From Kineococcus sp. TRM81007 (GTDB taxonomy: Bacteria; Actinomycetota; Actinomycetes; Actinomycetales; Kineococcaceae): a stretch of 35,059 nucleotides of DNA. Positions 1-35,059 of this stretch are shown piece after piece. The translations under genes were made by a program, and so were the position numbers. The first letter of the stretch is position 1. Every line of letters starts with the position of its first letter. The notes below the pieces were generated by a model. That model made no database searches and had not been told where the DNA came from. It worked only from the letters and a program-made list of their open reading frames with translations. The DNA is taken from assembly GCF_022669155.1 (NCBI RefSeq), contig NZ_JALBVB010000050.1:1-35059 (forward strand), written 5' to 3'.

Positions 1-999
<999 letters not shown>

Positions 1000-1016
1000 C
1001 GCCGCAGCTCAGCCAC

Positions 1017-1059
1017 GCACGGGCCGCCGCCCCCGGCGCACGGGGGCGGCGGCCCGTGC
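1017..1059 (+). terminator. Strong hairpin terminator after the ABC ATPase
   Basis: Perfect 19-bp inverted repeat: arm 1017-1035 pairs base for base with 1041-1059 around the 5-nt loop GCGCA. It starts 17 nt after the ATPase stop codon. No T tract follows, as is common for actinobacterial hairpin terminators. It ends 48 nt before the start of the next gene and isolates the DUF4032 operon. Confidence 0.8.
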
Positions 1060-1107
1060 CGCGTCCGGAGCCGCCACCCCGGCGCCGCTCCTGAGAGGAT
1101 GACCAGC

Positions 1108-2370
1108 GTGAGCGCGCCCACGACCACCTCGCTGCAGATCACCGCGGCCAGGCCCTACCCCGAGCTGCTGGACCTGCCCTGGGAGGTGCCGCTCGAGGAG
1201 TGGCCGGAGGAGCACCTGGCGGCGCTGCCGCGGGGCATCTCCCGGCACGTCGTGCGGTTCGTGAAGCTGGGCAAGCGGGTGCTCGCCGTGAAGGAGACCA
1301 ACGCGGAGATCGCCCACCGCGAGTACCGGATGCTGCGCATGCTCAACCGGCTCGAGGTGCCCTCGGTCCTGCCCGTCGCCGTCATCACCGGCCGCGTCGG
1401 CCACGACGGCGAACCCCTGAACTCGGTGCTGGTGACCCGGCACCTGCAGTACTCCCTGCCCTACCGGGCCCTGTACAGCCAGACGCTGCGCCCCAGCACC
1501 GCCAAGCGCGCCGTCGACGCCCTCGCCGTGCTGCTGGTGAAGCTGCACCTCACCGGTTTCTACTGGGGCGACGTGTCCCTGTCGAACACGCTGTTCCGCC
1601 GCGACGCCGGCGCGTTCGCCGCCTACCTCGTGGACGCCGAGACCGGCGAGCTCTACGACGAGCTGTCCACCGGGCAGCGCGAGTACGACCTCGACGTGGC
1701 GCGCACCAACATCGCCGGCGAGCTCATGGACGTCGTCGCCAGCGGTGCGCTGGAGGTGGACATGGACGACGTCCTCGACATCTCCGACCGCATCATCTCC
1801 CGCTACCGCGCCCTGTGGTCCGAGCTCACCGAGGCGGAGTCCTTCGAGCGCGGCGAGCGCTGGCGCGTCGAGGCCCGCATCCGGCGCCTGAACGACCTCG
1901 GCTTCGACGTCGGCGAGCTGGCCATCACCACGGACATCGACGGCACCAGCGTGCGCATCGAGCCCAAGGTCGTCGACGCCGGGCACCACTCCCGCCGCCT
2001 GCTGCGCCTGACCGGCCTGGACGCCGAGGAGAACCAGGCGCGCCGCCTGCTCAACGACCTCGACTCCTACATGGCGGCCGCCGACCGGCAGAACGAGGAC
2101 GAGGAGATCGTCGCCCACGACTGGATGGCGGAGGTGTTCGAGCCGGTGCAGCGCGCCGTGCCGCGCGAGCTGCGCGGCAAGCTCGAGGGTCCGGAGCTGT
2201 TCCACGAGGTCCTCGAGCACCGCTGGTACCTGTCCGAGCGCGCCGGTCGCGACGTCGGCCTCGACGAGGCGGTGAGCTCCTACATGGCGAACGTCCTGCC
2301 GAGCAAGCCGGACGAGCGCGCCGTGCTCGGCGTCGACACCCAGGCGATCCGCGTCATCGCGGAACGCTGA
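1108..2370 (+). CDS. DUF4032 domain protein with kinase-like N-terminal fold
   Basis: Protein of 420 residues. The N-terminal half looks like a degenerate small-molecule or lipopolysaccharide kinase: VLAVKETN with a candidate ATP lysine (K62), a following Glu (E72), a catalytic-loop-like WGDVSLSN (153-160) and LVDAET (174-179) in the place of the metal-binding DFG. The C-terminal part (about 200-360) is the actinobacterial DUF4032 region. The substrate is unknown and I infer kinase-like chemistry only from these motifs. Start: GTG 1108 has AGAGGA 8 nt upstream; the in-frame ATG at 1099 lies inside that Shine-Dalgarno sequence and is less likely, though it would add only three residues. The gene is 24 nt upstream of the epimerase gene, so the two are probably cotranscribed. 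Confidence 0.85.
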   Translation: MSAPTTTSLQITAARPYPELLDLPWEVPLEEWPEEHLAALPRGISRHVVRFVKLGKRVLAVKETNAEIAHREYRMLRMLNRLEVPSVLPVAVITGRVGHDGEPLNSVLVTRHLQYSLPYRALYSQTLRPSTAKRAVDALAVLLVKLHLTGFYWGDVSLSNTLFRRDAGAFAAYLVDAETGELYDELSTGQREYDLDVARTNIAGELMDVVASGALEVDMDDVLDISDRIISRYRALWSELTEAESFERGERWRVEARIRRLNDLGFDVGELAITTDIDGTSVRIEPKVVDAGHHSRRLLRLTGLDAEENQARRLLNDLDSYMAAADRQNEDEEIVAHDWMAEVFEPVQRAVPRELRGKLEGPELFHEVLEHRWYLSERAGRDVGLDEAVSSYMANVLPSKPDERAVLGVDTQAIRVIAER

Positions 2371-2394
2371 GAACCCCACCCCCGGAGGACGACG

Positions 2395-3279
2395 TTGCCC
2401 ACTGACAAGCCCCGTGTCGCGCTGACCGGTGCCGCCGGCAAGCTGGGGCAGGTCGTGCTGCGCGACCTGCTGGAGAACGGCTGGTCGGTGCTCGCGCTGG
2501 ACCAGGTGCGCCCGCCGACGCTGCGCCCCGGTGACGACGCGCAGTTCCTGCGCATCGACCTCACCGACCACGGCCAGGTCGTCGAGGCCCTCGCCGGGCG
2601 CACCGACGAGCGCCCCGGCCCCTTCGACGCCGTCGTGCACCTGGCGGCGGTCCCCGCGCCGGGCCTGCTGAGCAACTCCGCGACGTTCCGCAACAACTCC
2701 GCCGCGACCTGGAACGTGTTCGACGCCGCCCGCGCCGCGGGGGTCCGGAACGTCGTGTGGGCGTCCAGCGAGACGCTGCTCGGCCTGCCGTTCGACGCCG
2801 CCGACCCCCCGTACGCGCCGCTGGACGAGGAGTACCGGGTGCGCCCGGAGTCGACGTACTCGCTCGTGAAGGCGCTGGAGGAGGAGATGGCCCACCACTT
2901 CTGCCGGTGGGAGCCCGAGCTGACGATGACGGGCCTGCGCTTCTCCAACGTCATGCACGTGGAGGACTACGCGCAGTTCCCCTCGTTCGACGCGGACCCG
3001 CACCTGCGCAAGTGGAACCTGTGGGGCTACGTCGACGCGCGCGACGGCGCCCAGGCGGTGCGGCTGTCCCTGCAGCGGACGGACCCCGGCGTGGAGGTGT
3101 TCATCGTCGCCAACGCCGACACGGTGATGAGCCGCTCCTCGGCCGAGCTGATGGCCGAGGTGTACCCCGGGGTCGAGGTGCGCGGGGAGCTCGGCGAGCA
3201 CGAGACGCTGCTCGGCATCGGCAAGGCGCGGCGGCTGCTGGGGTACGAACCGCAGCACTCCTGGCGCGACCACGTCTGA
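2395..3279 (+). CDS. NAD-dependent epimerase/dehydratase (extended SDR)
   Basis: Extended short-chain dehydrogenase/reductase, 294 residues. Rossmann motif TGAAGKLG at 11-18, HLAA at 82-85, a Ser-rich active-site strand WASSE (122-126) and the catalytic pair Y155xxxK159. Overall it resembles UDP-glucose 4-epimerase-like and uronate-dehydrogenase-like enzymes acting on sugars or sugar acids; the exact substrate cannot be assigned. Translation starts at TTG 2395, supported by GGAGG at 2384-2388 with 6 nt spacing. It follows the DUF4032 kinase-like gene by 24 nt, so a sugar-phosphate or nucleotide-sugar role for the pair is plausible but inferred. A bidirectional hairpin follows. Confidence 0.88.
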   Translation: MPTDKPRVALTGAAGKLGQVVLRDLLENGWSVLALDQVRPPTLRPGDDAQFLRIDLTDHGQVVEALAGRTDERPGPFDAVVHLAAVPAPGLLSNSATFRNNSAATWNVFDAARAAGVRNVVWASSETLLGLPFDAADPPYAPLDEEYRVRPESTYSLVKALEEEMAHHFCRWEPELTMTGLRFSNVMHVEDYAQFPSFDADPHLRKWNLWGYVDARDGAQAVRLSLQRTDPGVEVFIVANADTVMSRSSAELMAEVYPGVEVRGELGEHETLLGIGKARRLLGYEPQHSWRDHV

Positions 3280-3293
3280 CGCGCTGACGCGCC

Positions 3294-3324
3294 GTGCGGC
3301 GCCCCCCGGCGGGGAGCGCCGCAC
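3294..3324. terminator. Bidirectional terminator between convergent genes
   Basis: Inverted repeat 3294-3302 / 3316-3324 (9 bp perfect, GTGCGGCGC type) with an additional C/G-rich inner stem separated by one bulged A. It sits between the convergent epimerase (+) and phosphodiesterase (-) genes and can serve both. Confidence 0.65.
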
Positions 3325-3332
3325 GAGCGGGT

Positions 3333-4259
3333 TCAGGCCGCCGACTGCTCCGCCTGCTCGGCCTGCGCCGCCAGCAGGAAGTCCCGCAGCGCCGCGAGGT
3401 CGTCGGTGTTGATCTGGTCGACGTGGGCGGCGACCAGTTCGCGCCACACCGCCTCGCGCTCGGGGCCGGGGGTGTCCGGGGTCGCCCAGAAGCGCACCTC
3501 GCGGCCGGCCAGGTGCGCGGCCTCGACGAAGTCGTGCAGCCGGGCGCGCTCCGCCTCCGGCATCTCCCCCACGCCCTGCCAGGTGAACAGGTTGTTCCAG
3601 TTGTCGCTGATCAGCGGCATGAAGTCGGGGTCCGCCCCGCTGTTGAGGTCGCCGGAACGCCCGTCGTAACCGGCGTGCCGCACCTGCTGGCGGGCCATGA
3701 GGTCCACCGGCCGGTTGCCGGACACGACGGCGCTGACCGCGCCGTCCTCGCCGTCGTACCCCTGGGCGGTCAGCTCGTAGGTGGTGAACAGGCCCGCGTC
3801 GCGGCCGTCGTACTCGGCGAGGACCGCGTCCAGCGCCGCGTAGGTGGCGACCGCGTCGCTCTTGATGTCGACGAGCAGCTGCACCTGCTCGCCGTCGCCG
3901 TACACGCTGCCGCCGTTCTGCGCGACGATCGCGGCCAGCGGGTCCAGGTACAGCGACTGCAGGGTGCGGGCGGGGTCGAGGTCCCACGAGTCGTGGGCGA
4001 CCAGGAGCTCGCCGTCCACGAGGTACACGTCGGCCTCGACGCTGGTGAAGCCGTGGTCGAGGGCGTCCAGCAGGGGGCGCTCGTGCTCGTAGTCGTTGTG
4101 GGCGTGGGCCTGCGGCAGCGACTGCACGGCCGGGGCCGGCGCGGGGGCGGCGCCGGGGTCGGCGGGCAGCGTCGTGGCGGACGCCGCGGTCGCGGTCAGC
4201 GGCAGCAGGGCCGCACCGCTGAGGACGGCGAGCAGCAGGGATCGGGTGGGGCGGCGCAC
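3333..4259 (-). CDS. Secreted PI-PLC/glycerophosphodiester phosphodiesterase-like protein (Aim6-like)
   Basis: 308-residue exported protein of the TIM-barrel phosphodiesterase superfamily, closest in layout to the Aim6-like group. A basic N-terminus and hydrophobic segment ending near ASA|TT (about residue 28) form a signal peptide. The mature part opens with the active-site pattern AHAHNDYEH (H52, H54), then SVEADVYL (E75, D77) and VAHD (H89), the usual histidine/acid set for metal-dependent phosphodiester cleavage. The likely substrate class is phosphodiesters such as glycerophosphodiesters or phosphoinositides, which would fit with the phosphate genes elsewhere, but this is inference. Start GTG 4259 is chosen for GGAGG at 4264-4268 and because it opens the signal peptide. 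An open frame runs further upstream without any supporting signal. Confidence 0.82.
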   Translation of the reverse strand: MRRPTRSLLLAVLSGAALLPLTATAASATTLPADPGAAPAPAPAVQSLPQAHAHNDYEHERPLLDALDHGFTSVEADVYLVDGELLVAHDSWDLDPARTLQSLYLDPLAAIVAQNGGSVYGDGEQVQLLVDIKSDAVATYAALDAVLAEYDGRDAGLFTTYELTAQGYDGEDGAVSAVVSGNRPVDLMARQQVRHAGYDGRSGDLNSGADPDFMPLISDNWNNLFTWQGVGEMPEAERARLHDFVEAAHLAGREVRFWATPDTPGPEREAVWRELVAAHVDQINTDDLAALRDFLLAAQAEQAEQSAA

Positions 4260-4315
4260 GGGGCCTCCGTCGTCGAGGGGGGGGGGAACGGACGCGGACG
4301 CTACGAGGTGATCAC
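4260..4315 (-). promoter_or_regulatory. Promoter and leader of the secreted phosphodiesterase gene, with a C10 tract
   Basis: On the minus strand a -10-like TAGCGT lies at 4303-4298, predicting a start near 4291 and a leader of about 32 nt. The leader carries a homopolymer of ten C (G on the plus strand, 4277-4286) and then GGAGG (4268-4264). An 8-bp palindrome GTGATCAC (4308-4315) lies upstream of the -10 and could be an operator. The -35 is not recognisable. Confidence 0.45.
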
Positions 4316-4371
4316 GACGTGCCGGCGAACTCCCGGCGTCTTCCTCCCGAACACCCACCCCCGCCCCTCCC

Positions 4372-4409
4372 CCACTCCGGGCGGGAACGGTGGTTCCCGC
4401 CCGGAGTGG
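4372..4409 (-). terminator. Terminator of the cysS-rlmB operon
   Basis: Perfect 17-bp inverted repeat, arms 4372-4388 and 4393-4409, loop GGTG on the plus strand. It begins 12 nt beyond the rlmB stop codon in the direction of transcription. No T tract. Confidence 0.8.
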
Positions 4410-4421
4410 AGGGTGGAGGGG

Positions 4422-5393
4422 TCAGCGGTGGCGGGAGACCTCGTACAGGGCGATGCCCGCGGCGACACCGGCGTTGAGGGACTCCACCGCCCCGGCCATG
4501 GGGATGCTCACCACCTGGTCGCACGTCTCGCGCACCAGCCGGGACAGGCCCGCGCCCTCCGCGCCGACGACCACCACGAGGGGCCCGCCGGCGAGCTGGA
4601 GCTGCGGCAGCGCGACGTCGCCGTCGGCGTCCAGCCCGACGACGAACAACCCCGCCTCCTTGTACTCCTGCAGCGCGCGGGTCAGGTTCGTCGCCCGGGC
4701 GACCGGCACGCGCGCCGCAGCACCCGCCGACGTCTTCCACGCCGACGCGGTCATGCCGGCGGCGCGGCGCTCCGGCACGACGACGCCGTGCCCGCCGAAG
4801 GCCGCCACCGAGCGGACCACGGCACCGAGGTTGCGCGGGTCCGTCACACCGTCCAGGGCCACCACCAGGGGCGGACGGCCGGTGTCGGCCGCCCGGTCCA
4901 GCAGGTCGTGCGGGTGGGCGTAGTCGTACGGCGGGACCGACGCCGCCACGCCCTGGTGCACGGCACCGTCGGTGAGGCGGTCCAGGTCGGCGCGGGACGC
5001 CTCCAGCAGCGGGATGCCCCGGTCGCCGGCCGCGGCGAGGATCTCCTTGACGCGGTCGTCGGAGTCGATGCGCGAGGCGACGTACACGCCCGTGATCGGC
5101 AGTCCCGCCCGCAGCGCCTCCACGAGGGAGTTGCGGCCCGCGATCCACTCGGTCTCGCCGCTCTTCTTCGCCGTGCGCCGCGCGGGCGGACGCCCGCCGG
5201 GGCGGGGGTTGGTCGTCGCCGCGCGGTGCGCCGCCTTCGCCGCGCGCGCCGCGGCCGGGTGGCCGGTGCGCTCGGTCGCCTTCGGCGTCGGCCCCTTGCC
5301 CTCCAGCGACCGGCGGTTCTTGCCGCCGGTGCCGCTGCTCGGGCCCTTCTTGCCCCTGCTGACAGCGCCACGGCGCTGCGAGTTCCCCGCCAC
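4422..5393 (-). CDS. rlmB: 23S rRNA (guanosine-2'-O-)-methyltransferase, TrmH/RlmB (SPOUT) family
   Basis: SAM-dependent ribose 2'-O-methyltransferase of the SpoU/TrmH family, expected to modify 23S rRNA (G2251 in E. coli numbering). 323 residues: a Lys/Arg-rich disordered tail (1-78) typical of actinobacterial members, a substrate-binding domain from TEWIAGRNS (81-89) to about 155, then the knotted SPOUT domain with motif 1 NLGAVVRSV (188-196), motif 2 [10 protein letters not shown] (275-284) and motif 3 [12 protein letters not shown] (296-307). The GTG start overlaps the cysS TAG stop by one base (TAGTG), with GGAGGG 9 nt upstream, so the two genes are translationally linked. The same cysS-rlmB pairing is common in actinobacteria. 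The exact rRNA position is by family, not proved. Confidence 0.93.
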
Positions 5394-6811
5394 TACTGCT
5401 CACCCTCCAGCGTCCACCGGGCACCGGTGGACGTGTCCTCGATCACGATGCCCGCGTTCTTGAGGGAGTCGCGCACCGCGTCGGCGGTCGCGAAGTCGCG
5501 CGCGGCGCGGGCGGCCGCACGCTCCTCCAGGCGGGCGCGCACCAGGACGTCCAGCGCGTCGCGCGCCGCGTCCGAGGTTCCCGCCCGCGAGACCCACGGC
5601 TCGCTCAGGGGGTCCAGCCCGAGCACGCCGAGACCGGCGCGCACCTGCCGGTACGCCGTGAGGAGCTGCTCGTCGGTGCCGTCGGCCAGCGCCTGGTTGC
5701 CGCGCCGCGCCACCTCGTGCAGCGAGGCCAGCGCGGCCGGGGTGGCGAGGTCGTCGTCCATCGCCGCGGCGAACTCCGCCGGCACCTCGCCGGGGGCGAC
5801 GTGCGGACCCACCCGCTCGGCGGTGCGGCGCACGAAGCCCTCCAGGCGGGAGTACGCCGCCTCGGCCTCCACCAGCGAGGTCCCGGAGTACTCCAGCGCC
5901 GTGCGGTAGTGCGCGGAGACGAGGTAGTAGCGCAGCACCACCGCGCGGTGCTCCCGCAGCAGGTTCGGGATGCCCAGCACGTTGCCCAGCGACTTGCTCA
6001 TCTTCTCGCCGGCCATCGTCACGAAGTGGTTGTGCAGCCAGTACTGCGCGAACCCGTCGCCGGCGGCGCGCGACTGCGCCTGCTCGTTCTCGTGGTGCGG
6101 GAAGCGGAGGTCCAGGCCGCCGCCGTGGATGTCGAAGCGGCCCCCCAGGTAGCGCCCGGCCATCGCCGAGCACTCCAGGTGCCAGCCGGGACGGCCGCGG
6201 CCCCACGGGGTGGGCCACGAGGCGCTGGCCGGCTCGGTGGGCTTGGCGCCCTTCCACAGCGCGAAGTCGCGCGGGTCGCGCTTGCCGCGCGGGTCCGCGT
6301 CGGCGGCCGGCTCCATGTCCGCCAGGTCCTGGTGCGTCAGCTCGCCGTACTGCGGCCAGGAACGGACGTCGAAGTAGACGTCGCCGGAGCCGTCGGCGGC
6401 CGGGTAGGCGTGGCCGCGCTCGACCAGCCGCCCGATCAGCTCGACCATCTCCGGGACGTGGCCGGTGGCGCGCGGCTCCACCGTCGGCGGCAGCACGCCG
6501 AGCGCGTCGTAGGCGGCGGCGAAGTCGCGCTCGAAGCGGTAGGCGTGCGCCCACCACGGCACCCCGGCCTCGGCGGCCTTGGCGAGGATCTTGTCGTCGA
6601 TGTCGGTGACGTTGCGCACCAGCGTCACCTCGTGCCCGGTGGCGGTCAGCCAGCGGCGCAGCACGTCGAAGGCGACCTGCGCGCGCACGTGGCCCAGGTG
6701 CGGCGAACCCTGCGGGGTGGCGCCGCAGACGTAGACGCCGACCCGTCCGGGCTGCAGGGGGACGAAGTCGCGCACCGCGCCGGCGGCGCTGTCGTGGAGG
6801 CGCAGGGTCAC
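5393..6811 (-). CDS. cysS: Cysteine--tRNA ligase
   Basis: Class I aminoacyl-tRNA synthetase charging tRNA-Cys in the cytoplasm. 472 residues, the usual length. HIGH-type signature PHLGH (37-41) and KMSKS (270-274) are intact; zinc ligands are visible as C29, C214, H239 and E243 (GHH/HHENE context), which give cysteine specificity. The C-terminal DALR-type helical domain runs from about 340. Its shape is CysS rather than the mycothiol enzyme MshC, because the length and C-terminus match CysS and it pairs with rlmB; MshC is its close paralogue. Start GTG 6811 sits 6 nt after a TAGCCT -10, so the mRNA is probably leaderless. Confidence 0.93.
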
Positions 6812-6817
6812 CCCGCC

Positions 6818-6823
6818 AGGCTA
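6818..6823 (-). promoter_or_regulatory. Predicted -10 of a leaderless cysS promoter
   Basis: Minus-strand TAGCCT (6823-6818) ends exactly 6 nt before the GTG start codon. Transcription starting about 7 nt downstream of the hexamer would begin at the start codon itself. No clear -35. Confidence 0.55.
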
Positions 6824-6879
6824 CCGGCCGGTCACCGGCCCGCCGTCCGCTCGCCGGGGCCTCCGTCCGGCGGCTCGAC

Positions 6880-6885
6880 TAGGGT
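6880..6885 (+). promoter_or_regulatory. Predicted -10 of a leaderless dehydrogenase promoter
   Basis: TAGGGT ends 6 nt before ATG 6892; no separate Shine-Dalgarno is seen. It lies in the 80-bp gap divergent from cysS, with the cysS -10 about 57 bp away. Confidence 0.55.
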
Positions 6886-6891
6886 CGGCCC

Positions 6892-8016
6892 ATGGCCTGG
6901 ACCGTTCCCGCGATCATCTCCCGCAGCAAGGGCGCTGCCGTCGAGACCGCCGACGTCGTGGTGCCCGAACCGATCGCCGGTGAGGTGGTCGTGGACGTCG
7001 CCGCGTGCGGGGTGTGCCACACCGACCTGCACTACCGCGAGGGCGGCATCACCGACGACTACCCGTTCCTGCTGGGGCACGAGGCCGCCGGCACCGTGGC
7101 CGCCGTCGGGGACGGCGTGACGAACGTGGCCGTCGGCGACGCGGTGGTGCTGAACTGGCGGGCGGTGTGCGGGCAGTGCCGCGCGTGCAAGCGCGGGGCG
7201 CCGCAGTACTGCTTCGACACGCACAACGCCACGCAGAGGATGACCCTGACCGACGGCACGGAGCTGTCCCCGGCGCTGGGCATCGGGGCGTTCGCGCCGA
7301 AGACGCTGGTGGCGGCCGGGCAGGCCACCCGCATCGACACCTCGATCTACGACGGGTCGGAGCTGGACTACGACCCGGCCGTGGCCGGGCTGCTCGGCTG
7401 CGGGGTGATGGCGGGCATCGGCGCGGCGGTGAACACCGCCCCGGTGCGCCGCGGGGACACCGTGGCGGTCATCGGCTGCGGCGGGGTGGGCACGGCGGCG
7501 GTGGCCGGGGCGGTGCTGGCCGGGGCCCGGCGCGTCGTGGCGATCGACCTCGACGACAAGAAGCTGGCCTGGGCCCGGCAGCTGGGCGCCACGCACACCG
7601 TCAACTCCCGCGGGCTGGACGAGGACGGCGTCGTGCGCGCCGTGCAGGAGGTCACCGACGGCTTCGGCGCGGACGTCGTCATCGACGCGGTGGGCCGGCC
7701 CGAGACGTGGCGGCAGGCGTTCTACGCGCGCGACCTGGCCGGCACCGTCGTCCTCGTCGGGGTGCCCACTCCCGAGATGCAGCTGCAGGTGCCACTGGCG
7801 GACGTGTTCGGTCGCGGGGGTGCGCTGAAGTCGTCCTGGTACGGCGACTGCCTGCCGGAGCGGGACTTCCCGCAGCTGCTGGAGCTGCACGCGAACGGGC
7901 GCCTGCCGCTGGAGGCGTTCGTGAGCGAGCGCATCGGGCTGGGCGACGTCGAAGCCGCGTTCGCCACGATGCAGCGCGGCGAGGTCCTGCGCTCCGTGGT
8001 GGTGATGGGCGAGTGA
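6892..8016 (+). CDS. S-(hydroxymethyl)mycothiol dehydrogenase (formaldehyde detoxification)
   Basis: Zinc-dependent medium-chain alcohol dehydrogenase of 374 residues. It is expected to oxidise S-hydroxymethylmycothiol, formed spontaneously from formaldehyde and mycothiol, with NAD+. Catalytic zinc ligands are C42, H63 and C170 (C-H-C), structural zinc ligands C93, C96, C99 and C107, and the nucleotide motif is GCGGVG (195-200). The assignment to the mycothiol enzyme (MscR/AdhE2 group) rests on the sequence pattern, the overlapping metallo-hydrolase gene as in the mycobacterial Rv2259-Rv2260 pair, and mycothiol genes in the same window. The gene overlaps the next by 4 nt (GTGA). A plain class III alcohol dehydrogenase is the alternative. 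Confidence 0.85.
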
Positions 8017-8654
8017 GCGCCCGGGTCGAGCACCTGGTCACCTCCGGCACGTTCAGCCTGGACGGGCAGACCTTCGAGGTGGACAACAACGTCTGGATCG
8101 TCGGCGACGACGCCGAGGTCGTCGTCGTCGACGCCCCCCACGACGTCGACGCGATCGCCACCGCGATCGGGGACCGCCGGCTGCTGGCGGTGCTGTGCAC
8201 GCACGCGCACGACGACCACGTGCGCCGCGCGCCGGCCCTCGCCGAACGCTTCAGCACGCAGCAGCACCGGGTGCCGGTGCTGCTGCACCCGGCGGACCGC
8301 GAGGTGTGGGAGCTGACCCACCCGGGACTGGCCACCACGGACCTGGTCCCCGGCGAGGTGGTCACGGTGGCCGGCACCGACCTGCACGTGCTGCACACCC
8401 CCGGGCACACCCCGGGCGCGGTGTGCTTCTACGCCCCGGCGCTGGGCACGGTCTTCACCGGCGACACCCTCTTCGCCGGTGGTCCCGGCGCCACGGGGCG
8501 CTCCTTCTCCAGCTTCGACACGATCGTCGGCTCCATCCGCGACGTGCTGCTGGAGCTGCCGCCGGAGACGCGCGTGCTGACCGGCCACGGGGGCAGCACC
8601 ACCATCGGTGACGAGGCCCCCCACCTGCAGGAGTGGATCACCCGCGGTCACTGA
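8013..8654 (+). CDS. MBL-fold metallo-hydrolase, partner of the mycothiol dehydrogenase
   Basis: Glyoxalase II-like metallo-beta-lactamase fold protein of 213 residues. Metal ligands are all present: HAHDDH (64-69), H132 in HTPGHTPG, D151 in FTGDTLF and H192 near the C-terminus. Family members hydrolyse thioesters; by position it may release formate from S-formylmycothiol after the upstream dehydrogenase, but this reaction is inferred, not shown. Start GTG 8013 overlaps the dehydrogenase stop (GTGA), indicating translational coupling and a shared pathway. The same pair is adjacent in mycobacteria. No signal peptide, so cytoplasmic. Confidence 0.88.
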
Positions 8655-8716
8655 CCGGCGACGGTGCCGGGGCGTCCCGAGTGGCGGGCGCCTCGGCTCC
8701 TGGCAGCATCGCTGCC

Positions 8717-9946
8717 GTGAGTGATCCCACACCGCCTCCTGCTGCGCAGAACCAGTCGCGCACGGTCAACGTCGTCGAGCGCGGCATCGCCGAAGCCGCC
8801 AAGTGGACGCTGCGCCTGCTGGTCATCGGCATCGGCGTCGCCGGCCTGCTGTGGCTGCTCGGCAAGGGCTGGTCGCTGCTGCTGCCGCTGCTGCTGGCGG
8901 TGCTGCTCAGCGCGATCCTGTGGCCGCTGGCGAGCCTGCTGCGGGCCGTGCTGCCCCGCGCGATCGCCGCCCTGCTCTCGATCCTCATCCTGGTCGCGCT
9001 GGTCACCGGCATCTTCGCCGCCCTGATCCCCAGCGTGGCCGGGCAGTTCGGTGAGGTCGCCGACTCCGCCGTCGCCGGGATCCAGCAGGTGCAGGACTGG
9101 ATCAACGGCCCGCCGCTGAACCTCGGCGAGGAGGAGATCGGCGACCTCGTCAACCAGGGGCTGCAGGAGCTGCAGAGCAACGCCCAGAACATCGCCCTGG
9201 GCGTCGTCGGCGGTGTCGGCACGGTCGGGGCCAGCATCGGCTCCGGTGTGATCACGTTCCTGCTGGTGCTCGTGCTGACCTTCTTCTGCCTCTCCGACGG
9301 GGACCGGCTGCTGCCGTGGTCGCGCCGCTGGCTGGACGCGAACACCCACCACCACGCCACCGAGCTCGGCACCCGGGTCTGGGCGACGATCCGCGGCTAC
9401 ATCCTGTCCCAGGCGGCCGTGGCGTTCGTCGACGCGTTCTTCATCGGCATCGGCCTGTGGATCATCGGCGTGCCGTTCGCCCTGCCACTGGCCGTGACGA
9501 TCTTCTTCGCGGCGTTCATCCCCATCGTGGGTGCCGTGGTGACCGGCGTGCTGGCCACCCTCGTCGCGCTCGTCACCCTCGGCTGGGTGGAGGCCCTCAT
9601 CGTCCTGGGCATCGTGCTGCTCGTGCAGCAGCTGGAGGGCAACGTCCTGCAGCCGCTGCTGGTCGGCAAGACCCTCGCGCTGCACCCGGCGGTCGTCATC
9701 GGCGCCGTCACCATCGGCGGGACGCTGTTCGGCATCATCGGCGCGTTCCTCGCCGTGCCCGTCGCGGCGATCCTCACGGTGGTGCTGCGCTACGTGCACC
9801 ACGTGCTCCTCCCGGACGAGCCGGAGAACCCCGCGGAGGAGCACAAGGAGAAGAAGAACCCGCTGCGCCGGGACCCCGCCGTGGCCGAGGGGCAGCCCGC
9901 CGCCACCGCTGCCGCGAAGGGCGTCCAGCCGGACGACCGCTCCTGA
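8717..9946 (+). CDS. AI-2E family transporter (polytopic membrane protein)
   Basis: 409-residue integral membrane protein of the AI-2E (TqsA/YdiK/PerM) family. The hydrophobic pattern shows two to three N-terminal helices (about 30-110), a soluble segment (about 115-175, GPPLNLGEEEIGD) and about five C-terminal helices, including the family-typical PIVGAVVTG and QQLEGNVLQPLLVGK. The family was named for autoinducer-2 export, but in actinobacteria the cargo is unproven and some members act as cation antiporters, so substrate is left open. Start GTG 8717 opens VSDPTPPP; a longer in-frame extension overlaps the upstream gene and has no support. A charged Lys/Glu-rich cytoplasmic tail ends the protein. 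A bidirectional terminator follows. Confidence 0.88.
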   Translation: MSDPTPPPAAQNQSRTVNVVERGIAEAAKWTLRLLVIGIGVAGLLWLLGKGWSLLLPLLLAVLLSAILWPLASLLRAVLPRAIAALLSILILVALVTGIFAALIPSVAGQFGEVADSAVAGIQQVQDWINGPPLNLGEEEIGDLVNQGLQELQSNAQNIALGVVGGVGTVGASIGSGVITFLLVLVLTFFCLSDGDRLLPWSRRWLDANTHHHATELGTRVWATIRGYILSQAAVAFVDAFFIGIGLWIIGVPFALPLAVTIFFAAFIPIVGAVVTGVLATLVALVTLGWVEALIVLGIVLLVQQLEGNVLQPLLVGKTLALHPAVVIGAVTIGGTLFGIIGAFLAVPVAAILTVVLRYVHHVLLPDEPENPAEEHKEKKNPLRRDPAVAEGQPAATAAAKGVQPDDRS

Positions 9947-9952
9947 GGGACG

Positions 9953-9992
9953 CGGCGGAGCCCCCACCGAGCTCGCGGTGGGGGCTCCGCCG
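9953..9992. terminator. Bidirectional terminator between AI-2E transporter gene and ispF
   Basis: Perfect 17-bp inverted repeat, arms 9953-9969 and 9976-9992, 6-nt loop AGCTCG. It lies between convergent genes, 7 nt after the transporter stop and 36 nt from the ispF stop. Confidence 0.8.
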
Positions 9993-10027
9993 TGCGACGG
10001 CACGAGGCGCGGGAGGGGTTCCCGTGC

Positions 10028-10519
10028 TCAGACGGGGACGACGAGCGCGGTGGCGACCGCGGCGATGCCCTCGCCGCGCCCCGTCAGCCCCAGCCCGTCG
10101 GTGGTGGTGCCGGAGACGCTGACCGGTGCCCCGCACGCCGCGGACAGCACCGCTTCCGCCTCCGCGCGGCGGGTGCCGATCTTCGGGCGGTTGCCCACCA
10201 CCTGCACGGAGACGTTGCCGATCTCGTAACCGGCTGCGCGCACCAGTCGGGCGGCCTCGGCGAGCAGGCGGGCGCCGGACGCTCCGGCCCACTCGGGCCG
10301 CCCGGTGCCGAAGTGGGCACCGAGGTCCCCCAGGCCGCTCGCGGCGAACAGCGCGTCGGCGCAGGCGTGGGCCGCCACGTCGCCGTCGGAGTGGCCCTCC
10401 GGGCCCAACGGCTCCCCGGGCCACAGCAGCCCCGCGACGCGGCACTCGCGGCCGGCCGCGAGCGGGTGCACGTCGACGCCGGTGCCCACGCGGGGCCAGG
10501 CGGTGCGGTCGGCGCTCAC
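10028..10519 (-). CDS. ispF: 2-C-methyl-D-erythritol 2,4-cyclodiphosphate synthase
   Basis: Fifth enzyme of the MEP isoprenoid pathway: converts CDP-methylerythritol 2-phosphate to methylerythritol cyclodiphosphate with release of CMP. 163 residues, normal length. Metal-binding residues D16 and H18 (GTGVDVHPL) and H51 ([11 protein letters not shown]) are present, as are the VVGNRPKIG segment (108-115) and the C-terminal [16 protein letters not shown] signature. Start GTG 10519 overlaps the ispD stop by 4 nt (GTGA). Order carD-ispD-ispF matches Rv3583c-Rv3581c of M. tuberculosis. An open frame continues upstream through ispD but has no start with support. Confidence 0.95.
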
Positions 10520-11199
10520 GCGCCCCCTCCCCTCAGCAGCGCCTCGGCCAGGACCAGGTCCACCGGGCGCGTGATCTTGAAGGCGGCGTCGTCGCCCACC
10601 ACGGTGAGCACCTCGTGGCCGAGCGCCTCGAGCATCCCGGCGTCGTCGGTCGCCGGTGCGGCTCCGGTGGCCGCCTCGTGGGCGCGGCGCAGCGGACCCG
10701 GCGCGAAGCCCTGCGGGGTCTGCACCGCGACGAGCTCGCGGCGGTCCACCGTCTCCAGCACACGACCGGCGGCGACGCGCTTGACGGTGTCCGAGACGGG
10801 CAGCACGGGCACGACCGCCACGCCACCGGCGCGGACCGCCTCGACGACCGAGCGGAAGACCGACGGCGGGGTCAGGCACCGGGCGGCGTCGTGCACGAGC
10901 ACCACGTCGACGTCCTCCGGCAGCGCAGCCAGGCCGCGGCGCACGGAGTCCTGCCGTTCCGCTCCCCCGATCACGACACGGAGGTCCGGCAGCCCCAGGG
11001 GGGCGAGCAAGACGTGCACCCGCTGCTGCTCACCCTCCGGGGCGACCACCACCACGACGTCGACGACGCCGGAGTCGAGGGCGCGCCGGAGGGCGTGCAC
11101 GAGCAGGGGTTCCCCGGCCGCGGCCACGAGAGCCTTGGGCAGGCCGGCCCCGAGACGTTCGCCCCGGCCGGCGGCCGGGACGACGAGAGCGCAGGTCAG
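10516..11199 (-). CDS. ispD: 2-C-methyl-D-erythritol 4-phosphate cytidylyltransferase, apparent CTG start
   Basis: MEP-pathway enzyme that transfers CMP from CTP to methylerythritol 4-phosphate. The nucleotide-binding loop [16 protein letters not shown] (residues 9-24) is intact and lies upstream of the first in-frame GTG at 11127, so that GTG cannot be the start of an active enzyme. No ATG, GTG or TTG occurs in frame between this loop and at least 11250. The best start is CTG 11199, overlapping the carD stop as CTGA, with GAGG 10 nt upstream; it gives 227 residues, the family's usual length. Later motifs include VHDAARCLT and VQTPQGF. The gene identity is certain; the CTG start is inferred. 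Confidence 0.9.
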
Positions 11200-11678
11200 G
11201 AGGCCAGGACCTCGTCCAGCAGGGACTCGGCCTTGTCCTCGTTGGTGTTCTCGGCCAGGGCCAGCTCGGAGACGAGGATCTGGCGAGCCTTCGCCAGCAT
11301 CCGCTTCTCACCGGCGGACAGGCCGCGGTCCTGGTCGCGGCGCCACAGGTCGCGCACGACCTCGGCGACCTTGATGACGTCCCCGGACGCCAGCTTCTCG
11401 AGGTTGGCCTTGTACCGGCGGGACCAGTTCGTGGGCTCCTCCGCGTACGCGGTGCGCAGGACCGAGAACACCCGGTCCAGCCCCTCGCGACCGACGACGT
11501 CCCGGACGCCGACGAGGTCGACGTTCTCGGCGGGCACTTCGATGGTCAGGTCGCCCTGGGCGACCTTGAGCACGAGGTAGAGCTTCTCCTCGCCCTTGAT
11601 GGTGCGGGTCTTGATCTCCTCGATCAGTGCAGCCCCGTGGTGGGGGTAGACGACCGTTTCGCCGACCGTGAAAGCCAT
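11196..11678 (-). CDS. carD: CarD family transcriptional regulator (RNA polymerase-binding)
   Basis: 160-residue global regulator that binds the RNA polymerase beta subunit and stabilises open promoter complexes, important for rRNA transcription and stress survival in mycobacteria. The N-terminal Tudor-like RNAP-interaction domain begins [17 protein letters not shown], and the C-terminal helical DNA-binding domain (about 65-160) includes [10 protein letters not shown] and [11 protein letters not shown]. Length equals the mycobacterial protein. ATG 11678 is chosen; the frame runs further upstream but only this start has conserved sequence and AAAGGGG about 9 nt upstream. A -10 TAATCT lies at 11710-11705. 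The ispD start is buried in its stop codon. Confidence 0.95.
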
Positions 11679-11704
11679 AGAACGTGACCCCTTTCCCTGA
11701 CTCG

Positions 11705-11710
11705 AGATTA
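11705..11710 (-). promoter_or_regulatory. Predicted -10 of the carD promoter
   Basis: Minus-strand TAATCT (11710-11705), 26 nt before the carD ATG, leaving room for a short leader with a Shine-Dalgarno AAAGGGG. Unlike many neighbours, carD is therefore predicted to have a 5' leader. The rest of the 268-bp gap 11679-11946 is C/G-rich with no further element I can name. Confidence 0.45.
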
Positions 11711-11934
11711 CCACGCCGAGCAGCGGCCGGGCACCCTTCGCGACCGCGTTTGCGCAGGTCAGAGGCTCGAAGGCGGGCCGCACCCCCCTTGACACGACCC
11801 GATCCACGTGCTTCGCGCGCGCAGGGCCGGGGGTTCCCCACCCCCCGGAGCAGCCCCCCGGACCGGCCCGGCAGCCCGCGGCGGCGGCGACACCCCGCGG
11901 CACCGGCACCCGGGTGGACGGCTACGACTCCCGG

Positions 11935-11940
11935 TAGTCT
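11935..11940 (+). promoter_or_regulatory. Predicted -10 of a leaderless lipoprotein promoter
   Basis: TAGTCT ends 6 nt before GTG 11947, and no Shine-Dalgarno is visible in the intervening GAGCGC. Confidence 0.55.
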
Positions 11941-11946
11941 GAGCGC

Positions 11947-12588
11947 GTGAAGCTCCGCCAGCGCGCCGCCGTCGCCCTCGTCACCGTCGCGAGCACCCTC
12001 GGTGTCGCGGGGTGCTCCACCTTCTCCCCCGCGGTCGTCCTGCGGCCGTACGACCCCAGCGACGGCAAGAACGTCACGGTGGCCGGCGTGGAGGTGCGCA
12101 ACGCCCTCGTCGTCGCCAGCGGTGTCGACGAGCCGGGCGTGGTGTCGGTGACGCTCGTGAACTCCACCCTCGAGGACGTCTCGGTGACGGTGTCCGCCGA
12201 CGTCGGCGCTGGGCAGGCGCCCACGGAGACCTTCGCCATCAGCCCGGGCCGCCTGGTGCAGGTCGGCGCTCCCGCCGCCGTCGGGGAGCCTGCCGCCGGG
12301 GCGGCCGACCCGTCCGACGCCGACGAGCTGCGCCCGGCCTGGGTGCAGATCCCGCAGGTGCCCGTCTACCCGGGTGAGACGTTCCCGCTGACGTTCCAGG
12401 TCGCCGGGGAGTCCGTGGAGGTCGACGCCCCCGTCCTGCTGCCGTGCTTCGAGTACGCCCCGATCACGCCGACCGCGGCGCCCGACCCGGGCGTGGAGAC
12501 GGCCGCCGCGGCCCAGGAGGGCGTGGAGTGCGGTCCCCCGCTGGGCGAGGAGGGCACGATCCGCGAGGGGCAGGCCGGCGAGCACTGA
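11947..12588 (+). CDS. LpqE-like lipoprotein
   Basis: 213-residue predicted lipoprotein. Signal peptide residues 1-22, lipobox VAGC (20-23) with the lipidated Cys at 23. The mature domain (about 40-165) is a beta-rich module with patterns such as VEVRNALVVASG and VYPGETFPLTFQV, resembling an Ig-like or copper-chaperone-like fold; the tail is acidic and Pro/Ala-rich. It occupies the place of LpqE (Rv3584), divergent from carD, in M. tuberculosis. Function of LpqE is not established, and some relatives carry a mistaken methylase label. GTG 11947 is the only start that gives an intact signal peptide. Confidence 0.8.
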   Translation: MKLRQRAAVALVTVASTLGVAGCSTFSPAVVLRPYDPSDGKNVTVAGVEVRNALVVASGVDEPGVVSVTLVNSTLEDVSVTVSADVGAGQAPTETFAISPGRLVQVGAPAAVGEPAAGAADPSDADELRPAWVQIPQVPVYPGETFPLTFQVAGESVEVDAPVLLPCFEYAPITPTAAPDPGVETAAAAQEGVECGPPLGEEGTIREGQAGEH

Positions 12589-12594
12589 CCCGCC

Positions 12595-12627
12595 GGTCGC
12601 CGCGGGCCCGAGGGACCCGCGGCGACC
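12595..12627. terminator. Bidirectional terminator, lipoprotein/regX3
   Basis: Inverted repeat 12595-12606 / 12616-12627, 12 bp perfect, with a short inner CCC/GGG stem. It lies between the convergent lipoprotein and regX3 stop codons. Confidence 0.7.
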
Positions 12628-12633
12628 GCCCGC

Positions 12634-13314
12634 TCACCCCTCGAACTTGTAGCCCAGCCCGCGCACCGTCACCAGGTGGCGCGGGTTGGAGGGGTCCGGC
12701 TCGATCTTGGCGCGCAGGCGCTTGACGTGGACGTCGAGGGTCTTCGTGTCGCCGACGTAGTCCGAGCCCCAGACCCGGTCGATGAGCTGCACGCGGGTCA
12801 GCACCCGGCCCGCGTTGCGCAGCAGCATCTCCAGCAGCTCGAACTCCTTCAGCGGCAGCGGGACCTGCTCACCGCGCACGGTGACCACGTGGCGGTCCAC
12901 GTCCATGCGGACCCCACCGGCCTCGACCGTGGTCTGCACCAGCTCCTCCGGCTCGGTGCCGCGGCGCAGCACCGCGCGCACCCGCGCCAGCAGCTCGCGG
13001 GAGGAGTACGGCTTGGTGACGTAGTCGTCCGCGCCGATCTCCAGCCCGACGACCTTGTCGATCTCGGAGTCCTTCGCGGTGAGCATGATCACCGGCACGC
13101 TGGACCGGGCGCGGAGCTGGCGACACACCTCCGTGCCCGGGATGCCCGGGAGCATGAGGTCCAGCAGCACCAGGTCGGCACCGGCCCGGTCGAACTCCTC
13201 CAGCGCCGCCGGACCGGTGTCGCTGACCGCCACGTCGTAGCCCTCCCGCCGCAGCAGGTAGGACAGCGGGTCGGAGAACGACTCCTCGTCCTCGACCACC
13301 AGGATGCGCGTCAC
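12634..13314 (-). CDS. regX3: Phosphate-responsive response regulator RegX3 (OmpR/PhoB type)
   Basis: 226-residue DNA-binding response regulator of the phosphate two-component system. Receiver domain 1-120: acidic pair E8/D9, phosphoacceptor D52 (VLLDLMLPG), T79 and K101 (VTKPY). Winged-helix domain from about 130, with PLKEFELLEMLL, the TKTLDVHVKRLRAK recognition segment and VRGLGYKFEG at the C-terminus. It should be phosphorylated by SenX3 when phosphate is low and activate pst genes; candidate sites are seen upstream of pstS and phoU. Start GTG 13314 overlaps the senX3 stop by 4 nt and has GGAGG 7 nt upstream. Identification rests on similarity plus the mshA-gpm-senX3-regX3 neighbourhood known from M. 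tuberculosis (Rv0486-Rv0491). Confidence 0.93.
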   Translation of the reverse strand: MTRILVVEDEESFSDPLSYLLRREGYDVAVSDTGPAALEEFDRAGADLVLLDLMLPGIPGTEVCRQLRARSSVPVIMLTAKDSEIDKVVGLEIGADDYVTKPYSSRELLARVRAVLRRGTEPEELVQTTVEAGGVRMDVDRHVVTVRGEQVPLPLKEFELLEMLLRNAGRVLTRVQLIDRVWGSDYVGDTKTLDVHVKRLRAKIEPDPSNPRHLVTVRGLGYKFEG

Positions 13315-14609
13315 GGTCGAACCTCCAGGGGTGTGTTCTCCGGGGTCTGTCCCGGAGAGCGTCGGGAAGGACCCGCGGCGCCGCGCTGCGCGCGCCGCGG
13401 GGGGTCGTGGGGCTCGGCGACGGCCGGCGCCGGCGGCCCGTCGGCCGCGGGGGTCGCCGCCGGCGCCTCCGGCAGCCGCAGCGTGAACGTCGAGCCCTCC
13501 CCCTCGACGCTCCACACCCGGACCTCACCGCCGTGCTTGCCGGCGACGTGCTTGACGATGGACAGGCCCAGCCCCGTGCCGCCGGTCAGGCGCGAGCGCG
13601 CCGGGTCGACGCGGTAGAAGCGCTCGAAGATGCGCTCCAGGTCCGCCGGGCTGATGCCCACACCGCGGTCGGAGACGGCGATGTCCACGGCCGCCGGGGT
13701 GGCGCCCTCCTCCCCGGACGCCGGCCGCACCCGGCGGACCTCCACCACGACGCGGCTGCGCTCCGGGGAGTAGGCGAGGGCGTTGTGCACCAGGTTGCGC
13801 ATGGCCGTCACCAGCAGCTCGCGGTCGCCGCTGACGAGGACACCGCGCTCGCCGGCGACCACGATGTCCGACTCGCGCTGGTGGGCCACCGAGGAGCTGC
13901 GGTCGACGGCCTCGGCGACGAGGACGTCCACCTCCAGCAGCGTCGCCTCCACGACGTTCTCGGCCGCCTGCAGGCGCGAAAGGTCGATGATCTCCTGCAC
14001 CAGCTGGGTCAGCCGCTTCGACTCCCGGCGCATCCGGCGGGCGAAGTGGCGCACCGCCTCGGGGTCGTCGGCGGCGTCCTCCACGGCCTCGGACAGCAGC
14101 GACAGGGCCCCCACGGGGGTCTTCAGCTCGTGGCTGACGTTGGCGACGAAGTCGCGGCGCACCGCCTCGACGCGCCGCGACTCGGTGCGGTCCTCCAGCA
14201 GCAGCAGCACGTGGCGCGGCCCCAGGGGGGAGACGCGGGCGAGCACCACGGCCGGGGGGCGGCCCAGCCCGGGCGCGAGCTCCACCTCCATCTCGCGCAC
14301 CCTGCCGTCGCGGCGGCAGGCGCGGACCATCTCGCGCAGCTGGGCGTCGGTGACCTCCCGGCCGGCCACGACGCCGGCGGCGTAGGAGGCGGCGCTGGCC
14401 TTGACGACCTCGTCGGTGGCGTCGAGCACGACCGCCGAGGAGCGCAGCGCCATGAGGACGTCGCTGACACCGGGGGGCACGCCCACCGGTTCGCTGGGGG
14501 CGGGCTCGTGGTGCTGCAGCCGTTCGGAGACGCGGAAGGCGAGCACGCCGGCCGCGCCGGCCAGCACGCCGGCGGCGGCGGCGATGCTGCTCGAGATGTC
14601 GCCGACCAC
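13311..14609 (-). CDS. senX3: Sensor histidine kinase SenX3
   Basis: 432-residue membrane sensor kinase paired with RegX3. One clear N-terminal transmembrane segment (about 8-26), a PAS-like sensor region (about 50-140), dimerisation/phosphoacceptor box FVANVSHELKTP with H160, N-box RNLVHNALAYSP (N276), G1 DRGVGI (314-319), F-box ERFYRVD and G2 GGTGLGLS (343-350). The Ala/Pro-rich tail after about 380 is low complexity. There is no periplasmic sensor loop, fitting the model that SenX3 reads phosphate through Pst and PhoU rather than directly. GTG 14609 lies 6 nt after a TAGGCT -10. It is divergent from phoU. Confidence 0.92.
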   Translation of the reverse strand: MVGDISSSIAAAAGVLAGAAGVLAFRVSERLQHHEPAPSEPVGVPPGVSDVLMALRSSAVVLDATDEVVKASAASYAAGVVAGREVTDAQLREMVRACRRDGRVREMEVELAPGLGRPPAVVLARVSPLGPRHVLLLLEDRTESRRVEAVRRDFVANVSHELKTPVGALSLLSEAVEDAADDPEAVRHFARRMRRESKRLTQLVQEIIDLSRLQAAENVVEATLLEVDVLVAEAVDRSSSVAHQRESDIVVAGERGVLVSGDRELLVTAMRNLVHNALAYSPERSRVVVEVRRVRPASGEEGATPAAVDIAVSDRGVGISPADLERIFERFYRVDPARSRLTGGTGLGLSIVKHVAGKHGGEVRVWSVEGEGSTFTLRLPEAPAATPAADGPPAPAVAEPHDPPRRAQRGAAGPSRRSPGQTPENTPLEVRP

Positions 14610-14615
14610 GACACC

Positions 14616-14621
14616 AGCCTA
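14616..14621 (-). promoter_or_regulatory. Predicted -10 of a leaderless senX3 promoter
   Basis: Minus-strand TAGGCT (14621-14616) ends 6 nt before the senX3 GTG. Confidence 0.55.
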
Positions 14622-14680
14622 AGGTTGGCCGAGACCCCTGCTCCGCGCAGCCGGGCCCCCCGGCCGCCGCGGCGCGAGGT

Positions 14681-14710
14681 GTTCACGCCCAGGGGGGCGT
14701 CCGTTCACGC
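14681..14710. promoter_or_regulatory. Candidate PHO (RegX3) box between senX3 and phoU
   Basis: Two identical GTTCACGC octamers, at 14681-14688 and 14703-14710, start 22 bp apart, i.e. two helical turns on the same DNA face. They match the GTTCAC-type direct-repeat core of actinobacterial PHO boxes and lie in the 172-bp divergent senX3/phoU gap, 72 bp before phoU. Confidence 0.5.
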
Positions 14711-14781
14711 GGACCTGGGAACCTCCAGGGCGGCGGGACCCGCAGCGGGCACCGCCGAACAGCAGCTCGAGAGAGGCAACC

Positions 14782-15456
14782 GTGCGCGACGTCTACCACG
14801 ACGAACTGGTCCACCTCGTCGACACCCTCGTCGAGATGACGAACCTGGCGCGCTCGGCCATGTCCCGCGCCACGACCGCCCTGCTCGACGCCGACCGCGA
14901 ACTGGCCGAGAGCGTCATCACCGCCGACCAGCGCATCGACTCGCTGCAGCAGGACCTGGAGGAGCGCTCCCTGCAGCTCCTGGCGCGCCAGCAGCCCGTG
15001 GCGACCGACCTGCGCGTGGTGGTGACCGCGCTGCGGATGAGCACCAGCCTGGAGCGCATGGGCGACCTCGCCCGGCACGTGGCCAAGCTCGCCCGGCTGC
15101 GCCACCCCGAGGCGGTCGTGCCGGCCGAGTACCGCTCCACCGTGCTGCAGATGGCGCAGGTGGCCGAGCGCATCGTCACCAAGGCGGGCAGCGTGATCGC
15201 CTCGCGGGACGTGGCCATGGCCGCGGAGCTCGAGACCGACGACGACGAGATGGACCGCTTGCACCGCAGCGTCTTCGAGCAGCTGATGGCGCGCAGCGGC
15301 GCCCAGCCCACGGAGGTGGCGGTGGACCTGACGCTGTGCAGCCGCTACTACGAGCGCTTCGCCGACCACGCCGTGTCCGTGGCGAAGAACGTGACGTTCC
15401 TGGTGACCGGCTCGCACGACGCGCCGCAACCGGACGGTCTGCCGCTGGTCGGCTGA
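14782..15456 (+). CDS. phoU: Phosphate transport/signalling regulator PhoU
   Basis: 224-residue all-helical protein made of two PhoU repeats (about 8-105 and 115-205). It couples the Pst transporter to the histidine kinase and represses the phosphate response when phosphate is plentiful. The repeat signatures ALRMSTSLERMGDLARHVAKLA (shown here as the ERMGDLARH core) and YYERFADHAVSVAKN carry the conserved E-R-x-G/A-D/H metal-binding pattern. GTG 14782 has GAGAGG 5 nt upstream. It is divergent from senX3 and 16 kb from pstSCAB, an arrangement seen in other actinobacteria. Candidate RegX3 repeats lie upstream. Confidence 0.94.
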   Translation: MRDVYHDELVHLVDTLVEMTNLARSAMSRATTALLDADRELAESVITADQRIDSLQQDLEERSLQLLARQQPVATDLRVVVTALRMSTSLERMGDLARHVAKLARLRHPEAVVPAEYRSTVLQMAQVAERIVTKAGSVIASRDVAMAAELETDDDEMDRLHRSVFEQLMARSGAQPTEVAVDLTLCSRYYERFADHAVSVAKNVTFLVTGSHDAPQPDGLPLVG

Positions 15457-15480
15457 CCGCCGCCGCGCCGCGTGCCGGTG

Positions 15481-15486
15481 TAGCGT
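15481..15486 (+). promoter_or_regulatory. Predicted -10 of a leaderless promoter (lipoprotein gene)
   Basis: TAGCGT ends 7 nt before GTG 15494, in the 37-bp gap after phoU. It would give this gene its own start inside a tight array. Confidence 0.5.
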
Positions 15487-15493
15487 CGAGGGC

Positions 15494-16177
15494 GTGGAGT
15501 CCCTCCGGCGTCGGCCCCGCGCAGCGGGAGGGGCCCTGGCCGTCTGCGCGGCGCTGGTCCTGGTCGGCTCCGGGTGCTCCGGCGACGAGGTGCCCGGGCC
15601 CGCCCCCACGACGACCACCGTGGAACCCACGCTCTCCCCGACGCCGGGGACCGCCGGCTCCACGACCACGTCCCCGGCCTTCGCCTGCTCCGCGGTGCAG
15701 AGCGCGCAGGAGGAGCTGGACGGTGCCTTCGCGGCGGAGCTCGAACGGCTGGACGTCCCGCGCGGCGACCCGCGCGCGCAGTCCGTGTACGCGCTGGTCA
15801 CCACGGAGGAGGGCCCCTCCTACTACGCCTCCGTGCTGGCCGTGGCGCCGCCCGAGCTCGCCGAGGAAGCGCGCCTGGTCCTGGACTACTACGAGCGCCT
15901 GGCGCAGGAGGCGGGCGACCTGGCCCCGGCCACCGGCTCCGCGGCCGACCTGGCCGCGGCCGTGGCGGAGCTGGACCGGGCCGTGGCCGCCGTCGACGAC
16001 CCTGCCGCCGGCACGGCCGCCGTGGAGGCCCAGGAGCGGTTGCAGACCGCGCTGACCCGTTCGTGCAGTGGGGAGGCCGACGACGCCACCCCCTCCGGCA
16101 CCGCCACCCCGGTGGACGGGGCCACGACGACGAGCACGGCGCCGGCCGCGACGACGAGCGTCACGACCGGCGCCTGA
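15494..16177 (+). CDS. Putative lipoprotein of unknown function
   Basis: 227 residues, no family recognised. A basic N-terminus (RRRPR) and hydrophobic stretch 14-25 precede GSGC with a candidate lipidated Cys28; the -3 Gly makes the lipobox imperfect. A Thr/Pro-rich linker (about 35-60) follows, then a helical, Ala/Glu-rich central domain (about 62-195) with one Cys near each end (FACSAV and RSCSG) that may form a disulphide, and a Thr/Ala/Pro-rich low-complexity tail. The layout suggests a cell-surface protein with a four-helix-like core. It lies downstream of phoU but has its own predicted promoter, so a phosphate role is not implied. It converges with gpmA at 15 bp. Confidence 0.7.
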   Translation: MESLRRRPRAAGGALAVCAALVLVGSGCSGDEVPGPAPTTTTVEPTLSPTPGTAGSTTTSPAFACSAVQSAQEELDGAFAAELERLDVPRGDPRAQSVYALVTTEEGPSYYASVLAVAPPELAEEARLVLDYYERLAQEAGDLAPATGSAADLAAAVAELDRAVAAVDDPAAGTAAVEAQERLQTALTRSCSGEADDATPSGTATPVDGATTTSTAPAATTSVTTGA

Positions 16178-16192
16178 GCGTCCTCGGGGCGG

Positions 16193-16945
16193 TCAGCGCC
16201 CCTGGTTGGCGACCGCCGCCGCCGCCGCGGCCGCAGCCTCCGGGTCGAGGTACTCGCCGCCGCGCACGAGCGGCTGCAGGTCCGCGTCCAGGCGGTACAG
16301 CAGCGGGATGCCCGTGGGGATGTTCAGGCCGGCGATGTCGGTGTCGGAGATGCCGTCCAGGTGCTTGACGAGGGCGCGCAGCGAGTTGCCGTGCGCGGCG
16401 AGCAGCACGACCTTGCCGGCCCGCAGGTCCGGGACGACCTCCTCGCGCCAGTACGGCAGCATGCGCGCGACGACGTCGGCGAGGCACTCGGTGCGGGGCA
16501 TGTCCGCCCCCAGGCCGGCGTAGCGCGGGTCGCCGTCCTGGGAGAACTCCGAGCCGAGCTCGATCTGCGGCGGCGGCACGTCGAAGGAGCGGCGCCAGAG
16601 CATGAACTGCTCCTCGCCGAACTCCTCGAGGGTCTGCTTCTTGTCCTTGCCCTGCAGCGCGCCGTAGTGGCGCTCGTTGAGGCGCCAGGAGCGGCGCACG
16701 TCGATCCAGTGCCGCTCGGCCGCGTCCAGGGCCAGGTGGGCGGTGGTGATCGCGCGGCGCAGCAGCGAGGTGTGCACCACGTCCGGCAGCACACCGGACT
16801 CGACGAGCAGCCGGCCGCCGCGCGCCGCCTCCTCGCGGCCCTTCTCGGACAGCGCCACGTCCACCCAGCCGGTGAACAGGTTCCTGGCGTTCCACTCGCT
16901 CTCGCCGTGCCGCAACAGGACCAGGGTGTGCGCCGCTTCGCTCAT
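16193..16945 (-). CDS. gpmA: 2,3-bisphosphoglycerate-dependent phosphoglycerate mutase
   Basis: Glycolytic/gluconeogenic enzyme interconverting 3- and 2-phosphoglycerate through a phosphohistidine. 250 residues. Catalytic motif [10 protein letters not shown] with H13, then [22 protein letters not shown] (substrate-binding loop), and the second catalytic His in [18 protein letters not shown]. The last 20 residues include a run of nine Ala (poly-GCN/GCC), a lineage-specific extension. ATG 16945 is 7 nt after TAGGGT, suggesting a leaderless transcript. Its place between mshA and senX3-regX3 matches M. tuberculosis Rv0486-Rv0491 (gpm1 = Rv0489). Confidence 0.95.
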
Positions 16946-16952
16946 GTCCCGC

Positions 16953-16958
16953 ACCCTA
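16953..16958 (-). promoter_or_regulatory. Predicted -10 of a leaderless gpmA promoter
   Basis: Minus-strand TAGGGT (16958-16953) ends 7 nt before the gpmA ATG, within the 35-bp gap after mshA. Confidence 0.5.
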
Positions 16959-16980
16959 CCGAGGGCGCCCCGCACGGGCC

Positions 16981-18240
16981 TCAGGGGCGATCGGCGCGAG
17001 CGCGCCGGTACACCTCCAGGGTCGCCTCCGCCGTGCGGGCCCACCCGAAACCGCGAGCCCGCTCTGCCGCACGCGCCCCCAGCGCCGCCCGCCGCGCCGG
17101 GTCGTCCAGCAACCCCCCCAGCACGCGCGCCCAGTCCCGCGGTTCGTGCGATCCCACCAGCACCCCCGACTCGCCGTCCGCCACGGCGGTGCGCAGGCCG
17201 CCCACGGCGGCGGCCGCCACGGGGGTGGCGCACGCCTGCGCCTCCAGCGCCACCAGCCCGAACGACTCGTTGTGCGAGGGCACCACGACCACGTCGGCGG
17301 CGCGGTAGTGCTCGGCCAGCTCCGCGCGCGGCACCGGCGGGCTCACCCGCACCACGTCCTCCAGGCCGCGATCGCGCACCAGGTCCGTCAGCGCGTGCGG
17401 GTGCGCCGTGCCGGACCCGCTGGGGCCGCCCAGGACCAGCACGCGCAGCCGGGAACGCCGCTCGGGCCGCTCCCGCAGCAGCAGGGCCGCCGCCTCCACC
17501 AGCACGTCCGGGGCCTTCAGCGGCTGCAGCCGGCCCACGAACAGCAGCACCTCGGCGTCCTGCGGCAGGCCCAGCCGCTGCCGGGCCGCGGCGCGCCCGC
17601 CGTCCGGGGAGAACGTCGCCAGGTCCACGCCGGGCGGCACGACCGCCACGCGCGCGGGGTCCGCGCCGTACAGCTGCACCAGCTCGTCGCGCTCGGCGGG
17701 CGTGTTCGCCATCAGCCGGTCGGCGGCCGTCACGACCTGCTCCTCACCGATCAGCCGGCCGGCCGGCTCCGGGGCGTCCCCGGCCGCCAGGTGGGCGTTC
17801 TTGACCTTGGCCATCGTGTGCATGGAGTGCACCAGCGGCGCGTCCCAGCGGTCGGCGGCCAGCCACCCCACCTGCCCCGAGAGCCAGTAGTGCGAGTGGA
17901 CCACGTCGTAGTGGCCCTCGGTGCGCCGCGCGCCGGTGCGCAGCATCCCGGCGGTGAAGGCGCACAGCTGGCCGGGCAGGTCGTCCTTGCCCAGGCCCTC
18001 GTAGGGGCCGGCGGCCACGTGCCGCACCGTCACGCCGTCGGCGGCGGCGACCACCGGCTCCTGGTCCGAGGAGGTGCGCCGGGTGAACACCTCCACCTCC
18101 ACGCCGCGCAGCGCGAGCTGGCGGGACAGCTCCAGCACGTAGACGTTCATGCCGCCGGCGTCGCCCGTGCCCGGTTGCTCCAGCGGGGAGGTGTGCACCG
18201 ACACCATCGCCACCCGGGAAACCCCCGCGCTCGCACCCAC
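16981..18240 (-). CDS. mshA: D-inositol-3-phosphate glycosyltransferase (mycothiol synthesis, step 1)
   Basis: GT4-family, GT-B fold glycosyltransferase that joins UDP-GlcNAc to 1-L-myo-inositol 1-phosphate, the first committed step of mycothiol synthesis. 419 residues. N-terminal domain with [22 protein letters not shown] (described here by its [10 protein letters not shown] core), the HSHYWLSG motif and HTMAKVKN; C-terminal UDP-sugar domain with [12 protein letters not shown] and the E-x7-E motif in [10 protein letters not shown]. These blocks are diagnostic of MshA among GT4 enzymes. Start GTG 18240 is 65 bp from the divergent methyltransferase gene; no clear -10 is seen for mshA. The gpmA gene follows after 35 bp. 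Confidence 0.94.
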
Positions 18241-18292
18241 CGCTCGTCCCGCCCGCCCTCGCTGGTCGTCACCACCACCCCGCCCGGGTGGC

Positions 18293-18298
18293 TACCGT
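18293..18298 (+). promoter_or_regulatory. Predicted -10 of a leaderless methyltransferase promoter
   Basis: TACCGT ends 6 nt before GTG 18305; the intervening CGGACG has no Shine-Dalgarno. Lies in the 64-bp divergent gap with mshA. Confidence 0.55.
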
Positions 18299-18304
18299 CG
18301 GACG

Positions 18305-19222
18305 GTGCCCCCCTTCAGCGGCGACCGCGGCAGCGCGCGGCCCGGCGAGCAGTCTGCACGGCGCCCCGCCGCGCGTCCCGTGGGGACCGTCACCCGGGGC
18401 ACGACCGGGCCGGACCGGCTGCGGCGCGTGGAGCGCTGGCTGGCGGGCACGCAGGCGCGGCGGCTGCGCGCGGCGGCCGACCCGCTGGTGGTCGACCTGG
18501 GCTACGGCGGCCGGCCGGTGACCGTGACGGACCTGCAGCGCTGGCTGCGCCGGGTGCGCGAGGACGTGCGGGTGGTGGGGCTGGAGGTCTCCGGCGAGCG
18601 GGTGGCCGCCGCGCGCGCCGCCCTCGCCGGCGTGCCCGGCGCACCGGTGTTCGCGGTGGGCGGTTTCGAGCTGGGCGTGCCCGGCGGGGGTGACCCGGTG
18701 CTGGTGCGGGCGTTCAACGTGCTGCGCCAGTACGGCGAGGGCGAGGTCGCCGCCGCGTGGGAGCTGATGCGCTCGCGGCTGGCCCCGGGCGGTCTGGTGG
18801 TGGAGGGCACCTGCGACGAGCTGGGCCGGCGCAGCGCGTGGGTGGCGCTGGAGGCGGGCGGGCCGGTGTCGCTGACGCTCTCCCTGCGCCTGGGCGGGCT
18901 GCCGCAGCCGTCGGCGGTGGCCGAGCGCCTGCCGAAGGCCCTCATCCACCGCAACGTGCCCGGTGAGGGCGTGCACGACCTGCTGCGCGCGGCGGACGCC
19001 GCGTGGGCGCGCGCCGCCCCGGAGGGCACCTTCGGGGCCCGGCAGCGCTGGCTGGCGACGTGCCGGGCGCTGCGCCGGGACTGGCCGGTGCTGGACGGCC
19101 CGGCGCGCTGGCGGCTCGGCGAGCTGACCGTCGCGTGGGACGCGGTGGCACCGCGGGCCCGCGGAGGCGGTGCCGCGGGGCTCGGGCATGATCCTGCGCA
19201 CAGGACGGGCAGCCGGAGGTGA
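18305..19222 (+). CDS. Class I SAM-dependent methyltransferase-like protein, substrate unknown
   Basis: 305 residues. A Rossmann-type SAM site is suggested by VVDLGYGGRP (about 63-72) as motif I and by GLEVSGERVAAAR as the acidic end of strand 2 (E in GLEVS). The motif I is unusual: DLGYGGRP instead of DxGxGxG. A later LAPGGLVVEGTCDELG fits the beta-5 region. The middle FNVLRQYGEGEVAAAW is a characteristic of this actinobacterial family, commonly located beside mshA, but I know no function. GTG 18305 is chosen because a -10 lies 6 nt upstream; a longer frame into mshA is unsupported. It touches the LacI gene, separated by 2 nt, so the two are cotranscribed. Confidence 0.72.
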   Translation: MPPFSGDRGSARPGEQSARRPAARPVGTVTRGTTGPDRLRRVERWLAGTQARRLRAAADPLVVDLGYGGRPVTVTDLQRWLRRVREDVRVVGLEVSGERVAAARAALAGVPGAPVFAVGGFELGVPGGGDPVLVRAFNVLRQYGEGEVAAAWELMRSRLAPGGLVVEGTCDELGRRSAWVALEAGGPVSLTLSLRLGGLPQPSAVAERLPKALIHRNVPGEGVHDLLRAADAAWARAAPEGTFGARQRWLATCRALRRDWPVLDGPARWRLGELTVAWDAVAPRARGGGAAGLGHDPAHRTGSRR

Positions 19223-19224
19223 GC

Positions 19225-20295
19225 GTGAGCCGACCGTCGCCGGGCGCGGCGCGCCCCACGATCCGCGACATCGCGCGGGTGGCGGGGGTGTCGAAGGCGT
19301 CGGTGTCCTACGCCCTCAACGACCTGCCGGGGGTGTCCGCGGCCACCCGGGAGCGGGTGCTGCTGGCCGCGCGGGAGCTGGGCTGGCGGCCCAGCGCGGC
19401 GGCCCGCTCCCTCTCGCACGCCCGCGCGCACGCCGTGGGCCTGGCGGTGGCGCGCGACGTGGAACTGCTGGGCGAGGAGCCGTACTACATGCGCCTGGTG
19501 GCCGGCATGGAGGGCGTGCTGGCCACGGAGTCGGTCTCCCTGCTGATGACGGTGGTCCCCGACGCCGACACCGCGGTGGACGTGCTGCGGCGCTGGTGGG
19601 CGGAGCGCCGCGTGGACGGCGTGGTGCTCACCGACCTGCTGGTCGAGGACCCGCGACTGGCCCTGGTGACGGAGCTGGGGGTGCCGAGCGTGGTGCGCGG
19701 CGGCCGGGAGGAGGAGGAGCCGGGCGGCGGTGCCGGCACGGTGGCGGTGTCGGTGGAGGAGGAGCGCGAGCCGTTCGAGCGGGTCGTGGAGCACCTGCTG
19801 CTGCGGGGGCACCGGCGGCTGGCGCGGGTCAGCGGGCCGCCCGAGTACCGCCACACGCGCCGGCGTGACCGCGCGTGGCAGGAGGTGACGACCGCGGCGC
19901 TGGGCGCCGAGCAGGAGGTCGTCGTCGCCGACTACTCCGCCCGCGGGGGCCTGGAGGCGACGCGGGCGCTGCTGGCTCGGCCGCGACCGCCGACGGCGGT
20001 GCTGTACGACAACGACGTCATGGCGGCCACGGTGGTCGCGGAACGGCGCTCGCTGGGGGTGGCGGTGCCCGCCGACCTGGCGGTGGTGGCCGGCGAGGAC
20101 TCGATCCTGTGCCGGCTGGCCGACCCCGGCATCACGGCGCTGCGCCGAGACGTGGTGGCCGACGGCGCCGCCACGGCGCGGCTGCTGCTGGACCTGCTGG
20201 CGGGCCGGGCGCCGCGGCCGCTGCTGCTGGCTCCGCGCGAGCTGGTCGTGCGGGGCAGCTCCGGTTCGGTGCTCACACCTCGAGCAGGAGGGTGA
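19225..20295 (+). CDS. LacI family transcriptional regulator
   Basis: 356-residue repressor-type regulator. N-terminal helix-turn-helix [20 protein letters not shown] (11-30), hinge helix region SAAARSL (57-63), then a periplasmic-binding-protein-like effector domain to about 345 ending with the dimer-related DxxA and [13 protein letters not shown] pattern. Effector is normally a sugar, but no sugar transport or catabolic gene lies beside it, so its targets must be elsewhere or be the methyltransferase operon. Start GTG 19225 has GGAGG 5 nt upstream (19215-19219); GTG 19219 overlaps that Shine-Dalgarno and is unlikely. The 3' end overlaps the convergent dtd gene by 23 bp. Confidence 0.9.
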
Positions 20296-20698
20296 CCGGC
20301 CCGTCGTTCACCAGCTCGACGGCCATGTCGGCGCCGAAGCGGCCGGCGGCCACGGGCACGCCCGCGGCGCGGAGGGCGGCGGCGACGGCGTCGACGAGGG
20401 GCTCGGCGACGGGACCGGGGGCGGCGGCCGCCCAGCTGGGGCGGCGCCCCTTGCGGGTGTCGCCGTAGAGGGTGAACTGGCTGACGAGCAGGACGCCCGC
20501 ACCGGCGTCGAGCACCGAGCGCTCCCCGCGCAGGACGCGCAGCTCGGCGACCTTGCGGGCGAGGCGCTCGGCCTGGCCGGGACCGTCGCCGTGGGTGACG
20601 CCCACCAGGACGAGCAGGCCGGGGCCGTCCAGGGCGCCGGTCTCCTCGCCGTCGACGGTGACCCGGGCCCGGCTGACGCGCTGCACGACGGCTCTCAC
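20273..20698 (-). CDS. dtd: D-aminoacyl-tRNA deacylase
   Basis: Proofreading enzyme that cleaves D-amino acids (and glycine mischarged on tRNA-Ala) from tRNA. 141 residues. N-terminus [13 protein letters not shown] is the standard family start, the catalytic motif [16 protein letters not shown] lies at 73-88 and the cross-subunit cis-Gly-Pro motif NDGPVT at 131-136. GTG 20698 is therefore preferred over an earlier in-frame codon. Upstream lies CAGGCT ending 6 nt before the start, one mismatch from the leaderless -10 pattern of neighbours. The last 23 bp overlap the end of lacI on the other strand. Confidence 0.95.
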
Positions 20699-20780
20699 GG
20701 GAACAGCCTGGCGCACGGCCGACGGGGTGAACGGAGGGGGTGGGGGCGGTGAACCGGACGCGTCGTCACGGTTGCGCGCC

Positions 20781-20786
20781 TACGAT
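20781..20786 (+). promoter_or_regulatory. Predicted -10 of a leaderless promoter (small membrane protein)
   Basis: TACGAT ends 6 nt before GTG 20793; the spacer CGAGCG has no Shine-Dalgarno. Confidence 0.55.
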
Positions 20787-20792
20787 CGAGCG

Positions 20793-21131
20793 GTGCTCGA
20801 CGTCCCCGTGGTGATCCCCCTGACCCTGCTCGCGCTGGGCGTGGGGACGCTGGGCTGCCTGGTGCGCCCGCGCTGGGACGTGGCGGTGGTGACGGGGCTG
20901 CTGAGCGCGGTGTGGACCCGCGTCAACGGGCCGGTGGAGGGTCGGATCCTGCACACCTGGACGGCGGACCGGGGCTTCACCGAGGCGGACGTGCTCTCCG
21001 TGCTGGCGCTGCTGGCCGTGGGCACGGCGCTGCTGCGGTGCGGGCTGCGCATGGTGCGCGGCGCGCGGCCGGGCCCGTCGGCCGGCCCGCGCGGGACGGC
21101 GTGGGGCCCGGAGGCTCACCAGGGGCCGTAG
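20793..21131 (+). CDS. Small membrane protein of unknown function
   Basis: 112 residues, family not recognised. Predicted topology: transmembrane segment 1 at about 3-22 (VVIPLTLLALGVGTLGCLV), a middle stretch of about 45 residues with WTRVNGPVEGRILHTWT, and transmembrane segment 2 at about 66-84 (VLSVLALLAVGTALLRCG), then a basic Arg/Pro/Gly tail. The middle segment is conserved-looking and would lie outside or in a re-entrant loop. Start GTG 20793 is set by the leaderless -10 immediately upstream. The stop overlaps the DUF2516 gene end by 16 bp on the opposite strand. Confidence 0.65.
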   Translation: MLDVPVVIPLTLLALGVGTLGCLVRPRWDVAVVTGLLSAVWTRVNGPVEGRILHTWTADRGFTEADVLSVLALLAVGTALLRCGLRMVRGARPGPSAGPRGTAWGPEAHQGP

Positions 21132-21475
21132 GGGCCACCCTGGCGGCGCTCGTCGCGGCCGGGCCCGCGGCGCCCGCCGAACTGCCGCACGGCGGGACGC
21201 ACGTCCGCCATGTACACGGCGGCGGCGACCACGGAGACGATGCCCAGCAGGCCGGGCAGACCGGCCGCGGAGATCGGCGGCAGGGACACGAAGCCGATGG
21301 CCGCGGCGACCGCGAGCACCGCGACCCAGAAGGTCTTGGTGCGCTTGCCGGCGGCGACGAACGAGCCCGCGGGGCGGCGCAGGGCGTCGACCAGCGCCCA
21401 CGCCGCGAGGGCGAACGCCGCGAAGGCGATCACGAGGAGCACGCCGAACTGGACGGTGCCGACGAGTGAGGTCAC
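21116..21475 (-). CDS. DUF2516 family membrane protein
   Basis: 119-residue actinobacterial membrane protein of family DUF2516, no known function. Three hydrophobic segments: about 8-30 (VQFGVLLVIAFAAFALAAW core), 47-65 and 70-90, the first followed by the family pattern ALRRPAGSFVAAGKRTKTFW. The C-terminal tail (VRPAVRQFGGRRGPGRDERRQGG) is basic and likely cytoplasmic. GTG 21475 is 6 nt after a minus-strand TAGGAT. Its 3' end overlaps the convergent small membrane gene by 16 bp. Confidence 0.8.
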   Translation of the reverse strand: MTSLVGTVQFGVLLVIAFAAFALAAWALVDALRRPAGSFVAAGKRTKTFWVAVLAVAAAIGFVSLPPISAAGLPGLLGIVSVVAAAVYMADVRPAVRQFGGRRGPGRDERRQGGPYGPW

Positions 21476-21481
21476 ACCTGG

Positions 21482-21487
21482 ATCCTA
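21482..21487 (-). promoter_or_regulatory. Predicted -10 of a leaderless DUF2516 promoter
   Basis: Minus-strand TAGGAT (21487-21482) ends 6 nt before GTG 21475. The AGGA within it could also act as a weak ribosome site if transcription started further upstream. Confidence 0.5.
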
Positions 21488-21590
21488 CGGTCGGGACCGC
21501 CGCGGGGTTCCCCCGTCGCGGCGGCGGCGGCCCCGCGCACGGGCGGCTCACCCGATCGGCGGAGCCCGCTGCGCGCGGCGCCGGGGACCT

Positions 21591-21611
21591 CCCCGGGGAA
21601 CCGCCCCGGGG
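21591..21611 (-). terminator. Candidate terminator after the RsiG-like gene
   Basis: CCCCGGGG (21591-21598) and CCCCGGGG (21604-21611) can pair as an 8-bp stem around AACCG, starting 2 nt past the stop codon at 21614. Each arm is self-complementary, so other foldings are possible. Confidence 0.45.
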
Positions 21612-21613
21612 CG

Positions 21614-22207
21614 TCAGCGGCCGCCCGGCAGCGCGTCCTCCACGGAGGCGATCCCCTCGCGGTAGCGACGGGTGATCTCGTCGGTGCAGGCGTCCATGAC
21701 CTCCTGCACGCGGTGGCGGTCGGCGGACAGCTCGTGCTCCAGGCCCAGCAGGCGCTCCCGGGCGGCGGCCAGCTGCTCGTCGTCCATGGCCGTCAGGTCC
21801 GACAGGTGCGGGTCGGCGACGGCGGCCTCGGCGCGGCGGCGGTGCTCCCCCACGCGGCTGGGCTGCACCGTGGTGTGCCGGCCCATGCCGTGGTTCGTGC
21901 GGCGCGGGTCCGCCAGCACGTCGGTCAGGCGGGCCACCAGCTCGGCGTCGGTGCGCGCGGCGGACACGTCCGTGCCGCCGTCGACGCCGGAGCGCTGCTG
22001 CAGCTCGGCACCGAGCAGGTCCAGGCGGCCCTGCAGCAGCCGGCGGGCGTAGGAGAGGTCGGCCTCCTCCTGCTCGGCCAGGGTGCGCCGCTCGCGCAGC
22101 TCCGCGAGGTCGACGGTGCGCAGGTCCGCGACGAACTCCGGGGCGAGCACCCGGTCGAGCGCCCGGCGCCCGCCCCGCTGATACCCGCTGACGTGCTCCT
22201 CGTCCAT
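21614..22207 (-). CDS. rsiG: RsiG/AmfC-like c-di-GMP-binding anti-sigma factor
   Basis: 197-residue helical protein matching RsiG (older name AmfC, 'aerial mycelium formation protein'), which in Streptomyces holds sigma WhiG inactive when loaded with cyclic di-GMP. Both c-di-GMP-binding motifs E(X)3S(X)2R(X)3Q(X)3D are exact: E48-S52-R55-Q59-D63 and E157-S161-R164-Q168-D172. They lie on the two long helices expected to form the antiparallel coiled coil, separated by a linker (about 75-140). In a non-mycelial motile actinobacterium the partner would be a WhiG/FliA-type sigma, which is not in this window. ATG 22207 has GGAGG 5 nt upstream. The flanking order with ygfZ, fur and nitrobindin resembles the Streptomyces region around amfC. 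Confidence 0.86.
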   Translation of the reverse strand: MDEEHVSGYQRGGRRALDRVLAPEFVADLRTVDLAELRERRTLAEQEEADLSYARRLLQGRLDLLGAELQQRSGVDGGTDVSAARTDAELVARLTDVLADPRRTNHGMGRHTTVQPSRVGEHRRRAEAAVADPHLSDLTAMDDEQLAAARERLLGLEHELSADRHRVQEVMDACTDEITRRYREGIASVEDALPGGR

Positions 22208-22298
22208 GCCGGCCTCCGCTCCCCGATCAGACTCATCGCTCTGGGCGATCAGCGCGCCACCGTGCGTGCGCGTTCTGAGGATAGGCCCCCGCGGTGCG

Positions 22299-23405
22299 TC
22301 AGGGGGCGACCACGACCTCCTGCGCCGCCGCGAGCGGCCGGTGCTGCTCCCCCGCGGCCGAGCCGGCCACCGCGAACAGCGGCGCGTCCACCGGCACGGA
22401 CCGCTTGAGCACCGCGAGGGCGACCGGTCCCAGCTCGTGGTGGCGCGCGGCCGTCGTCACGCGCCCCACGGCGCGCTCCGGGCCACCGGCGAGGACCACG
22501 TCGTCGCCGCGGCCGGGCAGGTCGTGGGAGGAGCCGTCCAGGTGCAGCAGCACCAGCCGGCGCGGCGGACGGCCCAGGTTGTGCACCTTGGCGACGGTCT
22601 CCTGCCCGCGGTAGCAGCCCTTGTGCAGGTGCACGGCCGTGCGCAGCCAGTCCAGCTCGTGCGGGATGGAGCGCTCGTCGGTCTCCATGCCCAGGCGCGG
22701 CCGCCACGCCTCCACGCGCAGCGCCTCGGCCGCCCAGCTGCCCGCCGGCCGCCGGCCCGCCACCCGGGCCGCCAGCTCGGCGCGCGGCACGAGCACCTCC
22801 CGCCAGGGCCGCTCGGCGCCCGGGTGCAGCGGGGTGGGCACGGCCGCGTAGCTCGCGGTGTCGGCCGCACCGCCCTCGTTCGCCGGGACGGGCCCGGGCC
22901 AGGGGTCCACCCACACCGGCCCGGCGCCGTCGCCCGGCTCCCTGCTCGACTCCCCCAGGACGGCCCACTCGGCGGTGACGTCCTCGACCTCCACGCGCAG
23001 CGCGAAGCGCATCTTCAGCAGCCACGCGACCAGCGGCTCCCGCTCGGCGGCCTCGACCGTGATCCAGGTGGCCCCACCGTCGTCGAGCAGGTGCAGGTCG
23101 TGCTCGATCCGGCCGGTCGGGCTCAGCACCAGGCTCTCGGTGCTGGTGCCGGCCGGCAGGCCGGTCAGGGCCTGGCTGGTGGTGCTGTGCAGCCAGCTGA
23201 GCCGGTCCGGGCCGCTGACGCGCACCACGCCGCGGTGGGACAGGTCCACGACGGCCTCGCCGCGCACGAGGGCGCGCTGCTCGGCCACCGGGTCGCCGTA
23301 GTGCCAGGCGGTGCCCGCGTCGGCGCCCTCCGCGGCGACAGCTCCGGGCAGGTCGAGCAGCGGCGAGCGCCGCACGGGGGCGGGGGCGGGGGTCTCGGTG
23401 CTCAC
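22299..23405 (-). CDS. ygfZ: YgfZ/GcvT family folate-binding protein (Fe-S cluster assembly factor)
   Basis: 368-residue tetrahydrofolate-binding protein related to the glycine cleavage T-protein. YgfZ helps maintain or repair certain Fe-S enzymes such as MiaB. The diagnostic motif KGCYRGQE (262-269) with its redox-active Cys265 is intact; the N-terminal folate domain (about 40-145) includes DLSHRGVVRVSGPDR and the C-terminal beta-barrel begins near 285. Start GTG 23405 overlaps the fur-type stop by 4 nt (GTGA) and has GGAGG a few nt upstream, so it is cotranslated with the regulator gene. A longer open frame upstream belongs to the overlapped gene. Confidence 0.92.
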   Translation of the reverse strand: MSTETPAPAPVRRSPLLDLPGAVAAEGADAGTAWHYGDPVAEQRALVRGEAVVDLSHRGVVRVSGPDRLSWLHSTTSQALTGLPAGTSTESLVLSPTGRIEHDLHLLDDGGATWITVEAAEREPLVAWLLKMRFALRVEVEDVTAEWAVLGESSREPGDGAGPVWVDPWPGPVPANEGGAADTASYAAVPTPLHPGAERPWREVLVPRAELAARVAGRRPAGSWAAEALRVEAWRPRLGMETDERSIPHELDWLRTAVHLHKGCYRGQETVAKVHNLGRPPRRLVLLHLDGSSHDLPGRGDDVVLAGGPERAVGRVTTAARHHELGPVALAVLKRSVPVDAPLFAVAGSAAGEQHRPLAAAQEVVVAP

Positions 23406-23863
23406 GGTTCCTCCGGCGTCTGGGGGGTGGGGCCGGCGCCGCAGGCGGCGCAGCGTCCGCGCAGCGCCAGGTGCGCGACGTCGGCGGTGAACCCGGTGCG
23501 CCGGCGCAGGTCGGCGGCCAGCTCGGCGGCCGCGTCGGCCGGGGCCTCGGCGACGGCCCCGCACCCGTCGCACACCAGGTGCAGGTGGCCGCCGTGCTCG
23601 ACGGCGTGGAAGGTGTCGGCGCGCCGGTCCAGCGCGGTGCGGGCCACCAGGCCCAGCTCCTCCAGCAGGGCCAGGGCGCGGTAGACCGTGGAGGCGTCCA
23701 CGGCGGGCGCGGCGCCGTCGGCGCGCAGGTCCGCCAGCACCTCCTCGGGCGTGGCGTGGCCCAGGCGGCGCACGGACGACAGGACGCGCTCGCGCTGGGG
23801 GGTGCGGCGGAGCCCCCGCGCGTGCAGGGCCTCGCCGAGCGGGGCGGGGAGCGCGGGCGTCAG
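23402..23863 (-). CDS. Fur family metalloregulator, apparent CTG start
   Basis: About 153-residue metal-responsive repressor. The winged helix includes LRRTPQRERVLSSV, then HATPEEVLADL and the recognition segment DASTVYRALALLEELGLV (about 56-73); the metal domain has HAVEHGGHLHLVC (H86, H90, H93, H95) and two CxxC zinc pairs, C98/C101 and C138/C141. In Streptomyces the Fur protein next to ygfZ and nitrobindin is the nickel regulator Nur, so Nur is a candidate, but Zur or another specificity cannot be excluded. No ATG, GTG or TTG in frame precedes the helix-turn-helix. CTG 23863, overlapping the upstream stop as CTGA, is the best start; a GTG at codon 31 would remove the first helix. Confidence 0.86.
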   Translation of the reverse strand: MTPALPAPLGEALHARGLRRTPQRERVLSSVRRLGHATPEEVLADLRADGAAPAVDASTVYRALALLEELGLVARTALDRRADTFHAVEHGGHLHLVCDGCGAVAEAPADAAAELAADLRRRTGFTADVAHLALRGRCAACGAGPTPQTPEEP

Positions 23864-24408
23864 GACACCCGCTTCAGCCGCGCCGACGCGTAGCTGCGCA
23901 TCGGGTGGCCGCCGAGCGCGACGTCCAGCGCCCACAGCAGGTCGCCCTCCACGAGCCCGTACATGCGCGTGGCGGCGGTGTACTCGTGGGCGGTGGTGGT
24001 GCGGGCGACCACGTCGGTGGACAGGTCGATGCGCGGGCCGGTGGCCTCGCCGACGAGGACCTCCACGACACCGGTGGGGTGGGCCAGCACGACCTCCAGG
24101 TCCACCGGGCGGGGTCCGTCGGCGGGCGCGGGGGCCGCCGGGTCCAGCGGGCGCGGGCGCCAGTAGCCGGTCTCGACGTCGAGGGGGTCGGTGGTGCTGC
24201 CCGCCTCGTCGAGGGCCCACGTGGTGGAGGTGTAGCTCAGGAAGTCGCGCCCGTCGTGGGAGAACTCCACGACCTGCCCGAAGCGGGTGTCCTCACCGCG
24301 CGCGGGGTGGCCGAGGACGCCGGCGCCCTCCCAGCGGCCCAGCAGCCAGGACAGCGGGACCAGCGGGAGCGGCGTGTCGGTGCGCAGGGGCACGGGTGCT
24401 CCGGCCAC
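23860..24408 (-). CDS. Nitrobindin-like FABP-family beta-barrel protein lacking the haem His
   Basis: 182-residue ten-stranded beta-barrel of the nitrobindin/THAP4 family; true members bind ferric haem and isomerise peroxynitrite. The family motif GxWxGxG is present as GRWEGAG (24-30). At the C-terminus, where nitrobindins have the axial His in an H-L-x-A-x-L-x-R pattern, this protein reads YASARLKR, putting Tyr173 at the ligand position. H168 lies five residues earlier, at a different place in the pattern. It is therefore best called nitrobindin-like. GTG 24408 begins 3 nt after the stop of a 35-codon membrane-protein gene; the gene ends in CTGA with the fur-type start. Confidence 0.84.
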   Translation of the reverse strand: MAGAPVPLRTDTPLPLVPLSWLLGRWEGAGVLGHPARGEDTRFGQVVEFSHDGRDFLSYTSTTWALDEAGSTTDPLDVETGYWRPRPLDPAAPAPADGPRPVDLEVVLAHPTGVVEVLVGEATGPRIDLSTDVVARTTTAHEYTAATRMYGLVEGDLLWALDVALGGHPMRSYASARLKRVS

Positions 24409-24411
24409 GGC

Positions 24412-24519
24412 TCAGCGCTGTCCCTTGTAGAGGCGGTACACCACGAAGCCGGCGAACCACGCGATCACGATGCTGACCACGATCAGCAGGACGAGGAAGA
24501 AGACTTCGAGCGCGTGCAC
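24412..24519 (-). CDS. 35-residue single-pass membrane protein
   Basis: Very short gene leading the nitrobindin-fur-ygfZ operon. The product has a short N-terminus (VHALE), one hydrophobic helix (about residues 6-27, [19 protein letters not shown] core) and a basic C-terminus [10 protein letters not shown], so the C-terminus should be cytoplasmic by the positive-inside rule. Support for its being real: a TACGCT -10 ends exactly 6 nt before its GTG, as for many genes here; its stop is only 3 nt from the nitrobindin start; and without it the operon would have no obvious promoter-proximal gene. No function is known to me. Small single-pass proteins often modulate larger membrane complexes, but no partner can be named. 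Confidence 0.72.
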
Positions 24520-24525
24520 CCTGCG

Positions 24526-24531
24526 AGCGTA
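24526..24531 (-). promoter_or_regulatory. Predicted -10 of a leaderless promoter for the small protein operon
   Basis: Minus-strand TACGCT (24531-24526) ends 6 nt before the GTG of the 35-codon gene. It is probably the main promoter for the downstream nitrobindin, fur and ygfZ genes. Confidence 0.55.
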
Positions 24532-24555
24532 CCCGCGCGCCGGCCGCCGGGGCCG

Positions 24556-24579
24556 CGGACGTGGGCGGCCTCACGTCCG
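24556..24579 (-). terminator. Candidate terminator after the polytopic membrane protein gene
   Basis: Inverted repeat CGGACGTG (24556-24563) / CACGTCCG (24572-24579), 8-bp stem with an 8-nt loop, 35 nt beyond the stop codon at 24614 in the direction of transcription. Confidence 0.45.
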
Positions 24580-24613
24580 GCCCGGACCCGCGCCCGCCGC
24601 CCCGCCCGCGGCC

Positions 24614-25399
24614 TCACAGCAGCAGCAGGCGCCCCACCAGGTAGGCGCCGCCGCCGGCGAGCGCCACCGGCGCGGCGGCCACCGCGAAGGCGGCGGGCAC
24701 GCTCCCGGCGGCGGGCAGGCGCGCGGAGTGCGCCCGCCAGGCGGCTGCCGCCAGGCCCGCCCCAGCGCCGGCGACGATGCCCGCCACCGCCCACCGGGCG
24801 GGCGGGACGATCCCGGCGCCGCCCAGGGCCACGGTCGCCGAACCGGCCAGCCAGCCGGTCAGCGCACCCGCGAGCAGCGCGACCGGGCCGGCGACGCGCA
24901 GCGGCCAGCTGGTGGCGCACACGGCGACGGCGACGGCGAGGGCGGCGAGGACCACCGGTGCCAGGGGGGCGCCCGCGTACGTGGCGGGCACGGCGACCCA
25001 GCAGGCGGCCAGGACCGCCAGCGCCTGCCCGGTCACGGCGGCGGTGACGGACTCGACCAGCCGGGGCCGGCCGTCGCGGCGGGCCAGCTGGTGGACGAAG
25101 GCCCCCAGCAGGGACAGGGCCGCCACGGCGGGCAGCCCGGCCAGCGGCCCGCCCCCCACCGCGTCGCGGCCGGCCAGGACCGCCACCGCGGTCGCGGCCG
25201 CCGCGACCAGCCCCGTCAGCGCCACCACGGAGGTCGTGCCGCGCGGGGAGGGCAGGCTCAGCAGCTCCGGCCAGCCGGCGGCGAGCAGCGCGCTGACCAG
25301 GACCGCGGCGAGGGCGAGCACGACCGGCCCGGCGAAGGCGGCCAGCGCGACGAGGGCGGCCAGGGCGAGCGTGGTCGTCGCCGTCGCGGAGGGAGTCAC
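24614..25399 (-). CDS. Polytopic membrane protein of unknown function
   Basis: 261 residues, Ala/Val/Leu-rich with about eight or nine predicted transmembrane segments (roughly 7-40, 56-76, 88-104, 120-140, 146-163, 168-185, 202-222 and 238-260) and short charged loops such as [11 protein letters not shown] (103-113). No transporter signature that I recognise. Start GTG 25399 is preceded by GGGAGGA about 7 nt upstream, and by GAGGAT ending 6 nt before it, a near-match to the leaderless -10 pattern. It is divergent from glnR; the 168-bp gap holds an inverted repeat. A role in transport is possible but unsupported. Confidence 0.68.
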
Positions 25400-25428
25400 C
25401 CCGCGATCCTCCCGCACACCCCTGCCGG

Positions 25429-25457
25429 GCACCGCACCGCCGCGGTCGGTGCGGTGC
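25429..25457. repeat. Inverted repeat in the glnR divergent region
   Basis: Perfect 10-bp inverted repeat GCACCGCACC (25429-25438) / GGTGCGGTGC (25448-25457) around a 9-nt centre. It lies between the divergent membrane-protein and glnR promoters and could be an operator, or simply a hairpin. A GGTGC-rich direct-repeat tail continues to about 25461. Confidence 0.45.
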
Positions 25458-25503
25458 GGTGCCGCGCGGGCGGTGCGCGGACCGGCACGGGGTGGCCGGC
25501 CGG

Positions 25504-25509
25504 TAAACT
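25504..25509 (+). promoter_or_regulatory. Predicted -10 of the glnR promoter
   Basis: TAAACT, the most AT-rich hexamer in the 168-bp gap, predicts a start near 25516 and a leader of about 52 nt. The leader holds a palindromic GGGGCGCCCGGGCGCCCC hairpin (about 25519-25536) and a purine-rich ribosome site GGAGGGCGGGAG before GTG 25568. Confidence 0.45.
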
Positions 25510-25567
25510 GCAGGTTCGGCGGGGCGCCCGGGCGCCCCCTCCAGGCGGACGGAGGGCGGGAGACCGG

Positions 25568-26437
25568 GTGGCCCAGATCCTCGTGCTGACGAACGCGCTG
25601 ACGCCCTCCACCGAGGTGCTGCCGGCGCTGGGGCTGCTGCCGCACAGCGTCCGCGTGCTGCCGGCGGAGGCGTCGGTCCTGGTGGACGGCCCCCCGTCGG
25701 ACGCCGTGCTGGTCGACGGGCGCCGCGAGCTGGCCGCCGCCCGCTCGCTGTGCCGGCTGCTGCGCACCACCGGGCTGTCGCAGCCCCTGCTGCTGGTGCT
25801 GACCGAGGGCGGCATGGCCGCGGTCGCCGCGGACTGGGGCGCCGACGACGTCCTGCTCGACACCTGCGGGCCGGCCGAGCTGGACGCGCGGCTGCGGCTG
25901 GCGGCCGGGCGCGCCCACGGCGTGGCGGCCGAGGCGCCGGACGCGGGCGCCGGGGAGATCCGGGCCGGGGACGTCGTCATCGACGAGACCGCCTACTCGG
26001 CGCGGGTGCGCGGGCGCCAGCTGGACCTGACGTACAAGGAGTTCGAGCTGCTGAAGCACCTCGCCCAGCACCCCGGCCGGGTGTTCACCCGCGCCCAGCT
26101 GCTGCAGGAGGTGTGGGGCTACGACTACTTCGGCGGCACCCGCACCGTGGACGTCCACGTGCGGCGCCTGCGGGCGAAGCTGGGCGCCGAGCACGAGGGC
26201 GCCATCGGCACGGTCCGCAACGTGGGGTACCGGTTCGTCTCCCACGGCCGCGAGGGCGCGGGCGCACCGGCCGGCGACGCACCGGCCGGCGACGCACCGG
26301 CCGGCGACGCACCGGGCGAGGAGCTGCTGGACGACGAGGCGGCGCCGGGCTTCCCGGCGAGCGGCGGGACCGACGGGTCGCCGGGCGCGGCCGGCGCGGT
26401 GCCCCGGCCGCTGCGCAGCGCCCCGCGGCCGAGGTGA
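25568..26437 (+). CDS. glnR: GlnR-type atypical response regulator (nitrogen control)
   Basis: OmpR-family regulator of 289 residues, matching actinobacterial GlnR (Rv0818 group), which controls nitrogen assimilation. The receiver-like domain (1-112) starts [20 protein letters not shown] and keeps an Asp at the expected site (D50, VLVDGRR) but lacks the usual acidic pocket, consistent with GlnR working as an orphan, unphosphorylated homodimer. The winged helix (about 132-225) has [34 protein letters not shown] and VRNVGYRF. The C-terminal tail after 225 is an extension with a triple APAGD repeat and acidic, Gly/Pro-rich sequence, longer than in mycobacteria. The next gene, mshD, overlaps by 4 nt (GTGA), the same order as Rv0818-Rv0819. 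Confidence 0.92.
26264..26316 (+). repeat. 15-bp tandem repeat inside glnR
   Basis: Three full identical units GCACCGGCCGGCGAC (26264-26278, 26279-26293, 26294-26308) and a partial fourth (26309-26316). They encode APAGD repeats in the disordered tail. Unit length is a multiple of three, so copy changes keep the frame. Confidence 0.9.
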
Positions 26438-27420
26438 GCGGCCAGGTGGGCGGCCAGGTGGGTGGCGAGGCGGGTGGCGAGGCGGGTGCGCGCCGCCTCG
26501 AGGTCGTGGACGGCCCGGTGGCGCCGGCGGTGCGCGCGGGGGTGGAGCGGCTGGCCGCCGCGGTCTCGGCGGCCGACGGCACGGACGCCGTGAGCGAGGA
26601 CGCCCTGCTGCGGCTGCGCACGGGCGGCGACGGTGTGCGGCACCTGCTGCTGCACGCCCCGGTGGACGGGGCGGCGGCCGGCGACGCGGCCGGCGGGTCG
26701 GTGCCGGCCGGGTACGCGCAGCTGGCGGTGGCCGGGGAGGACCTGGCGGGCGAGCTGCTGGTGCACCCGTCGGCGCGCCGGCGCGGGCACGGGCGCGCCC
26801 TGCTGGAGCGGGTGGGTGAGCTGGCCGCGGGCCGGCGCGCGCTGCTGTGGGCGCACGGGGACTCCCCCGCCGCCGCGGCGCTGGCCGCGGGCGCGGGCTG
26901 GGAGCGCGCGCGCGAGCTGCTGCGCATGCAGCGCGCCACCGCCGGGCTGGCGGAGCTCGCCGAGCCGGCCCTGCCGCCCGGGGTGCGGGTGCGCCCGTTC
27001 GTCCCGGGTGCCGACGAGGCGGCGTGGACGGCCCTGAACGCGGCGGCGTTCGCGCAGCACCCCGAGCAGGGCCGCTGGACGGTGGAGGACCTGCGGCTGC
27101 GCGAGGGCGAGGAGTGGTTCGACCCGTCGGTCCTCCTGCTGGCGCAGGGGTCGGAGGGGCTGCTGGGGTTCTGCTGGATGAAGGTGCAGCCGCACGTCTC
27201 GGAGCTGTACGTGCTGGGGGTGCACCCGGGCGCGGCGGGGCGCGGGCTGGGGCGGGCGCTGCTGGTGCGGGGGCTGCGCGCGGTGGCGGGGCCGGGGGCG
27301 CCGGGCGAGGTGGAGCTGTACGTGGACGGCGGCAACGTCCCCGCGGTGCGGCTGTACGAGGCGCTGGGCTTCGCGCGGGCCGCGGTGGACGTGCAGTACG
27401 CGAGCGCGCCGGGGTCCTGA
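26434..27420 (+). CDS. mshD: Mycothiol synthase (mycothiol acetyltransferase)
   Basis: Last enzyme of mycothiol synthesis: transfers acetyl from acetyl-CoA to Cys-GlcN-Ins. 328 residues with two GNAT domains. The N-terminal half has a degenerate acetyl-CoA loop around [19 protein letters not shown]; the active C-terminal half has [13 protein letters not shown], the substrate loop FCWMKVQ and the CoA-binding [17 protein letters not shown], ending VRLYEALGF. Context supports MshD over another GNAT: it follows glnR as in Rv0818-Rv0819 and overlaps it by 4 nt. The N-terminus has an added Gly/Gln/Val repeat coded by a 12-bp tandem array, so a start at GTG 26446 or 26458 is possible. Confidence 0.9.
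26440..26487 (+). repeat. 12-bp tandem repeat at the 5' end of mshD
   Basis: Four 12-bp units (26440-26451, 26452-26463, 26464-26475, 26476-26487), the first two GGCCAGGTGGG(C/T), the last two identical GGCGAGGCGGGT. They encode [16 protein letters not shown] and carry two alternative GTG start codons. Confidence 0.85.
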
Positions 27421-27533
27421 GCCCGCCGCGCTCGCGCCGCCCGCGCGCCGCTCTCCCGTCGACGGGGCGTCGAGCGCGCGTCACGCGCCGTGCGGGCGCC
27501 TCGCCCGAACGGGGTCCACGCGCCCGCCGGTGG

Positions 27534-27539
27534 CAGGAT
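27534..27539 (+). promoter_or_regulatory. Weak -10-like element before ppk
   Basis: CAGGAT ends 7 nt before ATG 27547, one mismatch from the leaderless TANNNT pattern of neighbours. Alternatively its AGGA acts as the ribosome site. Confidence 0.35.
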
Positions 27540-27546
27540 GAACTCC

Positions 27547-29715
27547 ATGACGGCGACGACCCGGGCCGGTTCTGCCGCCCCGCTCCCTGCGATCCCCCGC
27601 ACCGACGAGCCGGTGGAGCTCCCCGAGGACCGCTTCGCCGACCGCGAGCTGTCCTGGCTGGCGTTCAACGAGCGCGTGCTGGAGATGGCGGAGGACCCGA
27701 ACACCCACCTGCTGGAACGGGCCCGGTTCCTGTCGATCTTCGCGAACAACCTCGACGAGTTCTTCATGGTGCGGGTGGCGGGCCTGAAGCGCCGCATCGC
27801 CACCGGCCTGGCGGTCACCGCCGCCAGCGGCCTGGAGCCGCGCGAGGTGCTGGACGCCATCTCCGTGCGCGCCCACGAGCTGACCGAGCGGCAGGCGAAC
27901 GCGTTCCTGGAGGGCGTGCGCCCGGCGCTGGCCGAGGCCGGCATCACCATCGTGCACTGGGACGACCTGTCCCCCAACGAGCAGGTGCGCCTGCACGGCT
28001 TCTTCCGCGACCAGGTGTTCCCGGTGCTGACGCCGCTGGCGGTGGACCCGGCGCACCCGTTCCCGTACATCTCGGGCCTGTCGCTGAACCTCGCGGTGGT
28101 GGTGCGCAACCCCACCACCGACAAGGAGCACTTCGCGCGCGTGAAGGTGCCGCCGCTGCTGCCGCGCTTCGTGGCGGTGGCGCAGGCGGACGGCGAGGAC
28201 GCGCGCTCGGCGCGGTTCGTGCCTCTGGAGGACGTCATCTCCGTGCACCTGGACCAGCTGTTCCCGGGCATGGAGGTCGTGCAGCACCACACGTTCCGCG
28301 TCACCCGCAACGAGGACCTCGAGGTCGAGGAGGACGACGCGGAGAACCTGCTGCAGGCGCTGGAGAAGGAGCTGCTGCGGCGCCGCTTCGGCCCGCCGGT
28401 GCGCCTGGAGGTCGCCTCGGACATCGACCCCACGGTGCGCGAGCTGCTGGTGCGCGAGCTGGGCGTGTCCGAGCAGGAGGTGTACGAGCTGCCCGAGCCG
28501 CTGGACCTGCGGGGCCTGGGCGACATCGCGGACATCGACCGCCCGGAGCTGAAGTACCCGAAGTTCGTCGCGCGCACCCACCGCGACCTCACCGACGGCG
28601 CGGAGACCGCCAAGCCGTCGGACGTGTTCGGCGCGATCCGCAACCGCGACGTGCTGCTGCACCACCCGTACGACTCGTTCTCCACGAGCGTGCAGGCGTT
28701 CCTGGAGCAGGCGGCGGCCGACCCGCGCGTCCTGGCCATCAAGCAGACCCTGTACCGCACCTCCGGCGACTCCCCCATCGTCGACGCCCTCATCGACGCC
28801 GCCGAGGCCGGCAAGCAGGTGCTGGCTCTGGTGGAGATCAAGGCCCGCTTCGACGAGCAGGCGAACATCACGTGGGCGCGCAAGCTGGAGCAGGCGGGCG
28901 TGCACGTCGTGTACGGCCTGGTGGGCCTGAAGACCCACGCGAAGCTGAGCCTCGTGGTGCGCCAGGAGCCCGGTGGCCTGCGCCGCTACTGCCACGTCGG
29001 CACCGGCAACTACAACCCCAAGACGGCCCGCCTCTACGAGGACATGGGGCTGCTGACGGACGACCCGCAGGTGGGTGAGGACCTGACGCGGCTGTTCAAC
29101 CAGCTGTCGGGGTACGCGCCGAAGACCGCCTACAAGCGCCTGCTCGTGGCGCCGCGCTCGCTGCGCACGGGCCTGATCGACCGCGTGGACCGCGAGATCG
29201 ACAACCACCGCCAGGGCCTGCCCGCGGGCGTGCGCATCAAGGTGAACTCCATCGTCGACGAGGCGGTCATCGACGCGCTGTACCGCGCCTCGCGGGCGGG
29301 CGTGCCGGTGGACGTGGTGGTGCGCGGCATCTGCGCGCTGAAGCCGGGCGTGCCGGGGCTGAGCGAGAACATCCGGGTGCGCAGCATCCTGGGTCGCTTC
29401 CTGGAGCACAGCCGCGTCTTCTGGTTCGCCTCGGGCGGTGACCCGGTGGTGATGATCGGCAGCGCGGACATGATGCACCGCAACCTGGACCGCCGGGTGG
29501 AGGCGGTGGTGCGGCTGACCGACCCGCGGCACGTGCGCGAGGTCTCGCAGCTGCTGGACGAGTGCATGAGCGACTCGACGGCCTCGTGGCACCTGGGACC
29601 GGACGGGACGTGGACGCGGCACCACCTGGACGCCGACGGCCGGTCGCTGACGGACATGCAGGAGCACATCATCGCGACCCGTCCCGGCCGCCGGCCGTCC
29701 CCGCGACGCCGGTGA
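27547..29715 (+). CDS. ppk1: Polyphosphate kinase 1
   Basis: RNA-degradosome-type polyphosphate kinase that builds inorganic polyphosphate from ATP, reversibly. 722 residues from ATG 27547. N-domain begins [21 protein letters not shown]; the head domain spans about 130-310; the two phospholipase D-like catalytic domains follow with HHPYDSF (372-378), the autophosphorylated His464 in GLKTHAKL, and [15 protein letters not shown]. Start choice: ATG 27547 or ATG 27538, both plausible, no conserved sequence precedes them. The stop overlaps the Nudix/phosphatase gene (GTGA). Its place between mshD and the pst operon links phosphate uptake and storage. Confidence 0.94.
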
Positions 29716-30677
29716 CGGCGGCCGCTGTCCGAGCCGGCGCGCCGGCGACCGTCGAGGCGGCCGGCTGCGTGGTGGTGCGTCGCGGCCGGGGCGGTGAGCC
29801 GCAGGTGCTGCTGGTGCACCGCCCCGCCACGCCGCGCCACGGCCGCGACTGGTCCTGGCCCAAGGGGAAGCTGGAGGAGGGCGAACCGCACGCGGTGGCC
29901 GCGGTGCGCGAGACGCTGGAGGAGACCGGCTGCCGGGTGCTGCTGACGCGGCCGCTGCCGGAGCTGCGCTACCGCGTCGAGGGCGGCCGGCGCAAGCGGG
30001 TGCGCTACTGGCTGGCGTTCGCCGCCCCCGGGGAGGTGGCGGGCACGCCGTCGCCCGAGGAGGTCGACGAGGTCCGCTGGTGCTCGGCGGAGCAGGCTCG
30101 GGAACTGCTGACGTACCCGCACGACGTGCGCGTGCTGGACGCGGCCCTGGCGGCGGCGAAGGTGCGCACCTGGCCGGTGCTGCTGCTGCGGCACGCCAAG
30201 GCGGTGGCGCGCGACCGGTGGCGGGGGGCGGAGGACGCGGACCGCCCGCTGCTGGACCGCGGGCACGAGCAGGCGCACGCGCTGGCGCCGCTGCTGGGGT
30301 GCTTCGACGTGCGCGAGGCCGTGACGTCGCCGTGGGCGCGGTGCGTCCAGACGCTGCTGCCGGCCGCCGACACCGCCTCGTGGCGGCTGCGGGAGGACGA
30401 GGCGCTGAGCGAGGAGGGTTTCGAGGCGGCCCCGGCCGGGGTGGGTGCCGTGCTGGACGGGGCGCTGGCCTCGGGCCGGGGGACGGTGCTCTGCTCGCAC
30501 CGGCCGGTGCTGCCGGTGCTGCAGGAGCGGCTCGCCGCCGTGGCCGGGGACGGTGAGCGGGCGCTGCTGCGGCGCAAGCTCTCCAAGGGGGAGTTCGTCG
30601 TCGCGCACGTGGCGGGACGGGGCGCCGAGGCGCGCGTGGTGGCCGTGGAGCGGCACGCGCCCCCGGCCGGCCGCTGA
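29712..30677 (+). CDS. Nudix hydrolase fused to a histidine phosphatase (MutT1-like)
   Basis: 321 residues with two enzymatic domains. The N-terminal Nudix domain carries an intact box GX5EX7REUXEEXGU from G52 to G73, preceded by DWSWPKGKL. The C-terminal SixA-like histidine phosphatase domain (about 153-315) has LLLRHAKAV with catalytic H161 (RHA in place of RHG), [10 protein letters not shown] and a second His in LCSHRPV. Mycobacterial MutT1 (Rv2985) has the same fusion and clears 8-oxo-dGTP and diadenosine polyphosphates; equivalent function here is inferred. GTG 29712 overlaps the ppk stop by 4 nt, suggesting joint control with polyphosphate metabolism. A hairpin lies 28 nt after the stop. 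Confidence 0.9.
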
Positions 30678-30705
30678 GCCGGGGCCTCGGCACGCCCGGC
30701 CCACC

Positions 30706-30728
30706 CCGGTGCGCCGGATGCGCACCGG
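30706..30728 (+). terminator. Terminator after the ppk operon
   Basis: Perfect 9-bp inverted repeat CCGGTGCGC (30706-30714) / GCGCACCGG (30720-30728), loop CGGAT, no T tract. It separates the ppk operon from the pst promoter region. Confidence 0.6.
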
Positions 30729-30751
30729 CCGTCGGAAACCGGTGACCCTCT

Positions 30752-30841
30752 GTTCAAACGTTCACCCGTTCACCTGGACGTTGGCCCCAGTCCCCGAACT
30801 CGACCCGATCACGCCGCCCCCGGTTAACCCGCCGTTCACCC
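30752..30841 (+). promoter_or_regulatory. Candidate PHO boxes upstream of pstS
   Basis: Two clusters of GTTCAC-type direct repeats. Cluster 1 (30752-30775) has three units 8 bp apart: GTTCAAAC, GTTCACCC, GTTCACCT. Cluster 2 (30823-30841) has GTTAACCC and GTTCACCC starting 11 bp apart. Streptomyces PhoP sites use 11-bp GTTCACC repeats, so RegX3 binding is likely. They lie 31-120 bp upstream of the predicted -10. Confidence 0.6.
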
Positions 30842-30871
30842 TCGGCCGGGTATCACGTCACCTCGGCTGCT

Positions 30872-30877
30872 TACCGT
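30872..30877 (+). promoter_or_regulatory. Predicted -10 of the pstS promoter
   Basis: TACCGT, with a predicted start near 30884 and a leader of about 60 nt before GTG 30944. No -35 consensus, as expected for an activator-dependent promoter. The leader has no strong Shine-Dalgarno. Confidence 0.4.
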
Positions 30878-30943
30878 CCTCGCACGTCAGATCCGGTTGG
30901 CGCTGCCCCGCGCCGGCCCGTCGAGCGAAAGCGAGCCTCATCC

Positions 30944-32050
30944 GTGAACCGCAGGACCTTCCGCCGCGCCGCCGTCCCGGCCGCCCTCGCCCTGTCCCTG
31001 GGCCTCGCCGCCTGCAGCGGTGAGAACGAGACGACCACCACCGGCGGCGAGGGGACGAGCACCTCGGACCTCAGCGGCAGCATCGCCGGCGCCGGCGCCA
31101 GCACCCAGACCGCCGCGCAGCAGACCTGGGCCGCCGGCTTCAACGCCGAGAACCCCGACGTCACGGTGAACTACGACCCGGTCGGTTCCGGCGCGGGCCG
31201 CGAGCAGTTCCTCAACGGCGGCGTGCCGTTCGCCGGCTCCGACGCCTACCTGGACGAGGAGGAGCTGGCCGCCTCGGAGGAGCGCTGCGCCGGCGGCAAC
31301 GCCATCGACCTGCCGGTCTACGTCTCCCCCATCTCCGTGGCCTACAACCTGCCCGGTGTGGAGAACCTGCAGCTGTCGCCCACCACCCTGGCGAACATCT
31401 TCAACGGCACCATCACCACCTGGAACGACCCGGCGATCACCGCGGACAACCCGGGCGCCACCCTGCCGGACACGCGCATCAACCCGGTGCACCGCTCCGA
31501 CGACTCGGGCACCACCGAGAACTTCACCGACTACCTGCACGCCACCGCCCCCGAGGCGTGGACCGCCGAGCCCGACGGCGAGTGGCCGCTGCAGACCGGC
31601 GAGGCCGCCCAGGGCACCTCCGGCGTGGTGCAGGCCATCGGCGCCGGCGAGGGCTCCATCGGCTACGCGGACGAGAGCCAGGTCGCCGCCAGCGACCTGC
31701 AGGCCGCCGCCCTGAAGGTCGGCGAGAACTGGGTCGCCCCCAGCGCCGAGGCCGCCGCCACCGCGCTGGACTCCTCCAGCCGCGTCGAGGGCCGCCCCGA
31801 GGGCGACATCGCCATCGAGATCGACCGCACCACCACCGCGGACGGCGCCTACCCGCTGTTCATCGTCTCCTACGCGATCGCCTGCACCGCGTACGAGGAC
31901 GCCACCCAGGGCGAGCTCGTCAAGTCGTACCTGACCTACGTCACCAGCGAGGAGGGCCAGCAGGCCGCGGCCGAGCGCGCCGGGTCCGCCCCCATCTCCG
32001 ACCAGCTGCGCGAGGACATCACCACCTCGCTCGACATGATCGGCGCCTGA
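30944..32050 (+). CDS. pstS: Phosphate ABC transporter, substrate-binding lipoprotein PstS
   Basis: High-affinity phosphate-binding protein anchored to the membrane as a lipoprotein. 368 residues: signal peptide with lipobox LAAC (21-24, lipid Cys24), a Thr/Gly/Ser-rich linker (28-45), then the two-lobed phosphate-binding fold. Ligand-contact patterns include GAGASTQTAAQQTW, DPVGSGAGREQF, FAGSDAYLDEEE and HRSDDSGTTENFTDYL; the C-terminal YAIACTAYEDATQ is also typical. GTG 30944 is the only start with a full signal peptide. A PHO box array lies upstream and a 13-bp hairpin downstream, before pstC. Confidence 0.95.
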   Translation: MNRRTFRRAAVPAALALSLGLAACSGENETTTTGGEGTSTSDLSGSIAGAGASTQTAAQQTWAAGFNAENPDVTVNYDPVGSGAGREQFLNGGVPFAGSDAYLDEEELAASEERCAGGNAIDLPVYVSPISVAYNLPGVENLQLSPTTLANIFNGTITTWNDPAITADNPGATLPDTRINPVHRSDDSGTTENFTDYLHATAPEAWTAEPDGEWPLQTGEAAQGTSGVVQAIGAGEGSIGYADESQVAASDLQAAALKVGENWVAPSAEAAATALDSSSRVEGRPEGDIAIEIDRTTTADGAYPLFIVSYAIACTAYEDATQGELVKSYLTYVTSEEGQQAAAERAGSAPISDQLREDITTSLDMIGA

Positions 32051-32071
32051 GCCAGACCCCAGAACCGCACA

Positions 32072-32102
32072 GGGGCGGGCGGCCACGACGGCCGCCCGCC
32101 CC
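32072..32102 (+). terminator. Intercistronic hairpin between pstS and pstC
   Basis: Perfect 13-bp inverted repeat (32072-32084 / 32090-32102), loop ACGAC, followed by TT only. With no full T tract it more likely acts as an attenuator or 3'-end stabiliser for pstS mRNA, allowing more PstS than permease. Confidence 0.65.
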
Positions 32103-32159
32103 TTCCCGCAGCAGGCGCGGACCGCACCGCGCACCGCCCCCCACCAGGAGGACCCCCGG

Positions 32160-33125
32160 GTGAGCACCCCGACCCAGCAGCCGACCCGAGACCCCGGACC
32201 GGGCGGCAGAGGCACCCTCGCCACCGGGACCACCCGCAAGGGCGACGCCGTCTTCAAGGGCACCTCGACCGGGGCGGGCGTGCTGATCCTGCTCGTCCTG
32301 GCCGGCGTGGCGGCCTTCCTCATCGGCCAGTCCATCCCCGCGCTCACGGCCTCGCCCGAGGACCTGCCGGAGGGGCAGACGGTCACCGCGTACGTGTGGC
32401 CGCTGCTGTTCGGCACCGTCCTGGCCGCGATCATCGCGCTGCTGGTCGCCACCCCGATCGCCGTGGGGATCGGCCTGTTCATCTCGCACTTCGCGCCGCG
32501 CCGCGCTGCGCAGACCCTGGGCTACCTCGTCGACCTGCTGGCTGCCGTGCCCAGCATCGTCTACGGCATCTGGGGCGCCGTGGTGCTGTCCGCGTGGCTG
32601 GTGCCGATCTACCAGTGGCTGGAGCGCAACGCCGGCTTCCTGCCCTTCTTCGACGGGCCGGCCCTGCCCTCGGGCCGCACGATGCTCACCGCCGGCCTGG
32701 TGCTGGCCGTGATGATCCTGCCGATCATCACGGCCCTGTCGCGCGACGTCTTCCTGCAGACGCCGCGGCTGCACGAGGAGGCCGCCCTGGCCCTGGGCGC
32801 CACCCGCTGGGAGATGATCCGGTACGCCGTGATCCCCTACGGCCGTTCCGGCGTCGTCAGCGCCGCGATGCTCGGCCTGGGCCGCGCGCTCGGCGAGACG
32901 ATGGCCGTGGCGCTGGTGCTCTCCGGCGCGCGCATCATCACGTTCGACCTGATCGGCGCCGCGAACCCGCTGACCATCGCCGCGAACATCGCACTGGCCT
33001 TCCCCGAGTCCTCGGGCCTGACCACGAACACCCTCATCGCCAGCGGCCTGGCCCTGTTCATCATCACGTTCCTGGTGAACTTCGCCGCCCGCTGGATCGT
33101 CTCGCGCTCCGGAGCCAAGGCATGA
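32160..33125 (+). CDS. pstC: Phosphate ABC transporter permease PstC
   Basis: Inner-membrane permease, 321 residues with about six transmembrane helices. The N-terminal 35 residues are hydrophilic; helix 1 is about 37-57 (GVLILLVLAGVAAFLIG core). The BPD-type transport domain carries the EAA loop as EEAALALGATRWEMIRYAVIPYGRSG, the coupling site for PstB. It follows PstS by 109 nt with AGGAGG close to the GTG 32160 start. Its stop overlaps pstA by 4 nt (ATGA). Pattern ISHFAPRRAAQTLGYLVDLLAAVPSIVYG is diagnostic of PstC (cited here by its core AAVPSIVYG). Confidence 0.95.
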   Translation: MSTPTQQPTRDPGPGGRGTLATGTTRKGDAVFKGTSTGAGVLILLVLAGVAAFLIGQSIPALTASPEDLPEGQTVTAYVWPLLFGTVLAAIIALLVATPIAVGIGLFISHFAPRRAAQTLGYLVDLLAAVPSIVYGIWGAVVLSAWLVPIYQWLERNAGFLPFFDGPALPSGRTMLTAGLVLAVMILPIITALSRDVFLQTPRLHEEAALALGATRWEMIRYAVIPYGRSGVVSAAMLGLGRALGETMAVALVLSGARIITFDLIGAANPLTIAANIALAFPESSGLTTNTLIASGLALFIITFLVNFAARWIVSRSGAKA

Positions 33126-34204
33126 CCACCACCACCGGCAAGTCCCCCCGCGAGGTGCTGGCGGCCGTCGACCAGCCGCTGTCGAAGGCCGCGCTGCCGG
33201 GCTGGACGCCGTGGGCGCTGCTGGCCGCCTCCGTCCTGGTCGCCGTCGCGGTGCTGCTGCCCGGCGGCACCTCGATCGCCGCCGTCGCCGTCCTCACCGC
33301 GATCGTGCACCTGGTGCTCACCGGCGCGGTCTCCCGCGCCAAGGAGGGCCCCCGCAAGGCCAAGGACCGCGTCGTCACCGCCCTGGTGACGATCGCGTTC
33401 CTGCTGGCGATGGTGCCGCTGGTCTCCGTCGTCTGGACGGTCGTGTCCAACGGCGCCGCGCGCTTCGACGCCACCTTCTTCACGTGGTCCATGCAGGGCG
33501 TCCTCGGTGAGGGCGGCGGGGGCCTGCACGCCATCTGGGGCACGATCCTCGTCACCCTGATCGCGACGCTGATCTCCGTGCCCGTCGGCCTGCTGACGGC
33601 CGTGTACCTCGTCGAGTACGGCGGCAAGTCCACCCTGGCGCGCGCCATCACGTTCCTCGTGGACGTCATGACGGGCATCCCCTCCATCGTCGCCGGCCTC
33701 TTCGTCGCGGCCCTGTTCGTGATCCTCGTGGGCCCGGGCACGAAGCTGGGCATCATGGGCTCCATCGCCCTGTCCGTGCTGATGATCCCGGTCGTGGTGC
33801 GCTCCACCGAGGAGATGCTCAAGCTGGTCCCCAACGACCTGCGCGAGGCCGCCTACGCCCTCGGCGTGCCGAAGTGGCGCACGATCATCAAGGTCGTGCT
33901 GCGCACCAGCATCTCCGGCATCGCCACCGGCATCACCCTGGCCGTGGCCCGCGTGGCCGGCGAGACCGCCCCGCTGCTGGTGACGGTGGGCACGACGGTT
34001 GCGACGAACTTCAACCCGTTCGAGGGCCGCATGGCGACCCTGCCGGTGTACGCCTACTACAGCTACACGCAGCCCGGCGTCCCGCCGCAGCCGGGCATCG
34101 ACCGGGCGTGGACGGCCGCGCTGGTCCTGATCATCCTGGTGATGGCCCTGAACCTCGCTGCCCGGATGATCTCCCGCTTCTTCTCCCCCAAGGCCGGTCG
34201 CTGA
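33122..34204 (+). CDS. pstA: Phosphate ABC transporter permease PstA
   Basis: Second permease subunit, 360 residues. Extra N-terminal helices (about 30-50, 52-70 and 85-110) precede the transport domain; the EAA loop is [22 protein letters not shown], and [15 protein letters not shown] is the PstA counterpart of the PstC signature. A cytoplasmic, Lys-rich segment ([13 protein letters not shown]) separates the N-terminal helices. Start ATG 33122 overlaps the pstC stop (ATGA), implying translational coupling and equal amounts of the two permeases. The extended N-terminus relative to E. coli PstA is common in actinobacteria. Confidence 0.94.
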
Positions 34205-34250
34205 GCGGCTCCCGCCGGCGCACCCCGAAGAGATCGACCAAGGAGCCGAC

Positions 34251-35030
34251 GTGGCCAAGCTCATCGACGTGAGCGACCTGAACATCTACTACGGCGACTT
34301 CCTCGCCGTGGACAGCGTCAACATGACCATCGAGCCGCGGGCCGTGACCGCGCTCATCGGTCCCTCCGGCTGCGGGAAGTCCACCTTCCTGCGCTCGCTG
34401 AACCGCATGCACGAGGTCATCCCCGGTGCCCGTGTCGAGGGCAAGGTCGTCATGGACGGCCAGGACCTCTACGACAAGGACGTGGACCCGGTCGCGGTGC
34501 GCCAGCACATCGGGATGGTCTTCCAGCGGCCCAACCCGTTCCCGACGATGTCCATCTACGAGAACGTCGCCGCGGGCGTGCGCCTGAACGCCAAGCGCAT
34601 GAAGAAGAGCGACATGGACGAGCTCGTGGAGTCCTCGCTGCGCGGGGCGAACCTGTGGAACGAGGTGAAGGACCGCCTCGACAAGCCCGGCATGGGCCTC
34701 TCGGGCGGGCAGCAGCAGCGCCTGTGCATCGCCCGGGCCATCGCGATCCGTCCGTCGGTGCTGCTGATGGACGAGCCGTGCTCGGCGCTGGACCCGATCT
34801 CAACCCTCGCGGTGGAGGACCTCATCGGTGAGCTGAAGAACGAGTACACGATCGTGATCGTGACCCACAACATGCAGCAGGCCGCGCGCGTGTCCGACCA
34901 GACCGGCTTCTTCAACCTGTCGGGCGTGGGCAAGCCCGGCCAGCTCGTCGAGATGGACAGCACCTCGACGATCTTCTCCAACCCGTCGCAGAAGGCGACC
35001 GAGGACTACATCTCCGGCCGCTTCGGCTGA
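34251..35030 (+). CDS. pstB: Phosphate ABC transporter ATP-binding protein PstB
   Basis: ATPase of the Pst system, 259 residues, complete. Walker [10 protein letters not shown] (37-45), Q-loop [10 protein letters not shown] (89-98, the PstB-specific form), signature LSGGQQQR (150-157), Walker [14 protein letters not shown] (170-182) and H-loop VTHNM. The PNPFPMS-like sequence and the C-terminal [19 protein letters not shown] identify PstB rather than another ATPase. GTG 34251 has AGGAG 5 nt upstream. It is the last gene of pstSCAB; phoU, which follows in many bacteria, is instead 19 kb away in this genome. Confidence 0.96.
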
Positions 35031-35059
35031 CCGGCGACCCCGCACGCGCGAGCGCCCGG

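Follow-up and report, generated by a model that had tools for sequence, protein, structure and literature searches.

The window, the whole 35,059-nucleotide stretch of DNA from Kineococcus sp. TRM81007 analyzed here, carries at 23860..24408 on the minus strand a gene with a GTG start for a 182-amino-acid protein of the nitrobindin fold, assigned by PF08768, AlphaFold, and VIA. It is the single PF08768 (THAP4_heme-bd) copy of the genome (4.2 Mb, 60 contigs), matches this family with 160.7 bits (cut-off, 25), and has the C terminus ...GGHPMRSYASARLKRVS. The AlphaFold model (pLDDT, 91.8; pTM, 0.86; 45 sequences) aligns with solved nitrobindins at VIA Z scores of 22.3 to 23.5, and Pfam, DSSP on the model, and VIA all point to the 10-stranded β-barrel of the family. 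Among solved structures, phmmer retrieved Rv0813c as the best match (2fwv, 69.8 bits), along with At1g79260 (At-Nb) and Rv2717c. The NCBIfam model for peroxynitrite isomerase, NF045819, scores 72.5 bits, far below its curated cut-off of 225. The GxWxGxG motif of the first strand is present as GRWEGAG (residues 24 to 30; 24319..24339, minus strand), and the initial annotation was right to describe it as retained. In the family alignment, W26, G28, and G30 are invariant in rows with and without the axial heme-binding histidine (His-type and non-His rows), and the frequency of G24 is 1.00 and 0.94, respectively.

The neighboring genes are likewise those that had been named at the outset, a Fur-family gene and the gene of the Fe-S protein YgfZ, and the three reading frames overlap on the minus strand in the order nitrobindin, fur, ygfZ. 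The start of fur (23402..23866; PF01475, 66.1 bits) overlaps the nitrobindin stop codon, and the start of ygfZ (22299..23405; TIGR03317, 102 bits; cut-off, 49) overlaps the fur stop. The closest solved relative of the Fur-family regulator is Nur (3EYY), with 114 bits against 46 for the next structure. The nickel-site histidines of 3EYY, which we take to be those numbered 70, 72, and 126, correspond to Arg, Ala, and His in the window's Fur protein, so that the Nur site is not preserved and the protein may, as far as its sequence indicates, sense another metal. The portion of PMC7055735 available describes a three-His nickel site in Nur that is possibly a crystallization artifact. YgfZ is IBA57-like and assigned to Fe-S cluster assembly or insertion, and the accessible text of PMC10002905 presents it as the homologue of IBA57 in bacteria and links it to the metabolism of Fe-S clusters.

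A 35-amino-acid open reading frame (24412..24519, minus strand) ends 3 nucleotides before the nitrobindin start and encodes a putative single-helix microprotein that has a single hydrophobic segment and whose tail reads YRLYKGQR; it likewise lies upstream of the nitrobindin gene in seven further loci (L002, L011, L012, L065, L117, L122, and L129). With a profile of this microprotein, 97 of 221 loci show an upstream match: 85 of the 168 that have ygfZ and 12 of the 53 that lack it. Every one of these 97 matches is on the same strand as the nitrobindin gene and ends between −126 and +7 nucleotides from the start of the nitrobindin domain. The pooled pN/pS of the microprotein is 0.33 in the seven genus members with an open reading frame of the same length, and the profile found no match at the Kineosporia loci L143 to L145. 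A little beyond ygfZ lies a gene for an RsiG-family protein (21614-22207, minus strand; PF22802, 83.5 bits), RsiG being an anti-sigma type known from cyclic-di-GMP control. On the plus strand, at about 25400 to 27420, the open reading frames appear to encode a winged-helix response-regulator-like protein and, after it, a GNAT protein of two domains that is similar to mycothiol synthase.

Residue 173 and selection on the gene

The axial-strand segment of the protein reads SYASARLKR, and its tyrosine, Tyr173 (codon TAC; 23890..23892, minus strand), occupies the column of the axial heme ligand, where it aligns with His158 of At-Nb, residue 155 of Rv2717c, and His216 of Rv0813c. phmmer gives this register, as does MAFFT when the protein is aligned with At-Nb and Rv0813c. 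The VIA alignments, by their end ranges, pair model residue 181 with At-Nb 166, 182 with Rv2717c 164, and 182 with Rv0813c 225 and give the same register on the presumption of a gapless stretch from residue 173 to the C terminus. Residue 155 of Rv2717c is probably the axial histidine of Mt-Nb. The axial histidine is therefore absent from the protein, with Tyr173 in its place, which bears out the initial annotation. The same annotation named His168 (23905..23907, minus strand) as an alternative ligand, to be checked by alignment to solved nitrobindins; that alignment puts Tyr173, rather than His168, in the axial column. In the AlphaFold model, His168 is predicted by DSSP to lie within the hairpin turn of residues 166 to 170, and in 1 of 11 family members (L002) it is replaced by Val, both of which rule against it and make it an unlikely ligand.

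The nearest named relative of the protein is from Kineococcus rubinsiae (84%, residues 5 to 182), and a PF08768 copy is found in 10 of the 11 genomes of the genus. Tyrosine occupies the axial position in all 11 loci of the window's family (10 from the genus and 1 from a sister genus), and the codon is TAC in 9 of the 9 genus members with aligned codons, so Tyr173 is no sequencing error. The median dN/dS within the genus is 0.178 (range, 0.121 to 0.281; 36 pairs), and the gene is under purifying selection. The genome also has a ChdC/HemQ-family gene, which makes heme shortage an unlikely reason for the loss of the histidine.

Axial residue across the order

The survey comprised 295 loci, with the axial residue taken from a single alignment. 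It included every listed PF08768 match in 149 genomes sampled evenly across the order. Because the locus sets overlap and may contain a genome more than once, the 295 loci are not independent. The 142 loci of the order, with the two fragments of a split gene taken as one locus, L008 drawn from the genus search, and L289 being a fragment, consist of 136 loci of the fur/ygfZ-linked type and 6 unlinked paralogs, the latter all with histidine. Among the linked-type loci the axial residue is Tyr in 76, His in 49, Arg in 6, and Gln, Val, Phe, or Asp in 1 each, and 1 locus is truncated. A residue other than histidine is thus found at 86 of the 135 scorable linked-type loci, and in 76 of these 86 it is tyrosine. 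All linked-type loci of families f9, f10, f14, and f20 have tyrosine, and family f8 shows a mixture (Arg 6, Tyr 3, Val 1). In the order sample, family f4 gave a PF08768 match in 0 of 10 genomes; the copies of family f12 are very divergent, yet 9 of 10 keep the tyrosine.

The 15 loci that lack Gly151, a marker of the linked type, have histidine in 14 cases and are truncated in the other, and fur or ygfZ flanks none of them. Among all loci, the sampled flank contains ygfZ at 80 of 87 Tyr-type loci, at all 11 other non-His loci, and at 147 of 196 His-type loci; for fur the counts are 20, 1, and 98, respectively. The flanks often span just 1.5 kb, which makes these counts minimum values, and unlinked paralogs are part of the His-type total. 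With so small a share of Tyr-type flanks carrying fur, even as a lower bound, compared with ygfZ, linkage to fur is no hallmark of His-less copies and was rejected as an explanation. In family f37, for which 13 loci were fetched, all eight nur/ygfZ-linked copies have Tyr and lack Lys at position 141, and all five unlinked copies have His and Lys141. The Fur neighbor in f37 differs very little from S. coelicolor Nur (3EYY), and we infer from this that the family is Streptomyces. Some genomes, such as G318, carry both a linked Tyr copy and an unlinked His paralog (L128 and L129 in G318).

A tree of 119 rows, 48 of them non-His, built without the axial column, requires at least seven changes between His and non-His, four of them forced by starred branches, and an earlier tree of 126 rows likewise gave seven; both were built quickly and contain many weak branches, and the window falls in no starred set of the second. 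Constraining all 48 non-His rows together lowers the log likelihood by 169.9, and the AU test rejects a single origin of the non-His state (P = 1.4e−5). Loss of the axial histidine is polyphyletic. Because a single C-to-T transition (CAC to TAC) converts His to Tyr, recurrence alone is weak evidence for selection; the persistence of tyrosine in deep clades is stronger evidence, and its fixation within the deep Tyr clades f9, f10, f14, and f20 indicates that the residue has some role.

Residues that change with, or independently of, the axial histidine

Lys141 disappears together with the axial histidine. It is present at 181 of the 196 His-type loci but at 0 of the 87 Tyr-type loci, and among the 11 other loci it occurs in 1, the Gln variant L021; 5 of the 43 nonredundant Tyr rows have a gap at this position. 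In the genus, residue 141 (23986..23988, minus strand) is His, and the sister genus (L011) has Ala. The position falls between the columns of Val128 and Ile131 of At-Nb, which lie within 4 Å of the heme according to the available part of a 2023 review (PMC10135655), and His141 of the genus might itself contact heme. The same text gives Thr40 of At-Nb as hydrogen bonded to a heme propionate (PMC10135655), and Thr36 represents its column. Threonine occurs here at 145 of the 196 His-type loci, compared with 4 of the 87 loci of Tyr type; it is also mostly missing from the His-type families f6, f7, and f19, and with many His-type copies lacking it, Thr36 was set aside as a clean marker.

In five hand-picked comparisons between near relatives with His and Tyr (L022 being the His partner in two), positions 36 and 141 both changed in all five. 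The Gln variant L021 keeps Thr36 and Lys141, and at both positions the Asn variant L130 matches its His relative L174, so the joint loss belongs to tyrosine and not to every loss of histidine. Independent-pairs tests run in the right direction for K141, T36, and M163, with too few pairs to reach significance.

On the distal side, His110 (24079..24081, minus strand) occupies the column of At-Nb Gln96 in the MAFFT alignment and probably that of Mt-Nb His85. This histidine is kept in 47 of 49 His-type but only 15 of 76 Tyr-type loci of the order, and 11 of these 15 are the window's family, in which it is present at every locus. A Tyr clade of 17 rows has remodeled contact columns, with Asp in 11 and Glu in 3 in place of the distal His and Trp in 17 of 17 at the Met75 column. 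The window's lineage keeps His110, Thr112, and Leu76. A score over 12 contact columns bears out this remodeling clearly for the large Tyr clade. By the same score, the window's protein has a residual of −1.3 SD and a matched-set share of 0.031, against 0.003 to 0.56 in eight His controls, and the contact columns of the Tyr rows L029 and L085 are undecayed (shares of 0.32 and 0.67). The window's copy is thus a mild, and perhaps early, member of the series.

Other positions mostly stay conserved whatever the axial residue. The deep Arg-x-Tyr site, Arg148-Met-Tyr150 in the window (23959..23967, minus strand), has Arg190-x-Tyr192 as its aligned counterpart in Rv0813c. Arg148 is present at every one of the 196 His-type loci and at 82 of the 87 Tyr-type loci. 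The full Arg-x-Tyr motif occurs in 53 of the 54 His-type rows that have ygfZ, in 28 of the 36 remaining His-type rows, and in 23 of the 36 rows without the axial histidine. Trp21, Arg136, Gly151, and Trp159 are common to the ygfZ-linked His and Tyr types but not to the 12 rows of unlinked paralogs, which indicates that the linked type has constraints of its own, independent of the axial residue.

Interpretation and relation to known systems

On balance, the protein is probably a nitrobindin-fold barrel of the actinobacterial fur/ygfZ-linked type in which the canonical heme site has fallen into disuse and the conserved function does not depend on heme. The loss of histidine would then reflect repeated abandonment of canonical heme binding rather than a simple exchange of ligands. 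In the linked type, the axial histidine has disappeared several times, most often in favor of tyrosine; Lys141 went with it, as did further heme-contact residues in many lineages. Selection maintained the barrel, its deep Arg148-x-Tyr150 site, and the residues that mark the ygfZ-linked type. The deep cavity would most likely bind a small molecule that is hydrophobic or bears a carboxylate, the barrel may work in step with YgfZ-assisted Fe-S maintenance, and Tyr173 may form part of a remodeled cavity mouth. The idea of a ligand at the deep site leans on the abstract of Shepard's 2007 study: a small cyclic ligand was reportedly bound by Tyr192 of Rv0813c far inside the cavity, and the Arg-x-Tyr motif is said to have been compared with the carboxylate-binding triad of fatty-acid-binding proteins. 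We take Arg190-x-Tyr192 to be the ligand site described there. The main weakness of the heme-loss reading is that the contact columns of the window's protein overlap those of His-type controls.

A broader and more tentative proposal is that an actinobacterial heme protein was repeatedly recruited as a partner in ygfZ operons, with tyrosine taking over the iron position. It would be either a carrier of Tyr-ligated ferric heme or a heme-free barrel whose bound ligand serves Fe-S repair, and in many lineages a one-helix membrane microprotein would be encoded just upstream of it. If true, nitrobindin would have been converted convergently into a novel type of accessory factor for Fe-S proteins.

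The chief rival to heme loss, although a doubtful one, is that Tyr173 is a real axial ligand and the protein a carrier or sink of ferric, tyrosinate-ligated heme rather than an NO or peroxynitrite enzyme, possibly with His110 on the distal side. Tyrosine is by far the commonest replacement, arose polyphyletically, persists in deep clades, and sits in a column that structure alignment shows to be equivalent to the axial one; the window's family keeps His110, its contact columns are without clear decay, and the gene adjoins those of Fur and YgfZ. Against this, related copies have Arg, Val, or Phe, which are implausible iron ligands, Lys141 never accompanies Tyr, the distal His is rare among Tyr-type loci of the order, and Tyr is a single transition away from His. 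The initial annotation had allowed for binding of heme through Tyr, another ligand, or a metal; its placement of Tyr173 in the axial column stands, but the variety of replacements, the loss of Lys141 with the histidine, and the frequent loss of other contacts argue against continued service of this position to heme and render ligation by Tyr173 unlikely.

It is less probable still that heme is bound through His110 or His141, or without a protein ligand, with Tyr173 a spectator. The genus conserves both histidines, and their columns belong to the pocket or adjoin it, but position 141 is Ala in the sister genus, His110 is no compensating gain, being as well kept in His-type copies, and His168 lies in a loop and varies. 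Neutral decay of a gene on its way to loss, which would make Tyr173 meaningless, could appeal to the divergent or copy-less related families f12 and f4 but is hardly credible given the low dN/dS of the genus, the identical Tyr codon in its members, and the tyrosine at every locus of the family. Direct binding of a metal ion through Tyr173, His110, and His141 is the most improbable reading, since the tabulated Tyr rows share no common set of metal ligands and 67 of the 87 Tyr-type loci have no fur in the flank sampled, despite the Fur-family neighbor and three possible ligands in or near the mouth of the pocket.

With the nitrobindins At1g79260, Rv2717c/Mt-Nb, and the C-terminal domain of THAP4, the window's protein has in common the fold (VIA Z, 22.9 to 23.5), the PF08768 match, the GxWxGxG motif, and the conserved Glu79 and Arg148; it differs from them in having Tyr for the axial His, in the loss of Lys141, and in several changed contacts. 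It shares the deep Arg-x-Tyr motif with Rv0813c, which keeps His216 in the axial column where the window's protein has Tyr. Rv0813c and Cg2850 are treated as FABP-like calycin proteins in the accessible text of PMC10105947; resemblance to human FABP is at the level of fold only (VIA Z, about 10.5).

The bare absence of the axial histidine from family members is not new, since the UniProt label "ferric nitrobindin-like protein" is used for members without the iron-binding His. To our knowledge, no ligand, mechanism, or phylogeny is attached to this label. In the open-licence literature searched, the phrase "ferric nitrobindin-like" had no match, and the texts available there yielded no description of a Tyr-type nitrobindin. 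The 2023 review, citing De Simone 2016, states in its available part that all nitrobindin-like proteins from bacteria to humans keep the iron-binding His158 (PMC10135655). For the window's clade the census contradicts this, non-His residues being the majority at scorable linked-type loci. Because most linked-type copies lack the axial histidine and its loss is polyphyletic, the names "nitrobindin" and "peroxynitrite isomerase" are not transferable to them.

The SCO4179-type nitrobindin-like gene adjoins a nur/fur homologue, and in 2013 the fur-linked copy of Streptomyces was proposed to relay NO, according to the accessible sections of PMC4255298. The proposal depends on the heme site, and the axial His is missing in the eight Streptomyces-like linked loci fetched. 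These loci resemble the window in having Tyr (8/8) and lie beside a Nur nearly identical to 3EYY, but their distal column is Arg where the window's protein has His, and their Fur neighbor keeps the His70 and His72 columns of 3EYY, which are Arg and Ala in the window. Genomes that carry both a linked Tyr copy and an unlinked His paralog provide a natural experiment with which heme chemistry could be separated from whatever YgfZ-linked work the barrel may do.
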